From Aureimonas frigidaquae (GTDB taxonomy: Bacteria; Pseudomonadota; Alphaproteobacteria; Rhizobiales; Rhizobiaceae): DNA of 64,000 bases. The notes beneath the pieces were generated by a model. The model made no database searches. It had not been told where the DNA came from and saw only the letters and a list, made by a program, of their open reading frames with translations. The translations under genes and the position numbers were made by a program. Of the stretch, positions 1-64,000 are shown piece by piece; the first letter of the stretch is position 1; each line of letters opens with the position of its first letter. The stretch lies in contig NZ_BBWR01000008.1 in assembly GCF_001463905.1 (NCBI RefSeq), positions 186,001 to 250,000 on the forward strand. Reading direction: 5' to 3'.

Positions 1-955
1 AGGTATAGAGCTGAACCAGATCGGCCCCGGCCTCCATCTTGGCCAGCGCCGTACGGGCGCTTTCCACCCCGCCGACGCCGATGAGCGGATAATCGGGCCC
101 GAGCGCCTTGCGGAAGGCCGCCAGCACGAAACTGGACCGCCCGATCAGCGGTCGGCCGGACAGGCCGCCCGCTTCCAGCGCATGGGCACGCCCTTCGATC
201 CCGTAGCGCGAGACGGTCGTGTTGGAGACGATCAGCCCGTCGAGCCGATACTTCCTTGCCGCGTCGGCGATGGCGCCGATCTCCGCAAGGTCGAGATCGG
301 GCGCAACCTTCAGGAAGATCGGGCAGGGCGGGACTGCCGCCAGCGCCGCGGCGCCGTCCCGTGCGGCGGAAGCCGCGTCCAGAAGCTCGGACAGTTCGCC
401 GCCCTTCTGCAGGTTGCGCAGGCCCGGCGTATTCGGCGACGAAATGTTGATGGTCAGGTAGCTGGCGAGCGGCGCGAAACAGTGGATGCCGGCCACATAG
501 TCGGCGATCCGGTCGGTCGCATCCTTGTTCGCGCCAATATTGACGCCGACGATCCCCGCCTTGCGGACCCGCTTCTTCAGCCGGGCGGCCACATCCGCAT
601 GGCCTTCATTGTTGAAGCCGAGGCGATTGATGATCGCGCCCGCTTCCGGCAGGCGGAAGATGCGGGGCTTGGGATTGCCCTCCTGGGGGACGGGGGTGAC
701 CGTCCCGACCTCCACGAAGCCGAAGCCCAGGCGCAGCAATGCATCGGGCACGGCGGCGTTCTTGTCATAGCCGGCAGCGAGCCCCAGAGGATTGGGAAAA
801 TCCAGACCCGCCAGGCTCACGCGCAGGCGTGGATCGGACGGCGCTTCTACCCTCGGCACCAGTCCCGACTGCAAGGCGCGGATGGACAGCGTATGGGCGC
901 GTTCCGGATCCAGCTTGAACAGAAGGGGCTTTGCCCAGCGATAGGCGACGCTCAT
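1..955 (-). CDS. pyrD: Dihydroorotate dehydrogenase, class 2 (quinone), 3' end missing
   Basis: Fourth step of de novo pyrimidine synthesis: oxidises dihydroorotate to orotate at the inner membrane with quinone as acceptor. The protein begins MSVAYRWAKPLLFKLDPERA, the usual class-2 N-terminus that docks on the membrane. Near the window edge it reads PLIGVGGVESARTALAKMEA and then GADLVQLYT, the conserved FMN-phosphate binding region. About 318 codons are visible; the last 40 or so residues of a roughly 360-residue protein lie off the left edge. The ATG overlaps the stop of the DUF952 gene as ATGA, so the two are translationally coupled. Identification is firm. Confidence 0.93.
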   Translation of the reverse strand, partial: MSVAYRWAKPLLFKLDPERAHTLSIRALQSGLVPRVEAPSDPRLRVSLAGLDFPNPLGLAAGYDKNAAVPDALLRLGFGFVEVGTVTPVPQEGNPKPRIFRLPEAGAIINRLGFNNEGHADVAARLKKRVRKAGIVGVNIGANKDATDRIADYVAGIHCFAPLASYLTINISSPNTPGLRNLQKGGELSELLDAASAARDGAAALAAVPPCPIFLKVAPDLDLAEIGAIADAARKYRLDGLIVSNTTVSRYGIEGRAHALEAGGLSGRPLIGRSSFVLAAFRKALGPDYPLIGVGGVESARTALAKMEAGADLVQLYT

Positions 956-1305
956 CGGACAGTCTCCGGAAAGACATGGCGGCCGTCCTGCAGCGTTTCG
1001 ACCGGGCGCGCATCGAGCACGGCCGCAAGCGGCAGGGGACCATACAGATGAGGGAAAAGCGCGCCGCCCCGGGAGGGTTCCCAACGCAGCTCGGAGCCGA
1101 GCGCGCGCGCATCCACCGCAAGGAGGATGAGATCGGCCTGGCCGGCGAAATGCTTGTCGGCCGTCTCACGCAGCTGCGTGGCGGTCGAGAAGTGGATGAA
1201 GCCGTCCTGGAGGTCCACCGGCGCACCATCGAGTTGGCCGGCATCGACCGCCTTCTGCCACAGAGCGGCCGGCAGCAATTTGTAGATGGTGTCGTCTCGG
1301 GTCAT
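952..1305 (-). CDS. DUF952 family protein
   Basis: A 117-residue protein beginning MTRDDTIYKLLPAALWQKAV with the DUF952 hallmarks: a GFIHFSTATQL segment near residues 35-45 and a PHLYGPLPL segment near 85-93. The molecular function of the family is unknown. It commonly sits directly upstream of pyrD in rhizobia, as here, overlapping it by four bases. A second ATG lies one codon upstream at 1308, so the start is uncertain by one residue. The family call is good; function is not assigned. Confidence 0.85.
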   Translation of the reverse strand: MTRDDTIYKLLPAALWQKAVDAGQLDGAPVDLQDGFIHFSTATQLRETADKHFAGQADLILLAVDARALGSELRWEPSRGGALFPHLYGPLPLAAVLDARPVETLQDGRHVFPETVR

Positions 1306-1330
1306 CATGCGTCCGCGATCATGGGGGGCG

Positions 1331-2335
1331 TCAACGGGGCTCGCCCGTGGCGGCAAGCGCCGTGTCGGCGGCGCGGGACAGGAAGCGGGCCATCTCCCGG
1401 CGGGAGGTCTCACCCGCCTTGCGCTCGAAGGCCTGGAAGACATGGCAGGCGCCGGTCCAGACCGACAGGTCGGCGATGTTTCCGGCCGCCGTCCAGCGCG
1501 ATGCCATGAACAGCGTGTCGTCGAGGAGCAGGTCCTTCGTCCCGATGGTGAAGAGCGCGGGCGGCAGCCCGGAAAGATCGGCATAGAGGGGCGATACGGC
1601 CGGATCGCGCAAGGGGCGGTCTTCCGGCACGAAGCGCATGACAAATTCCTTCACGTCGTCCGTATTGAGAACGAGGCGTTCTTCGCCCGCGTTGCGCACG
1701 CTGGGCGTAAGAGACAGATCATAGCAGCCGGCATTCAGATTGGCCGCGCGGAAGGGCGTCATGCCATGCCCGTCGCGCAAGGAAATCAGCGTCAGGACGG
1801 CCAGATGCGCGCCCGCCGACTCGCCGCCGATGGCAAGGAAGCCGGTGGGTGCGCCGTCGATCGCGCCGGCCGCAAGGGCGAGCGCCACGTCCTCGCAATC
1901 CTGCGGCGCTGCCGGGAAGGGATGTTCGGGCGCAAGCCGGTAGTCGATGGCCAGGGTGACGAGGCCCGTCGCCTCCGCCAGCTGGCGCAGCGCGCCATCA
2001 TGTTCGATCGCCTCGCCAAAGACCCAGCCGCCGCCATGCAGATGCAGGTAGGTTCCACGCGCCGGGCGCCCCGTGGGGACGATCATCCGTGCCGGAATTT
2101 CGTGGCCGTCGCGCCCGCGCAGCACGATCAGCCGCGCATTCTCGTCCGCGCGGTAGGGTGGGAAGACGCCCTTGCCCTCGCGCCGCGCCTGGCGGACCAC
2201 CTCTTCCGGAAAATCCCAGGGCCCTGGGCGGGTCTTCTGGAAGGAGATGATGGAAGAATTCAGCTCCGCCAGTTCGTCGGAGATGAGCGCATCGTCGAAC
2301 ATTGCCCGATCGATGACGATGGAATGGCCCGCCAT
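1331..2335 (-). CDS. Alpha/beta hydrolase (hormone-sensitive lipase-like esterase)
   Basis: A 334-residue cytoplasmic esterase/lipase of alpha/beta hydrolase fold family 3 (HSL family). The oxyanion-hole motif HGGGW is at residues 100-104 and the nucleophile elbow GESAG at 171-175 (Ser173). The acid and base of the triad are likely the Asp in GTKDLLLDD and the His in GACHVFQAF near the C-terminus. There is no signal peptide. It lies 25 bp upstream of the DUF952 gene on the same strand and may be co-transcribed with it and pyrD. Substrate is unknown; short acyl esters are typical for the family. Confidence 0.88.
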   Translation of the reverse strand: MAGHSIVIDRAMFDDALISDELAELNSSIISFQKTRPGPWDFPEEVVRQARREGKGVFPPYRADENARLIVLRGRDGHEIPARMIVPTGRPARGTYLHLHGGGWVFGEAIEHDGALRQLAEATGLVTLAIDYRLAPEHPFPAAPQDCEDVALALAAGAIDGAPTGFLAIGGESAGAHLAVLTLISLRDGHGMTPFRAANLNAGCYDLSLTPSVRNAGEERLVLNTDDVKEFVMRFVPEDRPLRDPAVSPLYADLSGLPPALFTIGTKDLLLDDTLFMASRWTAAGNIADLSVWTGACHVFQAFERKAGETSRREMARFLSRAADTALAATGEPR

Positions 2336-2511
2336 GTGTCCTCATGCAGCTTACGCCAGAGTCCCGCCGTTCTACCTGAACTCGCGCACGTGGCAAAGCG
2401 GCATCGCTTTCCGCCTCCGTTCAATTTGAAGTTGCATCTGCCGGAAGGCTTGAACATTGTCGTGCATCACGGGGCCGTGTCCGCAGCCCGATGATCGAGA
2501 GGGGATAGTCA

Positions 2512-2988
2512 ATGCTCAAGGAGTTCCGGGAATTTGCCCTCAAGGGCAATATGGTGGACCTGGCCATTGGTATTATCATTGGTGCGGCCTTTTCGGGGCT
2601 GGTCAATTCCATCGTCGCCGACGTCATCATGCCCATCGTCGGCCTGATCACCGGGGGCGGGGTCGACTTCTCCAACCTGTTCATCCCGCTCAGCAGCAAT
2701 GTGACGGCAGCCGGCCTTGCCCAGGCGCGCGAGCAGGGCCCGGTGCTTGCCTATGGCGCGTTCCTGACGCTGCTCATCAACTTCATGATCGTGGCCTTCG
2801 TGCTGTTCATGGTGGTCAAGGGCATGAACCGCCTGAAGCGCAAGGAAGAGGCCAAGCCCGCCGAGGTGGCCGAAGTCCCGCGTGACGAAAAGCTCCTGGA
2901 AGAAATCCGCGACATCCTGGCGGCCGGCAATCCCAACCGCCCGGGCGCGACGCCGGGGTCGGGCCGCATTCCCGGAACCGATTTCTAA
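2512..2988 (+). CDS. mscL: Large-conductance mechanosensitive channel MscL
   Basis: Homopentameric inner-membrane channel that opens under extreme membrane tension and protects against hypo-osmotic shock. The first 45 residues ([20 protein letters not shown], then [20 protein letters not shown]) are the amphipathic N-helix and pore-lining TM1, and TM2 is the [15 protein letters not shown] segment near 88-103. At 158 residues it is slightly longer than usual (136-151) because of a Pro/Gly-rich C-terminal tail. It stands alone and is followed by a perfect hairpin (3015-3034). Confidence 0.97.
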
Positions 2989-3014
2989 AGCCCTCATACC
3001 GGCGCATGACGGGT

Positions 3015-3034
3015 GCCGCGGCAAGCGCCGCGGC
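3015..3034 (+). terminator. Hairpin downstream of mscL
   Basis: Perfect inverted repeat GCCGCGGC-AAGC-GCCGCGGC, 27 bp after the mscL stop: an 8-bp all-GC stem with a 4-base loop. The following bases are C-rich with no T-run, so it may stabilise the mRNA 3' end or assist Rho-dependent termination; it is not a canonical intrinsic terminator. Confidence 0.5.
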
Positions 3035-3130
3035 CCCCCTCCGGCCTTGACGACGGGCCCACAATAGCGCAATCCCGCACCGCGACCGGGCCTGTCGGAT
3101 AGGCCTCATCGGCTACGGGATCGACGTGTC

Positions 3131-4300
3131 ATGACCCATCTGTCACGCCTGCGGAAGGGCGCGCTCGCCGCGCCGGAGAGCGGGATCGTCTCACTCATCA
3201 ATTATGCGCGGGGCCGGCCCGGCCTCCTGCCGCTCTGGGTGGGAGAGGGGGACATGCCGACCCCGTCCTTCATCACCGATGCGGCCCGTCGCAGCCTGGA
3301 GGCCGGCGAAACCTTCTACACCTGGCAACGCGGCATTCCCGAGCTGCGGGAGGCGCTCGCGCGCTACACGCAGGCGCTCTACGATTACCCGGAAGGGCCG
3401 GAGCGCTTCTTCGTGACCGGTTCGGGCATGCATGCCATCCAGACGGCCATTGCCATGCTGGGCGGAGAGGGCGACGAACTCGTCCATGTCGGCCCGCTCT
3501 GGCCGAATTTCGCCGCCGCCGCCAACCTGTCGCATGCGCGTGCGGTGGAAGTGTTGCTGCAGCCGACCGATGCCGGCTGGACGCTCGACATCGAGGCGCT
3601 GCGGGCCAAGGTCACGCCGCATTGCCGGGCCATCTTCGTGAACTCGCCCAACAATCCGACGGGCTGGACGGCCGATCTGGAAACCCTGCGCGCGATTCTC
3701 CAGATCGCCCGCGAGACGCACACATTCATCATCGCCGACGAGATCTATTCCCGCTTCCACTACGAAGGCGGGCGGGCGCCGTCCTTCCATGACGTGATGC
3801 ATCCGGGCGACCCGGTGATCTTCGTCAATTCCTTTTCCAAGAACTGGGCGATGACCGGCTGGCGCATCGGCTGGATCGAGGCGCCGGCCGAATTCGGCGA
3901 CGTGATCGAGAACCTGATCCAGTACTCCAACTCCGGCGTGGCGACCTTTATTCAGCGCGGCGCCGTCGCCGCGCTGACGGAGGGCGAGACCTTCGTGACC
4001 GAGCAGATCGCGCGGGCCGGCAAGGCGCGGGAGATCTTCTGCGAAACGCTGCTGGCGACCAATCGCGTGTCGATGATCCCGCCGGCTGGCGCCTTCTATG
4101 CCTTCTTTGCCATTGACGGGCACCCGGATGCGCGCGCCACCGCCATCCGCATCGTGGACGAGGCCAATGTGGGCCTGGCGCCGGGGGCCGCCTTCGGCCC
4201 GGGCGCACCCGGCCATTTGCGCGCCTGCTACCACCGCCGGCTGGACGAGGTGGAGGAGGCGGCCTCTCGCATTGCCCGTTGGGTGCAGCAGGCGGCGTGA
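3131..4300 (+). CDS. PLP-dependent aminotransferase, class I/II
   Basis: A 389-residue fold-type I aminotransferase. Typical features are NSPNNPTGW near residues 171-179, the PLP-ring Asp and Tyr in ADEIYS (202-207), and the Schiff-base lysine in NSFSKNWAMTGWR (Lys237). A C-terminal substrate arginine is likely the Arg of GHLRACYH. Family members of this length include aspartate- and aromatic-type enzymes, and substrate cannot be read from the sequence. Its stop overlaps the proposed GTG start of the following membrane protein gene (GTGA), suggesting a two-gene operon. Confidence 0.9.
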   Translation: MTHLSRLRKGALAAPESGIVSLINYARGRPGLLPLWVGEGDMPTPSFITDAARRSLEAGETFYTWQRGIPELREALARYTQALYDYPEGPERFFVTGSGMHAIQTAIAMLGGEGDELVHVGPLWPNFAAAANLSHARAVEVLLQPTDAGWTLDIEALRAKVTPHCRAIFVNSPNNPTGWTADLETLRAILQIARETHTFIIADEIYSRFHYEGGRAPSFHDVMHPGDPVIFVNSFSKNWAMTGWRIGWIEAPAEFGDVIENLIQYSNSGVATFIQRGAVAALTEGETFVTEQIARAGKAREIFCETLLATNRVSMIPPAGAFYAFFAIDGHPDARATAIRIVDEANVGLAPGAAFGPGAPGHLRACYHRRLDEVEEAASRIARWVQQAA

Positions 4301-5463
4301 CGGGTTTCAGCCACAAGACCGACCGGCTGCCGAGGCCGGTCCGCTTTCTCATCACGCTTATCATCGGAGCGCTCGGCGGCGCCGTGGCGCATGCGGCGGG
4401 CCTGCCCGCCGGCTGGCTCCTGGGGTCCATGCTGGCGACGCTCGCGGCTGTCCTGGCCGGTTTCCAGGTGGTCATGCCCAACCGGTTGCGGGATCTGACC
4501 TTCTTCATCCTGGGGGTCCAGGCGGGCTCGGGCGTGACGCCGGCCGTGATCGGGCAACTCGCCATCTGGCCCCTGTCCTTCGCCATCCAGATGATCGGCG
4601 TCGTCTTCGTCTGCCTGGCGACGATGTTCTTCCTGGAACGCGTCTTCAAATGGGACCGCGAGACGGCGCTGTTTTCCTCCCTGCCGGGGGCTCTGTCCTT
4701 CGTGCTGGCGGCGGCGTCGGAAACCCGCGCGGACATGACACGCATCACCGTGCTGCAGACGGTCCGCCTGTTCTTCCTGATCGCCTGCCTGGTGCCGCTG
4801 CTCGGCTGGCTGGAGGGCGGTGACGTGGTGGCGGAGGGGCGCGGCGCGGCACCCGGCGGGCCCTTCGATTACCCGTTGATGATTGCCGTCTGTGCCGTCC
4901 TGTCCTGGCTGGGCGTGCTCAGCCGGGTTCCCGGCGGCCTGATCCTCGGCGCGCTGATCGGCAGCGCCGTCCTGCACGGGGCCAATATCGTCTCGGCCGG
5001 CGTTCCCGATGTCGTGGCCGTGCCGGCGCTCATCTCCATCGGGGCGCTGATCGGTTCGCGCCTGCGCCGGGAAGACCGGTCCGTCCTGCCGCAGCTTCTA
5101 CCGGCCTCCGTCGGCGCCTTCGCCATCGGCATTTCGGTGTCTGCCCTGTCGGGCATTGTCGCCATCTGGGCGCTGGGGCTCGATATCGGCCGCGTGTCGC
5201 TGGCCTATGCGCCCGGCGCGCTGGAGGCGTTGACGGTGCTCGCCTACCAGTTCGACATCGATCCGGCCTATGTGGCCGCCCATCACGTGGTGCGTTTCGT
5301 CGGCATTGCGCTGCTGGTGCCGTTCCTGGCGCGGCGCCTGCCGCGCCGGCCGTCGACCCTTTCCGACGCCGCCCGGGCCGAGGGCGCCTTGCCCGCCGCC
5401 GCCCGCGATACGGAGGCGAGCGGCCAGGACGAGGATGGGCAGGGCGGCGGGCATCGCGGCTGA
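4297..5463 (+). CDS. AbrB/YgjV-type membrane protein (ammonia monooxygenase-like domain)
   Basis: A 388-residue polytopic membrane protein of the AbrB duplication family, long misnamed ammonia monooxygenase. Two similar halves are visible, each opening with a Gly-rich helix: IIGALGGAVAHAAGLPAGWL (about residues 18-37) and a second copy around VPGGLILGALIGSAVLHG. I chose the GTG at 4297 because it overlaps the aminotransferase stop and begins directly before the first helix; a TTG at 4279 would add six residues. Transport function is suspected in the family but not established. Co-transcribed with the aminotransferase. Confidence 0.82.
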   Translation: MTGFSHKTDRLPRPVRFLITLIIGALGGAVAHAAGLPAGWLLGSMLATLAAVLAGFQVVMPNRLRDLTFFILGVQAGSGVTPAVIGQLAIWPLSFAIQMIGVVFVCLATMFFLERVFKWDRETALFSSLPGALSFVLAAASETRADMTRITVLQTVRLFFLIACLVPLLGWLEGGDVVAEGRGAAPGGPFDYPLMIAVCAVLSWLGVLSRVPGGLILGALIGSAVLHGANIVSAGVPDVVAVPALISIGALIGSRLRREDRSVLPQLLPASVGAFAIGISVSALSGIVAIWALGLDIGRVSLAYAPGALEALTVLAYQFDIDPAYVAAHHVVRFVGIALLVPFLARRLPRRPSTLSDAARAEGALPAAARDTEASGQDEDGQGGGHRG

Positions 5464-5470
5464 TGCCCCG

Positions 5471-7111
5471 TCAGGAGCCGAGAAGGCGCGTCTCGTGAAG
5501 GTCGATCTCCCGCACCAGCTTGCGGGACGTATCCTGATCGAGCCGCCGCTCGCGTGACAGCCTGAAATAGACGTCTCGCTCAGCCTGGATGCCGGCCAGC
5601 CGCAGGGCCTTCTCGATATCGTCGGCCCGCCGCACGCGGTCCGCCGCTTCGCCCGTCTGCGATGCATGGTCGAGGCGCAGGCGGTAGAGTTCCATGACCC
5701 GGGCGGCCGCCTCGGCATACAGATCGGCATCCGCGCGGCCTTTGCCCAGATCGTGCTGGAAGGCCTCGATCGCATGGATGGCGGCCCTGGCGGCCAGGTT
5801 GCGGGCATGGTCTTCCTCGGCCGCATGGGTGGGCTCCGGGGGAAGTTTCAGCCCTTTCAGAAGCGCTGGCAGGCCGAAGCTGGCGATCAGCAGCGATACG
5901 ATGATCGTGCCCGCCGCCAGGAAGATGGCGAGATCGCGCGCGGGAAAAGGGGTGCCGTCCATCATGGTCAGCGGCAGCGTCAGGATGCCCGCCAGGGTGA
6001 TGGCGCCGCGCACCCCCGCCAGGGCCGTGGCCGCCACCAGGCGGCGGCTCGGCGCATGGACCGTGACACCCCGGCGCGCGGCCCGCAACAGGGTGAAGCG
6101 CAGCGACAGGAAAGTCCACAGAAAGCGCAGCCCGATCAGCGCCGCGTTGATGGCGACGATGTAGACGAGAAGCCAGATCGGCTCCAGATGCCCCGTTTCC
6201 CGCACGGCCCGGGCGGCACCGTCGGCAATGCGCGGAAGCTGTTCGCCCAGGAGCACGAAGACGACGCCATTGGCGCTGAACTGCACCGTGTCCCAGAAGG
6301 AGGCGCGGCGGATGCGGGTCTGTGCGGCCGTCTGGCCGCGCTGTTCGGCAAAGCTCATGGCGATGCCGGCAGCCACTGCCGCCAGGATGCCCGAACTCTC
6401 CAGATGCTCGGCCGCCAGATAGGCCGCGAAGGGGATGAGCAGACTGATCAGGATCTGGGAGCCGGTTTCCTCACCATAGCGGCGCGAGACGTAGTTCTTG
6501 GTGTAGATGACCGCCATGGCGACAAGGACGCCGATGGCGATGCCTCCGGCGGCCAGCCAGGCGAAGGTGCCGATGGCATCCATCAGGGAAAAGCTGCCGG
6601 TGAGCGCGGCCGCCACCGCAAAGCGCATGCAGACCAGGCCGGATGCATCGTTGAGGAGGGATTCACCCTCCAGAATGTGCATCAGGCGCTTGGGAATGGG
6701 CACACGGTTGGCGATAGCCGAGACGGCGATCGGATCGGTCGGCGACAGGATGGCGGCCAGCGCGAAGGCGACCGCGAGCGGCATGGCCGGGATCAACCAG
6801 TGGATGAACAGCCCGACGCCCAGAACCGTGAAGACGACGAGGCCCAGCGCCAGCGCCAGGATCGTCGCGCCATCGCGGAACAGGCCTTCCTTTGAGATGC
6901 GCCAGCCATCCAGGAAGAGCAGCGGCGGCAGGAACAGGAGAAAGAACACTTCGGGCTGCAGCACGACACTGAGGTCGGCGCTCATGGCGATGCCGACGCC
7001 GATGCCGATTTGCACCAAAGGCAGGGGAACGGGCAGGGGCGACGCCCGCGTCAGCGGGCCGCTGACCACCACGGCCAGAAGCAGGACCAGCGCCGTCGTT
7101 ATCGAATCCAT
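5471..7111 (-). CDS. Na+/H+ antiporter, CPA1 family
   Basis: A 546-residue monovalent cation:proton antiporter of the CPA1 (NhaP/NHE-like) family. The start MDSITTALVLLLAVVVSGPL opens TM1. The family core motif is seen as FLLFLPPLLFLDGWRI near residue 55, and the ion-binding NDAS motif as ESLLNDASGLV near 150. About 12 membrane helices are followed by a roughly 100-residue hydrophilic C-terminal tail with many Glu/Arg residues, probably regulatory. In-frame sequence upstream of 7111 is non-hydrophobic and I consider it untranslated. It probably exports Na+ (or K+) and balances cytoplasmic pH. Confidence 0.9.
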   Translation of the reverse strand: MDSITTALVLLLAVVVSGPLTRASPLPVPLPLVQIGIGVGIAMSADLSVVLQPEVFFLLFLPPLLFLDGWRISKEGLFRDGATILALALGLVVFTVLGVGLFIHWLIPAMPLAVAFALAAILSPTDPIAVSAIANRVPIPKRLMHILEGESLLNDASGLVCMRFAVAAALTGSFSLMDAIGTFAWLAAGGIAIGVLVAMAVIYTKNYVSRRYGEETGSQILISLLIPFAAYLAAEHLESSGILAAVAAGIAMSFAEQRGQTAAQTRIRRASFWDTVQFSANGVVFVLLGEQLPRIADGAARAVRETGHLEPIWLLVYIVAINAALIGLRFLWTFLSLRFTLLRAARRGVTVHAPSRRLVAATALAGVRGAITLAGILTLPLTMMDGTPFPARDLAIFLAAGTIIVSLLIASFGLPALLKGLKLPPEPTHAAEEDHARNLAARAAIHAIEAFQHDLGKGRADADLYAEAAARVMELYRLRLDHASQTGEAADRVRRADDIEKALRLAGIQAERDVYFRLSRERRLDQDTSRKLVREIDLHETRLLGS

Positions 7112-7160
7112 GCCCTGTCCGCCACCTGAACGCCGCCGGAAGCCTTGAGGACCGTGAAAC

Positions 7161-8441
7161 TTAACCGCCGGCCTTCGACACCAAGAGCGGGGTTGCCTGC
7201 GCCGGCGCTTGCGGAAGATTGCGCCGTTCGGTGGCGAAGGGGATGCCGACCGCCTGGAAGGTTTCGACCAGCGCATCGCGCAGCGTGTCGATCAGCACAT
7301 CGCCGTGCAGGGGTGTGGGCGTGACGCGTAAGCGTTCGGTCCCGCGCGGAACCGTCGGGTAGTTGATCGGCTGGATATAGATGCCGTGCCGCGTCAGAAG
7401 CCGGTCGCTCGCCTGTTTGCACAGCTCCGCATCGCCCACCAGGATCGGGACGATATGCGTATCGGAGGGCATGACGGGCAGGTCGGCGCTCGACAGGACT
7501 TGCTTGGTGCGCGCCGCCTGCCGCTGCTGGCCTTCGCGCTCCAGCCCCGACGCCTTCAAATGGCGGATCGACGCCGTGGCCGCAGCCGCAAGGGCAGGCG
7601 GCAGGGCCGTGGTGAAGATGAAGCCCGGCGCATAGGAGCGGACGGCGTCGATCACGTCGCGCGATCCGGCGATGTAACCGCCCAGGACGCCGAAGGCCTT
7701 GGCGAGCGTCCCCTCGATGACGTCGAGCCGGTGGGCCACGCCGTCCCGCTCGCTGATGCCGCCGCCGCGCGCGCCGTACATGCCCACGGCATGGACCTCA
7801 TCGATATAGGTCATGGCGTTGTAGCGCTCTGCCAGGGCGCAGATCTGCGCGATGGGCGCGACATCGCCATCCATCGAGTAGACGCTCTCGAAGACGATCA
7901 GCTTGGCGCGGTTCGGCTCCGCGGCGGCCAGAAGCTCCTCCAGATGCGCCACGTCATTGTGCCGGAAGATCTGCTTCTTGCCGCCCGCCTTGCGCACGCC
8001 CTCGATCATCGAGGCGTGGTTCAGCTCGTCCGACAGGATCAGGCAATCGGGCAGCAGCCGCGCGATGGTGGAGATGGACGCCTCGTTCGACACGAAGCCG
8101 GAGGTGAAGACCAGCGCGGCCTCCTTGCCGTGCAGGTCCGCCAGTTCGCGCTCCAGCTCGACCAGCGGATGGTTCGTGCCGGAAATGTTGCGCGTGCCGC
8201 CCGCGCCCGTGCCCATGCTGCGGCCGGCTGCCGTCAGCGCATCGACCACTTTCTCGTTCTGGCCCATTCCCAGATAGTCGTTCGAGCACCAGACGGTGAT
8301 GCGTTCGGCCTGCCCGTCATGGCGCCAGATGGCGCTCGGGAACTCGCCCGCGATGCGCTCCAGATCGGCAAAGACCCGGTAGCGCTTTTCGGCGTGCAGG
8401 GCTTCGATCGCGGACTTGAAGTGGCTCTGATAGTCGATCAT
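7161..8441 (-). CDS. hemA: 5-aminolevulinate synthase
   Basis: Condenses glycine with succinyl-CoA to give 5-aminolevulinate, the first committed haem precursor in alphaproteobacteria (Shemin pathway). The 426-residue protein has the ALAS N-terminus [20 protein letters not shown], the glycine/CoA-site segment [10 protein letters not shown] (51-60), [13 protein letters not shown] (77-89), YIDEVHAVG (212-220) and the PLP lysine in EGTLAKAFG (Lys248). Its presence is a lineage marker for the window. No flanking gene is obviously related. I found no convincing Fnr box upstream. Confidence 0.98.
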
Positions 8442-8559
8442 CCGAAACTCCTTCGTGAGAGGGTTTCTAAAATCAGGCCACGCGCAAGTCCATGCTTTGA
8501 ATCAATGCGATGATCACATTCCGCATCGCGCGGGCGAATCACGCCCTGCGGCAGACGAA

Positions 8560-8724
8560 TCAGTCCGCGTCCGGCTCCGGCGCATCATCCGGATCGGCAG
8601 GGGCGGACCCCGTCTTGCGGGCTTTCGCCTGGAGCTTGCGGCGCTTCAGGTTCTCCCGCAGCGTTTCCTCCAGCCGTTTCTGGCGTTCGATCTTGGCCGG
8701 ATCGACCGGTGTATGCGCACTCAT
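8560..8724 (-). CDS. Small charged conserved hypothetical protein
   Basis: A 54-residue protein, MSAHTPVDPAKIERQKRLEE, followed by an Arg/Lys/Glu-rich stretch (to about residue 36) predicted as one charged helix, and an acidic, Pro/Asp-rich tail (PADPDDAPEPDAD). Its ATG overlaps the stop of the epimerase gene as ATGA, which argues that it is translated and co-transcribed with that gene. No domain is recognised. A role as a small partner or nucleic-acid-interacting peptide would be a guess. Confidence 0.6.
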   Translation of the reverse strand: MSAHTPVDPAKIERQKRLEETLRENLKRRKLQAKARKTGSAPADPDDAPEPDAD

Positions 8725-9671
8725 GCCTCTGTGTCCTCCTGCCGTCCGTACAGGGCAAGCGCCTCCTGCGTGGTCAGGCGCGGCCGCCAGCCCGTGCGCA
8801 GCCGGATCTTCGACGTATCCACCACGAAGGCGGCGAAGAGCCTGTCGGCCATGTCCTTGCGGCCGGTGATCCGGGCCAGGAAGCGCAGGAGCGGCACCGG
8901 CAGCGGGACGAGGCCCGGCTTGCGTCCGCGCGCCGCGCGCATGCCGGCCACGAGTTCGGCCATGGTGACGGGCTCGCTGTCGGCCAGAAGGAAGGTGCGC
9001 CCGGCGGCCATGGGATGGTCCATGACCTCGATCATGGCCTCCACCGCATTGTCCACAGCCAGGACGCTGCGGCGGTTGTGGGCGCTGCGCAGCGGCAGGG
9101 GCAGGCGGGTGGCGGCCAGCCGTTCCAGCTTGGCGATGGCGCCGCGTCCGCCCGGACCGTAGATGGCAGGCAGGCGCAGGATGGTGAAGTCCGTCCCCGT
9201 TTCCTCCAGCTCGGCGCGCAGGCGCCGCTCCGCCTCCAGCTTGGAGGCGGCGTAGGGGTCCATGGGCTGCGGGCGGTCATCCTCGATGATCGGCTTGTCG
9301 CCGTTCATGGCATGGACATTGGCCGTGCTGGCAAAGACGAAGCGCCGCGCCCCCATGCGCGCGGCCACGCGCGCCACGGCGGCCGTTCCCTCGGCATTGG
9401 CGCGCTTGAGTGCAACGGCATCGTCCATGGCTGCATCGCCCCGTTCGGGATTGAGCGCGGCCAGATGGATGACGATGTCCAGCCCTTCCGGCCAATCCTC
9501 CTGGTAGCGAAGACGCGCCAGATCGTGCGGCGCATGAAGGATTTCCGCACGCGAATCGGGTGCAACCCCATCCTCACGCAGGAGGATGAGGACGTCGTGC
9601 CCTTCATCGGCCAGTCGTTCGACGAGCCGGCGTCCGACAAAGCCCGTGGAACCCGTGACGAGTATGCGCAT
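8721..9671 (-). CDS. NAD-dependent epimerase/dehydratase (extended SDR)
   Basis: A 316-residue extended short-chain dehydrogenase. The Rossmann motif GSTGFVG is at residues 7-13 (MRILVTGSTGFVGRRLVERL), followed by HLAALNPE and the catalytic YAASKLEAE (Tyr-x3-Lys). C-terminal sequence matches NAD-dependent nucleotide-sugar epimerases/dehydratases of the GalE-like group. It is divergent from the sugar transferase at 9758, so both may serve surface polysaccharide or O-antigen synthesis. Exact sugar substrate unknown. Confidence 0.88.
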   Translation of the reverse strand: MRILVTGSTGFVGRRLVERLADEGHDVLILLREDGVAPDSRAEILHAPHDLARLRYQEDWPEGLDIVIHLAALNPERGDAAMDDAVALKRANAEGTAAVARVAARMGARRFVFASTANVHAMNGDKPIIEDDRPQPMDPYAASKLEAERRLRAELEETGTDFTILRLPAIYGPGGRGAIAKLERLAATRLPLPLRSAHNRRSVLAVDNAVEAMIEVMDHPMAAGRTFLLADSEPVTMAELVAGMRAARGRKPGLVPLPVPLLRFLARITGRKDMADRLFAAFVVDTSKIRLRTGWRPRLTTQEALALYGRQEDTEA

Positions 9672-9757
9672 GTGCGGAACCGCGATGTCTCCGGTTGCAA
9701 CTTGGAACTGCTTTTACTCCTTGCCCAATATGGGGCTTTGCGGCAATCGCTTGGCGC

Positions 9758-10309
9758 ATGAAACGTGTTTTTGACATCGCGGCGAGCCTTTTTGGTCTCA
9801 TCTTGAGCGGATGGCTCATCGCCATCCTGGCATTGGCCGTCCGGCTCGACACGCCGGGGCCGGGAATTCTGCGCCAGCCGCGTGTCGGGCGCGGCGAGCG
9901 GGTCTTCACCTGCTACAAGCTGCGCACCATGGTGGCGGGAACCGTCTCGGCCGCATCGCACGAAACGCCGCGTGCGGCCGTGACCCGGCTCGGCGCCTTC
10001 CTGCGCCGCTGGAAGCTGGACGAACTGCCGCAGCTCTGGAACGTCCTGCGCGGCGACATGAGCCTTGTCGGCCCGCGGCCCTGCCTGCCGGTCCAGACGC
10101 AGCTCATCGAGGCGCGGCGCCAGCGCGGCGTCTTTGCCGTCCGCCCGGGAATTACCGGGCCGGCGCAGGTGCAAGGCGTGGACATGTCCGAGCCCGAGCG
10201 CCTGGCGCAAATCGACGGGGCCTATGCCCGCCGCGCCACCTTCCTTGGCGATGTGCAACTCATCCTCGCCACGATGACGGGGCAAGGCCGCGGTGACCGC
10301 GTGCGGTGA
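9758..10309 (+). CDS. Bacterial sugar transferase (polyprenyl-phosphate glycosyl-1-phosphate transferase)
   Basis: A 183-residue monotopic transferase of the PglC/RfbP C-terminal domain type. It moves a sugar-1-phosphate from a nucleotide sugar to undecaprenyl phosphate, starting a polysaccharide repeat unit at the inner membrane. The re-entrant helix is at the N-terminus ([20 protein letters not shown]), followed by the signature [35 protein letters not shown] and [11 protein letters not shown] chose ATG 9758 because it starts the conserved motif; an in-frame start 63 bp upstream adds residues unlike the family. Divergent from the epimerase gene. Confidence 0.92.
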
Positions 10310-10405
10310 CACCGTGAGGTCGCGCCGCCAAGCGATTCGCGATAGACAGAACGGAAACGACGATGGCACCCGAGCGAGCGGCCATCCGCAGATGAAGGCG
10401 CCTGA

Positions 10406-11734
10406 ATGACACGCATCGACGCAATCGGATTTGCCGCGGAGCTTGCCGCACATGCGCAGCGGCATGGCCCCGTGACCATCGGCCTGGCCGGCGCGGGCCA
10501 GATGGGCACGGACATCGTCGTCCAGGCCGCCCTGATGCCGGGCGTGCGGATCGGCGCCATTGCGGCGAGCCGACCCATCCGCCCGCTCGAAGCCATCGCC
10601 ATGGCCGGGCACAGTGCCGATACCGGGTCGATCGTGACGACGGATGCGGGGATCGACCAGGCGATCGAGGCGGGGCGCATCGCCATCACCGACGATCTGA
10701 CGGCCCTGACGCGCGCCGGCCGGATCGACGTGGTGGTGGATGCGACGGGCAGCCCGGAGATCGGCACGCTCCTGGCGCTGGAATCCATCCGCAACGGCAA
10801 GCATATCGTGATGCTCAACGTGGAGGCCGACATCACCGTCGGCCGGCACCTTGCGGCAGAGGCGCGCAAGGCGGGCGTGGTCTATACGGGTTCGGCGGGC
10901 GACGAGCCGGCCGCCACGCTGGAGCTCATCGCCCTGGCGCAGGCGCTCGGCATGGATATCGTGGCGGCCGGCAAGGGCAAGAACAACGCGCTCGACTTCA
11001 ACGCCGTGCCCGCCGACTTCGAAGAGGAAGCGCGTGCCCGCAACATGAATGCGCGCATTCTGGTGGAGTTCGTGGACGGCTCCAAGACGATGGTCGAGAT
11101 GACGGCCATCGCCAATTGCACGGGCCTTCTGCCCGATGTGCCGGGCATGCACGGCCCCGCCGCGACGCTCGACAACCTGGCGCAGATCCTCTGCACGCGG
11201 GAGGATGGCGGCATCCTGTCGGCCGCCGGGCGCGTGGACTACACGATCGGCAAGGGCGTGGCGCCCGGCGTGTTCTGCGTGGTCAAGCCCCGGCACGAGC
11301 GGGCCATCGAACGCATGGCCGATCTGAAAGTCGGGCCCGGCCCCTGCTTCACGCTGACCCGGCCCTTCCACCTGACCAGCCTGGAGACGCCCCTGTCGGC
11401 CGTGCGGGCCGTCATGTACGGGCGGCCGGACATGGTCCCTCTGGATCGGCCGGTCGCCGAATGCGGTGCGCTCGCCAAGCGCGATCTGGCCGCCGGGCAG
11501 ATCCTGGCGCGCATCGGCATGGAAGACTATCGCGGCTACGCGCTGACCTGGGCCGACGGGCGAGCCCGCCGCGCGCTGCCGCTGGGCCTTGCGGAGCATT
11601 CCCGCGTGACGCGACCCATCCGGGCGGGCGAGCTTCTGACCTATGACAATTGCGCCCCGGACGAGAGCCTCAACGTGACGCGCATCCGCCGCGCGCTCGA
11701 TGCCGCCGATACGGTCTTCCTGCCGGGCGCCTGA
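10406..11734 (+). CDS. SAF-domain NAD(P)-dependent dehydrogenase (homoserine dehydrogenase-like)
   Basis: A 442-residue protein with an N-terminal Rossmann domain (TIGLAGAGQMGTDIVVQA, residues 23-40) related to homoserine dehydrogenase/oxidoreductases, a central catalytic domain containing AGKGKNNALDFNAVPADF, and a C-terminal SAF domain ending in RPIRAGELLTYDNC. This architecture is common in rhizobial carbohydrate-acid loci, but the reaction is unknown to me. It is convergent with the peptide-type ABC genes, only 4 bp apart, and has no obvious partner enzyme. It probably reduces or oxidises a polyol-acid or amino-acid-like substrate. Confidence 0.75.
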   Translation: MTRIDAIGFAAELAAHAQRHGPVTIGLAGAGQMGTDIVVQAALMPGVRIGAIAASRPIRPLEAIAMAGHSADTGSIVTTDAGIDQAIEAGRIAITDDLTALTRAGRIDVVVDATGSPEIGTLLALESIRNGKHIVMLNVEADITVGRHLAAEARKAGVVYTGSAGDEPAATLELIALAQALGMDIVAAGKGKNNALDFNAVPADFEEEARARNMNARILVEFVDGSKTMVEMTAIANCTGLLPDVPGMHGPAATLDNLAQILCTREDGGILSAAGRVDYTIGKGVAPGVFCVVKPRHERAIERMADLKVGPGPCFTLTRPFHLTSLETPLSAVRAVMYGRPDMVPLDRPVAECGALAKRDLAAGQILARIGMEDYRGYALTWADGRARRALPLGLAEHSRVTRPIRAGELLTYDNCAPDESLNVTRIRRALDAADTVFLPGA

Positions 11735-11738
11735 ACCG

Positions 11739-12566
11739 TCAGCCCCTGCGGGTACGGGTACGGGTGCGGGCGCGGCGCGGATCCAGCCGCGCCGCCAGCC
11801 CGTCACCCAAAAGGCCTGCGCCGAGCACGCATATGGCGATGGCCATGCCCGGCGTGAGCGCCAGCCAGGGCGCGCTTTGCAAATAGGTCTGCGAATCGGC
11901 CAGCATGCGCCCCCAGCTCGGCGAGGGCGGGGGCGTCCCGAGCCCGAGATAGCCGAGCCCGGCCTCCGTCAGTATGGCGAGCCCGAACTGGATGGAGGCC
12001 TGGACGGCGATCAGCCCGCCGAGGGCGGGCAGGACATGCGCCCGCAGGATGCGGCCCGGGCCGGCGCCGAGCGCGCGGGCGGCCAGCACATGTTCGCTTG
12101 CCATGATGCGCCGCGCCTCCGCCGCGCTCACCCGGGCAAAGACAGGCGCGGCGAAGAGCCCGATGGCCAGGATGGCGCTCGTCCGGCCGGGCCCCAGCGT
12201 CAGCGCCAGAAGCATGGCCGACAGGACGGGCGGGAAGGCGAAGAGGATCTCCAGCGCCCGCATGGCGAGCGCCGCGCCGGAGCCGCCCCGCACGCCCGAC
12301 CAGATGCCGGCCGCCGAGCCGATGAGCATGGCGATCAGCATGGCCGGCACCGCGATGACGAGCGCGTTGGCGGCGCCGAGCATGACGAGAGACGCCGTAT
12401 CGCGGCCGAGCTGATCGGTTCCGAACACATGCCCCGGCCCGGGGGCCGACAGCCGGTTGGCGATGTCGAGCGCAAGGGGTGCGGTTGCGGGCGTCCAGAC
12501 GAGGGACAGGAGGGCAGCCGCACTAATAAGGCCAAGAAGCACAGCGCCGATGGTCAGCCGGCTCAT
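11739..12566 (-). CDS. ABC transporter permease, DppC-like
   Basis: Inner-membrane permease of the peptide/nickel (family 5) importer class, 275 residues, about six TM helices. The N-terminal hallmark HVFGTDQLGRDTASLVMLGA is at residues 46-65 and the ATPase-contact EAA loop is ARALGAGPGRILRAHVLPAL near 163-182. The C-terminus ends in an unusual RARTRTRTRRG run encoded by a hexameric DNA repeat. Its ATG overlaps the stop of the DppB-like gene (ATGA). No ATPase gene follows; the ATPases must be shared or encoded elsewhere. Confidence 0.88.
   Translation of the reverse strand: MSRLTIGAVLLGLISAAALLSLVWTPATAPLALDIANRLSAPGPGHVFGTDQLGRDTASLVMLGAANALVIAVPAMLIAMLIGSAAGIWSGVRGGSGAALAMRALEILFAFPPVLSAMLLALTLGPGRTSAILAIGLFAAPVFARVSAAEARRIMASEHVLAARALGAGPGRILRAHVLPALGGLIAVQASIQFGLAILTEAGLGYLGLGTPPPSPSWGRMLADSQTYLQSAPWLALTPGMAIAICVLGAGLLGDGLAARLDPRRARTRTRTRRG
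11748..11771. repeat. Hexamer tandem repeat at 3' end of permease gene
   Basis: Four 6-base units (gcgggt, acgggt, acgggt, gcgggc) inside the last codons of the DppC-like gene. In the coding frame they give alternating Arg/Thr. Whole-unit slippage would keep the frame and only lengthen or shorten the tail. Confidence 0.6.
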
Positions 12567-13498
12567 GCGCGCTGCCTCGGATCCAAGGCCAGGATGACGA
12601 GGTCGATCAGCGCATTGACGAGGATGACCAGCACGACGAAAAACAGGACGCAGGCCTGCAGGACGACGATGTCGCGCTGTTGCAGCGCCTGGACGGCGAG
12701 GCGGCCGAGGCCCGGCAGCACGAAGACATTCTCCACCAGGACGGCGCCCGCAACGAGATAGGATAGCTGCAGCCCGATCAAGGCGAGGATCGGCCCGGCT
12801 GCATGGCGCAGGACATGCCGGCGCATGATGGCCGGCTCGCTTAGGCCCTTCGCGCGCGCCGTCCGCACGAAATCGGCGTGCCATGCCACCTTCAGGGCGG
12901 CGCGCGCCTGGCGCAGAAGCACCGCCGCCTGCGGCAGGGCGAGCGCCACGGCCGGAAGGATCAGCGACAGGATCGCCGGCCCGATCGCGGACCACCCTGC
13001 AAAGCCGCCCACCGGCAGGATGCCGCCGAAGGCGAGGATCAGGATGAGCCCGATGAAAAAGTTCGGCAGGGCGATGCCCGTTTGCGCCACCAGCGTGCCA
13101 GCAAGCTCCGCACCGCGGTCCCCGCGGGCGCCCCGCATGGCGAGCGGCAGGGCGAGGCACAGCGCCAGCGCCAGCGCGAGGGCCGCCAGCGGCCCCGTGA
13201 CCGCCAGGCGCTCGAGGATGAGCCGGGACGCCGGAATGCCATAGGTGGCGGAGGTTCCGAGATCCCCCGTGACGGCCTTGCCCGCCCAGGCGGCGTAGCG
13301 CCAGAGCATGGGCTGGTCGAGCCCCAGCTCGGCCCGCAGCGCCGCCAGCGTTTCAGGCGTGGCAGAGGTGCCGAGCATGATGGCGGCCTGGTCGCCCGGC
13401 AGGACGGATGTCAGCGCGAAGACGAGGAAGGACACCGCCAGAAGCGTCAGCGCCAGGCCGATGAGGCGCCGGGCAGCCAGGGCCCAGATGCCGATCAT
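12563..13498 (-). CDS. ABC transporter permease, DppB-like
   Basis: A 311-residue permease of the peptide/nickel importer class. It begins MIGIWALAARRLIGLALTLL, followed by VLPGDQAAIMLG (family motif near residue 35) and LGLDQPMLWRYAAW. The EAA loop is TARAKGLSEPAIMRRHVLRH, and TM helices run to the C-terminus. It overlaps the binding-protein gene upstream and the second permease downstream by four bases each, forming one operon (binding protein, permease, permease). Confidence 0.9.
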   Translation of the reverse strand: MIGIWALAARRLIGLALTLLAVSFLVFALTSVLPGDQAAIMLGTSATPETLAALRAELGLDQPMLWRYAAWAGKAVTGDLGTSATYGIPASRLILERLAVTGPLAALALALALCLALPLAMRGARGDRGAELAGTLVAQTGIALPNFFIGLILILAFGGILPVGGFAGWSAIGPAILSLILPAVALALPQAAVLLRQARAALKVAWHADFVRTARAKGLSEPAIMRRHVLRHAAGPILALIGLQLSYLVAGAVLVENVFVLPGLGRLAVQALQQRDIVVLQACVLFFVVLVILVNALIDLVILALDPRQRA

Positions 13499-14982
13499 TC
13501 CACCCAGCGCACATTTGTCAGGTCGTTGGAGGGGATCGGCTCGTCGTGCCAGAAACCGTCCAGCCCGGCCCGCCAGACCCCGAGCTTGGGCATGACGAAA
13601 AGGAAGAGCGCCGGCACGTCCCCGGCAAGCTTGCGTTGCGCTTCCGCGTAAAAGGCTGCGCGGGCTTGCGGATCGGTGGCAGTTTCGGCCTGTTCGATCA
13701 GGCTGTCGAAATTTGCGTCGGCGTAACCGAAATAATAATTCGGCCGGGCGTAGATATCGATGTCCATGGGCTCGGCATGGGCGACGATGGTCAGGTCGAA
13801 ATCGTGCCGGGTGAAGACCTGGTCAACCCAGGCGGCCGGAAACTCCGTCGGCTCGATCGTCAGGCGCACGCCGATCTCGGCCAGGAAGGCCTGCAGGATC
13901 TCTGCGGAACGGGTGGCATAGGGCATTTGCGGCGTCTTGATCGTGGCCTCGAAGCCGTCGGCAAGACCGGCCTGCGCCAGGAGCGCGCGGGCGCCGGCCG
14001 GATCGTAGGGTATGGTCCCGGTCAGATCGACGAAGCCCGGATCGTTCGGTGTGTAGTGGCTGCCGATGGGCGTGCCGTAGCCGGACCAGGCACCGGCGAC
14101 GAGCGCATGCCGATCCACCGCCATCATGAGCGCGCGCCGCACGCGCGGGTCGTTGAAGGGGGCGCGCCGGGCATTGATGCCCGCGACGACCTTCAGTTCC
14201 GTATTGCCGACGACGGTCGTAAAGCCGGCATCCCCCTCCAGCCTGCCGAAGAGTTCGGGGGCGGCGAATTCCGGAAAGGCATCGACCTGCCCGGACTGGA
14301 GCGCCGCCATCTGCGCCTGCGCATCGTTGATGAAGCGGAAAGTGGCGCTGTCGAGCGCCGGCCGGGACGCCGCATCCCAATAGCCATCGAAGCGCACGAG
14401 CCGCACGCTGTCACCGGCCGTCCATCCGCCGAAGCGGAACGGGCCGGTGCCGACAGGCTGCGTGCGGTTGGTGGCGGCGGAGCCTTCCTCCACCATGACG
14501 GCGGCGGGCCATCCCAGCCAGTAAAGGAGATTGCCGGTCGGGCGCGTCAGGTGCAGTACCAGCGTCGCGGCATCGGGTGTCTCGATACGCTCGATCGTTT
14601 CGAAGAAGCGCTTTTGCGGGTTGGCCGAATCCGCGCCCCGGGCGCGCTCCAGCGCAAAGCGCGCCGTGGCGGAGGAGAAGGCCGCGCCATTGTGGAACGT
14701 CACGCCCTGGCGCAGCGTGAAGCGGTAGGTGAGCCCGTCGGGAGAGATGGTCCAGTCGCTCGCCAGTTGCGGCCGCACGGACCCATCCTCAGCAATGCGC
14801 ACGAGCCCCTGGAAGAGATTTTGCCAGACGACCTGTCCGATCGAAACCGGCGCTGCCACGGTCGGATCGAGCCCGGCCGGCTCGATGCTCATTCCGATCA
14901 CGACATCGCTGCGCGGTGCTGCGTGAGCATTCCCCAGGAACGCCGCCAGCGCGAATGCCAGAATGGCCGTCAGCCGCCGCAT
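13495..14982 (-). CDS. Periplasmic peptide/nickel-type ABC substrate-binding protein (SBP family 5)
   Basis: A 495-residue family-5 binding protein with a signal peptide (MRRLTAILAFALAAFLGNAHA, cleavage after AHA). The family signature lies in LASDWTISPDGLTYRFTLRQ and GVTFHNGAAFSS, followed by the usual C-terminal domain ending in VPALFLFVMPKLGVWRAG. Ligands of the class include di/oligopeptides, opines, nickel chelates and glutathione; no specific ligand can be read. First gene of a three-gene uptake operon lacking ATPases. Confidence 0.9.
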   Translation of the reverse strand: MRRLTAILAFALAAFLGNAHAAPRSDVVIGMSIEPAGLDPTVAAPVSIGQVVWQNLFQGLVRIAEDGSVRPQLASDWTISPDGLTYRFTLRQGVTFHNGAAFSSATARFALERARGADSANPQKRFFETIERIETPDAATLVLHLTRPTGNLLYWLGWPAAVMVEEGSAATNRTQPVGTGPFRFGGWTAGDSVRLVRFDGYWDAASRPALDSATFRFINDAQAQMAALQSGQVDAFPEFAAPELFGRLEGDAGFTTVVGNTELKVVAGINARRAPFNDPRVRRALMMAVDRHALVAGAWSGYGTPIGSHYTPNDPGFVDLTGTIPYDPAGARALLAQAGLADGFEATIKTPQMPYATRSAEILQAFLAEIGVRLTIEPTEFPAAWVDQVFTRHDFDLTIVAHAEPMDIDIYARPNYYFGYADANFDSLIEQAETATDPQARAAFYAEAQRKLAGDVPALFLFVMPKLGVWRAGLDGFWHDEPIPSNDLTNVRWVE

Positions 14983-15108
14983 CGAAACCCCACATTCGTC
15001 ATGTCACCTGATCGGTGCATCCACCACAAACGCTGCCGCTTGTCCAATCCACCGGCGCTGCAAGGGCACGGCTTGACCTCATATGCCGCGCCGCAATAGT
15101 GGAGCGGC

Positions 15109-16182
15109 ATGGACAAGTTAAGTGATGGGTCCCCTCTGCGCGCGACCACCGGCATCGCCATCGGCGATGGCGCAGGCTTTCTACGCCATCTGGCCAGAGC
15201 CTATCCGGACGGGTTCGACCGCGCGGCGGGACGCATGATCATGGGACTGGCGAGTGCTGAGTTCCACTTGGAGCGCGGGCGGGTGTCCGTCACGGTGACG
15301 TCGGCGGATGCGGGCGATCTTGGCATTCTGAAAGGTCTGATTGCCTATCAGGCCCAGAACTGGCCCGGGACGGACCGGGCCTCCGTCGTCTGGACGGGCG
15401 ATGGCGCGGGTTCGCCCGTCCTGCCGCATTTGCGGCCGATGGTGCTGGCGGGGCGCGAGTGGGTTGCACCGCGCCTTTGCCGCATCTGGCTGGAGGGGAG
15501 CGACCTGACGCGCTTCAGCCGCGGCGGATGGCATGTCCGCCTGCTCCTGCCGCCGCAGGGAAGGGCGCCCATCTGGCCGCATGCGGGGCCGGGGGCCCTG
15601 CCGGTCTGGCCGGAGGGGCCCGACCGCCTGGACCTGCGGACCTATACGCTGCGCCATGTCCAGCCGGAAAAGGGGCGCGTGGCGATCGATGTGGTCATGC
15701 ACGAGCCGGCCGGGCGCATGATGCGCTGGGCGGCGACAAGCGAATTTGGCGCGCCGATCGGCATGATGGGCCCGGGCGGGGGCGAGGTGCCGCCGGCCGA
15801 CTGGGTCATTCTGGCGGGCGACGAAACGGCGTTGCCGGCCATCGCCCGCGCACTGGAGACCCTGCCGGCCGCCACGCAGGGCCATGCGCTGATCGAGGTG
15901 GAGGACGAAGCCGACGAAATCGCCCTGCCGGGACCGGCCGGCATAAGGGTGCGTTGGCTGTATCGCCGGGGCGTTCCGGCGGGCCTTTGCACGCGCCTGT
16001 GCGAGGCGGTGGCCGCACTCAACGGCCCGCCGGCGGGCGCCAGCGTCTTTGCCTTCAGCGGCACGGAATTTACGGCCTATACGGCGCTGCGGGCCGAGTT
16101 TCGCAAGCGGCGCGGGCTCAAGCGCCAGCAGCATCTGGCCATGGCCTATTGGCGGCGCGGGCAGATGGAAGGTGGCGCCTGA
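15109..16182 (+). CDS. Siderophore-interacting protein (FAD-binding ferric-siderophore reductase), DUF2218 fusion
   Basis: Cytoplasmic flavoprotein that reduces ferric siderophores to release iron (ViuB/SIP family). Two parts are visible. The first 100 residues resemble the DUF2218 domain often fused to SIPs in alphaproteobacteria (AYPDGFDRAAGRMIMGLASA). The rest is the SIP domain, with the FAD-binding RTYTLRHV near residue 182 and the NAD(P)-site GDETALPAIARALE near 241. The 357-residue length fits the fusion. No siderophore receptor or transporter is adjacent; divergent from the family-5 binding protein. Fur-type control is likely but no Fur box was identified with confidence. Confidence 0.85.
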   Translation: MDKLSDGSPLRATTGIAIGDGAGFLRHLARAYPDGFDRAAGRMIMGLASAEFHLERGRVSVTVTSADAGDLGILKGLIAYQAQNWPGTDRASVVWTGDGAGSPVLPHLRPMVLAGREWVAPRLCRIWLEGSDLTRFSRGGWHVRLLLPPQGRAPIWPHAGPGALPVWPEGPDRLDLRTYTLRHVQPEKGRVAIDVVMHEPAGRMMRWAATSEFGAPIGMMGPGGGEVPPADWVILAGDETALPAIARALETLPAATQGHALIEVEDEADEIALPGPAGIRVRWLYRRGVPAGLCTRLCEAVAALNGPPAGASVFAFSGTEFTAYTALRAEFRKRRGLKRQQHLAMAYWRRGQMEGGA

Positions 16183-16186
16183 TCGA

Positions 16187-16225
16187 AGGCCGCCCCGCTC
16201 AGGCCGCCCCGCTCAGGCCGCCCCG
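16187..16225. repeat. 14-bp tandem repeat overlapping the end of the DUF779 gene
   Basis: Unit AGGCCGCCCCGCTC in two exact copies (16187-16200 and 16201-16214) plus 11 bases of a third. The third copy and one base of the second lie inside the DUF779 gene (its last codons and stop, minus strand); the rest lie in the gap before the SIP gene end. It looks like a local slippage duplication that copied the stop-codon region. Confidence 0.75.
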
Positions 16226-16554
16226 GGCACGGCGCAAAGGGTCGAGCGCGTCAGGAAGCGCCGTTCGCGCCCATTGTCGAGCGAAAACATGCCGCCCCGC
16301 CCGGGCACGACGTCGATGGTCAGGTCCGTATGCTTCCAGGCCTCGAATTGCGATGCACTGATATAGAAGGGCGCGCCGCCGATCTCTCCTAGCTGGACAT
16401 CATGATCCCCGACGATGAAGTCGCCCTGCGGGTAGCACATGGGGGAGGAGCCGTCGCAGCAGCCACCGGACTGGTGGAAGAGGACGGGGCCATGATCCGC
16501 CATGATCTCCTGAAGAAGCGCCAGCGCGTCTGGCGTTGCGGTGACCTTGTTCAT
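16213..16554 (-). CDS. DUF779 domain protein
   Basis: A 113-residue protein of the DUF779 family, usually encoded beside acetaldehyde/aldehyde dehydrogenases as here (62 bp downstream of the ALDH gene). The conserved HQSGGCCDGSSPMCYP segment is at residues 27-42, with three Cys that could bind metal or take part in redox chemistry. The later motif SQFEAWKHTDLTIDVVPGRG is also typical. Biochemical role unknown; a helper of the aldehyde dehydrogenase is inferred from context only. Confidence 0.85.
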   Translation of the reverse strand: MNKVTATPDALALLQEIMADHGPVLFHQSGGCCDGSSPMCYPQGDFIVGDHDVQLGEIGGAPFYISASQFEAWKHTDLTIDVVPGRGGMFSLDNGRERRFLTRSTLCAVPGAA

Positions 16555-16616
16555 GGAGTGCCTTCCTTCAAAAGGGAGCGGCCCAGCAGGCTGCGTACCT
16601 GCCGGGCCGCCTGTTA

Positions 16617-18134
16617 TCAGAAGAATCCGAGTTTCTTCGGGCTGTAGCTGACCAGAAGGTTCTTGGTCTGCTGGTAGTGATCGAGCATCATCTTGTGGTT
16701 TTCACGGCCGATGCCCGACTGCTTGTAGCCACCGAAGGCCGCATGAGCCGGATAGGCGTGGTAGCAGTTCGTCCAGACGCGGCCGGCCTGGATGGCGCGT
16801 CCGAAGCGGTAGGCGCGGTTGCCGTCGCGGCTCCATACGCCGGCGCCCAGGCCGTAGAGCGTGTCGTTGGCGATGGACAGCGCCTCGTCCTCGTCCTTGA
16901 AGGTGGTGACCGATACGACGGGGCCGAAGATCTCCTCCTGAAAGATCCGCATCTTGTTGTGACCCTTGAAGACGGTCGGCTTCACATAGTAGCCGGCCGA
17001 CAGATCGCCCGCCAGCTCGGCGCGGCCGCCGCCCGTCAAGACCTGAGCCCCTTCCTGGCGGCCGATGTCGAGGTAGGACAGGATCTTTTCGAGCTGTTCG
17101 CTGGATGCCTGCGCGCCGATCATGGTTGCAGGATCGAGCGGGTCACCCTGCACGATCGCCTCGACGCGCTTGATGGCGCGCTCCATGAACTGGTCATAGA
17201 TGGATTCGTGGATCAAGGCGCGGCTGGGGCAGGTGCAGACCTCGCCCTGGTTCAGGGCGAACATGACGAAGCCTTCGATCGCCTTGTCGAAGAAATCGTC
17301 GTCTTCGGCCGTCACGTCCTTGTGGAAGATGTTGGGCGACTTGCCGCCGAGCTCGAGCGTGACGGGGATCAAATTCTGGCTGGCATATTGCATGATCAGC
17401 CGGCCGGTCGTCGTTTCGCCCGTGAAGGCGATCTTGGCGATGCGCGGCGAAGAGGCGAGCGGCTTGCCGGCTTCCAGGCCGAAGCCGTTGACGATGTTGA
17501 GGACGCCTGGCGGTAGAAGATCGGCGACCGTCTCGATCCACAGCATGATCGAGGCCGGGGTCTGTTCGGCCGGCTTCAACACGACGCAATTGCCGGCGGC
17601 GAGCGCGGGGGCGAGCTTCCAGCAGGCCATGAGCAGCGGGAAGTTCCAGGGGATGATCTGCCCAACCACGCCGAGCGGCTCGTGGAAATGGTAGGCCACC
17701 GTGTCGTGATCGATCTCGGACAGCCCGCCTTCCTGCGCGCGGATGGCGCCGGCAAAGTAGCGGAAGTGATCGATGGCGAGCGGAAGGTCGGCTGCGGTCG
17801 TCTCGCGGATCGGCTTGCCGTTGTCCCAGGTTTCGGCGCGGGCCAGGAGTTCGAGCTTCTCCTCCATACGGTCGGCGATGCGGTTCAGGAGCAAAGCGCG
17901 CTCGGCCGGGCTGGTGCGGCCCCAGGCATCCTTGGCGGCATGGGCGGCATCGAGCGCGGCTTCCACGTCGGCCGCATTGGAGCGCGCCACCCGGCAGAGG
18001 ACCTGCCCGTTGATCGGCGAGGTGTTGTCGAAATACTGGCCCGATTTCGGCTCGACGAACTTGCCGCCGATGAAGTTGCCGTAGGACTCGGCGTAAGGGG
18101 ATTTGTGGGTGCGGTAGAATTCGATCTTGTTCAT
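16617..18134 (-). CDS. NAD+-dependent aldehyde dehydrogenase (acetaldehyde-type)
   Basis: A 505-residue ALDH that oxidises aliphatic aldehydes (acetaldehyde group) to acids with NAD+. Key parts are [20 protein letters not shown] (cofactor binding), the general base in [11 protein letters not shown], and the catalytic Cys in [17 protein letters not shown]. The Cys follows Glu-Val, as in ExaC/AldA-type enzymes of ethanol metabolism. The start has a strong Shine-Dalgarno, GGGAGGA, a few bases upstream. It is flanked by DUF779 and a GAF-Fis regulator, the classic aldehyde-responsive arrangement. Confidence 0.93.
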
Positions 18135-18237
18135 GTTCTTCCTCCCGAAGACTGCCTGCCGTCAGGCGGCAAGGCACCGAATGTGGCCGTCCAATGCGGC
18201 CCTGTCATGCCGGGTCCGGCAAAGCTGCGGTGCACAC

Positions 18238-18255
18238 TGTCGCAAAGCTGCGACA
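18238..18255. promoter_or_regulatory. Inverted repeat between ALDH and its regulator
   Basis: TGTCGCA-AAGC-TGCGACA: perfect 7-bp arms around 4 bases, about 105 bp upstream of the ALDH start and inside the 142-bp gap to the regulator gene. TGTC...GACA ends recall binding sites of AcoR-type Fis-domain regulators. A likely operator for the adjacent regulator; inference only. Confidence 0.55.
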
Positions 18256-18276
18256 GCTTCGCCCGCAAAGGCGGCG

Positions 18277-19233
18277 TCAGGCGCCGCGCCGTATGCCATG
18301 CCGGTTCAGCTTGCGATGCAGCGTCGCGCGGCTGACGCCGAGGCTGCGCGCCGTAGCCGAAACCTGCCCGCCATGGCGGGCGAGGGCCCGCAGCAGCATG
18401 GCGCGCTCGGCCGCGTCGAAGCCCTCCTCGGCCTGGCCGAGCGCCAGCGATGCCGGCAGCGGCCGCCCTTCGCCGAGCGCCGACATGTCCCGCGCCAGGC
18501 GCGCGCCGCGTGTCGCGCCCACCACCATGTCGTCGCCGTCCACGGCGATGAGCCCGCCCGGACCCTTGTCCGAGGCCGGCGTGACGAGGATGCGATGCTG
18601 CGCGAAGACGGCGCGGAAGTGGTCCGTCTCGATCCGCCGCGCAGCCTCGCCCACCGACAGGGCGATCAACTGGGCGAACTCCGCCGTCAGGTCCCACCGG
18701 CAGGACGATACGTCAATGGCGGCGGCCAGGCGTCCTTCATGGTCGAAGATCGGCGCCGTGGTGCAGCTCAGAAGCGTGTTGCGCGTCAGGAAGTGCTGAT
18801 CGCGGTGGATCGTGACGGCGCGTTCCTCGGCCAGGCAGGTGCCGATGCCGTTGGTGCCCTCCGCCTCTTCGCTCCAGACCGTGCCTGTCCACAGGCCCCA
18901 ATCCTCGAAGGTCCGATCGTCCGCCGGCGCGCCGCGGCGCTCGACGGGGATGCCCTGCGGATCGGCCAGGAGGACGCAGCAGCCAATGCCGCCGACCGCC
19001 ATGTAAAGCCTGTCCAGCGTATCCTGCGCGACATCGATCAAGGGTTCCAGCGGTTCGCGAATGCGGGCCAGTTCCCAGGCGCCGAGGCGGTGCGGCGGGG
19101 TCCGGGCTTCCGGGCGCAGGCGATGGAGGTTCATGGAACGCTGCCAGGAGGCGACGAGCGCCGAGCGCGCGGCACCGCCCCGTGCCAGGGCATTTTCCAC
19201 CACGGCGACATGCTGGTTCATTTCTGCCTGCAA
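18277..19233 (-). CDS. GAF-Fis transcriptional regulator (AcoR-like, without AAA+ domain)
   Basis: A 318-residue regulator resembling AcoR activators at both ends. Residues 1-60 carry the AcoR N-terminal helix region (SALVASWQRSMNLHRLRPEA). Residues 70-210 form a GAF sensor, with the WTGTVWSEEAEGTNGIGTCL segment common to the family. The C-terminal Fis-type HTH is RHGGQVSATARSLGVSRATL. The central AAA+ sigma-54-activating ATPase (GAFTGA loop, Walker A) is absent, so it cannot act as a normal bacterial enhancer-binding protein. It likely controls the downstream ALDH through the inverted repeat at 18238-18255. Confidence 0.85.
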   Translation of the reverse strand: MQAEMNQHVAVVENALARGGAARSALVASWQRSMNLHRLRPEARTPPHRLGAWELARIREPLEPLIDVAQDTLDRLYMAVGGIGCCVLLADPQGIPVERRGAPADDRTFEDWGLWTGTVWSEEAEGTNGIGTCLAEERAVTIHRDQHFLTRNTLLSCTTAPIFDHEGRLAAAIDVSSCRWDLTAEFAQLIALSVGEAARRIETDHFRAVFAQHRILVTPASDKGPGGLIAVDGDDMVVGATRGARLARDMSALGEGRPLPASLALGQAEEGFDAAERAMLLRALARHGGQVSATARSLGVSRATLHRKLNRHGIRRGA

Positions 19234-19550
19234 GCCATCCTCCCGATCGCTGCCGGCGGCAAAGGGGAATTCTCAGGGTGTCGGCGCGCTCCTCCCGTAC
19301 CGACGCTCCGGCGGCCCTTTGCCACACGTTGGCCCGAACTTAGTCTGCCCAAACCCTCCCGTCCATGCCGACCTATGCTGCGCCGCGGCAGCCGCTGCGC
19401 CGTCAGAGCCGGCGCGCGTCGGGATACAGAATGATCGATTATACCTTACAAAGCGCATGGTTCAGCCATCTGAAATGCGCGTTCATGCCCTTCAATCCGC
19501 GCAGTGCGAGCCGCTAAGCTCCGGTCTTTACGAGCAGGCCGGGGGCATCA
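19234..19550. other. 317-bp intergenic region upstream of arginase
   Basis: The only gene-free stretch over 300 bp. It lies between the divergent GAF-Fis regulator and arginase and should hold both promoters. The middle (about 19430-19450) is AT-richer than its surroundings (GATCGATTATACCTTACAAA), but I could not define a promoter or operator. The right end carries a G-run (GGGGG at 19541-19545) that can serve as Shine-Dalgarno for the TTG start at 19551. Confidence 0.6.
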
Positions 19551-20480
19551 TTGAAACGCGAACGTTGCGTCATTCTGGGAATTCCGGTGCAGGACGGGGC
19601 CGGGCGGCTGGGCTGCGAGATGGGCCCGAGCGCCTATCGCACCGCGGGCATGCCGGCGGCGCTGTCGGGGCTCGGCTATGAGGTCGAGGATCTGGGTGAC
19701 GTGCGGATCGGCGCCGTGGACCCCGTTGCCCACGCCAACGACGCCATCCACCATCTGGGCGAAATCCGCGCCTGGAACGCGGCCATCGCCGATGCGGCGG
19801 AAGGGGCGGCGGGCCGTGGCTTCCCGATCTTCATGGGCGGGGATCACAGCCTTTCGGCCGGCACCATCGCCGGCCTGAGCCGCCATGCCGCGCGCGAGGA
19901 CCGGCCGCTCTTCGTCTTGTGGCTGGATGCGCACCCCGATTTCCATACGCTGGAGACGACGGCGAGCGGCAATCTGCACGGCGTGCCGATGGCCTATGCG
20001 ACCGGGCGCCCCGGCTTCGGCGATGCGCTGCCGGCGCAGGGGCCGGCCATCCCGCCGGCCAATGTCTGCATGATCGGCCTGCGCAGCGTAGACCCTGCCG
20101 AGCGCGCGGCGCTGGCCGATGCGGGCGTCGAGGCCTATGACATGCGCGCGCTGGACGAGTGCGGCATGGCCGCCCTGCTCAAGGGCTTTCTCGACAGGGT
20201 CGCCGCCGCCGACGGGCTCCTGCACGTCAGCCTGGACGTGGATTTTCTCGACCCCGGCATCGCGCCGGCCGTCGGCACGACGGTGCCCGGCGGCGCCACC
20301 TTCCGCGAGGCGCATCTGGCGATGGAGATGCTGCACGACAGCGGCCGCGTCGTCAGCCTGGACCTCGTGGAACTGAACCCTTTCCTCGACGAGCGCGGGC
20401 GCACCGCGATCCTCATGGTCGATCTTGCAGCGAGCCTTCTGGGCCGCCGCATCCTCGACCGTCCCACCCGGAGCTTCTGA
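19551..20480 (+). CDS. rocF: Arginase
   Basis: Hydrolyses L-arginine to L-ornithine and urea with a binuclear Mn2+ centre. The 309-residue protein has all ureohydrolase metal motifs: GGDHSLSAG near residue 97, WLDAHPDFHT near 124, and SLDVDFLDPGIAPAVG near 226. NLHGVPMAYATG, an arginase substrate loop, is also present. The start is a TTG preceded by a G-rich Shine-Dalgarno; no ATG or GTG is nearby in frame. Its stop overlaps the ATG of ornithine cyclodeaminase (TGATG), so its product passes directly to the next enzyme. Confidence 0.95.
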   Translation: MKRERCVILGIPVQDGAGRLGCEMGPSAYRTAGMPAALSGLGYEVEDLGDVRIGAVDPVAHANDAIHHLGEIRAWNAAIADAAEGAAGRGFPIFMGGDHSLSAGTIAGLSRHAAREDRPLFVLWLDAHPDFHTLETTASGNLHGVPMAYATGRPGFGDALPAQGPAIPPANVCMIGLRSVDPAERAALADAGVEAYDMRALDECGMAALLKGFLDRVAAADGLLHVSLDVDFLDPGIAPAVGTTVPGGATFREAHLAMEMLHDSGRVVSLDLVELNPFLDERGRTAILMVDLAASLLGRRILDRPTRSF

Positions 20481-21520
20481 TGCAGCCGAACCTCAACATC
20501 GTCCCCTTCGTCAGCGTCGACAATATGATGAAGCTCGTCCTCTCCATCGGGGTGGAGGCGTTTCTGACGGGCCTTGCCGCCTATGTGGAAGACGATTTCC
20601 GCCGCTGGGAATCCTTCGACAAGACGCCGCGCGTCGCCTCGCACAGCGCGGAGGGCGTTATCGAGCTGATGCCGACGAGCGACGGCGTGGCCTACGGCTT
20701 CAAATATGTGAACGGCCATCCGCGCAACACCCGGGACGGCCGTCAGACCGTCACCGCCTTTGGTGTCCTGGCCGATGTGTCCAACGGCTATCCGCTGCTG
20801 CTGACCGAAATGACGATCCTGACGGCACTGCGCACGGCGGCGACCTCCGCCGTGGCAGGCAGGCACCTGGCGGCCAAGGGCGCGCGTTGCATGGCGATCA
20901 TTGGTAATGGCGCACAGGCCGAGTTCCAGGCGCTGGCTTTCAAGGCGCTGATGGGCATCGACCGGCTCCGGCTCTACGATATCGACCGGACGGCGAGTGA
21001 GAAGTGCGTGCGCAATCTGAAAGGCCTCGGCTTCGATATCCATGTTGCCGCAAGTGCGGAGGATGCGGTGGAAGGCGCCGATATCGTCACGACCGTGACG
21101 GCCGACAAGCAATATGCCACCATCCTGACCGACAACATGGTCGGCGCCGGCGTCCACATCAATGCGGTCGGCGGGGATTGCCCGGGCAAGACGGAACTGC
21201 ACGCCGACATTCTGCGCCGCGCGCAGATCTTCGTCGAGTATCCGCCGCAGACGCGGATCGAGGGCGAGATCCAGCAGCTGCCGGCCGACTACCCTGTCCG
21301 CGAACTCTGGCGCGTCATCGCCGGCTTGGACGCCGGGCGCGCCGATCCGGCAGAGATCACGCTGTTCGACAGCGTGGGATTTGCAACGGAAGACTTCTCC
21401 GCATTGCGCTTCGTGCGGGACCGGCTTCACGGAACGCAGTTCTACGAGGACCTCGACCTTCTGGCCGATCCGGACGAGCCGCGAGACCTGTTCGGCATGC
21501 TGCTGCGCGCCGCGGCCTGA
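20480..21520 (+). CDS. ocd: Ornithine cyclodeaminase
   Basis: Converts L-ornithine to L-proline with loss of ammonia, using bound NAD+ (mu-crystallin family). The 346-residue protein has GRQTVTAFGVLADVSNGYPL and TILTALRTAATSAVAGRHLA as the substrate region, the NAD Rossmann motif IIGNGAQAEFQALAFKAL near residue 138, and NAVGGDCPGKTELHADIL with the catalytic Asp in the GDCPGKTEL signature of true ornithine cyclodeaminases. With arginase it forms the two-step arginine-to-proline route typical of rhizobia and agrobacteria. Start fixed by overlap with the arginase stop. Confidence 0.95.
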   Translation: MQPNLNIVPFVSVDNMMKLVLSIGVEAFLTGLAAYVEDDFRRWESFDKTPRVASHSAEGVIELMPTSDGVAYGFKYVNGHPRNTRDGRQTVTAFGVLADVSNGYPLLLTEMTILTALRTAATSAVAGRHLAAKGARCMAIIGNGAQAEFQALAFKALMGIDRLRLYDIDRTASEKCVRNLKGLGFDIHVAASAEDAVEGADIVTTVTADKQYATILTDNMVGAGVHINAVGGDCPGKTELHADILRRAQIFVEYPPQTRIEGEIQQLPADYPVRELWRVIAGLDAGRADPAEITLFDSVGFATEDFSALRFVRDRLHGTQFYEDLDLLADPDEPRDLFGMLLRAAA

Positions 21521-21624
21521 CACGCCGTTTCAGGGACAGACCGAATCGGGCCGCGATGCTGGAGGAGCGTCGCGGCCCGATCTGCGTTTGCGGAAGCCCA
21601 CTGCTCTGCGCGTTCGGGCGGCAG

Positions 21625-21668
21625 GTTGCATCTTCAGTGGGCACAAATCTGGTTGCCCATTATGCAAC
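21625..21668. promoter_or_regulatory. Operator-like repeats upstream of XRE-cupin regulator
   Basis: GTTGC-N7-GCAAC at 21652-21668 is a 17-bp inverted repeat of the size bound by XRE dimers. A further GTTGCAT at 21625-21631 pairs with ATGCAAC at 21662-21668, and TGGGCA (21638-21643) pairs with TGCCCA (21654-21659), so the whole block could also fold as a stem. It lies 58-101 bp before the regulator start: candidate autoregulatory site. Confidence 0.5.
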
Positions 21669-21725
21669 TTCGATTTCTTCCCAAACTCGACAACAAAAGG
21701 CTTTTCTCGCGCATCGGAATCGATA

Positions 21726-22373
21726 ATGTTGCCTGTAGAGAAACAGCTTGAGGCACTCATGGTAGCGCGAGAAAAGCCCTTCGAGAGCGGAGCGGACACG
21801 GCGGACCCATCCGCGACGAGTTCGCCGAACGGCTTCAATGTCGGTGCCCGGCTCCGCGCCTTTCGCCTGCAGAAGCGGATTTCCATCGACACGGTCGCCG
21901 AGCGCGCGGGTGTCAGCAAATCCTTTCTCAGCCGCTTCGAGCGGGATCTCGTCCAGGCGTCCATCGCCTCGCTCCTGCGCATCTGCGACGCGCTCGACGT
22001 GCGCCCGGGCGCCATCTTCGATCCGCCGGCGACGCGTTTCGTCAAGGCGGGAGAGGGGGCCCCGATCAATCTGGGCGGCATCGGCATGCGCGAGCGGATC
22101 ATCGGCGGCGTGGGCAACGAGCACATGATGGCGCTGCATTCCGTCGTGGCGCCGGGCGGCGGCTCGGGGCCGGAGCCCTATTCGCTGCGTGCGGACCTCG
22201 ACCTCGTGCATGTGATCAGCGGTTGCCTCGACATCTCCGTCGGCGGCGAGGATTACCACATGACATCGGGCGATACGCTGAGCTTCGACCCGAAGATTCC
22301 CCACACCTGGCGCAACCCGTCCGAGAGCGAGCCCTGCGTGACGCTCTGGACGATCGTGCCGCCGCCCGCCTGA
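21726..22373 (+). CDS. XRE-family regulator with cupin sensor domain
   Basis: A 215-residue transcription factor. An N-terminal helix-turn-helix ([20 protein letters not shown], then [20 protein letters not shown], about residues 41-80) is followed by a C-terminal cupin-2 barrel ([20 protein letters not shown], about 158-205) that usually binds a small ligand. It sits between the arginase/cyclodeaminase pair and the amino acid ABC transporter and is the likely local regulator. A second in-frame ATG at 21759 is an alternative start. Confidence 0.88.
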
Positions 22374-22408
22374 GCGGCGGGCGGACAGACCCTCTGGCGG
22401 ACAGGTCC

Positions 22409-23182
22409 ATGGACAAGCTTCACATCCGTGGCATCCACAAGCGGTTCGGCGAAACGGAGGTGCTCAAGGGCATCAACCTGTCCGCCACCGCAGGCGATGT
22501 CATCAGCATCATCGGATCCAGCGGTTCGGGCAAGAGCACCTTCCTGCGCTGCATCAACCTTCTGGAGCGGCCCAATGCGGGCACGATCAGCGTCAACGGA
22601 GAGGCGCTCGAACTGATCCCCGACCGCCGCGACGGGACGCTCCGCGCACGAAAGCCCGCGCAGTTGCAGCGCATGCGGGCGCGGCTGGCCATGGTGTTCC
22701 AGAATTTCTGCCTGTGGTCGCACATGACCATCCTGGACAATGTGGTGGAGGCGCCCGTCAGCGTGCTCGGCCTGGCGCGCCGGGATGCCGTCGACCGGGC
22801 GCGCCGCAACCTGGAAAAGGTCGGGCTTCGGCCGGACATGCTCGATCGTTACCCGAGCCAGCTTTCGGGCGGCCAGCAGCAGCGTGTGGCCATTGCCCGC
22901 GCGCTGACCATGGAGCCCGACGTCATGCTCTTCGACGAGCCGACCTCCGCCCTCGACCCGGAACTTGTGGGCGAGGTGCTCCGCGTCATGCAGGCGCTGG
23001 CGGAGGAGGGGCGCACCATGGTCGTCGTCACGCATGAAATGGGATTTGCGCGGCATTTGTCGTCGCGCGTCATGTTCCTGCACGCCGGCACGGTGGAGGA
23101 AGAGGGAACCCCGGACGACCTCTTCTCCCGCGCACAAAGCCCGCGCCTTCAACAGTTTCTCGCCGGCCGCCTGCACGCCTGA
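22409..23182 (+). CDS. Polar amino acid ABC transporter ATP-binding protein (HisP-like)
   Basis: A 257-residue ATPase of the HAAT/PAAT import class. Walker [10 protein letters not shown] is near residue 37, the Q-loop in [13 protein letters not shown], the signature [15 protein letters not shown] near 150, Walker [15 protein letters not shown] and the H-loop in [10 protein letters not shown]. HisP/GlnQ-like proteins of this form serve basic or polar amino acids. First gene of an ATPase, binding protein, permease, permease operon between arginine-catabolic genes, so arginine, ornithine, citrulline or a guanidino compound is the expected cargo. Confidence 0.93.
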
Positions 23183-23269
23183 GCGCGGCGCCCGGCACAG
23201 GGATTTCGGCGCTTGGGCCCGGCGTCGAAACGCATGCTCCACCCTTCCACAAGAAGAGAGACACGTTCC

Positions 23270-24037
23270 ATGAACCGTTTTACATCCCTCATCGGCAGCA
23301 GCCTCATTGCACTGGCGGCACTGGCCATGCCGGCGCATGCGCAGACCGTGACCATCGCCACCGACGCGACCTTTCCGCCCTTCGAATCCGTCGACGCCAA
23401 CGGCAAGCTGGTCGGCTACGACATCGAGCTGATGGACGCCGTCTGCACGGCGGCCGCGCTCGACTGCGATATCATCGCGGCCGCCTGGGACGGGATGATC
23501 CCCGGCCTGCAGGCCGGCAAGTACGATGCCCTGATCTCGCAGCTCACCGTGACGGAAGCCCGCCGCAAGATCATGGCCTTCAGCGATGTCTACAGCCGGC
23601 CCATCTTCCGCTTCGTCGCCCGCAAGGGCGCGGATCTGGACGTTTCGCCCGAAGGGCTGGCCGGCAAGGTCATTGCCGTGCAGACCGGCACGCCGATGGA
23701 TGCCTACGTGACCAAAACCTATCCGCAGGCGACCATCCGCCGCTATGACGGCGGCAGCGCCCCCTATCTGGAACTGACGGCCGGCCGTGCGGACCTGCAT
23801 ATGAGCTACGAGGCGCAGATCACGCACAGCTTCCTGAAGGGGGCGGGCGCACAGGATTTCGAACTGGTCGGCCCGCGCTTGACGGGTGCCGATGCGCCGG
23901 AATTCGGTGAGGGCGTGGCCATCGCCATCAACCGCCGCAATGGCGAGCTGGTCGACAAGATCAATGCCGGCCTGGCGAAGATCCGCGAGGACGGCACGCT
24001 CGCCGCGCTCGACGCCAAGTATTTCGGCGAGGAATAA
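23270..24037 (+). CDS. Periplasmic polar amino acid binding protein
   Basis: A 255-residue family-3 binding protein with a signal peptide (MNRFTSLIGSSLIALAALAM, then PAHA, cleaved before QTVTI). The mature protein begins VTIATDATFPPFESVDANGK and continues GYDIELMDAVC, the typical first lobe. LISQLTVTEARRKIMAFSDV is the family motif that contains the ligand-binding Arg. The gene lies between the ATPase and the two permeases. Ligand likely a basic or guanidino amino acid from context. Confidence 0.92.
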   Translation: MNRFTSLIGSSLIALAALAMPAHAQTVTIATDATFPPFESVDANGKLVGYDIELMDAVCTAAALDCDIIAAAWDGMIPGLQAGKYDALISQLTVTEARRKIMAFSDVYSRPIFRFVARKGADLDVSPEGLAGKVIAVQTGTPMDAYVTKTYPQATIRRYDGGSAPYLELTAGRADLHMSYEAQITHSFLKGAGAQDFELVGPRLTGADAPEFGEGVAIAINRRNGELVDKINAGLAKIREDGTLAALDAKYFGEE

Positions 24038-24040
24038 GCC

Positions 24041-24730
24041 ATGCAGGCCGGCTATGTCGTGTCGGTGCTGGCGGCAGGGTGGATCACCCTGGCGCTGGCG
24101 TTCCTGTCGCTCGTCCTGGCCGTCCTGATCGGCATTGCGGCGGCACTGGCCAAGCTGTCCCCGTCACGGGCGCTGCGCTGGTCCGCCGCGCTCTACACAT
24201 CGCTCGTCCGGGGCATTCCGGATCTGGTGATGATGCTCCTGGTCTTCTACTCGCTTCCCGCCCTCCTGAACGAGGCGCTGCTGGCGCTCGATATCGATGC
24301 CTATGTCGAGTTCAGCCCCTTCGTCGCCGGCGCGGCGACGCTCGGAATCATCTTCGGCGCCTATATGGCCGAGACCTTCCGGGGCGCCTTGATGAACATT
24401 CCCAAGGGCCAGATCGAGGCGGCGAGGGCCTATGGCCTTGGACGTTTCCGGATCTTCTGGCGCATCGAGGTTCCGCAGATGACCCGGCTTGCCCTGCCGG
24501 GCTTCACCAACAACTGGCTGGTCCTGGCCAAGGCGACAGCGCTCGTATCGCTGCTCGGGCTCCAGGACGTCATGTTCCGGGCGCGCGGCGCGGCGGAGGC
24601 GACGGGCCAGCCCTTCACCTATTATCTTTTGGCGGGCGCCTTCTACCTTGCGCTCACCGCCCTCTCGCTCTGGGTCCTGACGCGTATCGCCCGGCGCTTC
24701 GAGGCCGGCGTGAAGGTGCTGGGCCGATGA
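24041..24730 (+). CDS. Amino acid ABC transporter permease (HisQ-like)
   Basis: A 229-residue inner-membrane permease with about five TM helices. Motifs: YTSLVRGIPDLVMMLLVFYS near residues 51-70 and the EAA loop QIEAARAYGLGRFRIFWRIE near 125-144. It begins 3 bp after the binding-protein stop, and its stop overlaps the next permease start (ATGA). Forms a heterodimeric channel with the following protein. Confidence 0.92.
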   Translation: MQAGYVVSVLAAGWITLALAFLSLVLAVLIGIAAALAKLSPSRALRWSAALYTSLVRGIPDLVMMLLVFYSLPALLNEALLALDIDAYVEFSPFVAGAATLGIIFGAYMAETFRGALMNIPKGQIEAARAYGLGRFRIFWRIEVPQMTRLALPGFTNNWLVLAKATALVSLLGLQDVMFRARGAAEATGQPFTYYLLAGAFYLALTALSLWVLTRIARRFEAGVKVLGR

Positions 24731-25410
24731 GCTGGGACGTTATCGGCGACAATCTCGGCCTCTTCGCCACCGGAGCGCGGCTGACGCTCATCCTGACGCT
24801 CAGCGCGCTGGCCATATCCTTCGTGCTGGCGCTGCCGCTCGCGCTCGGGCGCAACGCGCAGAATGGCGTGCTGCGCAATGCCATCGCCCTCTACACGCTC
24901 ATCTTCCGGGGCACGCCGCTTCTGGTGCAGCTCTTCCTCATTTATTACGGGCTGGCGCAGTTCGGGTGGATCCGGGAGAGCATTCTGTGGCCGTGGCTGT
25001 CCAGCCCGCTCATCTGCGCGATCCTGGCCTTCGTGCTCAATTCCACCGCCTATACGACCGAAATCTTCGCCGGCGGGCTGCGGCACCTGCCGCCGGGCGA
25101 GATCGAGGCCGCCCGCGCCTACGGCATGTCGCCGCTCACGCGGGCGCGGCGCATCCTCATCCCCGCCATGCTGACACGTTCGCTGACGCTCTACGGCAAC
25201 GAGACGATCATGATGCTGCATGCAACCTCCCTCGCCAGCACCGTGACGCTCCTGGAGGTCACGGGCGTCGCCCGCAACATCACGCTCAATCACTACATCA
25301 TGTTCGAGCCCTATGTGACCGCGGCCGGGATCTACCTGGTCATGACGCTGGTGCTCGTCCTCCTGTTCCAGCTCGCCCAGGCGCGCTGGGCCGGCTACCT
25401 GCGCGCCTGA
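24727..25410 (+). CDS. Amino acid ABC transporter permease (HisM-like)
   Basis: A 227-residue partner permease. Motifs: YTLIFRGTPLLVQLFLIYYG near residues 57-76 and the EAA loop EIEAARAYGMSPLTRARRIL near 124-143. It begins at an ATG that overlaps the preceding stop. Followed after 44 bp by the agmatinase-like gene, which may belong to the same transcript. Confidence 0.92.
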   Translation: MSWDVIGDNLGLFATGARLTLILTLSALAISFVLALPLALGRNAQNGVLRNAIALYTLIFRGTPLLVQLFLIYYGLAQFGWIRESILWPWLSSPLICAILAFVLNSTAYTTEIFAGGLRHLPPGEIEAARAYGMSPLTRARRILIPAMLTRSLTLYGNETIMMLHATSLASTVTLLEVTGVARNITLNHYIMFEPYVTAAGIYLVMTLVLVLLFQLAQARWAGYLRA

Positions 25411-25454
25411 GTGCGCGCACCTTGACCGCCTTCCCATCATCGACGTTGGAATTC

Positions 25455-26414
25455 ATGACCCACAATCCCGATCTCGGCGCCCTGTTCGGTGCGGCCGGCA
25501 CCTCCACCTTCCTGGGGCTTGAGGCCTGCACGGACCTGTCCGCCCTGACGGCGCCCATCGCGCTCATCGGCGCGCCCTGTGCGACACCCTACCGCGCGGT
25601 CGGCGCCTATTGCCGCAACGCGCCCGACGCGCTGCGCCAGGCCACCGCCGCGCTGACGGCCAATATCGACCGCTACGATTTCGACAGCGGCGGCCCGGTC
25701 TTTCCCGATGCCGGCCGGCGCGCGGTGGATTGCGGCAACCTGCCCTTCGACGAGGCCGATGCCGCAGGCAACCGCGAGGCGATCCGCCAGGCGGTGGCGC
25801 GCGTCGTGGCGCGCGGGGCGGTTCCGGTGCTCTTGGGCGGCGACGATTCCATCCCCATCCCGATGATCCAGGCGCTCGGGGAGGCGCCCGGGAACAAGCG
25901 CTACACGATCCTGCAGATCGACGCGCATATCGACTGGCGAGACAAGCACATGGATGAGCGGCTCGGCCTGTCTTCGACCATGCGGCGGGCATCGGAAATG
26001 CCTCATATCGAGCGGATCGTGCAGGTGGGCGCGCGCGGCATCGGCTCCGCAGCGGCAGAGGATTACGAGGCCGCCCGCGCCTGGGGCGTCACCTTCGTGC
26101 CGGCGCGCCAGTTGCACCGTGAGGGCGTGGAGGCGGCGCTGGCGGCCATACCGCAGGGGAGCGAGATCATCATCTGCATCGATGCCGATGCGTTGGACCC
26201 CTCCATCGTGCCCGGCGTGATCGCACGCTCCTTCGGCGGCCTCAGCTACGACCAGACGGTGGACCTGATCCGCGGCGCGGCACAGCGTGGACGCATCGCT
26301 GCCATGGACTTCGTCGAGTTCATGCCCGAGCGCGATATCGATGGCATGGGCGCGCTCGCCGTCGCACGCGTCATCACCACCGCGCTCGGCGTTCTGGCGC
26401 GCCAGGCGGACTGA
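25455..26414 (+). CDS. Agmatinase-family ureohydrolase with altered metal ligand
   Basis: A 319-residue member of the arginase/agmatinase superfamily, expected to remove urea from a guanidino compound (agmatine, guanidinobutyrate, guanidinopropionate or similar). Two metal motifs are standard: DAHID (156-160) and CIDADALDPSIVPG (241-254). The first motif, normally GGDHS with a Mn-binding His, is GGDDS here (Asp131). Carboxylate could still bind metal, so activity is not excluded. It is distinct from the true arginase at 19551. Location just after a polar amino acid transporter suggests the imported compound is its substrate. Confidence 0.85.
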   Translation: MTHNPDLGALFGAAGTSTFLGLEACTDLSALTAPIALIGAPCATPYRAVGAYCRNAPDALRQATAALTANIDRYDFDSGGPVFPDAGRRAVDCGNLPFDEADAAGNREAIRQAVARVVARGAVPVLLGGDDSIPIPMIQALGEAPGNKRYTILQIDAHIDWRDKHMDERLGLSSTMRRASEMPHIERIVQVGARGIGSAAAEDYEAARAWGVTFVPARQLHREGVEAALAAIPQGSEIIICIDADALDPSIVPGVIARSFGGLSYDQTVDLIRGAAQRGRIAAMDFVEFMPERDIDGMGALAVARVITTALGVLARQAD

Positions 26415-26435
26415 CGGCTTGGCGTGTTTCGCGTC

Positions 26436-26861
26436 TCAGACGGAGGAGAGGAGGATGCTCGTCTCGCTGTTGAGGATGCCGTCGATCTGCCGGACTTCCC
26501 GCAGGACGCGGTCGAAGTCCGGCAAGGAGGTGGCGCGCAGTTCGGCCACGAGGTCCCAGGCGCCGTTGGTCGTGTGGAGCGAGTGGAGTTCCGGCAGGCC
26601 CCGCAGGCGCTTGATGATGGCGCTGGTGGACTTGCCGGCCACCTCGATCATCATGACGGCGCGGATCGCGTCGTGATCATGGTCCTGCCGGACACGCACG
26701 GTGAAGCCCAGCACCGCGCCACTGTCCAGAAGCCGGTCCAGCCGCGCCTGGACCGTCCCGCGCGTCACACCCAGCATGGCGGCCAGCTTGGAAATCGGGG
26801 CGCGCCCGTCGGAGCGCAGGATGGCGATCATGCGCCGGTCCAGATCATCCAGTGCGACCAT
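26436..26861 (-). CDS. Lrp/AsnC family transcriptional regulator
   Basis: A 141-residue feast/famine regulator. The N-terminal winged HTH (LDDLDRRMIAILRSDGRAPI, then SKLAAMLGVTRGTVQARLDR, residues 4-43) is followed by the RAM ligand-binding domain (about 65-135), which binds amino acids and builds octamers. I chose ATG 26861, which begins directly before the LDDLDRRM motif; an ATG farther upstream would add a tail not seen in the family. Divergent from the CtlX-like gene with a 119-bp gap, so control of that gene in response to arginine, citrulline or ornithine is likely. Confidence 0.9.
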   Translation of the reverse strand: MVALDDLDRRMIAILRSDGRAPISKLAAMLGVTRGTVQARLDRLLDSGAVLGFTVRVRQDHDHDAIRAVMMIEVAGKSTSAIIKRLRGLPELHSLHTTNGAWDLVAELRATSLPDFDRVLREVRQIDGILNSETSILLSSV

Positions 26862-26980
26862 GCAATCTGCTCCTTTTGCCCGCGCAGTCTGGCGGCTCCA
26901 GCCTGCGAAAATGCATAGCATAGGCGTTTGAGCCGACAGAACGACAAACTATCCTCGCAGCACGAGGCCAGGACAGACAG

Positions 26981-27946
26981 ATGAGAGTTTCCCCCATGCG
27001 CGGTTTCGCAATCCAGGCTCCGGCCAGCGTGGTGATGGTGCGGCCCCACCACTTCACCCCCAATCCAGAGACCGAGGCGGACAACGTCTTCCAGTCGGGC
27101 GACGGGCACCGCACGGCCGGCGAGATCGCGGCAGACGCCTTCGACGAGGTCACGCGCATGGCCGAGCGCCTGCGCGCAGCCGGCGTGAGCGTCCACCTGT
27201 TCGAGGACGAAACCCGCCAGACGCCGGACTCGGTCTTTCCGAACAACTGGTTCTCGACCCATTCGGGCGGGCATGTCGCGATCTTCCCGATGTTCAACGA
27301 AAGCCGGCGGCGCGAGCGGCGCGCCGACGTGATCGAGATGCTGAAGGCACGCTACCGGGTTCAGGACGTCATCGACTATTCCGGCCTGGAAGCGGACGAA
27401 GTGTTCCTGGAAGGGACGGGGGCGATGGTCCTCGATCATATCGGGCGCATCGCCTATGCGGCCCGATCGAACCGGACGAACGATGTCGCGCTGGAGCGCT
27501 TTTGCACGCATTTCAACTTCGAGCCCATGCTCTTCGAAGCGGCCGATCCGAACGGGCGGCTCATCTACCACACCAATGTCGTGATGTGCGTGGGCACCGA
27601 GCTCGCTCTGGTCGGGTTGGATACGATTCACGATCCAGCCCGCCGCGCGGAGATCGTCGCCCGGCTGGAGGAAACGGGGCGCCGTGTCATTGCCCTGGAT
27701 TACGGGCAGATCCAGGATTTCGCCGGCAATGCGCTGGAATTGCAAGGGCGCGATGGGCGCTTCCTGGCCATGTCGTCCCGCGCGGCGGCATCCCTGCGGC
27801 CGGACCAACGGGCGGCAGTCGAAGCGCTTCTGCCCATCCTGGCGCTCGATGTCGCGACCATCGAGCTGGCCGGCGGCTCCGTGCGCTGCATGCTGGCCGG
27901 CGTCCACCTGTCCCGGCGGGTCGCACGGGCGGCGGAGGCGGCATGA
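26981..27946 (+). CDS. CtlX-like hydrolase (arginine deiminase/amidinotransferase superfamily)
   Basis: A 321-residue cytoplasmic enzyme of the guanidino-group modifying superfamily, related to proteins annotated as citrulline utilisation hydrolase CtlX. VVMVRPHHFTPNPETEADN (near residues 17-35), PDSVFPNNWFSTH (about 83-95), FLEGTGAMVLDH and the C-terminal GGSVRCMLAGVHL with the nucleophilic Cys are present. It would act on arginine, citrulline or a related compound by a covalent thiouronium-type intermediate. Divergent from an Lrp regulator and part of the arginine locus. Exact reaction not established. Confidence 0.8.
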   Translation: MRVSPMRGFAIQAPASVVMVRPHHFTPNPETEADNVFQSGDGHRTAGEIAADAFDEVTRMAERLRAAGVSVHLFEDETRQTPDSVFPNNWFSTHSGGHVAIFPMFNESRRRERRADVIEMLKARYRVQDVIDYSGLEADEVFLEGTGAMVLDHIGRIAYAARSNRTNDVALERFCTHFNFEPMLFEAADPNGRLIYHTNVVMCVGTELALVGLDTIHDPARRAEIVARLEETGRRVIALDYGQIQDFAGNALELQGRDGRFLAMSSRAAASLRPDQRAAVEALLPILALDVATIELAGGSVRCMLAGVHLSRRVARAAEAA

Positions 27947-28032
27947 CATTGTGAACGGGAGGCCTTTCCGGGCCGCCTGTGCCGCTCCATAATTTGCTCC
28001 CGTCAACCGTCCATCCTTCATGAGGCAGGTTC

Positions 28033-28461
28033 ATGCGCAGCAAAATCCTCTCTCTCGCGGGGGCCGGCCTGGTGCTGATGGCCGTCGGCGCGTGGTCCCA
28101 GCCGGCCCGGGCCCAATGGGCGCCGTCGACAGATTGCGACCAGTATGGCGGGTACGAACTCGACAATTGCCTGAACGATGCGAACACCGCAGCCGACGCG
28201 GCGCTGAACGCCGCCTATGCCAAGGCCGGTGCTTACATCGACGCCACGCAGGACATCCCGGCGGACAAGACATCCTGGCACGACGAGCTGCGTGCGGCAC
28301 AGCGAGCCTGGATCGCCTTCCGAGATGCCAATTGCGCCTTCGACCTGATCGTTGCGGAATGGAATTCCGGCAGCGGCGCCAATGCGGCGCAAAAGGCCTG
28401 CGTGCTCGCCATGACGCTGGCGCGCACGGACGAACTGACGAAGCGATACACCGCGAACTGA
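28033..28461 (+). CDS. Lysozyme inhibitor LprI-like (DUF1311) periplasmic protein
   Basis: A 142-residue secreted protein with a signal peptide (MRSKILSLAGAGLVLMAVGA, mature part from QWAPSTDC). The DUF1311/LprI core is recognisable by the paired Cys and the helical segment DELRAAQRAWIAFRDANCAF near residues 95-115. Four cysteines in the mature part likely form two disulfides. The best-known member inhibits lysozyme; here a general cell-envelope role is all that can be inferred. Directly upstream (23 bp) of the AIM24-like gene. Confidence 0.85.
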   Translation: MRSKILSLAGAGLVLMAVGAWSQPARAQWAPSTDCDQYGGYELDNCLNDANTAADAALNAAYAKAGAYIDATQDIPADKTSWHDELRAAQRAWIAFRDANCAFDLIVAEWNSGSGANAAQKACVLAMTLARTDELTKRYTAN

Positions 28462-28484
28462 CCCACTCCCTGGAGCGCACCCCT

Positions 28485-29180
28485 ATGAAGGCTACCCTGA
28501 CCGGAACCACGCTGCCCGTTCTGGAACTCGACCTGCAGCCCGGCGAGAAGGTCGTCGCCGAGCCGGACCAACTGTCCTGGATGCAGGGCACGATCGACAT
28601 GCGCACCACCACGGCGGCGGCTGGCAGCAGCGGCTTCTGGGGCGCGGTGGGGCGGGCCGTCTCCGGCGGCGGGCTGTTTCTGACCGAGTTCGAGGCCGGT
28701 GGCAGCGGCGGGTCGGTCGCCTTCGCCGCCCGCGTTCCGGGTGCCATTCATGAGGTGCCGCTGCATGGCGCACGCGGCTGCCTGATCCACCATGACGGCT
28801 TTCTGTGCGGAACGGACGGTGTCGTCCTGTCCACGGGCATCCAGCAATCGCTGGGCGCCGGCATGTTCGGCGGCGATGGCTTCGTGCTGCAGAAGCTTTC
28901 GGGGACCGGCACGGCCTGGGTCGAACTCGGCGGTGAGACGGTGGTGCGCGACCTTGCCGCCGGCGAGACGATCTCCGTCCATCCGGGCCATGTCGGCATG
29001 TTCGAGGATGGCGTCTCCTTCGAGATCACGACAATCCGCGGCGTGCGCAATGTCGTCTTCGGCGGGGACGGGCTCTTCCTGGCGCAGTTGACCGGCCCCG
29101 GCCGGGTCTGGCTGCAGACGCTGACCGTGCCGAAGCTTGCCCATGCGCTGGCCCGCTACATGCCGCACGAGGGCAAGTGA
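28485..29180 (+). CDS. AIM24/TIGR00266 family protein
   Basis: A 231-residue protein of the TIGR00266/AIM24 (DUF124) beta-structure family. Conserved blocks are PGEKVVAEPDQLSWMQGTI (residues 19-37), GGGLFLTEFEAGGSGGSVAF and FGGDGLFLAQLTGPGRVWLQ. Bacterial function is unknown; the mitochondrial relative AIM24 helps inner-membrane organisation. It starts 23 bp after the LprI-like gene and may be co-transcribed with it. Confidence 0.88.
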   Translation: MKATLTGTTLPVLELDLQPGEKVVAEPDQLSWMQGTIDMRTTTAAAGSSGFWGAVGRAVSGGGLFLTEFEAGGSGGSVAFAARVPGAIHEVPLHGARGCLIHHDGFLCGTDGVVLSTGIQQSLGAGMFGGDGFVLQKLSGTGTAWVELGGETVVRDLAAGETISVHPGHVGMFEDGVSFEITTIRGVRNVVFGGDGLFLAQLTGPGRVWLQTLTVPKLAHALARYMPHEGK

Positions 29181-29197
29181 GATTGCAACTCCGGGCG

Positions 29198-30070
29198 CTA
29201 GTCCTTGCGGTTCATGGCATCGTTCAGCCCGTCGCCAGCTAGGTTGAAGCCGAGGACGATGGTCACGATGGCCAGGCCCGGCCAGACGGACATCCAGGGC
29301 GCGTCGGTCATGAACTGGCGCGCCACGTCCAGCATGCTGCCCCAGGAGGCGGCGGGCGGCCGCTGGCCGAGGCCCAGGAAGGCGAGGCTCGCCTCCGCAA
29401 GGATGGCGACGGCCATGGTGATGGTGGCCTGCACCACGACGGGCGTGACCACGTTGGGCAGGATATGCGCCAGGATGATGCTGCGGTCCCGCATGCCCTG
29501 GCCGCGGGCCGCGGTGACGAAATCCTCGTGCTTGATGGTGAGCACCTGGCCGCGCACCAGCCGGATGAAAATGGGCATGGCGGAGATGCCGATGGCGATC
29601 ATCGCGTTTTCGAGGCTCGCGCCCAGAAAGGCGGCGAGCGCAATGGCCAGGACCAGAAACGGGCAGGCCAGAAGCGCGTCCGTGCAGCGGGAAATGATCG
29701 TATCGACCCAGCCGCCGTAATAGCCCGCGATCAGGCCGAGCGGCAGCCCGGCCAGGATGGCGATGCCGACCGCGATCAGGCCGGCGAGCAGCGAGGCGCG
29801 CGCGCCATAGATGATCCGCGAGGTGATGTCGCGCCCCAGATCGTCCGTTCCCATCCAGTGCAGGGCCGACGGTGCCTTGCGCACGTTCAGCCAGTCGGAG
29901 GCGAGCGGATCGTAAGGTGCGATCAGCGGCGCGAAGACGGCCAGCACCACGAAGAAGAGAATGATGACAAGGCCGATCACCGCGCTGCGCTGGGTCAGGA
30001 CGCGCCGCCAGAAGGCGTTGCCGCGCGCGGCGGCAGGGGGAAGGGCGGCCGGGTCTGCCGAGAGACTCAT
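29198..30070 (-). CDS. ABC transporter permease, DppC-like
   Basis: A 290-residue family-5 permease. An N-terminal cytoplasmic segment is followed by TM1, then the WMGTDDLGRDITSRIIYGAR motif near residues 72-91 and the EAA loop AARGQGMRDRSIILAHILPN. The gene overlaps the DppB-like gene by four bases. It belongs to the left arm of the divergent amino-sugar/gamma-glutamyl locus; its ATPases are encoded by the double-domain gene at 36318. Confidence 0.92.
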   Translation of the reverse strand: MSLSADPAALPPAAARGNAFWRRVLTQRSAVIGLVIILFFVVLAVFAPLIAPYDPLASDWLNVRKAPSALHWMGTDDLGRDITSRIIYGARASLLAGLIAVGIAILAGLPLGLIAGYYGGWVDTIISRCTDALLACPFLVLAIALAAFLGASLENAMIAIGISAMPIFIRLVRGQVLTIKHEDFVTAARGQGMRDRSIILAHILPNVVTPVVVQATITMAVAILAEASLAFLGLGQRPPAASWGSMLDVARQFMTDAPWMSVWPGLAIVTIVLGFNLAGDGLNDAMNRKD

Positions 30071-31014
30071 GGTTGCAGCCTCGGGCTAAGCTTCACATAG
30101 AGGATGTCGGCGATCAGGCTGAGCAGGAGGAAGATCGCCGCCGAGCACAGGATGACGGCCTGCACCACGGCGTAGTCCCGGCTGAAGACGCCATCGACGA
30201 TCATCTTGCCGAAGCCGGGTATGCCGAAAACCTGTTCGGTCAGCACCGCACCGGACAGGAGCTCACCCAGATGGAGCGTTCCCGTGGTGACAACGGGGGT
30301 CAGACCGTTGCGCAGGGCATGGCGCAGGATGACGACCCGCTCCTTCAGCCCTTTGGCGCGCGCGGTGCGCACGTAATCCTGGCGCAGGACCGTCAGCATG
30401 GAGTTGCGGGTATGGCGCATGATGATGGCCGCCGCCGCCGTGCCGAGGACAAGGCTCGGCAGGATCGTATGGCGCAGATTGTCGAGCGGAGACTGCGTGA
30501 AATGAACGAAGCCGCCGCTCGGCAGCCAGCCGAGCGAAACGGCGAAGGCCATGATGAGCATGATGCCGAGCCAGAAGCTCGGCACCGACAGACCGGCAAG
30601 CCCGATGGTGGTGACGGCCACATCGGCGATGCTGCCGCGCCGTATGGCGGCGTAGACGCCGGCCGGAACGCCGATCACGATGGCAATGAGGATCGCCTGG
30701 AGCGAAAGTTGCAGCGTGACCGGCAGGCGCTGCAAAAGCATCTCGCCGATTGGCAGGCGGGTGCGGATCGAGGTCCCGAAATCACCCTGCAGGAGGTTGC
30801 CGAGCCACGTCACGTACTGGACGGGCAGGGGCTGATCCAGCCCGTATTTGGCGCGAATGCTTTCGATCACGGCCGGGTCGCGGTCTTCGCCCGCCAAAGC
30901 GAGCGCCGGATCGCCCGGCAGGAGCTTCAAGAGCAGAAAGACGAAGACCGACAGGATCAGCAGCGTCGGGACCGCCGCCAGAAGCCGCCGCAGGATGAAG
31001 TTCAGCATCGCCAT
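30067..31014 (-). CDS. ABC transporter permease, DppB-like
   Basis: A 315-residue family-5 permease beginning MAMLNFILRRLLAAVPTLLI. The periplasmic loop LLPGDPALALAGEDRDPAVI, then KYGLDQPLPVQYVTWLGNLL is standard, as is the EAA loop TARAKGLKERVVILRHALRN. A second ATG two codons in is an alternative start. Middle gene of the binding protein, permease, permease operon. Confidence 0.92.
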   Translation of the reverse strand: MAMLNFILRRLLAAVPTLLILSVFVFLLLKLLPGDPALALAGEDRDPAVIESIRAKYGLDQPLPVQYVTWLGNLLQGDFGTSIRTRLPIGEMLLQRLPVTLQLSLQAILIAIVIGVPAGVYAAIRRGSIADVAVTTIGLAGLSVPSFWLGIMLIMAFAVSLGWLPSGGFVHFTQSPLDNLRHTILPSLVLGTAAAAIIMRHTRNSMLTVLRQDYVRTARAKGLKERVVILRHALRNGLTPVVTTGTLHLGELLSGAVLTEQVFGIPGFGKMIVDGVFSRDYAVVQAVILCSAAIFLLLSLIADILYVKLSPRLQP

Positions 31015-31087
31015 GCCAGGGGCCTTGTCGCAGAAGCCGGGTCGGTGGCGGGGCGGGTCCAGTCCCGCACCGCCGTGATGGAGCCGT

Positions 31088-32596
31088 TCAGTTGGCGGGC
31101 TTGACGCCGGTCAGGCGCAGGAGCCCGTCCGGATAGATGGCGATGCCTTCGATGTCCGCCTTGGCGCCATAGATCCAGGACGGATGATAGAGCGGGATGG
31201 TCGGCAGATCGGTCAGGAGGATGCCGGTTAGTTTTTCATAGAGCGCGATGCGCTCTTCCTGGCCGACGGCCTGCCGCGCCTCTGTCAGAAGGGTGTCCAC
31301 CGTTGCGTTGTCGTAGCCGTTGAGGTTCTGGCTGCCGGTGGTGCTGAAGAAGGTGTTCAGCGTCGGATCGGGATCTGCGCGGCCGCTCCAGTTGCCGATA
31401 TAGAGCTGGAAATTGCCGGCCTGGTAGCGCTCGATCGCGGACGAGGTTTCCAGTGGCAGTAGCTCCACCGCAAAGCCCGCTTCCGCGACCATCGCCTGGA
31501 TGATCTGCGCCACGCGCCCATCGGTCAGCGAGTTTTCATAGGTGATCTCGAGCGTCGGCGCGGGCACGCCCGTCGCCTCGATCAGCTGCCTTGCCTTGGC
31601 GATGTCCCGCCCCGGCATGGGATGGTTCGGGCTGTGGAAGGGGCTCAGCGGTGTGAGCATCTGATTGTCGGCCGTGAAGGCGCCGTTGAAGGCCACCTGG
31701 TTGATGGCCGTGCGATCGAGAGAGGCTTCGAGCGCCTGACGCAGCTCGGCATGTTCGGCGAGCGGGCCGCCCGTGTCCGGCCGCATATTGATGAAGAGAT
31801 GCGATACGCCAAGCCCCGGCGACTGGTGGATCGCCAGCCGGTCGTCGCCCTGCACCGTCGCGAGATCGGTGGGAGAGATACGCTCGGCCACATCCAGATC
31901 CCCCGCCTGCAGGCGCGACAGGCGCACCGTGGAATCGGGCAGGATGAGATATTCCACGCGATCGTAGCCGATCGCATCGGCATTCCAGTAATCGGCGAAT
32001 TTCTCGACCACGATGGAGTCCCGCGCGCTGCGTGAGACGAACTTGAACGGCCCCGAGCAGACGGGCGCGGCCGCGAAGCCGTCGCCCGCCGCCTCCGCCG
32101 CCTTGGGCGATACCATCATGCCCGCCCGGTCGGTCAGCACCGACAGGAGCGGTGCGAAGGGTGCGTCGAGCTTCAGAGTCACCGTCTGCGGATCGACGAC
32201 GACGACCTCCGTCACCGGCGACAGTTCCGCCTTGCGGCGCGATTCCGCAAGGCTCTTCATGCGTTCGATATTGGCTTTGACGGACTGGGCGTCGAACGGG
32301 GTGCCGTCATGGTAGACGACGCCCTGCCGCAGGGTCAGCGTCAGCTCCGTATTGGCATCGTTCCACTGCCAGGCGGTGGCGAGCCGCGGCACGATGCCGA
32401 GCTCGGCATCGATGTCGACGAGCTTGTCGCACAGTGCCTCGAAGACGATGCGGCCCGTATAGGTGCCACCCTGGGCCGGGTCCAGCGCATCGGGATCGTC
32501 CTGCAAGGCAACCCGCAGCGTGGCTGCGCTGGCGCAGGACATGCCGGCCAGCATCATGGCGGCCAGGATGGAAAGCGTTCGCACGGTCTTCGTCAT
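31088..32596 (-). CDS. Periplasmic peptide-type ABC substrate-binding protein (SBP family 5)
   Basis: A 502-residue family-5 binding protein with a signal peptide (MTKTVRTLSILAAMMLAGMS, then CASA). Family motifs are LATAWQWNDANTELTLTLRQ and GVVYHDGTPFDAQSVKANIE. Its cognate permeases follow. It is divergent from the ROK regulator, whose downstream genes include a glucosamine-6-phosphate deaminase homologue and a gamma-glutamyltransferase, so the ligand may be a small amino-sugar- or glutamyl-containing conjugate (inference). Confidence 0.9.
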   Translation of the reverse strand: MTKTVRTLSILAAMMLAGMSCASAATLRVALQDDPDALDPAQGGTYTGRIVFEALCDKLVDIDAELGIVPRLATAWQWNDANTELTLTLRQGVVYHDGTPFDAQSVKANIERMKSLAESRRKAELSPVTEVVVVDPQTVTLKLDAPFAPLLSVLTDRAGMMVSPKAAEAAGDGFAAAPVCSGPFKFVSRSARDSIVVEKFADYWNADAIGYDRVEYLILPDSTVRLSRLQAGDLDVAERISPTDLATVQGDDRLAIHQSPGLGVSHLFINMRPDTGGPLAEHAELRQALEASLDRTAINQVAFNGAFTADNQMLTPLSPFHSPNHPMPGRDIAKARQLIEATGVPAPTLEITYENSLTDGRVAQIIQAMVAEAGFAVELLPLETSSAIERYQAGNFQLYIGNWSGRADPDPTLNTFFSTTGSQNLNGYDNATVDTLLTEARQAVGQEERIALYEKLTGILLTDLPTIPLYHPSWIYGAKADIEGIAIYPDGLLRLTGVKPAN

Positions 32597-32631
32597 CGTC
32601 CCTCTCGCGGAGCATGGCTCAATCTGCGGTA

Positions 32632-32765
32632 GCGAACTATACGCAGCGGCAATTGTAAAGTTCGCGAACTAACATTTCCGAATTTTTGTCCAAAGGCCGC
32701 TGCGAACTGCGGATTTTCGGTTGACCCGGTCACTTCTCCCGATAGTTTGTCCAGCGTGCGAACTA
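32632..32765. promoter_or_regulatory. Repeated GCGAACT boxes in a divergent promoter
   Basis: Four direct copies of GCGAACT at 32632-32638, 32664-32670, 32702-32708 and 32758-32764. The second is half of a perfect palindrome AGTTCGCGAACT (32659-32670). The fourth pairs with TAGTTTG at 32743-32749 as an imperfect palindrome TAGTTTG-N9-CGAACTA. All lie between the divergent binding-protein and ROK genes. They are a strong candidate for the ROK repressor operator controlling both arms. Confidence 0.65.
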
Positions 32766-32777
32766 AGCCGGTGTTTC

Positions 32778-33959
32778 ATGATCCTTGCCCATCAGACCTT
32801 TTCCTCGCGCCAGCAGATCCAGCGGGCGGTCATCCTGGCGGCAATGGACAATGATCAGGTCTCCCGCGCAGAACTGGCTCGCCTGTCCGGCCTGTCCAAG
32901 CAGACCATGTCGGATGTGTTCCGCGAGCTGGAGGAAGACGGCTGGCTGGCGCTGGCCGGCCGCGTCTCCGGTACGGTCGGCCGCAGCGCCGCCGTCTATG
33001 AACTGGCCCCGTCGCGCGCGCTTCTGTTCGGGGCGGATGTGGGCGGCACGAAGATCCACACCGCCCTGGCCGATGCCAAAGGCCGCGTCCTGGCGGAGCT
33101 GGAAGTGCCGACCACGCAGGACGGGCCCCATGCCTTCGCCGACCAGCTCGTGGAGTGCTGCCGGCGGCTGACGGAGATGGCCGGACAATCGCGCGATCGC
33201 ATCGCCGCCGGGGCCATCGGCATTCCCGGGGCCTTCGACAAGGCCGCGCGCAAGCTCTTCATGGTGCCCAACATCGCCGGCATGAACGGCTATGCGATCG
33301 AGGACGACCTGAGGGAGAAGCTCGGCTTCGAGCTGCGGGTCGACAATGATGTGAACATGGCCGCCAAGGGAGAAATGTGGCAGGGCGAGGGGCGCGACAT
33401 TGCCTGTTTCGTGTTCATTGCCCTCGGCACGGGGATCGGCATGGGCATCATCAACGAGGGGCGGATCCTGTCCGGCGCGCGCGGCGCGGCCGGAGAGGTT
33501 GCGACCTTGCCGATCGGCGGCGATGCTTTCGACGCCCGCAATTTTCACGCCGGCGTGCTCGAACGCAGCGTCGGCAGCATTGCCCTGTGCGAGCGCTACG
33601 AGGGCGCGGGTGGCGCGCCCGGAAGCACGATGCGTGACATCTTCGCCGCCAGCCAGAAGGGGGATGCCATCGCCACGGCCGTCCTGACCGAGGCGGCCCG
33701 CCAGATCGCGCTCGGGATCGTGGCCACCTGTGCGATACTGGACCCGCAACGTGTGGTCATGGGCGGCAGTATCGGGGAGCGGGAGGAACTCGTGGATATG
33801 ATCCGCCATTTTGTCGCGCTCGCCACACCGACGCCGCCGGAATGCGTGATCAGCACGCTCGGCCGCCGGGCCGGGCTGCTCGGCACGATCGGCCAGAGCC
33901 AGGACCTGTTGCGCGCGCAGCTCCTGAACGTCGAGCCCGCACGGGTGGGGCGGCCATGA
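32778..33959 (+). CDS. ROK family transcriptional regulator (NagC/XylR type)
   Basis: A 393-residue repressor. A MarR-like winged HTH (SRAELARLSGLSKQTMSDVF, about residues 29-48) precedes a ROK sugar-kinase-like domain (FGADVGGTKIHTALADAKGR near 83-102, then GIPGAFDKAARKLF, DNDVNMAAKGEMW and LGTGIGMGIINEGR). The usual ROK zinc motif with three Cys (CxCGxxGC) is missing; the equivalent stretch reads GGDAFDARNFHAGVLERSVG. Start chosen at ATG 32778, just before the HTH; an upstream in-frame start adds a non-conserved tail. Likely senses an amino-sugar phosphate made in the pathway. Confidence 0.88.
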   Translation: MILAHQTFSSRQQIQRAVILAAMDNDQVSRAELARLSGLSKQTMSDVFRELEEDGWLALAGRVSGTVGRSAAVYELAPSRALLFGADVGGTKIHTALADAKGRVLAELEVPTTQDGPHAFADQLVECCRRLTEMAGQSRDRIAAGAIGIPGAFDKAARKLFMVPNIAGMNGYAIEDDLREKLGFELRVDNDVNMAAKGEMWQGEGRDIACFVFIALGTGIGMGIINEGRILSGARGAAGEVATLPIGGDAFDARNFHAGVLERSVGSIALCERYEGAGGAPGSTMRDIFAASQKGDAIATAVLTEAARQIALGIVATCAILDPQRVVMGGSIGEREELVDMIRHFVALATPTPPECVISTLGRRAGLLGTIGQSQDLLRAQLLNVEPARVGRP

Positions 33960-34714
33960 GCGAACGCATCGACACGTCTGTTGCGACCCATCGCCCCCGC
34001 ATCCTCGTCATGCCCGACGCGCCGCTGGCCGATGCGCATGTGGCAGAGAGGATCGCGGCGTATCTGGCGCGGGAAAGCCGGCCCGTTCTCGGCCTTGCGA
34101 CGGGGCGCACCATGGTGCCCGTCTATGCCGCGCTGCGCGAGCGCTTCGTGCAGGGCCGGTTGAGCTTCGCCGAGGCCGAGAGTTTCAATCTCGACGAATA
34201 TTGCGGCTTGCTGGCAGAGGATCCGTCCAGCTTCGCCAGCTATATGCGCCGCCACCTCTTCGACCATGTGGACATGGCGCCGGGGCGCTACCACCTGCCG
34301 GACCCACAGGCGCCGGACGCCTTCGAGGCGCAGATCGCCCGGGCCGGGGGCATCGGGCTGCAACTCCTCGGCATCGGGCGCAACGGCCATATCGGCTTCA
34401 ATGAACCGGGCGCCGCGCGTGACAGCCGCACGCGCATCGTGCGGCTGGAGGAATCGACCCGCCGCGCCAATGCCGGCGACTTTCCGCAAGGCGCGGTGCT
34501 TCCCACCCATGCGGTGACCATGGGGATAAGCACGATCCTTGAGGCGCGTTCGATCGTGCTTCTGGCCATCGGGGCCGGAAAGGCCGACAGTCTGGCGCGG
34601 GCCTTCGACGGACCTGTCGGCCCTGCGTGCCCGGCCTCGTTCCTGCAATTGCATGGCGACGTCACCGTCGTCTGCGACGCCGCGGCGGCGTCACGCCTTG
34701 AGGAGACGACATGA
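33956..34714 (+). CDS. nagB: Glucosamine-6-phosphate deaminase-like protein (NagB family)
   Basis: A 252-residue NagB-type isomerase/deaminase: glucosamine-6-P to fructose-6-P plus ammonia in characterised members. Motifs: LGLATGRTMVPVYAALRERF (phosphate loop), SFNLDEYCGL with the ring-opening Asp, and LGIGRNGHIGFNEPG with the catalytic His and Glu; the NGHIGFNEP variant is common in the family. Its ATG overlaps the ROK stop. No nagA (deacetylase) or kinase gene is nearby, so the substrate may arrive or be made differently. Symbol given by family resemblance. Confidence 0.82.
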   Translation: MSERIDTSVATHRPRILVMPDAPLADAHVAERIAAYLARESRPVLGLATGRTMVPVYAALRERFVQGRLSFAEAESFNLDEYCGLLAEDPSSFASYMRRHLFDHVDMAPGRYHLPDPQAPDAFEAQIARAGGIGLQLLGIGRNGHIGFNEPGAARDSRTRIVRLEESTRRANAGDFPQGAVLPTHAVTMGISTILEARSIVLLAIGAGKADSLARAFDGPVGPACPASFLQLHGDVTVVCDAAAASRLEETT

Positions 34715-36315
34715 TCGGCCAAACCATCATCGAGCGGGATTTCATGCAGCCCGGAAAGTCCGTGGCGGTGGCCGGTCAGGCGATGATCGCCACCTCGCAT
34801 CCGGAGGCGACGCTCGCCGGGCTGGCGATCCTGGAAGCGGGCGGCAACGCCGTGGATGCCGGCCTGGCCGCCGTGGCGCTGCAAGGCGTGGTCGATCCGC
34901 ACATGACCGGCATCGGCGGGGATTGTTTCGCGCTCTACTGCCCGGCCGGCGGGGTGCCCGTCGCGTTGAACGGATCGGGCAGGGCGCCCGCCGCCGCCAC
35001 CTGCGAGCACCTTGCCGCGCTCGGCCTTGCAAGCGTGCCGGACCGTTCGGTCCATGCGGTCACCATTCCAGGTGCCGTGGATGCCTGGTGCCAGCTCAGC
35101 GCGCGCTATGGCCGGATCGGCCTGCCGCGCATTCTGGAACGCGCCATCACGGCCGCGCGCGAGGGCTTCGTCATCACGCCGCGCGTGGCGCTCGACTGGG
35201 CCCGCTATGCCGACCGCCTGAGCACGGATGCGGCCACGCAGGCGCAATTCCTGCCGCAGGGCCGCGCCCCCGCCATCGGCGAGCGGATCGCCAATCCGGC
35301 CCTTGCGCGAACGCTGGACGCCATTGCGCGCGAGGGGCGCAGCGCCTTTTACGAAGGCCCCGTGGCCCGCAACATGGTGGAGACGCTGCAGGCCCTGGGC
35401 GGGCTGCACAGGCTGGAGGATTTCGCCAGCTACAGCGCCACGCAGACGGCGCCCATTTCCGCCCCGTACCGCGGCTACGAGCTCGTCGAGTGCCCGCCCA
35501 ACGGGCAGGGCCTCGCCGCGCTGATCATCGCGCGGATTCTGGACGGGTTCGACCTTGCCGCGCCGGACCTGTCGCAGGCGGACCGGATCCACCTTTTCGC
35601 AGAGGCGACCAAGGCCGCCTACCGCCAGCGGGACCTGTACTTCGCCGATCCCGACCATATGCGCCTGTCGGCCGACGATCTTCTGTCCGACCGGTTCATC
35701 GATGCGCTGCGCGCCGAGATCCGGATGGACCGGGCCTCGCCGCCCGAGCGCTTCGACATGCCCGTGCACCGCGATACGGTCTATGTGACGGTGGTGGACG
35801 CAGATGGCAACGCGCTGTCGCTCATCAACTCCATCTTCTTTGCCTTTGGCAGCGGGCTCTATGCGCCGGAGGCGGGCGTCCTGTTCCAGAACCGGGGTTG
35901 CGGCTTTTCGCTGGAGCCGGGCCATCCCAATGTCATCGGCCCGCGCAAGCGGCCGTTCCACACGATCATTCCCGCCATGGTGCTGCAGGACGGCCGGCCT
36001 GTCATGAGCTTCGGCGTGATGGGCGGGCAGTACCAGGCGCTCGGGCACGTCCACATCCTGTCGCAGATCCTGGATCATGGGCTGGACGTCCAGATGGCCA
36101 GCGATCAGCCGCGCACCTTCTATACGGACGGGGCGCTGACGCTGGAGACGACCATACCGGAGACGGTCTGGCAGGAGCTCGAGCGGCGGGGGCACCACAC
36201 GCTTTGGGCCGACGCACCGCTCGGCGGCTGCCAGGCCATCTGGATCGACCGGGAGCGTGGCGTCCTGTGGGGCGCTTCGGACCATCGCAAGGACGGTGTT
36301 GCACTGGGGTATTGA
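34711..36315 (+). CDS. Gamma-glutamyltransferase (cytoplasmic, YwrD-like)
   Basis: A 534-residue Ntn-hydrolase of the gamma-glutamyltranspeptidase family. It should self-cleave before the catalytic Thr (near residue 356, within VHRDTVYVTVVDADGNAL). PHMTGIGGDCFALYC and SFGVMGGQYQALGHVHIL are family motifs. There is no signal peptide, unlike periplasmic GGT, so it acts on imported gamma-glutamyl compounds. It overlaps the nagB-like gene by four bases and is followed at once by the ABC ATPase gene, tying it to the import system. Confidence 0.9.
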   Translation: MIGQTIIERDFMQPGKSVAVAGQAMIATSHPEATLAGLAILEAGGNAVDAGLAAVALQGVVDPHMTGIGGDCFALYCPAGGVPVALNGSGRAPAAATCEHLAALGLASVPDRSVHAVTIPGAVDAWCQLSARYGRIGLPRILERAITAAREGFVITPRVALDWARYADRLSTDAATQAQFLPQGRAPAIGERIANPALARTLDAIAREGRSAFYEGPVARNMVETLQALGGLHRLEDFASYSATQTAPISAPYRGYELVECPPNGQGLAALIIARILDGFDLAAPDLSQADRIHLFAEATKAAYRQRDLYFADPDHMRLSADDLLSDRFIDALRAEIRMDRASPPERFDMPVHRDTVYVTVVDADGNALSLINSIFFAFGSGLYAPEAGVLFQNRGCGFSLEPGHPNVIGPRKRPFHTIIPAMVLQDGRPVMSFGVMGGQYQALGHVHILSQILDHGLDVQMASDQPRTFYTDGALTLETTIPETVWQELERRGHHTLWADAPLGGCQAIWIDRERGVLWGASDHRKDGVALGY

Positions 36316-36317
36316 GC

Positions 36318-37946
<1,629 letters not shown>

Positions 37947-37959
37947 GGGAACGGGGTCG

Positions 37960-39303
37960 TCAGTCGGCCACGCGTTCCGTTCCAAGCCGCGTCTCGACCA
38001 GAGGGCGCACATCGACTCTTGCGCGCAGGCGCGCCGCCAGTAGCGCCATGCCGCTGATCTTGCGCTGCACGAACAGCGTATCGGTCGGCGGAATGTGCCA
38101 GGATTCCCGGACGCTCGCCACCGAAGCGGCCTGTTCGCGCACGACGGCCAGGAAGCGCCGATCCGCAAAGTCGAAAGGTTGCGGGCGCGACGTCTCGGCA
38201 AGGATGATGTCGATCATCCGGTCGACGAGCGCCCCGTGCCGCCGCACGGCCGCCTCGCCGAGGAAGCCGGCTTCGACGGCAGCCCGCCGGACCGCGGCGC
38301 GGTCCCCGGCAAGGGCGGCGGTCAGAAGCCTGGCATAGGCCTCCGACGTCTGCGGCGCGACGGGGCGCGCCGCCCCGAAATCCAGGAGAACGATCCGGCC
38401 GCTGTCCGGCTGGTAGCGGAAGTTCGCGAAGTTCGGATCGGTCTGCATGATGCCGAAGCGGAAGAGTTCATCGAGCACCAGCTCGATGAGGAGCCCGGCG
38501 ATACGGTCGCGCTCCCCTTGCGCGGCCTCGGCCATCGACTCGATCGGGACACCCTCGACATAGGACATGGCAAGGGCGTTGTCGGTCGTGAAATCGGGCG
38601 CCGGAACGGGAACGACGAAGGCGTCATTGCCGGACAGATGGCGGCCATAGGCCTCCATTTGCGCGCTTTCGCGCCGATAGTCGGTTTCCTCGTGGAGCTG
38701 GGTCTTGGCCTCGGCCAGGAGCGGTGCAATGTCGAGCGTCGGCGGCAGGATGCCGGAGACGCGCAGGAGCGTGGCGACATTGTCGACATCGGCATCGATG
38801 CTGTCGCGCACGCCGGGATACTGGATCTTGATCGCCAGATCGCGCCCGTCCTGCGTGCGGGCGCGGTGAACCTGCCCGATCGAGGCCGCGGCAATGGGCC
38901 TGGCGTCGAAACGCTGGAAGCGCAGGCGCCATTCCCGCCCCCATTCGGCGGTCAGCACCCGCTCGAGCTGGGCGGGCGGCATGGGGTCGGCGCTGGCGCG
39001 CAGCCGCGCCATGATCTGCGAAAGCTCTGCCGGCAGAGCATCTCCCGCATCGAGGGAGATCATCTGCCCAAGCTTCATGGCGGCTCCGCGCAGATGCGAC
39101 AGGCGGTCGGCCACGCGCAGGAGGTTGCCCGGCGTCAGAAGCATATCCCGCATCTGTGGCCGCTGCCCGTCGGCAAGCCGCCGGGCGCCCTCCGCCAGCA
39201 TGCCGCCGGCCAGGCCGCCCGCCAGCCGGCCGAACTGCCCCAGCCGCGACAGCCGCCCGCTCGGCACCGCGCGGCCGGGCTTATTGTCTTCGCGCTTGCT
39301 CAT
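37960..39303 (-). CDS. ABC1/AarF (UbiB-like) atypical kinase family protein
   Basis: A 447-residue member of the UbiB/ADCK protein-kinase-like family. The N-terminal KxGQ element (AAMKLGQMISLDAGDALPAE), the Ala-rich nucleotide loop PIAAASIGQVHRA, the VAIK-like Lys in DLAIKIQYPGV, and LDFGAARPV (metal-binding Asp) are seen. It lacks the long C-terminal membrane helices of UbiB proper, so it is probably a paralogue related to ABC1 proteins with a role in lipid or quinone homeostasis. Its ATG overlaps the stop of the DCC gene. Confidence 0.88.
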   Translation of the reverse strand: MSKREDNKPGRAVPSGRLSRLGQFGRLAGGLAGGMLAEGARRLADGQRPQMRDMLLTPGNLLRVADRLSHLRGAAMKLGQMISLDAGDALPAELSQIMARLRASADPMPPAQLERVLTAEWGREWRLRFQRFDARPIAAASIGQVHRARTQDGRDLAIKIQYPGVRDSIDADVDNVATLLRVSGILPPTLDIAPLLAEAKTQLHEETDYRRESAQMEAYGRHLSGNDAFVVPVPAPDFTTDNALAMSYVEGVPIESMAEAAQGERDRIAGLLIELVLDELFRFGIMQTDPNFANFRYQPDSGRIVLLDFGAARPVAPQTSEAYARLLTAALAGDRAAVRRAAVEAGFLGEAAVRRHGALVDRMIDIILAETSRPQPFDFADRRFLAVVREQAASVASVRESWHIPPTDTLFVQRKISGMALLAARLRARVDVRPLVETRLGTERVAD

Positions 39304-39665
39304 CGCCTTGGCTCCCCTTTGCGCGCCAGCCGTTGCAGGCCGGGCCGCAGGCGCAGAAACATGCGGTAGAGGCGCTCGAGCACGATGAGAGCGAAGGGGC
39401 GGGCGAAGAGCCGGCCGAAGGGGCGAAGAGCCGGTACGGCACGCCACATGGCCGCAAAGGCTTCTGCGCCGCTGAGCAGCCGTCCGTTCTCCATGGCGTG
39501 AAAGCGTGCAAGAAGCGCCTCGCGCCCGATCGGGCAGGCGGCCGGGCCGGCTTGCGCCACATCGACGAAGCGAATCGATCCACGGCGGTCGAGCCGCCGG
39601 ATCAGCGCGATCTCCCGACTGCAGAGGGGGCAGGACCCGTCATACCATACCGTCACAACAGCCAT
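39300..39665 (-). CDS. DCC family thiol-disulfide protein (DUF393)
   Basis: A 121-residue DUF393 protein. The DxxCxxC signature is at the N-terminus (MAVVTVWYDGSCPLCSREIA), followed by a typical ALLARFHA and a conserved helix near the C-terminus (FLRLRPGLQRLARKG). Predicted thiol-disulfide oxidoreductase with a thioredoxin-like fold; substrates unknown. Start chosen at ATG 39665, just before the motif. Translationally coupled to the AarF-like gene. Confidence 0.85.
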   Translation of the reverse strand: MAVVTVWYDGSCPLCSREIALIRRLDRRGSIRFVDVAQAGPAACPIGREALLARFHAMENGRLLSGAEAFAAMWRAVPALRPFGRLFARPFALIVLERLYRMFLRLRPGLQRLARKGEPRR

Positions 39666-39749
39666 GCCCGAGAGATGGTGCGCCACCGCGCAAATGCCCG
39701 CAATCGGCCCTGCGGCAGATTGCATCACGCTTGCAAAGCGGCGGGCCGC

Positions 39750-41519
39750 TCAGGCGCTCTGCAACCGCGCACTGCGCCCGCTATTGGCGAACATGCCGGC
39801 CAGCACCACTGCCAGCCAGATGGCGGCGAGGGCCCACCACAGGCCGCCGGCGATCAGCGCCATGCCGATGAGCCCGGCCTGGAGCGTGTAGTAAGCCATG
39901 GGGATCAGCGTCATGCGGATGATATCGCCTTCGCGGTCGGTCAGGCCGACCACGGCCGAGGCCGCCACGACATTGTGGACGCAGATCATGTTGCCGGCCG
40001 CGCCGCCCACGGCCTGCAGCGTGACGACGCCGATCGTGGCAAGGCCTGTCAGTCCGATCTGCTCGGCCGCAGAGAACTGGAAGAGCGAGAACATCATGTT
40101 CGAAACGGTGTTCGAGCCAGCGATGAAGGCGCCGAGGGCGCCGATCAGCGGCGCAAAGAGCGGCCACAAGGCGCCGGTGGCGCCCGCCGTCGTTTCCGCA
40201 AGGATAAGGGGCATGGAATCCAGGCTGCCGCGCCCCGTATTCAGGAAGACCTGCACCATCGGGACGGCGATCAGCAAGGCCGGCGCCGCCGCCACCATGG
40301 TGCGCGCCGAATTGCTCCAGGCCCGGCCATAGGCCTTCGCGCTCATGCCGAAGACGAAGAAGGCGATGAGCGAGGTGACGATCATGATCGTGCCCGGCGA
40401 ATAGAGGAGTTCGGCATTGGCGCTGATGCCGGAGCCGAAGAGGTCGGGAAAGGACAGCGTGGCGGCGGCCGAGGTCAGCGCCGCCTTCAACGGATCGATC
40501 GTGCGGGTGGCCACGAGCAGCACCGCGATGACGAAATAGGGCGACCAGGCCCGCAGCAGTCCGATCCGGCGGGTGCCTGGCGCGTCCGCCTGCAGCTGCG
40601 CCGGTGCGAGCGTGCCGAACCAGCTTTCGTTCCAGCCGGCGCGCTTGGGAAACTCGAAGCTCGTCGTGGGCTGCAGGAAGCCGCGCCGCGTGGCGGGCAC
40701 CACGATCAGAAGGCCGATCAGCCCGCCGAGGAGCGATGGGAATTCCGGGCCGAGCAGGAGCGCGACGAGGTAATAGGGAAGGGTGAAGGCAAAGCCGCAG
40801 AAGAGCGCGAAGGGCCAGACGGCGAAACCGTCGCGGAAGGATCGGTTCGCGCCGAAAAAGCGGGTCATCATGCCCACCATGATCAGCGGGATGATAAAGC
40901 CGACCAGCGCATGGACGAGCGCCACATTGGCCGCCAGCATGACGATGTATTCGGGCAGGGAGACCGGCGCGATGCTGGCCGCGACGCCTTCATTGTTCGA
41001 CAGGCCCGTCGTCACGCCGACCAGCATGGGGGTGCCGACCGCGCCGAAGGACACCGGTGTCGACTGGATGATGAGCGTGACGAGCACCGCGGCCATGGCC
41101 GGGAAGCCGATGGCGACGAGGAGCGGCGCGGCGACCGCCGCCGGCGTTCCGAAGCCGGAGGCGCCCTCTATCATCGAGCCGAAGAGCCAGGCGATGATGA
41201 TGGCCTGGACACGCCGGTCGGGGGACAGCGCCGTGAAGCCATCGCGGATGGCGCGCACCGCCCCGCTCTCCTGCACCGTCTCCAGGACGAGGATCGCCCC
41301 GAAGATGATGAAGAGCAGCGCCAGGGCGGTGACCAGGCCGTTGACCGTCGCGGCGCCCACCACGGACAGGTCGAGCCCCCAGACCGCCATGGCCAGACCC
41401 ACCGTGACGACATAGGCCACGAGCATGGAAAGCTTGGCCGAGCGTCGCAGGATGACGAGCAGCACGAGCACGATGGCGATGGGCAGAAGTGCCATGGCGA
41501 ACAGGGCAAATTGCGGCAC
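39750..41519 (-). CDS. lctP: L-lactate permease (LctP family)
   Basis: A 589-residue lactate/glycolate:H+ symporter with about 13-14 TM helices. Typical family sequences are [20 protein letters not shown] near residue 120, [18 protein letters not shown], and the C-terminal [21 protein letters not shown] chose a GTG start at 41519 ([12 protein letters not shown]) because a strong Shine-Dalgarno GGGAGGGG sits a few bases upstream and the protein then opens directly with TM1. No lactate dehydrogenase is adjacent in this window. Confidence 0.92.
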
Positions 41520-41595
41520 TGGTATCCCCTCCCAAGTTCCAGTCGGAGCGATTGTGCCAGCAATCATTCGGTCAGGGACAATCACGTTTTGCCGA

Positions 41596-41979
41596 TCAGG
41601 CGTCGTGGTGCTCCGTTCCGGACCGGTTTTCCAGTGGCTGGGATTGGCGCGGCAGGACGCCGTCGAGCGCGTCCGGCCCGGCAAGGCCCTGCATGTCGCC
41701 CCCCGATACGTAGATGGCGCGGCCGAGGAGATGGCCGGCAATGGGCACGGTCAGGATCAGGAAGGCGATGACGAAAAGGCCGACGATGGTGGCACCCACC
41801 GTCTGCAAGGACAGGATCGCGCCGAGGACGGTGAAGATCGCCCCCACCGTTCCGGCCTTGGTGGCGGCATGCATGCGCTGGAAGGGATCGGAAAAGCGGA
41901 TGAGCCCGAGCGCCGCGGCGAAGATGAAGATTGCACCGACGATCTGGCAGGCAAGCGCCGCGAGCGACAGGATCGGCAT
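41596..41979 (-). CDS. mnhG: Mrp-type Na+/H+ antiporter subunit G
   Basis: Last gene of the seven-gene antiporter operon. The 127-residue MnhG/PhaG protein has three TM helices (first [20 protein letters not shown]) and the family motif [20 protein letters not shown]. The C-terminus is a longer hydrophilic tail than in many homologues. The ATG overlaps the mnhF stop (TGATG). Confidence 0.93.
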
Positions 41980-42260
41980 CAGCGTTTCCGTTCCAGAAAG
42001 GCGGCGAAGGCGCAGGTGGCCACGAAGGACATGAGCGCGATGCCGATGGCGACATCCAGAAATTCGCGCCGAGCCGTCAGGGAGGCCGTCAGCGCCGCGA
42101 TGGCGACGGCGATCCCGGTCAGCATGTCTACGGCCACGAAACGGTCCGCCAGGCTTGGGCCCCGCACCATGCGCCAGAAGGTCATGGCGAGCGGAACCGC
42201 CAGCAAGGCGACGAGCCCGCCGGTGACGATGTCCGCGATGGCATCCAGCTGCAGGCTCAT
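41979..42260 (-). CDS. mnhF: Mrp-type Na+/H+ antiporter subunit F
   Basis: A 93-residue three-TM subunit. The conserved RMVRGPSLADRFVAVDMLTG segment (about residues 26-45) identifies MnhF/PhaF. Its stop shares a base with the mnhG start, and its start overlaps the mnhE stop (ATGA). Confidence 0.93.
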   Translation of the reverse strand: MSLQLDAIADIVTGGLVALLAVPLAMTFWRMVRGPSLADRFVAVDMLTGIAVAIAALTASLTARREFLDVAIGIALMSFVATCAFAAFLERKR

Positions 42261-42598
42261 GGTTCGATCCGGGCGATGCGGGCTTCGAAGGTGGTGGAGA
42301 TATCCCGGACGAGGGCTTCCGGGTCCGGCGCATCCAGCGCATGGACATAGATCCAGCGCCGGTCCGGGCTGACATGGAGCGAGCATGTCCCCGGCGTCAG
42401 GGTGATCATGTTGGCCAGCATGGCGATGCCGTGATCCGTCTTCAGACGCACCGGTACGGCCACGATGGCCGACCGCGTCTCGGGCCGGCGGGCAAAGGCC
42501 GCCCGCGCCACGGCGATGGAGGACAGGAGGAGTTCCCTCAGGAAGATGCAGCCGAGGCCGAGCGCGGCGATTGTTCGGGACATTGGCGTGCGGTTCAT
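42257..42598 (-). CDS. mnhE: Mrp-type Na+/H+ antiporter subunit E, N-terminally short
   Basis: A 113-residue MnhE, against about 160 in most homologues. The C-terminal domain is normal: VPVRLKTDHGIAMLANMITL followed by TPGTCSLHVSPDRRWIYVHA. Only one clear N-terminal TM (AALGLGCIFLRELLLSSIAV) precedes it, so the first two or so helices are missing. Upstream in-frame sequence is not hydrophobic and lies inside mnhD, so no longer start can rescue it. ATGA overlaps on both sides support the chosen start. Confidence 0.85.
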   Translation of the reverse strand: MNRTPMSRTIAALGLGCIFLRELLLSSIAVARAAFARRPETRSAIVAVPVRLKTDHGIAMLANMITLTPGTCSLHVSPDRRWIYVHALDAPDPEALVRDISTTFEARIARIEP

Positions 42599-44106
42599 CG
42601 GCCGAGCCTCATGCGAAGGACCGCCTCGATATAGGGCGTCGGGTCGGCAAGGTCCCGGGCCGCCGCGTGCGCGAAGGTGACGAAGGGCTCTGCGAAAAGA
42701 CCCATGCACACCGTCAGAGCGGCCAGGAGCGCGATGGCGGCGTAGAAGGGCGCCGGCACCGTGCGCACCCTGCGGCGGAAGGCTGGCGCGGGCTTCCAGA
42801 ACCCTTCCGACCAGATCTTGCTCATCGAATAGAGCGTCAAAAGCCCTGTGGCGAGCGCCGCCCCGGCCAATGCATAGGCCTGCGCGCGCAGGCTTGCGTC
42901 GAGGACGAGGAACTTCGCCCAGAAGCCGGACAAAGGCGGTATGCCACCGAGCGACAAAGCGGGAACGAGGAACAGGGCGGCGAGGGCAGGATGGCTGCGC
43001 ATGAGCCCGCCGCTGCGGCGCAGATCGAAGCTGCCCGATGCGCGGTGCATGGCGCCGGCCACCAGGAAGAGGTTCGCCTTCACGATGATGTGGTGGACGA
43101 TGTAGAAGATGCCGCCCGCAAGGGCCGCCGGCGTCGCCAGCGCAAGGCCGAGCAGCATGTAGCCGATCTGGCTGACGATGTGGAAGGACAGGATCCGCCG
43201 CACGTCCCATTGCACGGCTGCACCGAAGACACCGAAGATCATCGTGCCGGCCGCCACCACCGCCATGGCCGGACCGAGCCCCGAAACCTCCATGGGCAGG
43301 ATCAGCGTAAAGACGCGGAAACAGGCATAGACGCCGACCTTCGTCAGAAGGCCGGCAAAGATGGCGGCCACCGTGATCGACGCCGTGTGGTAGGAGGCCG
43401 GCAGCCAGAAGAAGAGCGGGAAGTAGCCCGCCTTGATGCCGAAGCCGCAGAAGAGAAGAATGCCGCTGACGGCCAAGGTGAAGGATGGCGTTTCGCCGCG
43501 CAGGCGCAGGGCAAGGTCCGCCATGTTGAGCGAGCCCGCCACGCCGTAGAGCATGCCGACGGCCATCAGGAACAGGAGCGTGGAAAAGAGGTTCAGGACG
43601 GCGTAGCGCAGCACGCCGTCGAGCTGCGCACGCGTGCGGCCGATAGCGATGAGCCCCATGGCCGTGATCAGCATGATCTCGAACCAGACATAGAGATTGA
43701 AGATATCGCCCGTCAGGAAGGCGCCATTTACCCCGGCCAGCATGCCCTGAAGCAGCGGATGGAACCCGGCGCGCTCCTCCCGCCGACGGATATCCGCCAT
43801 GCCGAAGATCATGGTCGAAAGCGCCATGATGCCGGTGATCGCCACCATGGCGGCCGCCAGCCGGTCGGCCACGAAGCTGATGCCGAAGGGCGCGGCCCAG
43901 GCGCCGAACTGCACCGCCACGACGCCCCGGTCCAGCACCTGCCACAAGAGCAGAAGCCCGGCAGCGCACAGGCCGGCGGCGGCGGACCGCGAAACGATCC
44001 GCTGCAGGGCCGGCCGGTTCCACAGGATGGCCGTCGCCGCTGCGGCCGCCAGGGGAATGAGCACCGGCCACAGGATGGCGTTGCCGAAGACGAAGCCGGA
44101 GATCAC
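42595..44106 (-). CDS. mnhD: Mrp-type Na+/H+ antiporter subunit D
   Basis: A 503-residue proton-pumping-type subunit homologous to NuoN/NuoM, with about 14 TM helices. The family segment LFFLVAGAMHRASGSFDLRR-like region is present (NLFLVAGAMHRASGSFDLRR), as is SLGGIPPLSGFWAKFLVLDA. Together with MnhA it is thought to form the ion-translocating core. Overlaps mnhC and mnhE by four bases each. Confidence 0.95.
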   Translation of the reverse strand: MISGFVFGNAILWPVLIPLAAAAATAILWNRPALQRIVSRSAAAGLCAAGLLLLWQVLDRGVVAVQFGAWAAPFGISFVADRLAAAMVAITGIMALSTMIFGMADIRRREERAGFHPLLQGMLAGVNGAFLTGDIFNLYVWFEIMLITAMGLIAIGRTRAQLDGVLRYAVLNLFSTLLFLMAVGMLYGVAGSLNMADLALRLRGETPSFTLAVSGILLFCGFGIKAGYFPLFFWLPASYHTASITVAAIFAGLLTKVGVYACFRVFTLILPMEVSGLGPAMAVVAAGTMIFGVFGAAVQWDVRRILSFHIVSQIGYMLLGLALATPAALAGGIFYIVHHIIVKANLFLVAGAMHRASGSFDLRRSGGLMRSHPALAALFLVPALSLGGIPPLSGFWAKFLVLDASLRAQAYALAGAALATGLLTLYSMSKIWSEGFWKPAPAFRRRVRTVPAPFYAAIALLAALTVCMGLFAEPFVTFAHAAARDLADPTPYIEAVLRMRLGR

Positions 44107-44483
44107 GACCGGTCCTTAACGTCGAAAGGGCTGCCGAGACGTTCGGCATCATGCAGATCGCGCATGTCGAGCGTGCCGGTGGAGCGCAGGATCTGGAGGG
44201 CCAGCGCCGCTGCGAAGGCGGTCAGGGCGAAGCCGATGACGATGGCGGTCAGGATCAGCGCCTGCGGCAACGGATTGGCCGCCTCGGCCCCCAGCGTGGC
44301 GCCATTGGCAGCGATGACGGGCGGAACGCCGCTGACGATCCGCCCGCTATAGAGGATGACGAGATTGACCGCCGCCGACAGGATGGCAACACCGATGATG
44401 ATGCGCACCACATGGCGCGACAGGAGAAGATAGACGCCGCAACCGGACAGGCCAGCGATCACCAGCGCATAGACGAGGTTCAT
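44103..44483 (-). CDS. mnhC: Mrp-type Na+/H+ antiporter subunit C
   Basis: A 126-residue NuoK-like subunit with three TM helices. SGCGVYLLLSRHVVRIIIGV near residues 14-33 and NPLPQALILTAIVIGFALTA are the family motifs. Overlaps both neighbours by four bases. Confidence 0.95.
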   Translation of the reverse strand: MNLVYALVIAGLSGCGVYLLLSRHVVRIIIGVAILSAAVNLVILYSGRIVSGVPPVIAANGATLGAEAANPLPQALILTAIVIGFALTAFAAALALQILRSTGTLDMRDLHDAERLGSPFDVKDRS

Positions 44484-44887
44484 GCCGCATCATCCTCGTA
44501 GAAGCGCAGGACCATGGCGACGACGCCCCCGACGACGACGAGATAGACCCCGATATCGAAAATTAGCGCCGTGCCGGTGTGGAAGCTCCCGAGATGGAGC
44601 CACCAATGCGTCAGGTAAGAGCCTTGCGTGAGAAGGCCCGGCACGCCGCTCGCCACCGCAAGCGCCAGGCCGCAGCCGAGGATGGAGATGGGGTGCAGGC
44701 GCAGCGCGGCCCGCGCGGCCGACGGCCCATCGGACAGGGCCAGTATTGAGAAGGCCGAAGCCGCCATGAGTCCGCCTACAAAGCCGCCGCCGGGGAAGTT
44801 ATGGCCGCGATACAGAATGAAGAGCGAAGCCGCCATCAGCATGCCGAAGAGAATGCGCGACAGGGCCGAGAGCACGAGCGAGTTCAT
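44480..44887 (-). CDS. mnhB: Mrp-type Na+/H+ antiporter subunit B
   Basis: A 135-residue subunit with four TM helices. The conserved LFILYRGHNFPGGGFVGGLM at about residues 22-41 and GSFHTGTALIFDIGVYLVVV near 99-118 identify MnhB. It is a separate gene here, not fused to mnhA as in some rhizobial pha operons. Overlaps mnhA and mnhC by four bases. Confidence 0.95.
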   Translation of the reverse strand: MNSLVLSALSRILFGMLMAASLFILYRGHNFPGGGFVGGLMAASAFSILALSDGPSAARAALRLHPISILGCGLALAVASGVPGLLTQGSYLTHWWLHLGSFHTGTALIFDIGVYLVVVGGVVAMVLRFYEDDAA

Positions 44888-47250
44888 CGGGCAGGCCCCT
44901 TTCGGCTGGCCGTGCGCCGCCGCAGCATGCCCCACACGCCGATGGCCGCAAAGCCGATGACGGCGATCTCTCCCATCGTGTCGAGTGCGCGGAAATCGAC
45001 CAGGATGACGTTGACGACGTTGCGGCCAAAGGCGGCCTCGTAGCTGACCTTGCCGTAGAATTGCGAGAGGGACAGATCGAGCGGGCTTAAAGGCAGGGCC
45101 GCCAGCGCCAGGAAGACCAGGAGCGCGAACCCGCCGGCCAGGACGGCGTCGAAGCGCCGTTCGCCACTGCTGCGCGTTGCGCAGACGCGGATCGGCGCGC
45201 GCAGGAGAAGCGCTGTCAGGATCAGCACAACAAGCACCTCGACCGAGAATTGCGTGAGCGCCAAGTCCGGCGCGCCATTGACGAGGAAGAGGATGGCCGA
45301 TCCGAAGCCGATCATCCCCATGGCCACGATGGAGACGATCAGCGAGCGCGTCAGAACGGCCGCCAGCCCGCCCGCCAGCATCAGCGCCAGAATGGCAGTG
45401 GGGAGAATCCGCAGCTCTCCCATGGACGTATCGAGGCGTGGCGCGGTGCCCGAGAAGAGGAGGGTCCCGGCCGCGATGGCGATGACGGCCAGGATGACGA
45501 TGCCGGTGGCGCGGCGCTGATCGCCATTCTGCAGCATGCGTGTCGCGCAGCGCGCCAGCGCCAGCGTGCCGTCGAAGAGGGCGTTGTAACCGGCATCGCC
45601 GAGCAGGCGGTCCACGCTGCGCCGGCGGCCGAGGATCATGACCGCACGCGGCCAGGCGACGAAAAGCGCGATGCCCAGGCCCAGAACCAGGAGGCTGAGG
45701 CCAAGGACGGGCGTGACGCCGTGCCAGAGCACGGGCGCGAAGGAAAATTCGACGCCGATGAGGGCACTCGTGGCCGATGCGACCAGCGGCGCGGCAAGGC
45801 CCGGCGCAACGCCGAGGACGAGGCCCGCCACCGAAAGGACCATCGGCCCGAAGACGAGGCCGAATGTTTCCCTGTGGTGCGTGTGGCTTGGCTGGCCATA
45901 GCCCGCCAGGAAGGGGCGCACTGCCGCCGTCAGCCCGATCATCACGAAACCCGCATTGCCGAGGACTACGGCCGCAACCAGCAGCGCGTGCGCGCCGCCG
46001 TCCAGGAGCGCCTCGAAGATGGTTTCCTTGGCCAGGAAGGTGATCAGCAGGGGCAGGCCGCACATGGACGCGGCGGCGAGGGCGCAGGCCGCGGCAGTCC
46101 AGGGCAGGGGCCGGGCCAGCCCACGCATGGCGGCGATATCGGCGGCATGGGTGGCGTGGATGGCCGTGCCCGCACAGAAGAAGAGCGCGGCCTTGTAGAG
46201 CGCATGGGCCAGGATGAAGAGCACCACGGCAAGGCTTGCCACCGGCCCGTCGAGCCCGATGAGAAGGACGAGGAGCCCGAGCGAGCCGACCGTCGAATGC
46301 GCCAGTATGGCCTTGAAGCCCCCTTGCGTCAGCGCGCGCAACACTGCGACGAGAAGCGTCACCGCGCCGACGATGATGAGGATCGGTCCGAAGGCCGGCA
46401 TGGCAGAAAAGGGAATGTCCAGCCGCGCCAGAAGATAGACGCCGAGCTTCACCATCGTTGCCGAATGAAGATAGGCGGAGGCCGGTGTGGGGGCTGCCAT
46501 GGCATTGGGCAGCCAGAAGTGGAACGGGAACTGCGCCGACTTGGTGAACGCGCCGATCAGGAACAGGCAGAGGATTGCCGGCGCCAGGGGGGATGCCGCC
46601 AGCTCGGGCCCAAGGGTTGCAATCTGCGACAGATCATAGGTGCCGAGCACCCGCCCGATCAGCAGAATCCCCGCAAAGAGGGCGAGGCCGCCGCCCGCCG
46701 TGACGATGAGCGATTGGAGCGCGGCCTTGCGCGCCTTCGCATCCTCTGACGAGAACCCGATCAACAGGTAGGAGATCAGGCTCGTCGCTTCCCAGAAGAC
46801 ATAAGCGAGGATCAGATTGTCCGAAAGGACCGTGCCCAGCATCGCCGCCATGAAGGCGAAGATGAGCGTGATGAAGTTGCCGGCCGTCCGTCGCGGCGCC
46901 TGCGCGAAATAGGCGGCCGCATAGAAGACGACGAGCGCACCGATGCCCGTGATGAGCAGAGCGAAAAGCAGGGAGAAGCCGTCAAGCCGCAGCGACAGGG
47001 ACACGCCGAGCGAAGGCACCCATTCGATGGAGGCCGCCTGCGGCCCGCTCGCGCCCAGCGCCGCAAAAGCGATCATGAGCCCGGCCGGCACAAGTCCGAG
47101 CGCCATGCCCCCGGCCCGCGGAAAGCGCATCATGACCGGCCGCGCGACGAGGGCCGCAGCGAGGGGGATGGCCAACAGGATGTAGAGGGCGAATCCCACC
47201 GCGATGCCTTGTTCCGTCAGATCGAACACCAGCATCCATGCGGGCAGCAT
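44884..47250 (-). CDS. mnhA: Mrp-type Na+/H+ antiporter subunit A
   Basis: A 788-residue large subunit homologous to NuoL. The N-terminal two thirds carry the proton-translocating fold (FWEATSLISYLLIGFSSEDA and KSAQFPFHFWLPNAMAAPTP). The C-terminal part carries the MnhA-specific extension with NGAPDLALTQFSVEVLVVLI and VILVDFRALDTMGEIAVIGF. First gene of mnhABCDEFG, an Na+(K+)/H+ antiporter for alkali and salt tolerance. Divergent from the OxyR-like gene, whose ATAG-N7-CTAT box lies between them. The ATG five codons downstream is an alternative start. Confidence 0.95.
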   Translation of the reverse strand: MLPAWMLVFDLTEQGIAVGFALYILLAIPLAAALVARPVMMRFPRAGGMALGLVPAGLMIAFAALGASGPQAASIEWVPSLGVSLSLRLDGFSLLFALLITGIGALVVFYAAAYFAQAPRRTAGNFITLIFAFMAAMLGTVLSDNLILAYVFWEATSLISYLLIGFSSEDAKARKAALQSLIVTAGGGLALFAGILLIGRVLGTYDLSQIATLGPELAASPLAPAILCLFLIGAFTKSAQFPFHFWLPNAMAAPTPASAYLHSATMVKLGVYLLARLDIPFSAMPAFGPILIIVGAVTLLVAVLRALTQGGFKAILAHSTVGSLGLLVLLIGLDGPVASLAVVLFILAHALYKAALFFCAGTAIHATHAADIAAMRGLARPLPWTAAACALAAASMCGLPLLITFLAKETIFEALLDGGAHALLVAAVVLGNAGFVMIGLTAAVRPFLAGYGQPSHTHHRETFGLVFGPMVLSVAGLVLGVAPGLAAPLVASATSALIGVEFSFAPVLWHGVTPVLGLSLLVLGLGIALFVAWPRAVMILGRRRSVDRLLGDAGYNALFDGTLALARCATRMLQNGDQRRATGIVILAVIAIAAGTLLFSGTAPRLDTSMGELRILPTAILALMLAGGLAAVLTRSLIVSIVAMGMIGFGSAILFLVNGAPDLALTQFSVEVLVVLILTALLLRAPIRVCATRSSGERRFDAVLAGGFALLVFLALAALPLSPLDLSLSQFYGKVSYEAAFGRNVVNVILVDFRALDTMGEIAVIGFAAIGVWGMLRRRTASRKGPAR

Positions 47251-47276
47251 AAAGGCAAATCGAAAGTGCCGTTGTG

Positions 47277-47299
47277 TCTTATAGATGCGCTCTATAAGA
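47277..47299. promoter_or_regulatory. Perfect OxyR-type box (ATAG-N7-CTAT)
   Basis: TCTTATAG-ATGCGCT-CTATAAGA: 8-bp perfect arms with a 7-base spacer. The core ATAG-N7-CTAT equals the classical OxyR half-operator, and the palindrome satisfies the LysR T-N11-A rule. It ends 7 bp before the LysR gene start and lies 27 bp from the mnhA start, so it can serve autoregulation and control of the antiporter operon. Confidence 0.7.
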
Positions 47300-47306
47300 C
47301 CATGGG

Positions 47307-48233
47307 ATGCTCACACTCCAGCAGCTACGCTACCTTGTCGCCCTGTCCGATACGCTTAGCTTCAGCCATGCGGCCCGTTTGTGCAGGGTGACGCAGCCGA
47401 CCCTCAGCATGCAGGTGAAGGAACTGGAGCAACGGCTCGGCACGCTCCTGGTGGAGCGCAGCCGCACCCGCGTCCTGATGACACCGACGGGCGCGCGCAT
47501 TGCCGAACGGGCGCGCCGGGTCCTGGCCGAGCTCGCGGATATTCAGGATATCGCCCGCGACGAGGGCCAGGACACGGCGCGGGCGACGCTGACCTTCGGT
47601 GTCGAGCCGACGGTCGGGGCCTATGTCCTGTCGCTGGCCATGCCGGAGCTTCGGACGGCTTTTCCGCACATGCGCTTTGCAGTCCGGGAAGCCCCGGCAG
47701 ACCGGCTTGCCGGCAACCTCTTCGACGGTTCGCACGATGTGCTGCTTCTGCCCGAAGCGCCGGCGGACGGAGAGGTCGTCACCTATTCTCTCCTGCATGA
47801 GCCGCTGCATGTGGTCGTGCCGGCGGATCACCGCCTGGCCAGCCGGGACCGTATCGTGCCAGGCGATCTTCGCGGGGAAACCATCCTGACCCTGGAGCAG
47901 GGGCACGGGCTGAACCGTCCCATCGCCGCGCTGGCGCGCTCGGTCGGGGCGGTGATCGCCGGCGACTATTCCGGCACGACGCTCGACATGCTGCGTCTGA
48001 TGGTGTCGGCGGGGCTGGGCATCACGCTCCTGCCGGCCCTTTATGTGCGCTCGGACGTCCTGCGGGAGAAGCTCGTCCTGGCCCGTCCGCTGGCATCGGG
48101 CGCGCCGGTGCGTGATATCACCATGGTCTGGCGGAGCACCGCGCCCCGCCAGGAAACCTATGCGGCCGTGGCCGCGAGCATCGCATCGTGCCTGGCGCCG
48201 TGGGGTGTCGCCCGACCGGCGGTTGCGTCATAG
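47307..48233 (+). CDS. OxyR-like LysR-family regulator lacking redox cysteines
   Basis: A 308-residue LysR protein with an N-terminal winged HTH (SFSHAARLCRVTQPTLSMQV, residues 18-37) and a periplasmic-binding-like effector domain. The effector region closely follows OxyR: LTLEQGHGLNRPIAALAR, then TTLDMLRLMVSAGLGITLLP. The two OxyR disulfide cysteines (E. coli Cys199 and Cys208) correspond here to Gly201 and Ala210, so peroxide sensing by that disulfide is not possible. Divergent from mnhA with an ATAG-N7-CTAT box between. No clear Shine-Dalgarno precedes the ATG. Confidence 0.88.
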   Translation: MLTLQQLRYLVALSDTLSFSHAARLCRVTQPTLSMQVKELEQRLGTLLVERSRTRVLMTPTGARIAERARRVLAELADIQDIARDEGQDTARATLTFGVEPTVGAYVLSLAMPELRTAFPHMRFAVREAPADRLAGNLFDGSHDVLLLPEAPADGEVVTYSLLHEPLHVVVPADHRLASRDRIVPGDLRGETILTLEQGHGLNRPIAALARSVGAVIAGDYSGTTLDMLRLMVSAGLGITLLPALYVRSDVLREKLVLARPLASGAPVRDITMVWRSTAPRQETYAAVAASIASCLAPWGVARPAVAS

Positions 48234-48243
48234 CGCCGACGCG

Positions 48244-48432
48244 TCAGGACGGGTGGCCTTCGGCCTCGTCCTCGCCGCCATCGCCGACGAGCTTGCGGCG
48301 CACGCGTTCCACCTCGCTCTCGTCCACCTGGACCGGGGTGCTGCTATCGTCCGGCAGGCCTTCGCCGGTCTGGCCGATCGGGGCGTTCTTGGGACGGTCG
48401 TTCGATCCGTCCGTGAACTTCGTCGTGTTCAT
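48244..48432 (-). CDS. Small acidic hypothetical protein
   Basis: A 62-residue hydrophilic protein, MNTTKFTDGSNDRPKNAPIG, with a later helix VDESEVERVRRKLVGDG. It is probably disordered except for that helix. It follows the next small gene on the same strand by 10 bp and is convergent with the LysR gene. No family recognised; kept because of the tight pairing and plausible composition. Confidence 0.5.
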   Translation of the reverse strand: MNTTKFTDGSNDRPKNAPIGQTGEGLPDDSSTPVQVDESEVERVRRKLVGDGGEDEAEGHPS

Positions 48433-48442
48433 GGCCGTCTCC

Positions 48443-48631
48443 TTACAGCTCGTCCGCTTCCTCGGTTTCGGACAGCATCTCGTCCAGCGTATCGGCCAGA
48501 AGGTCGAGCTGGTCGCGCGTGGCGGTCAGCTCGAGGGTGTTTCCGCCGTCATCCTCAATATGCAGTTGCGCGGTCTCGCCGTTGTCGTTCGGCTCGATGC
48601 GGAACTGGGCGAGGTTCTTGGGTGCAGCCAT
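48443..48631 (-). CDS. Small conserved hypothetical protein
   Basis: A 62-residue protein, MAAPKNLAQFRIEPNDNGET, with alternating hydrophobic residues suggesting a small beta sheet (AQLHIEDDGGNTLELTATRD) followed by a helix (QLDLLADTLDEMLSETEEAD). The shape resembles the small two-layer proteins often found singly in rhizobia. No function known. Paired with the 48244 gene. Confidence 0.6.
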   Translation of the reverse strand: MAAPKNLAQFRIEPNDNGETAQLHIEDDGGNTLELTATRDQLDLLADTLDEMLSETEEADEL

Positions 48632-48702
48632 GTCGCAAGTCTCCGTTGGACAGGTGCAACGCGCAAGGCCGGCTTTCGCTCCGAAAAGGGCAGCCTGCAG
48701 GC

Positions 48703-49491
48703 TCACCGCATATTGGCGTTGAAGATCGCCTCGAAAGCGCCGGAGGCCTTGGTCAGGTGCAGCCACTGGTCGACATAGGCCTTGAAGACGCCATCGCCCC
48801 GGGGCAGCAGGAAGCCCATCTCGCCATATTGGAGCGGCTGGTCGGGATTGACCGCGCACAGGCCCGGATGGAGCTTTTCCTGCAGCATCACCTCCACGGA
48901 TTCGGCCACCATCACATCGGCGCGGCCCTCGGCGATTTCCTGCCAGATCACGCGATTGTCCGCAAACAGGGCGATCTGCGCATCGCCGAGCCGCGCGCGG
49001 GCGAAGGTTTCGTTGGTGCCGCCCGGATTGACGACGACCCGCGTCTGCGGGCGGTTGATTGCCTCGATCGTCTGATATTGTCCGACATCCTCGCAGCGCA
49101 CGATCGGCGCCTTTCCGTTGACCAGATACATGTCCGAGAAGAAGGCCTCGCGCTGGCGCGGCAGGGTGACGGAAATGCCGCTCATGGCGATATCGCATTT
49201 GGCCTTGAAGTCCGCCATGAGATCGGACCACCGCGTCTGGATGAAGACGGCTTCGACGCCGAGGGATTGTGCAAGGTCGCGGCCGAGATCGATGTCGATC
49301 CCCACGAAGTCGTTCGCGCCGTCCGGCCGATAGGAAAAGGGCCGGTAATCGCCTGTCGTGCAGATGTTCAGGACCTTGCGCTCCAGAACCTCATCCAGGC
49401 GCGAGGCGCCCGTGTCGGCCTGCGCCTGCCCTGCGGCAGCCAGAAGGATGGCGCAAGCCGTCGAACATAGGCAAGCATGAAGCCGTGACAT
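48703..49491 (-). CDS. pheC: Periplasmic cyclohexadienyl (arogenate/prephenate) dehydratase, PheC-like
   Basis: A 262-residue protein with a signal peptide (MSRLHACLCSTACAILLAAA, then GQAQA) and a family-3 binding-protein fold. It matches PheC over its length: ASRLDEVLERKVLNICTTGD near the mature start, SGISVTLPRQREAFFSDMYL, VVVNPGGTNETFARARLGDA and LHPGLCAVNPDQPLQYGEMG. PheC turns prephenate/arogenate into phenylpyruvate/phenylalanine in the periplasm. The GGTNExFA motif supports the enzyme over a plain transporter protein. It stands alone, without permeases, which also fits an enzyme. Confidence 0.78.
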   Translation of the reverse strand: MSRLHACLCSTACAILLAAAGQAQADTGASRLDEVLERKVLNICTTGDYRPFSYRPDGANDFVGIDIDLGRDLAQSLGVEAVFIQTRWSDLMADFKAKCDIAMSGISVTLPRQREAFFSDMYLVNGKAPIVRCEDVGQYQTIEAINRPQTRVVVNPGGTNETFARARLGDAQIALFADNRVIWQEIAEGRADVMVAESVEVMLQEKLHPGLCAVNPDQPLQYGEMGFLLPRGDGVFKAYVDQWLHLTKASGAFEAIFNANMR

Positions 49492-49574
49492 GAAGATCCT
49501 CTCTGAATCGGTTGATTCCACAACCGGCAGTTTGGAGGGTGAGACGATGCGCCGTAAAGCCCGCGGGGCGGATG

Positions 49575-51818
49575 TCAGGGCAGAATGTCGATCTGGTCGA
49601 GCGGCGGGTCTTCCCGCGGGCGGCCCAGCAGGAACCCTTGTCCGAAATGGATGCCGTTCTGGCGAAGCCATTGCAGTTGCATGGCATTCTCCACGCCCTC
49701 GGCGACAAGATGGACGTTCAGATCAGCCGTCAGCCGGGTCACGGTCCGAATGATCGCCTCCACCTTCCGGTCCGGAAGCTGGCGCAGGAAGCTGGCATCG
49801 ATCTTCAACCCGTCGACGCTGATGGTCCGCAGGTAGCTCAACGAGGAATAGCCCGTGCCGAAATCGTCCAGCACCAGGCGGACGCCCAGGGCCTTGATGG
49901 CGGCGAGCTGCTCGAGCGCCGAGCGTGAGAAATCGACGAAGATGTTCTCGGTGATTTCGATGCCGACGCGGGCGGGAGCAAGGCCCGTTTCCTCCAGGAT
50001 GTCGGCCAGGACAGTGGGAAAGCGCCCGCTGGCAAGCTGCTGCGGCGACAGGTTGATGTTGACCTGCAGCCGGTCGGGCCATTGGGTGGCGCGCGCACAT
50101 GCGGTCCGCAGGATCAGCTCCCCCAATGGGTCGATCAGGCCGCTCGCCTCCGCCACCGGCACGAAGCTGGCCGGCGACACGGCGCCGCGCTCCGGATGGG
50201 TCCAGCGCGCCAAGGCTTCCAGGCACAGGACCTGGCCGGTGAAGAGGTCGGCGATGGGCTGGTAGACGACGGTGATGTCGCCGTTTTCGATCGCCTCGGC
50301 CAGGTCCGCTTCCTGCAGGAGCCGGGCGTGGTACTCGTCCTCCAGTTCGCGCGTGAAGCGGCGCGCCTTGGCCTTGCCGTCCTCCTTCGCCTTGTAGAGC
50401 GCCAGATCAGCCATGAAGAACAGCCGCGAAGCGTCCGGCGTATCGGATTCCGGGGCCGCAACGCCGAAGGTGGCGCTGGTCTTGAGGTTGCGGCCATTCA
50501 GCGCCATGCGCTCGGCGACCCGCTCGGCTAGCTTCTGCGCGACGCCGTAGCCGGCATCGAGGTCCAGATCCATCAACAGAATGGCGAATTCGTCGCCGCC
50601 CAGGCGCCCGGCTGCGTCCCCCGTGCGCAGGACCTCCCCGATCCGGGCGGCGACCGTCACCAGGAGTTCGTCGCCCAGGTGGTGGCCATAGGTGTCGTTC
50701 ATGGTCTTGAAGTCATCGAGATCGATCGTCACAAGGACGAATTTGCGGGCCTGGGCGCAGGCGGCCTCGATCTCTGCCACGAAAGCCTTCCGGTTGAGAA
50801 GGCCCGTCAGACCGTCGTGCCGCGCCAGATAGGCGAGCTTCAGATCGGCCTCGTATCGCTCGGTAATGTCGCGCCCGATGCCGCGAAACCCGACGATGTT
50901 TCCGTCATCGCCATAGACCGGATGTCCGGTGAGCGAGAACCACCGTTGCCGCCCGTCGCTGCGCGCCGTCGCCGTGAGGTCGCGGAAGGCGCGCCCTTCC
51001 TGCAGTTGACGCTGGAGCTCCGGATGGGCGGCCACGTCCAGGCGGGCCCGGAAGATCGTGTCGAGCCGCTGATCCACCGGCCGGGTGCCGCTTTGCCGCA
51101 CGATGCTCTTCAGATGCGCCGGGACGACGCGCATGCGGCCGAGAGCATCGGTTTCCCACAGCCAGTCCGAAGAACCCTGCTGGTACTCTCGCAGGAAGAT
51201 GTTGACGGTCGCCACCTCGCGGCGCAGCGCCGCCTGCGCCCTGGAGCGCCCGTCGAAAGCGGCATTGGTGCAGATGATGCCGACGACCGCGTAGAGCGTA
51301 TAGGAGGCGAAGGCGACGCCCGTGATGGAATCCACCATGCCGAGAACTGTGATGGCCAGCACCGACAGGACCGCAACGGGCAGGAAGAAGCTGAAGGCGA
51401 CGATCGCCGGTACGCAGATGATCGGTGTGGAAATGACCCCGAGCGCAAGGCCGATGATGAGGGCGTGCCGGTCGAGCGTTCCGTAATAGCTGAGGGCATT
51501 GATGAGCGCGCCCCAGGCAATGCCGAGCATGGCGTAGAGCCAGCAGGCGCGCCGCAGATAGTCGTAACTCCGGCTGCTGCGGCGCCAGCGCAGCGCCGCA
51601 TGCAGGATGAAGCCGTAGATCGCCAGAATGGCGGCGCCCATCAGCGGCAGGATCGGCCGCTCCATGGGGCGGAAATTCAGGACGATGAAGAGGACGTTTC
51701 CGCTGCCCGTCGCCGCGAACAGAAAGGACAGATAGAAGAGCAGGATCGCCTGGTCGCGGAGAGTTTCATTGTCCTGGCGGGAGGTCGGCGGTTTGAGGCG
51801 TATGAGGCGGCGCAGCAT
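49575..51818 (-). CDS. Membrane-anchored PAS-GGDEF-EAL protein (c-di-GMP turnover)
   Basis: A 747-residue inner-membrane signalling protein. Residues about 20-190 hold five to six TM helices (LFYLSFLFAATGSGNVLFIV to AVVGIICTNAAFD). A PAS domain follows (GSSDWLWETDALGRMRVVPA), then GGDEF with an intact active site (GDAAGRLGGDEFAILLMDLD), then EAL with intact motifs (GQVLCLEALARWTHPERGAV, DDFGTGYSSLSYLRTISVDG). Both catalytic motifs are intact, so it may be bifunctional. It lies 44 bp after the ICMT-like gene on the same strand and may be the third gene of the FeeM unit. Confidence 0.93.
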   Translation of the reverse strand: MLRRLIRLKPPTSRQDNETLRDQAILLFYLSFLFAATGSGNVLFIVLNFRPMERPILPLMGAAILAIYGFILHAALRWRRSSRSYDYLRRACWLYAMLGIAWGALINALSYYGTLDRHALIIGLALGVISTPIICVPAIVAFSFFLPVAVLSVLAITVLGMVDSITGVAFASYTLYAVVGIICTNAAFDGRSRAQAALRREVATVNIFLREYQQGSSDWLWETDALGRMRVVPAHLKSIVRQSGTRPVDQRLDTIFRARLDVAAHPELQRQLQEGRAFRDLTATARSDGRQRWFSLTGHPVYGDDGNIVGFRGIGRDITERYEADLKLAYLARHDGLTGLLNRKAFVAEIEAACAQARKFVLVTIDLDDFKTMNDTYGHHLGDELLVTVAARIGEVLRTGDAAGRLGGDEFAILLMDLDLDAGYGVAQKLAERVAERMALNGRNLKTSATFGVAAPESDTPDASRLFFMADLALYKAKEDGKAKARRFTRELEDEYHARLLQEADLAEAIENGDITVVYQPIADLFTGQVLCLEALARWTHPERGAVSPASFVPVAEASGLIDPLGELILRTACARATQWPDRLQVNINLSPQQLASGRFPTVLADILEETGLAPARVGIEITENIFVDFSRSALEQLAAIKALGVRLVLDDFGTGYSSLSYLRTISVDGLKIDASFLRQLPDRKVEAIIRTVTRLTADLNVHLVAEGVENAMQLQWLRQNGIHFGQGFLLGRPREDPPLDQIDILP

Positions 51819-51862
51819 GGCTGCGCCCTCCCGTCTTCGTGTTTGCAGAGAACTCCAACCCG

Positions 51863-52417
51863 TCACCGCCGCAGCATCCTGTGTACTCTTGGAACGATCA
51901 TTCCCGTGCGATGTCGGTACCGGGCATAGGACGCCGCCATCGACGTATTCAGAAACCGCGCTTCCTCTGCCTTTGCAATGGCGAAATACCACAGGATCAG
52001 GACGGCTGCGACAAGCCATTGCAAGCCACCCGCCGCAACGGCCGAGCCGAGCCAGAACAGGCAGTATGACAGATAGAAGGGATGGCGCACAAAGGCATAG
52101 GGCCCTTCCTCGTGCAGGGAATCGGGGTCCGACCGGGAATGGGCCAGTTGCGGCGGTTTGCGGCGGGTGGTCGCCACCGCCCACCAGAACAGTGCGCTCG
52201 CAGCCCCCGCCAGAAGCGCGAAGACCGCCAGGTCCACCGCGCCGACCGTTCGCTGCAGGACCAGGGTCAGGAAAAGCAGTGCCGCAAGAGTGCTGGCAAT
52301 GGTCAGCGCGCGCATGCCGGGGGGCATCCCGCCTTCCGAGCGGAAGTGCTTCTGCAGCCCCCAGCTGAAGGATGCGAGCGGCACGGCGGCAAGGATGATG
52401 ATGAGGATGGTATCCAT
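51863..52417 (-). CDS. Isoprenylcysteine carboxyl methyltransferase-like membrane protein
   Basis: A 184-residue polytopic membrane protein of the ICMT/phospholipid methyltransferase-like family. About five TM helices; the S-adenosylmethionine-binding signature is GPYAFVRHPFYLSYCLFWLG (residues 104-123) and the later EEARFLNTSMAASYARYRHR. Enzymes of this shape methylate carboxyl groups of lipids embedded in the membrane. It begins 1 bp after the FeeM-like stop, so it probably methylates the product of that synthase (inference). Confidence 0.85.
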   Translation of the reverse strand: MDTILIIILAAVPLASFSWGLQKHFRSEGGMPPGMRALTIASTLAALLFLTLVLQRTVGAVDLAVFALLAGAASALFWWAVATTRRKPPQLAHSRSDPDSLHEEGPYAFVRHPFYLSYCLFWLGSAVAAGGLQWLVAAVLILWYFAIAKAEEARFLNTSMAASYARYRHRTGMIVPRVHRMLRR

Positions 52418-52418
52418 G

Positions 52419-53195
52419 TCACGCTCCCTTCAGCGACAGAATCATCGCCTCGCCCTTGAAGAAGCCGTCGAGGTTGGTGGTCGAGCCGGCCAGGGGATCC
52501 ATGGCCGGGACGGCCTGACGCACCTTGTCGTAGCGTGCGCGGTCACTGGCCATCAGCATCATCGGGCAGCTAAGGCCCGGATAGGGCTTGAGCGCCGATG
52601 CCGGCTCGTAGCCGAGCCTGCGATAGAAGGGTGCGTGGTTGCTGCGCACGCAGGCCAGGTGCACCTGGCTGTGCGCGCAGAGCGCCACGTAACCGGCCAT
52701 GCGGTACAGAAGGAAGACCAGCCCCTGGTTGTTCTCGGCTTCCGGGCTGCGCACCAGCCGCGTCACCTCGATGCCGCGGCCGGAGAAGGGACCGGAAGGA
52801 TCCTTTGCCAGAAGCGCATCGACCTCGTCCCGGAAGGCATCGCGCGCGGGCGAGGTCAGGTCGGTGCCGCGGGCGAGCGTGCAGGTTCGCACCGAGGCGA
52901 TGGCCCGTGCGCCATCGTAGATGACGATCGTGCTGGCATTGGGCATGTCGTCATACTTGTCGCGGAAGCGCTCTGCCGCGTTGGGCTGGATATGGCCGCC
53001 GGCTACATAGGAGCGGTAGCGAACGTCGAAGGCGTCGTCCCGCACGGCATCGCTGACCGCAAGCCGCGCCACGTAGCTGTCGGGCCGCGTGGTGGAACGG
53101 ACGCGCCGGCTCGGCGGTGTCTTGGAGGAGGACGGATCGGCGGGCGCCGGGTGCAAATCCGTTTCGGTCGAAATTTGTGCAAGTGTATGGTTCAT
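52419..53195 (-). CDS. FeeM-like N-acyl amino acid synthase
   Basis: A 258-residue GNAT-fold protein of the FeeM/autoinducer-synthase-like family, which transfers a fatty acyl group from acyl carrier protein to an amino acid. The family block DDAFDVRYRSYVAGGHIQPN (residues 53-72) and FRDKYDDMPNASTIVIYDGA (77-96) resemble LuxI-type active-site strands, followed by RGIEVTRLVRSPEAENNQGL and the C-terminal VRSNHAPFYRRLGYEPASAL. Residues 1-35 are probably disordered. Start is an ATG with no closer alternative. First gene of the three-gene minus-strand unit with ICMT-like and GGDEF-EAL genes. Confidence 0.82.
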   Translation of the reverse strand: MNHTLAQISTETDLHPAPADPSSSKTPPSRRVRSTTRPDSYVARLAVSDAVRDDAFDVRYRSYVAGGHIQPNAAERFRDKYDDMPNASTIVIYDGARAIASVRTCTLARGTDLTSPARDAFRDEVDALLAKDPSGPFSGRGIEVTRLVRSPEAENNQGLVFLLYRMAGYVALCAHSQVHLACVRSNHAPFYRRLGYEPASALKPYPGLSCPMMLMASDRARYDKVRQAVPAMDPLAGSTTNLDGFFKGEAMILSLKGA

Positions 53196-53356
53196 GAAGG
53201 GACCTCGTTTGGTTGAACAGGCGACCGTTCCGAGCCCGGGCGCGTCGGGGCGCCGGGTGCGGATGATGCGGCCGCGGGTTTATTGTGAGGTCGCCAGGGG
53301 GTGGGTGAAACCCCCGGCACGGACCGCTATCCCATTTGAGAAGGGGACGATTGCCC

Positions 53357-53584
53357 ATGCAGCTATTTCAACCCGTCACCTCAGTTGCGGAGTTTCGCTC
53401 TTTGGATGAGGGCGATGTTCTTTGTGGCTACCTCGACGGGTTAAGTGGCCAACCCTGCATTCTGTCCGAGGTTTCGCGCGCCTACTGGCACGGGTGGCGC
53501 AACGGACTTGTGGATGGCGGCTTCACCGAACCCGACGATGCGCAGAAAATTCTGGATGCGGCCTTCGCGGCGCTGCGGGGATGA
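53357..53584 (+). CDS. Small conserved hypothetical protein
   Basis: A 75-residue protein, MQLFQPVTSVAEFRSLDEGD, then LCGYLDGLSGQPCILSEVSR and AYWHGWRNGLVDGGF. The AYWHGWRNG motif is reminiscent of small Rhizobiales proteins that may bind nucleic acid or metabolites (ribosome modulation factor-like GYxxG arrangement), but I do not claim a family. The ATG has an AAGGGG Shine-Dalgarno about 10 bp upstream. Divergent from the FeeM-like gene. Confidence 0.6.
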   Translation: MQLFQPVTSVAEFRSLDEGDVLCGYLDGLSGQPCILSEVSRAYWHGWRNGLVDGGFTEPDDAQKILDAAFAALRG

Positions 53585-53620
53585 CGTGTCTATTTGCGCC
53601 GAAGGCGACGTGATCAGCGC

Positions 53621-53652
53621 TTGACATCTGCGCCAAGCTGCGCAAGCATAAT
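53621..53652 (+). promoter_or_regulatory. Possible amiC promoter with internal inverted repeat
   Basis: TTGACA at 53621-53626 and CATAAT at 53647-53652, separated by 20 bases, which is longer than the ideal 17. Between them is TGCGC-CAAGCT-GCGCA (53629-53644), a 5-bp inverted repeat that could be an operator or, if transcribed, another 6-base-loop hairpin. Start of the amide operon transcript is placed just downstream by inference. Confidence 0.35.
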
Positions 53653-53660
53653 AATTAAGC

Positions 53661-53724
53661 GATGGGCAGCGTTGCCTATTATATCGCCAGCTGATCAATC
53701 CTTGTTGTCTGGGCATCGGAGCCC
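53661..53724 (+). promoter_or_regulatory. Tandem hexaloop RNA hairpins: candidate ANTAR antiterminator element
   Basis: Two hairpins with six-base loops. First: GATGGGC (53661-53667), loop AGCGTT, GCCTATT (53674-53680), seven pairs including two G-U. Second: GGGC (53711-53714), loop ATCGGA, GCCC (53721-53724). Both loops have A at position 1 and G at position 4, the signature recognised by ANTAR proteins. The second touches the stem of an intrinsic terminator. They lie in the leader of the operon that encodes an ANTAR protein, so self-regulation is likely. Confidence 0.65.
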
Positions 53725-53753
53725 TCCCGGCCTTTCGGCGCGGGGGTATTTTT
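53724..53753 (+). terminator. Intrinsic terminator in the leader of the amide operon
   Basis: Stem from 53724-53732 (CTCCCGGCC) with 53737-53746 (GGCGCGGGGG), loop TTTC, nine pairs with one bulged G and one G-U, followed by TATTTTT. It lies only 13 bp before the amiC start codon, so it would stop transcription before the operon unless it is prevented from forming. Confidence 0.6.
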
Positions 53754-53766
53754 GGTTTGGCAGGTC

Positions 53767-54921
53767 ATGCGCACCTACCCGGTCGGTATACTTTTCTCGT
53801 CAACGGGGTCCTACGGGGCTGTCGCGCGGACCATGCGCAACGGCGCCCTCCTGGCCTGTGACGAAATCAACCGCGATCCGCGCTTCGCCTTTGCCTTGGC
53901 CCCCATCGAAGCCGATCCCGGCAGCGAACTTTCCGCCTATGCGCCGGCCATCGGCGCGATGCTGGACCAGGGCGCCCGGCATGTCGTGGGCTGCTACACT
54001 TCGTCGAGCCGCAAGGACATCATCCCCATCGTCGAGAAGCGCGACGCGCTCCTGTGGTACCCGACGCATTACGAGGGCTTCGAGAGCGCCTCTAACGTGA
54101 TCTACACGGGTGCGGCCCCCAACCATCACATGATGCCGCTGATCGACCATCTGGTCGCCCGCCATGCCACCCGCGTCTTCTGCGTCGGCTCCAACTATAT
54201 CTGGGCCTGGGAAAGCAACCGCGTGATGCGCGAAGCCATGTCGGAGCGCGGCGGCACGGTCCTGGCGGAGCACTACCTTCCCGTCGGCGATACGGACCTC
54301 GATCACGTGATCGACGCGATCCTGCAGCATCAGCCCGATGTCGTCTTCAACACGCTGATCGGCCGCTCGGCCTATGCCTTCTTCGAGAGCTTCCGGGCGG
54401 CGTGCCGGGCGCGCGGGATCGACCAGGCGCAGCGTTTCCCGATCGCAAGCTGCAACCTGTCGGAACCCGAACTCCTGGCGATCGATCCCACCGCGCGGGA
54501 CGGGCATGTCAGCGCGAGCGTCTACTTCGCGTCGATCAGGACGCCGCGCAACGCGGCCTTCGTGGCGGCCTATGACGCGGCCTATCCATCCGGTCCTGCC
54601 GTCTCGGCCGAGGCCGAAGCCGCCTATCTGGCGACATGGCTCCTGGCCGAGGCGATTGCCGCGGCCGGCACCGACGACATCGCCGCCGTACGGGACGCGG
54701 CGCCGCGCAAACGACTGGATGCGCCACAGGGCGCCGTCTGGCTCGATCCGGCGACGCTCCATGCGCATCTGACCCCCCGGATCGGCCTGTCCCGGGCGGA
54801 CGGCCAGTTCGACATCCTTTTCGAGGCCGCCGAGCCGATGAAGCCGGATCCCTACCTTGTCGAAACGACGAGCCGGCTTGCGCTGCCGCGCGGTCGTCCG
54901 CGCCTGAGGGTCGTATCATGA
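53767..54921 (+). CDS. amiC: Cytoplasmic amide sensor, AmiC-like
   Basis: A 384-residue periplasmic-binding-protein homologue of the AmiC/UrtA class without a signal peptide (MRTYPVGILFSSTGSYGAVA), as in Pseudomonas AmiC, which holds the antiterminator AmiR inactive until an amide binds. YTSSSRKDIIPIVEKRDALL and WYPTHYEGFESASNVIYTGA are family motifs. I chose ATG 53767; a TTG 15 bp upstream is possible but falls in the terminator tail. The stop overlaps the amiR ATG. Confidence 0.88.
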   Translation: MRTYPVGILFSSTGSYGAVARTMRNGALLACDEINRDPRFAFALAPIEADPGSELSAYAPAIGAMLDQGARHVVGCYTSSSRKDIIPIVEKRDALLWYPTHYEGFESASNVIYTGAAPNHHMMPLIDHLVARHATRVFCVGSNYIWAWESNRVMREAMSERGGTVLAEHYLPVGDTDLDHVIDAILQHQPDVVFNTLIGRSAYAFFESFRAACRARGIDQAQRFPIASCNLSEPELLAIDPTARDGHVSASVYFASIRTPRNAAFVAAYDAAYPSGPAVSAEAEAAYLATWLLAEAIAAAGTDDIAAVRDAAPRKRLDAPQGAVWLDPATLHAHLTPRIGLSRADGQFDILFEAAEPMKPDPYLVETTSRLALPRGRPRLRVVS

Positions 54922-55544
54922 GCCAGGTGCGTCCGATCCAGAATTTCAGCGGCAAATGCGCCCATGTGGCGACCGCCGACGAGCGCGCCATGGCGGCGCT
55001 CGGCACGATGCTGCCGAAGTTCGGCATGCATGTCGCGCGGCTTTCGCTGGCCGAGGGCGGTCTGCAACCCATGGTTCCGCAGGGTGACATCGTCTTCGTG
55101 GATGGTGATCTGCCCGACCTGCGGCAGTTGCGGCTCGGACCGGACAATGCCGCTCCGCCCATGCCGGTGATCGGCCTCATCGGCGTCGAAGCGCCGAGCC
55201 GCCTGCGCCTGCTGGTGGACCTTGGCACGGCAGCCTTCCTGCCCAAGCCTATCCATTCCGGTTCCGTCTTTTCCGCCTTGTATCTTGCGGCCTGCCAGCA
55301 TGAGCGCCGGCTCAGCCTGGAGGCAACGGTGGAAGAGCTGGACATGCGCCGCCGCAAGCGGCGCCACGTCATCAAGGCCGTCACGCTCGTCATGCGGATG
55401 GACGGGCTCGACGACGATGCTGCCTTCCAGAAGCTTCGGCGCCTGGCCATGCAGGCTCGGGTGCCGATCGAGACATACTGCGAAATCGTCGTCCAACGCT
55501 GCACGACGCAAGCCGACCGCGAAGCGAAAGCGACAGGCCTTTAG
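54918..55544 (+). CDS. amiR: ANTAR-domain antitermination regulator, AmiR-like
   Basis: A 208-residue RNA-binding regulator. The N-terminal part is a receiver-like fold without phosphorylation site; a coiled-coil (LSLEATVEELDMRRRKRRHV) leads into a C-terminal ANTAR domain (about 140-200) whose conserved three-helix pattern is seen in IKAVTLVMRMDGLDDDAAFQ and KLRRLAMQARVPIETYCEIV. Such proteins bind tandem hexaloop hairpins and block terminators. It is coupled to the amiC sensor, and its probable target lies in the leader of the same transcript (53661-53753). Confidence 0.9.
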   Translation: MSQVRPIQNFSGKCAHVATADERAMAALGTMLPKFGMHVARLSLAEGGLQPMVPQGDIVFVDGDLPDLRQLRLGPDNAAPPMPVIGLIGVEAPSRLRLLVDLGTAAFLPKPIHSGSVFSALYLAACQHERRLSLEATVEELDMRRRKRRHVIKAVTLVMRMDGLDDDAAFQKLRRLAMQARVPIETYCEIVVQRCTTQADREAKATGL

Positions 55545-55585
55545 GCCGGCGCGGAAACGACAGTCTGACCCAAAGAGGTGTTTCA

Positions 55586-56815
55586 ATGAGGACATGCGCA
55601 ACCGGCGCCCTAGTGGCGCTCGGCACGATGCTTGCCGCCCCGACTTTCGCTCAGGAGCCCATCAAGGTGGGCGTTCTGGAGGATCAGTCCGGCGACTTCG
55701 CCGCCGCCACCATCGGCAAGGTCCACGCCATCGAGCTGGCCGCGGACGAGATCAACGCTGCCGGCGGCATTGCCGGGCGTCCGATCGAGCTGATCGAGTA
55801 CGACACGCAGTCGGACAATACCCGCTACCAGGAGTTCATGCGCCGCGTGCTCCAGCGCGACAAGGCAGATGTCGTCTTCGCCGGCTTCTCCTCTGCCTCG
55901 CGGGAGGCGTACCGCCCCATCGTGAACCAGTTCGACGGGCTGGCCTTCTACAACAACCAGTATGAGGGCGGCGTCTGCGACGCCAACATGATCGTCACCG
56001 GCGCGGTTCCCGAGCAGCAGTTTTCCACGCTCATACCCTGGATGATCAAGGAATACGGCCCGAAGATCTACACGATCGCGGCGGACTACAATTTCGGCCA
56101 GATCTCGGCCGAATGGGTGCGCAAGATCGTGGCCGAGAACGGTGGAGAGATGGTGGGCGAGGAGTTCATCCCGCTCGGCGTGTCGCAGTTCTCGCAGACC
56201 ATCCAGAACATCCAGAACGCCCGGCCCGACGTCGTCGTGACGCTCCTGGTCGGCACGGCGCAGGCCTCCTATTACGAGCAGGCCGCCGCCGCCAACCTGA
56301 ACCTGCCCATGGCCTCGTCGGTCAATGTGGGCCAGGGCTACGAGCACAAGCGCTTCACGCCGCCCTCGCTCGCCAACATGTACGTGACGACCAACTACAT
56401 CGAAGAGGTCGACACCCCGGCCAGCAAGGCCTTCGTGGAAAAGTTCAAGGCCAAGTTCCCGGACGAGCCCTACATCAACCAGGAAGCGGCGAACTCCTAC
56501 ATCGCGCTCAATCTCTACAAGATCATGGTCGAGCGGGCCGGCGGCTCCACCGACCGGGAAGAGCTGCGCAAGGTGATCGCGAAGGGGGATGTCTGCTTCG
56601 ACGGACCGTCCGGCAATGTGTGCCTCGACCCCAAGAGCCAGCACATGTCGCACAATATCTACCTGGCCAAGGTCAACGAGGATCACTCGATCAGCTTCCC
56701 GACCTCGTGGGAGAACATCAAGCCCTACTGGCTCGGTGAAGCCGGCTGCGATCTGACCAAGTCCGATCCGAGCGCCCAGTACACGCCGAGCAATCCTCCG
56801 CCCGCCGCCAACTGA
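55586..56815 (+). CDS. Periplasmic urea/short-chain amide binding protein (FmdD/UrtA-like)
   Basis: A 409-residue binding protein with a signal peptide (MRTCATGALVALGTMLAAPT, then FAQ) and the UrtA/FmdD arrangement: IKVGVLEDQSGDFAAATIGK at the start of the mature protein, YDTQSDNTRYQEFMRRVLQR, and IAADYNFGQISAEWVRKIVA. Ligand: urea or short amides. Four Cys near the C-terminus could form two disulfides. First structural gene after amiR; a strong intercistronic hairpin follows. Confidence 0.9.
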   Translation: MRTCATGALVALGTMLAAPTFAQEPIKVGVLEDQSGDFAAATIGKVHAIELAADEINAAGGIAGRPIELIEYDTQSDNTRYQEFMRRVLQRDKADVVFAGFSSASREAYRPIVNQFDGLAFYNNQYEGGVCDANMIVTGAVPEQQFSTLIPWMIKEYGPKIYTIAADYNFGQISAEWVRKIVAENGGEMVGEEFIPLGVSQFSQTIQNIQNARPDVVVTLLVGTAQASYYEQAAAANLNLPMASSVNVGQGYEHKRFTPPSLANMYVTTNYIEEVDTPASKAFVEKFKAKFPDEPYINQEAANSYIALNLYKIMVERAGGSTDREELRKVIAKGDVCFDGPSGNVCLDPKSQHMSHNIYLAKVNEDHSISFPTSWENIKPYWLGEAGCDLTKSDPSAQYTPSNPPPAAN

Positions 56816-56835
56816 TCCCGGCATCCATTCCGGAC

Positions 56836-56861
56836 CCGGCGCCGCCCCTGGGCGGCGCCGG
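56836..56861 (+). terminator. Intercistronic hairpin after the binding-protein gene
   Basis: CCGGCGCCGCC-CCTG-GGCGGCGCCGG: perfect 11-bp GC stem with 4-base loop, 20 bp after the binding-protein stop. TTTTT occurs 12 bases beyond the stem, so partial termination is possible. More likely it protects the upstream mRNA so that binding protein exceeds permease, as in many ABC operons. Confidence 0.6.
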
Positions 56862-56901
56862 AGCCCCGGCACCTTTTTCCCTTCCATCCGGGAGACGCTT
56901 C

Positions 56902-57777
56902 GTGACGGACGTCCTCTACGCCGCCTTCAGCTTCCTTTATCAGGCGGGCGATGCCTTCGCCTTCCTGGTCCTTTCCGCCTGCGGTCTTGCGATCATCTTC
57001 GGCATGATGGGCGTCATCAATCTCGCGCATGGGGAGTTCATCCTGTGCGGGGCCTATGTTTCCGCCAGCGCCGCCCGCATGGGCCTGCCCCTGCCGCTGG
57101 CCATCCTGGCCGGCGCCGTGGTGGCCGGGCTCGTCGGCATGGTGCTGGAGCGTCTCATCATCCGCCACCTTTATGACCGTCCGCTCGACACGATCGTCGC
57201 CACCTGGGGCATCTCGATGATGGCAACGCAAGGCACGCTTATCCTGCTCGGCTCCACCATGCCGGGGACGGGCACGCCGCTCGGCAGCTTCACCGTGGGG
57301 CCCTATTCCTATTCGCTCTACCGGCTGGTCCTGATGGGCTCGGCGCTGGCGCTTCTGGCCGTCCTGTGGCTCGTCTTCACCAAGACACGGTTCGGGCTCC
57401 TGGCGCGCGCCACGATCCAGGTTCCGCATATGAGCCGGGCGCTCGGCGTCAATACGGGCGTCGTCTACAGCCTGACCTTCGGCCTCGGCGCGGCGCTGGC
57501 CGGACTGGCCGGGGGCCTCTACGCACCGACCATGACCTTGGTGCCGACCATGGGCAGCGCCTTCGTAGTCGAGGCCTTCGTGACCGTCGTGGTCGGCGGC
57601 GCGGACATCTTCCTCGGCACGGCGCCGGCAGCGGCGATCCTCGGCATCGTGAAGGCGGCGCTGACATCCTGGCAGGGGCAGCTGGCCGGCCAGATCGGGC
57701 TGCTCGTCTCCGTGATCATCGTCATCCGGGTCCTGCCGCGGGGTATCTCCGGCTGGATCCTGCGGGAAAGGGCCTGA
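56902..57777 (+). CDS. Branched-chain/urea-type ABC permease (UrtB/FmdE-like)
   Basis: A 291-residue LivH/UrtB permease with about eight TM helices. GVINLAHGEFILCGAYVSAS is near residues 37-56, the cytosolic coupling segment is RALGVNTGVVYSLTFGLGAA, and the later GGADIFLGTAPAAAILGIVK is conserved in UrtB. Begins at a GTG (GTGACGGACG) after a GGGAG Shine-Dalgarno. Confidence 0.9.
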   Translation: MTDVLYAAFSFLYQAGDAFAFLVLSACGLAIIFGMMGVINLAHGEFILCGAYVSASAARMGLPLPLAILAGAVVAGLVGMVLERLIIRHLYDRPLDTIVATWGISMMATQGTLILLGSTMPGTGTPLGSFTVGPYSYSLYRLVLMGSALALLAVLWLVFTKTRFGLLARATIQVPHMSRALGVNTGVVYSLTFGLGAALAGLAGGLYAPTMTLVPTMGSAFVVEAFVTVVVGGADIFLGTAPAAAILGIVKAALTSWQGQLAGQIGLLVSVIIVIRVLPRGISGWILRERA

Positions 57778-57778
57778 C

Positions 57779-58858
57779 GTGACCGCTTCCACTTCCAAAC
57801 CCCGTTGGATCGCCCTCCTCGAAGGTCCGCAGACGCTCGGGAAGGGGCCTGGCTTCTGGAGCCTCTTTGCCCTGGTCGTCGCGGCCGCCTGCGCCTATCC
57901 GCTCTTTGCGGACGGCTACGATGTCGGCAACAACGTCTACTTCTTCAACTGGCTCTTCATGGCGCTGGGGCTCAGCCTGATCTGGGGCTATGGCGGTTCG
58001 CTCTCCTTCGGCCAGACGGCTTTCTTCGGGGTCGCGGCCTATGCCTACGGCGTCCTGTCGATCAATCTGGGCGATGCTTACGGCCTGACGCTCTTCTCGC
58101 TCCTGGCGGCGGTCTGCGTGTCGGCGCTCTTTGCGGCGATCCTGGGCTACTTCCTGTTCTTCGGCCGGATCAGCGGCGTCTTCCTGGGCATCGTCACCCT
58201 GTCGATCACGCTGGTGCTGGAGCGTTTCATGGCCCAGACGGCGGGCCCGGAATGGCGCATCGGCGCGGCGCGGCTGAACGGCTTCAACGGGATGGGCGGC
58301 ATGCCGTCTCTGACCGTGCCCTGGTTCGGCGGCGACATCGCCCTCTACCCGGACGTGCCGCTCTATTACCTCACGCTGGCGCTGCTCGTGATCGTCTATC
58401 TGGCGCTGCGGATGCTGGTGAATTCGCGCTTTGGCAACGTCCTCGTGGCCATCCGCGAAAATCCGCAAAGGGCCGAAATGCTGGGCTACGACATCCGCCG
58501 GTATCAGCTCGTCGCCTTTGTGATCGGCTCCTCGCTCGCCGGGCTCTCGGGCGTGCTCTACACGTCCTGGGGCAACTACATCACCCCGGCCTCGATGGGC
58601 ATGACGGCGGCCTCGCTGCCGATCGTCTGGGTCGCCGTCGGCGGCCGCAGCGACCTGACGACCACGCTTCTGGGCACTTTGGCCGTGCTCGTCGGCTTCC
58701 AGGCGCTCACCGTGCATGGCAGCCAGTATGCACTCGTGGTCATGGGCGCACTTCTGGTGGTCACCGTGCTGGCCGCACCCAATGGCCTCATCTTTGGCCT
58801 GGCAACCCTGTTTTCCGGGCGGCTGCGCCGCAAGGTCAAGGCGCGGGAGGAGGTGTAA
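57779..58858 (+). CDS. Branched-chain/urea-type ABC permease (UrtC/FmdF-like)
   Basis: A 359-residue LivM/UrtC permease. N-terminal TMs, then LSLIWGYGGSLSFGQTAFFG near residues 65-84, the coupling loop VAIRENPQRAEMLGYDIRRY, and GGRSDLTTTLLGTLAVLVGF near the C-terminus. Begins at GTG 57779, one base after the upstream stop. Partner of the preceding permease. Confidence 0.9.
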   Translation: MTASTSKPRWIALLEGPQTLGKGPGFWSLFALVVAAACAYPLFADGYDVGNNVYFFNWLFMALGLSLIWGYGGSLSFGQTAFFGVAAYAYGVLSINLGDAYGLTLFSLLAAVCVSALFAAILGYFLFFGRISGVFLGIVTLSITLVLERFMAQTAGPEWRIGAARLNGFNGMGGMPSLTVPWFGGDIALYPDVPLYYLTLALLVIVYLALRMLVNSRFGNVLVAIRENPQRAEMLGYDIRRYQLVAFVIGSSLAGLSGVLYTSWGNYITPASMGMTAASLPIVWVAVGGRSDLTTTLLGTLAVLVGFQALTVHGSQYALVVMGALLVVTVLAAPNGLIFGLATLFSGRLRRKVKAREEV

Positions 58859-59574
58859 TGGCCATGTTGCAAACACGCGCACTCGACAAGTGGTTCGGTG
58901 GCCTGCACGTCACCGACAAGGTCGACTTCGAGCTGCCGGCGGGCGAGGTGCACTGCCTGATCGGCCCCAACGGGGCCGGCAAGAGCACCTTCTTCCGGCT
59001 GATCCTGGGCGAGCATCTTCCGAGCGGCGGCTCGATCCACTTCGACGGGCACGACATCACGAGTGCCAAGCCCTTCGCCCGCATCCGCCGCGGCATCAGC
59101 GTGAAGTTCCAGGTTCCAGGGATCTTCAAAGCGCTGAGCGTGCGCCAGAACCTCGTCATCGCCCTGCAGGATCACCATGCCCCGGCGCATCTGGGCGAGG
59201 AGGTGGACCGTCTCCTCGAGTTCCTGAACCTTTCGCAGGCTGACCGGCAGCTTGCCGGCAATCTCAGCCACGGCCAGAAGCAGTGGCTTGAAATCGGCAT
59301 GGCGGTCGGGCTGCGGCCCAAGCTCCTGCTGCTGGACGAGCCCACGGCCGGCATGACGCCCGACGAGACCTTCGCCACCGGAGAGATGGTCCAGGCGCTG
59401 AACCGCGAGGGTGTCACCGTGCTGGCCGTCGAACACGACATGGCCTTCGTGCGCCAGATCGCCCAGCGCGTGACCGTGCTCCACTTCGGCAAGATCTTCG
59501 CGCAGGGGACGATCGACGAGATCGTCGCCGACGAGCGGGTCGCCGCCATCTACCTGGGAGAGAGCCATGACTGA
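58858..59574 (+). CDS. Urea/amide-type ABC ATPase (UrtD/LivG-like)
   Basis: A 238-residue ATPase. Walker A GPNGAGKST near residue 37, Q-loop in VKFQVPGIFKALSVRQNLVI, signature LSHGQKQWLEIGMAVGLRPK (the form typical of UrtD), Walker B LLLLDEPTAGMTPDE and H-loop VEHDMAFV. The Gln/Trp after the signature motif separates UrtD/amide ATPases from LivG. ATG overlaps the permease stop by one base. Confidence 0.93.
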   Translation: MAMLQTRALDKWFGGLHVTDKVDFELPAGEVHCLIGPNGAGKSTFFRLILGEHLPSGGSIHFDGHDITSAKPFARIRRGISVKFQVPGIFKALSVRQNLVIALQDHHAPAHLGEEVDRLLEFLNLSQADRQLAGNLSHGQKQWLEIGMAVGLRPKLLLLDEPTAGMTPDETFATGEMVQALNREGVTVLAVEHDMAFVRQIAQRVTVLHFGKIFAQGTIDEIVADERVAAIYLGESHD

Positions 59575-60283
59575 CGGCTCCATACTGACGACGCGCGGGC
59601 TGTGGTCCGGCTATGGCGGCAAGCCGGTCCTGCAAAGCGTGGACATGGATGTGCGGGAAGGCGAGATCGTCGCCGTGATCGGCCGCAACGGGGTCGGCAA
59701 GTCCACCCTGATGAAGAGCCTGATCGGCCTGATCGCGACGGCCAAGGGCTCCATCGCCTATCGCGGCCAGTCTGTGGACAGGCTGGGCGCGAACCGGCGC
59801 GCAAGGCTGGGCATCGGCTACGTTCCGCAGGGGCGTGACGTGTTCCCGCGCATGACCGTGCTCGAAAACCTGCTTGTCGGGCAATCGATCAGCGGCCGCG
59901 CCGCGCCGAAGGACCTCATGGACCGGATCTTCGGTTACTTCCCCATCCTGGCGGAGCGCCGCGGGCAGCGCGCCGGCACGCTGTCGGGCGGGCAGCAGCA
60001 GCAGCTCGCCATTGGCCGGGTGCTGATGGGCACCCCCTCGATGATCCTGCTGGACGAGCCCTCGGAAGGCATCCAGCCCAACATCGTCCAGGATATCGCC
60101 CGCATCATGGTGGAGCTGAACGCGACGACGGGCGTCACCATCGTCTTCGTCGAGCAGAATATCGACATGATCCGCATCATGGCGCAGCGCTGCTACGTCA
60201 TGGACAAGGGCCGCATCACCGACGAGATCGCCCCGCACGTCCTGGAAGACCGCGCCGCCGTCCGGCGCTTCCTGGCGGTCTGA
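59567..60283 (+). CDS. Urea/amide-type ABC ATPase (UrtE/LivF-like)
   Basis: A 238-residue ATPase with Walker A GRNGVGKST near residue 38, Q-loop GYVPQGRDVFPRMTVLENLL, signature LSGGQQQQLAIGRVLMGTPS, Walker B MILLDEPSEGIQPNIV (a UrtE-specific form) and the last H-like region IVFVEQNIDMIRI. Overlaps the UrtD-like gene by eight bases. With the four preceding genes it completes a five-component importer. Confidence 0.94.
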   Translation: MTDGSILTTRGLWSGYGGKPVLQSVDMDVREGEIVAVIGRNGVGKSTLMKSLIGLIATAKGSIAYRGQSVDRLGANRRARLGIGYVPQGRDVFPRMTVLENLLVGQSISGRAAPKDLMDRIFGYFPILAERRGQRAGTLSGGQQQQLAIGRVLMGTPSMILLDEPSEGIQPNIVQDIARIMVELNATTGVTIVFVEQNIDMIRIMAQRCYVMDKGRITDEIAPHVLEDRAAVRRFLAV

Positions 60284-60319
60284 CCCTTTTCCAACGAAAC
60301 CACCCAAACGGAGGATCCA

Positions 60320-61318
60320 ATGAGCTGGTTCGACGATTCCATCATGGCCAAGAAAGGCGTTGCGCGCGGCAAGGCCGGACAGACCCACACGATCACCGAG
60401 GCCGAGCAGGGCACCTATCATTACGTCTACAGCCCGTTCCCCAAGCCCGTCCTGACCGTCGATCCGGGCGCCGTCATCGTGGCCGAAACGCATGACGCCT
60501 TCGAAGGCAAGATCCGGCACGAGACGGACCGCCCGAGCGAGATCCTGAACTTTCCCTATCTCAACCCGCAGAACGGGCCGATCTATGTGAACGGCGCGCA
60601 GAAGGGCGATTGCCTGGCGGTCTACATCCACAGCGTCGTTCCGCGCGGGCCCCAGCCGGTCGGCACCACCGTCATCATGCCCGAATTCGGCGGACTGGTC
60701 CCCACGGCCGATACCGCCATGCTGACCGCGCCGCTGCCCGAGACCGTTCGCAAGCTGAACGTCACGCCCGAGGGCGGCGTCGTCTGGAACGAGCGGATCA
60801 CCCTGCCATACGAGCCCTTCATCGGCACCATCGGCACCGCGCCGGAGATCGAGGCCATCTCATCGCTCGTGCCGGATTACTACGGTGGCAACATGGACCT
60901 TCCGGACGTGGCGCCGGGTGCGGTCGTCTACCTGCCGGTCAATACGGAAGGGGCCTATCTCTACCTGGGAGATTGCCATGCGGCGCAGGGCGATGGCGAG
61001 CTGTGCGGCGTTGCCATCGAGCATCCGACGGTCACGACGGTGCAGGTCGACCTGATCAAGGGCTGGACGATCCGCTCGCCCCGGCTGGAGAATGACCGCT
61101 TCTACATGACGATCGGCTCGGCCCGGCCCATGGAGGACGCGGCCCGCGGCGCCTATCGCGAGCTTATCCGCTGGATGGCGGCCGATTTCGGCTTCGACGA
61201 GGTCGATGCCTACATGCTGCTGACCCAGTGCGGGCGCATCCGCCTCGGCAACATGGTGGACCCCAAATACACGCTGGGCGCCTCGGTCCTGAAGACCATC
61301 GCCGGCACGCCGCGCTGA
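60320..61318 (+). CDS. fmdA: Acetamidase/formamidase family amidohydrolase
   Basis: A 332-residue FmdA/AmdA-family enzyme that hydrolyses formamide or short amides to the acid and ammonia. Conserved blocks: ILNFPYLNPQNGPIYVNGAQ, IHSVVPRGPQPVGT, YGGNMDLPDVAPGAVVYLPV, LYLGDCHAAQGDGELCGVAI with a metal-ligand His, and the C-terminal YMLLTQCGRIRLGNMVDPKY. A GGAGGA Shine-Dalgarno precedes the ATG at 60320. Directly after the importer, it should use the imported amide. Confidence 0.9.
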   Translation: MSWFDDSIMAKKGVARGKAGQTHTITEAEQGTYHYVYSPFPKPVLTVDPGAVIVAETHDAFEGKIRHETDRPSEILNFPYLNPQNGPIYVNGAQKGDCLAVYIHSVVPRGPQPVGTTVIMPEFGGLVPTADTAMLTAPLPETVRKLNVTPEGGVVWNERITLPYEPFIGTIGTAPEIEAISSLVPDYYGGNMDLPDVAPGAVVYLPVNTEGAYLYLGDCHAAQGDGELCGVAIEHPTVTTVQVDLIKGWTIRSPRLENDRFYMTIGSARPMEDAARGAYRELIRWMAADFGFDEVDAYMLLTQCGRIRLGNMVDPKYTLGASVLKTIAGTPR

Positions 61319-61337
61319 CACGACGGAGGTCGATCCC

Positions 61338-63065
61338 ATGCCCGCCAGCTTCACGGCAGCCGCCGTCCAGTTCGAGCCGCAACTGGCCATGAAGGAGCGC
61401 AACCTTGCCGCGCTGCTGGCGCTGGCGCGGGATGCCGCCGATGACGGCGCCAGCCTGATCGTCCTGCCGGAAATGGGCACGACGGGCTATTGCTGGCACG
61501 ACCGCCAGGAGGTCGCGCCCCATGTCGAGCCGGTTCCCGGCCCGACGACGGAGCGCTTCTCACAACTGGCGGCCGAGCGCGGCGTCTATCTGCTGGTCGG
61601 CATGCCGGAGGTCGATCCGGCGACGAACCTCTACTATAACAGCGCCGTCCTGATCGGGCCGCAGGGGGTGATCGGCACGCACCGCAAGACGCATCCCTAC
61701 ATTTCGGAGCCCAAATGGGCCGCCAGCGGCAATCTCGGCCACCAGGTGTTCGAGACGCCGCTGGGCCGGCTGTGCCTGCTCATCTGCATGGATATCCACT
61801 TCGTGGAAACGGCGCGGCTGGCGGCGCTGGGCGGCGCGGATGTCATCTGCCACATTTCCAACTGGCTCGCCGAGCGCACGCCCGCGCCCTACTGGATCAA
61901 CCGCGCCTTCGAGAATGGCTGCTACCTGGTGGAGAGCAATCGCTGGGGGCTCGAGCGGGGCGTCCAGTTTTCCGGCGGAAGCTGCATCATCGGCCCCGAA
62001 GGCGACATCCTCGCCTGTCTCGACCGGGGCGACGGATATGTGCTGGCCGAAATCGATCCGGCCCGCGCACGCGCGCGGACCCTGTGGGGCGAGCCGATCA
62101 TGGCGCGGCGCAGGCCCGAGCTCTACGCCGAGCTGATGACCAACACTTTCGCCTGGAACCCGCGGGACTTTTTCGGCCTCTATGGCCACGAGCCGATGCC
62201 GGACGGGCGCCCCGCACGGCTTGCGGTGGCAGAGTTCGCGCCAACGGACCGCATCGCGGGCAACCTTGCCTCCATGCTGGAGCTGGCCGGCCGTGCCAGC
62301 GCCACCGGCGCGGACCTCCTGGTCCTGCCGGAGCTCTGCCTGACGGGCCTGAAGGACCCAGCCGCCCATGCCGTGGATTGCAGCGATCCGGCCTTCGCCG
62401 CGCTGCAGGCGGCGGTGGACAAGGACGGGCTGTGCCTCGTCTTCGGCTTTGCCGAACGGCGCGGCGCGCTCTTCCACAACAGCGCGGCCTGCCTGCGGCC
62501 CGGACAGGCGCCCGTCCTGTACCGCAAGATCCACCTGACAGGTGAGGACGAAGCCTGGGCCAGTGCGGGGGAAGACTGGGTCTGCGTCGATACGGATTTC
62601 GGCCGGATCGGGCTTCTCGTCGGCTTCGATGCCAGCATTCCCGAAGCCGGCCGCATTCTGGCCCTGCGGGGCGCCGACATCCTGGCCTGCCCGGCGGCGG
62701 TAAAGGGCCGGTTCCATGCCGCCCACGCGGGAACGCAGATCACCCAGCCGGACCCCATTCCCACCGGGCCGGATCCGATGCACTGGCACCAGTATCGCGT
62801 GCGGGGCGGAGAGAACAACTGCTACTTCGCCTTCGCCAACGTCGTCGACGCGCAAGAAGGCTATCCCGGTTTGAGCGGCGTCTTCGGTCCCGATACCTTC
62901 GCCTTTCCGCGCCAGGAGGCGATCGCGGGGCCCAATGATCCGCTCGTCTCCTGCGCGGTCGATACGCGCCATGTCGGCGGGCCGTACCCGACCCATGTCG
63001 TCCGCCGCAAGGACCTCGTCCTGATGCGCCAGCCGCATTTCTACGAGGCACTGGTTCGGCCGTAA
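61338..63065 (+). CDS. Tandem-domain nitrilase-superfamily amidohydrolase
   Basis: A 575-residue protein made of two nitrilase/amidase folds. Domain 1 (about 1-275) has the complete Glu45-Lys117-Cys150 triad (LPEMGTTGYCW, HRKTHPYISE, LLICMDIHFVE). Domain 2 (about 292-560) keeps Glu332 (LPELCLTGLKD) and Lys397 (YRKIHLTGEDEAW), but the cysteine position is Gly429 (LLVGFDASIPEAGR), so it should be inactive. It starts 19 bp after fmdA and probably hydrolyses a further amide, nitrile or N-carbamoyl intermediate of the pathway. Few nitrilases have two domains. Confidence 0.9.
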   Translation: MPASFTAAAVQFEPQLAMKERNLAALLALARDAADDGASLIVLPEMGTTGYCWHDRQEVAPHVEPVPGPTTERFSQLAAERGVYLLVGMPEVDPATNLYYNSAVLIGPQGVIGTHRKTHPYISEPKWAASGNLGHQVFETPLGRLCLLICMDIHFVETARLAALGGADVICHISNWLAERTPAPYWINRAFENGCYLVESNRWGLERGVQFSGGSCIIGPEGDILACLDRGDGYVLAEIDPARARARTLWGEPIMARRRPELYAELMTNTFAWNPRDFFGLYGHEPMPDGRPARLAVAEFAPTDRIAGNLASMLELAGRASATGADLLVLPELCLTGLKDPAAHAVDCSDPAFAALQAAVDKDGLCLVFGFAERRGALFHNSAACLRPGQAPVLYRKIHLTGEDEAWASAGEDWVCVDTDFGRIGLLVGFDASIPEAGRILALRGADILACPAAVKGRFHAAHAGTQITQPDPIPTGPDPMHWHQYRVRGGENNCYFAFANVVDAQEGYPGLSGVFGPDTFAFPRQEAIAGPNDPLVSCAVDTRHVGGPYPTHVVRRKDLVLMRQPHFYEALVRP

Positions 63066-63086
63066 GGCCGCGTTTGATGCCCAGTT

Positions 63087-64000
63087 TCAGGCCATGGCGG
63101 CCAGTTCCAGCGCTGTATCGCCGTCGATGATCAGCCCGCGGGCGATGCCGCTGGCCAGAAAGCCGCGTGCGGCCTGCACCTTGGAGCGCCCCGCCACGAG
63201 CGCGACGGTGGGAAAGGCGCGCAGATCTTCCAGCCCCATGCCGATGGTGCGGCGGTTCAGCGGGTGGTCGACGGCCGCGCCATGTGCGTCGAAGAACAGG
63301 CCGTTCGTATCCCCCACGGCGCCGAGATCGTGCAGCTCCCGCAACTCGGCGCTGGTGATCATGCCCTGGCGGCGCAGCAGCGAATCCTCGTGCAGCTCGC
63401 CCAGGGAGATGTAGGCCATGCTGGCCTGCCGCGCGAGCTGCAGGGCGATCTGCACCGACTGCTGCGATATCAGGATCTGCCGGGCCTCCGCCGTATCGGC
63501 GATGAAGGGCGCCGGCAGAACGTAGCCCTCCGCGCCCGACGACTTGGCCAGTGAATGGACCACCTCGAACGGGTTGTAGGCCGAGTTGGCGGTGAGTGAG
63601 CCCATCAGGCTGATGAAGCGCGCCTTCGGCGCGACGGTCCCGGCCATCTGCAACGTCATCTGTTCCAGCGTCCGGCCCCAGCCCGTGCCGACCACGGCGT
63701 GCGGATTGTCGAGGAGGTGCCGGCGCAGATGGGTCGCCGCCGCCGTGCCGACCGCCCGAAAGGCGAAGGGCGCCAGGAACGCGTCATCGCCGGCATGGCC
63801 GGGATCCTGGCGCAGGGCCGGCGTGCAGATGCAGAAATCCAGGCCGTAGCGGTCCCGCAGCGCTTCCTCGGTCGGCAGCAGGCCGACATTGGTCGAGTTG
63901 ATCGTGATCGATACCAGCCCCGATTCGCGCGCATCCGACAGGAGCTTGTTCACCCGGGCGCGTGTCGTGCCGAGCCGCTTTGCCGTCGCCTCCTGGTTCA
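63087..64000 (-). CDS. SorC/DeoR-type sugar-binding transcriptional regulator, 5' end missing
   Basis: About 304 codons are visible; the start lies beyond the right edge. The HTH end reads NQEATAKRLGTTRARVNKLL, then SDARESGLV, followed by the SorC effector domain (VVGTGWGRTLEQMTLQMAG and the later ISLGELHEDSLLRRQGMITS), which binds phosphorylated sugars or polyols. A GTG at 63953 is not the real start because the HTH continues upstream in frame. Convergent with the nitrilase gene, 21 bp away, so it more likely controls genes to the right of the window than the amide operon. Confidence 0.88.
   Translation of the reverse strand, partial: NQEATAKRLGTTRARVNKLLSDARESGLVSITINSTNVGLLPTEEALRDRYGLDFCICTPALRQDPGHAGDDAFLAPFAFRAVGTAAATHLRRHLLDNPHAVVGTGWGRTLEQMTLQMAGTVAPKARFISLMGSLTANSAYNPFEVVHSLAKSSGAEGYVLPAPFIADTAEARQILISQQSVQIALQLARQASMAYISLGELHEDSLLRRQGMITSAELRELHDLGAVGDTNGLFFDAHGAAVDHPLNRRTIGMGLEDLRAFPTVALVAGRSKVQAARGFLASGIARGLIIDGDTALELAAMA

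Follow-up and report, generated by a model that had tools for sequence, protein, structure and literature searches.

The operon examined here, from Aureimonas frigidaquae, begins with genes for an AmiC-like amide sensor and an AmiR-like antiterminator, and the question it raises is whether the short leader in front of amiC is an RNA attenuator on which the AmiR-like protein acts, i.e., whether the regulator controls the transcript that carries its own gene. Leaders of this type, with two hexaloop hairpins recognised by ANTAR proteins, were defined by Ramesh et al. (2012; PMC3369931), who reported matches upstream of urea transporters. An earlier inspection of the DNA without database searches (the sequence-only reading) had proposed such self-targeting together with an amide-triggered feedback loop. 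The window, i.e., the whole stretch of DNA that was analysed, comprises 64,000 nucleotides. We regard it as highly probable that the leader is an AmiR-type ANTAR attenuator which heads the operon of its own regulator and acts as a self-amplifying switch.

Elements of the leader and the operon

The following elements were located in the window:

53621-53649, forward strand: promoter-like site recognised by conservation, with TTGACA (53621-53626), a 17-nt spacer and AAGCAT (53644-53649)
53659-53687, forward strand: hairpin P1, with GGGC (53664-53667), the loop AGCGTT (53668-53673), GCCT (53674-53677), a 5-nt bulge and the outer stem GCGAU/AUCGC (53659-53663 paired with 53683-53687)
53688-53710, forward strand: linker separating the two hairpins, measuring 23 nt when counted from the outer stem of P1, 33 nt when counted from the inner stem and 41 nt loop to loop
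53711-53724, forward strand: hairpin P2, with GGGC (53711-53714), the loop ATCGGA (53715-53720) and GCCC (53721-53724)
53724-53753, forward strand: intrinsic terminator, with a 9-bp stem (53724-53746) including one bulged G, and TTTTT (53749-53753)
53767-54921, forward strand: amiC-like amide sensor (Peripla_BP_5; best solved relative AmiC of P. aeruginosa, 1PEA, E 8e-75)
54918-55544, forward strand: amiR-like ANTAR antiterminator (ANTAR 37.5 bits, above the cut-off; AmiR_N 25.1 bits, below the cut-off of 27)
55586-56815, forward strand: urtA-like substrate-binding protein (family matches)
56902-60283, forward strand: urtBCDE-like permeases and ATPases (families matched, NCBIfam cut-offs not reached)
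60320-61318, forward strand: FmdA/AmdA formamidase-acetamidase family protein (family match)
61338-63065, forward strand: amidase with two carbon-nitrogen hydrolase stretches (family match)

Direct reading of the sequence confirmed the positions given earlier for both hexaloops and the terminator, which ends 13 nt before the ATG of amiC (53767). Both loops carry A at position 1 and G at position 4 (A1 and G4) and are hexaloops on stems of at least 3 bp, as described for ANTAR targets (PMC3369931); a terminator following P2 and an ANTAR protein encoded in the genome, two further characteristics of such leaders, are present as well. On the protein side, an AmiC-like amide-binding protein adjoins a pseudo-receiver ANTAR protein, of which the AmiR_N score lies just below the Pfam cut-off and the best solved relatives are Rv1626 (1S8N), EutV (6WSH) and AmiR (1QO0). 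Judged by likeness to 1PEA and 1QO0, an amide is the probable ligand and a complex of AmiC and AmiR may be formed here. The gap between amiR and urtA (55545-55585) measures 41 nt, and the terminator scan listed none within it, which is in keeping with a single transcript.

Three residues of EutV were compared. Tyr164 of EutV stacks on G4 (PMC8934654) and, by our own count of the alignment, has its counterpart in Phe170 of the AmiR-like protein. The counterpart of Arg142 is Arg148, which is invariant among 13 AmiR sequences. Lys149 is replaced by Val155 and is therefore not conserved in kind, a point which counts against the ANTAR-attenuator reading.

The combination of two A1/G4 hexaloops on 4-bp stems within 60 nt and a terminator was found once in the window and in none of 60 dinucleotide shuffles, by a search rule which was formulated after the site had been seen and which permits the bulge of P1. 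Without the terminator criterion, six tandem pairs occurred in the window versus a mean of 7.1 in the shuffles. Tandem hexaloops are thus frequent by themselves, and the weight therefore rests on the terminator and on conservation. The fold check that had been suggested for the leader gave a mixed result: the terminator and P2 were supported by folding, but the energy of the whole leader was no better than that of shuffles (z 0.28) and the minimum-energy fold closed the loop of P1 down to four bases, so that folding energy alone would have missed the leader. An Rfam search of the window yielded no match reaching the gathering scores.

Conservation and covariation in relatives

For the comparison, 297 genomes of the same family were searched for AmiR, which resulted in 12 clear orthologs besides the window (40-52% identity); further relatives came from 297 genomes of the order. 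A scan of the contig collection with the single AmiR sequence found no relative; the scan with an alignment of AmiR orthologs (A1) gave 80 named loci, representing the best 80 of 134. From the genome searches, leaders were inspected at the AmiR loci L003-L015 and L113-L142, and L016-L032 as well as matches without a locus were left out. An amiC-like gene was present in 123 of the 123 loci checked. Removal of repeats left 105 distinct leaders, from which ten belonging to weaker AmiC paralogs (L133-L142, 38-45%) were dropped, resulting in 95 leaders including the window. According to the genus names, we take their sources to be mostly Alphaproteobacteria, with Pseudomonas (L071) and Salinicola (L074) in addition. 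Among the best 80 of the 134 loci, amiC and amiR are adjacent without exception, and the order amiC-amiR-urtABCDE-fmdA is found in 77; L062 and L101 lie on short contigs and L040 has a different order.

The hairpins are widely conserved. In the 94 orthologous leaders other than the window, a pattern search detected P1 in 90, P2 in 93 and both in 89 (P1 was missed in L071, L105, L131 and L132, P2 in L115), and the outer stem of P1 with its 5-nt bulge occurs in relatives as well. The distance from the first T of TTGAC to the start of the P1 loop is 47 nt in the window and in 72 of the 89 relatives with both hairpins. Since TTGACA is conserved at a fixed distance from P1, we predict that transcription starts around position 53656, a few bases 5' of P1. 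A start downstream of 53680, which would speak against the attenuator, is accordingly unlikely on this prediction. A generic promoter scan found no promoter and did not list the TTGACA site.

The loop signature is less strict than the hairpins themselves. Position 1 of the P1 loop is A in 87 of 90 relatives and position 4 is G in 57; the respective numbers for P2 are 56 and 72 of 93, and only 34 of the 89 relatives keep A1 and G4 in both loops. The departures follow clades. The 32 leaders from Bradyrhizobium, Rhodopseudomonas and Tardiphaga all start their P2 loop with G rather than A, and G4 is missing from both loops in eight others, which come from Actibacterium, Celeribacter, Paracoccus and Thioclava (L051, L053, L056, L065, L073, L086, L099, L109).

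Covariation was analysed in an alignment (A3) of 42 non-redundant leaders out of the 44 with short linkers, which ends at P2 and from which the window and the 45 leaders with long spacing were left out; an alignment including the terminator (A2) was set aside, its gaps having fallen within P2. In these 42 leaders all six outer-stem pairs of P1 show changes on both sides, and at pair 8-19, 26 leaders have A-U and 16 have G-C, with zero mismatches. Double changes amount to 42 cells versus 17 in shuffles. For four of five covariation measures the value lies above that of nearly all shuffles and of every slid version of the alignment; for the fifth, further pair types, the controls are not surpassed (its value was reached by 32 of 500 shuffles and exceeded by two slid versions). 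Pairing holds in only 73% of the outer-stem cells, with failures at the end pairs of this stem (1-31 in 21 of 39, 6-26 in 20 of 42 leaders). Pairs 9-18 and 10-17 and three pairs of P2 are invariant, partly through the pattern used for selection, and are thus uninformative. In the window, GCGAU/AUCGC stands in place of the commonest outer stem, GCGCA/UGCGC. The hairpins are hence both conserved and, in the case of P1, covarying, and their absence from relatives, which would have spoken against the sequence-only reading, was not observed.

A covariance model (R1) built from the 42 relatives, with the window held out, found this leader at 53658-53724, scoring 39 bits (E 8e-8); the next match within the window reached 16.9 bits (E 0.015). 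In the 4.1 Mb genome the leader was the sole clear match (E 5e-6, next 0.03), with 150 of 1647 first-look candidates scored, so that a weaker second leader could be missed. The genomes of L033, L051 and L074 gave one strong match each, identified by its coordinates as the amiC leader; as these three belong to the training set of R1, the result is informative only for the absence of a second strong match. No strong match was obtained in the genomes of L071 and L067, both of which contain orthologs, a probable consequence of training R1 on leaders with short linkers.

Spacing, terminator overlap and known systems

In the Pseudomonas amiE system (amiEBCRS), AmiC and AmiR are homologous to the proteins described here, and the leader, as read, likewise combines a TTGACA-type promoter, P1 and P2 at a distance of 41 nt and a terminator. 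It precedes amiE, with another gene lying between amiE and amiC, whereas the leader in the window stands directly before amiC-amiR, and a urea-type importer and other amidases follow downstream, unlike in the Pseudomonas operon. The two Pseudomonas-type loci that were read (L199 and L200, AmiC 82-83% identical to 1PEA) agree with the earlier statement that the leader precedes amiE in Pseudomonas. Their loops were assigned as AACGGC for P1 and AAAUGG for P2, 41 nt apart (L199 computed, L200 by eye). As the latter loop lacks G4, against the statement of A1 and G4 for the P. aeruginosa leader by Ramesh et al. (PMC3369931), this assignment may be off; the minimum-energy fold of the Pseudomonas-type amiE leader contains neither hexaloop. 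Premature 3' ends in the amiE leader have been reported (PMC8297930).

The eut leaders of Enterococcus faecalis, recognised by EutV, share two A1/G4 hexaloop hairpins before a terminator with the leader described here. EutV is activated by phosphorylation, whereas AmiR is freed from AmiC, and the linker of 5-12 nt (PMC3369931) differs from the 23-33 nt in the window. With a linker of 14 nt, induction of a EutV leader was drastically reduced (PMC3369931), and antitermination in vitro was lost once the linker had been extended by 20 nt (PMC8934654, published 2022). In Paracoccus denitrificans, NasT and the nasA leader represent an alphaproteobacterial sensor-ANTAR pair with a two-hairpin leader (PMC5424462, PMC3795266), in which mutating the second hairpin changed little (PMC5424462). 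Unlike in the operon described here, nasTS is transcribed there as its own unit, located upstream of the leader, without self-inclusion (PMC5424462). A Klebsiella plasmid carries amiC-amiR operons with ABC transporter genes (PMC13209695, published 2026); the accessible part of that paper mentions no leader. On another Klebsiella plasmid (L198:3860-3980), a hairpin AGGT-AATGAA-GCCT and a terminator were seen by eye directly before amiC of an amiC-amiR-permease operon.

The linker of about 30 bases had been considered a weak point of the self-targeting proposal. This concern fades in the light of the Pseudomonas-type amiE leaders, which as read have the same 41 nt, and of the relatives, in which the loop-to-loop distance is 36-46 nt in 44 of 89 and 59-92 nt in the other 45, for example L063-L112 (Bradyrhizobium group) and L048, L052, L059 (Kaistia). 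In 37 of the 45 long linkers there is a stretch CCAAC...GTTGG (or GCTGG), a potential hairpin, and subtracting it leaves a spacing of 33-36 nt in 36 leaders and of 9 nt in a single one. For the remaining eight, where the stem is less certain, the spacing left is 16-68 nt. A long linker thus looks normal for AmiR-type leaders as far as their sequences tell. Only tentatively do we suggest that these leaders have their own spacing rule, with about 33-46 nt loop to loop and additional linker mostly folded away, and with G4 and even A1 of P2 drifting by clade.

The overlap of P2 with the terminator was described earlier as a single base, and this holds: in the window only the fourth C of the P2 arm is shared and none of GCC lies within the terminator stem. 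This is unusual, since 2-3 nt of the arm (GCC) are part of the stem in 82 of the 88 relatives with a terminator by rule. The P2 of Pseudomonas, as read, lies inside the terminator stem. P2 and an 8-bp version of the terminator can coexist in the window (-20.3 kcal/mol for both), so that plain mutual exclusion would be weak here. In the window, a protein sitting on P2 would have to act against the terminator through its size or through timing, and less through exclusion.

Alternative readings and the proposed switch

Hexaloops of the ANTAR class are read by several ANTAR proteins, and an attenuator in this position could be served by a protein other than the neighboring AmiR. Two ANTAR genes above the Pfam cut-off are encoded in the genome, one of them within this operon. 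The second (G000:C2:296749-297213) likewise lies behind an amiC-like gene (41% identity), together with which it forms the pair L001 (G000:C2:295568-297213), so that the leader might be acted on mainly by this second AmiR-like protein or shared by both. This second pair, however, possesses a different leader of its own (L144:1374-1500), consisting of a TTGACG site, a hairpin GGC-ATTCGC-GCC and a terminator. Its first hairpin differs, no clear A1/G4 P1 was found in it by eye, and it is absent from the listed R1 matches, for which 150 of the 1647 candidates were scored. In relatives, moreover, it is the adjacent amiC-amiR pair that leaders of the window type precede. We therefore consider a main or shared role of the second protein improbable; one AmiR per leader is the simplest reading. 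The second pair precedes permease genes which are Dpp-like in appearance.

The hairpins might also act on translation or RNA stability, the terminator being a by-product. ANTAR matches near ribosome-binding sites were mentioned by Ramesh et al. (PMC3369931), and five relatives with P2 fail the terminator rule (L006 of Aurantimonas, L007 and L035 of Rhizobium, L041 of Shinella and L088, a MAG), with weak stems in L034 and L038. But a terminator by rule is present in 88 of the 93 relatives with P2, and the stem in the window is stable (-15.6 kcal/mol) and followed by five U, which makes this alternative very unlikely for the leader of the window. Leaders of Rhizobium, Neorhizobium and Shinella (L007, L034, L035, L038, L041) contain P1 and P2 by pattern with a weak terminator or none, and may perhaps use another mode, possibly translation. 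Least probable of all is an ordinary terminator of the upstream gene accompanied by chance hairpins: stem-loops of such size are common and the leader folds with an ordinary energy, but the conserved promoter-like site lies between the upstream ORF and P1, no shuffle reproduced the arrangement, and the hairpins are conserved and covary. Chance hairpins and a terminator of the upstream gene were thus rejected. A riboswitch was also considered and rejected.

Self-targeting by AmiR is the best reading of what was observed, namely the RNA elements, which are conserved and covary in relatives, and the order of the genes. Transcription would start at about 53656 and, without inducer, mostly end at the terminator before amiC. 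Leak-through would supply some AmiC and AmiR, which would hold each other in an inactive complex. Binding of a short-chain amide (such as formamide or acetamide) to AmiC would free AmiR, which would then contact P1 and subsequently P2 on the nascent RNA and keep the terminator from stopping the polymerase. The resulting read-through would provide more AmiC and AmiR and, in addition, the UrtABCDE-like importer and the amide-splitting enzymes. The proposal of an AmiR acting on its own leader is hence supported by the covarying hairpins, the hold-out model and the ANTAR domain of the second gene, and binding to the leader and the amide-triggered feedback are what we infer from it. Feedback is not special to this arrangement and not new in principle, because amiC and amiR of P. 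aeruginosa already belong to an operon switched on by AmiR (PMC5259723).

The mechanism, the ANTAR attenuator, is likewise already known (PMC3369931), and the present leader is a new case of it. As far as the literature was searched, in which subscription papers are mostly outside coverage, no earlier report of an amiC-amiR-urt-fmd leader was found, and to this extent the breadth of its distribution, its spacing and its loop drift are new. Given the matches at urea transporters, some of these leaders may already be contained in Table S2 of Ramesh et al. (PMC3369931).

The rules for the RNA in AmiR-type antitermination so far derive mostly from EutV and NasR. With 94 leaders besides the window, 89 of which have both hairpins by pattern, a comparative set for AmiR-type antitermination is now available, characterized by a conserved spacing that clearly exceeds the one in EutV leaders and by a clade-wise drift of the loop signature. 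If the spacing rule holds, AmiR would read the hairpin pair with a geometry unlike that of EutV, whose leaders fail when the linker is lengthened, and the self-including amiC-amiR-urt-fmd attenuators would represent a distinct ANTAR subtype across Alphaproteobacteria. The findings lead to the prediction that the uptake of amides or urea in many Alphaproteobacteria would be run by a self-amplifying RNA switch.
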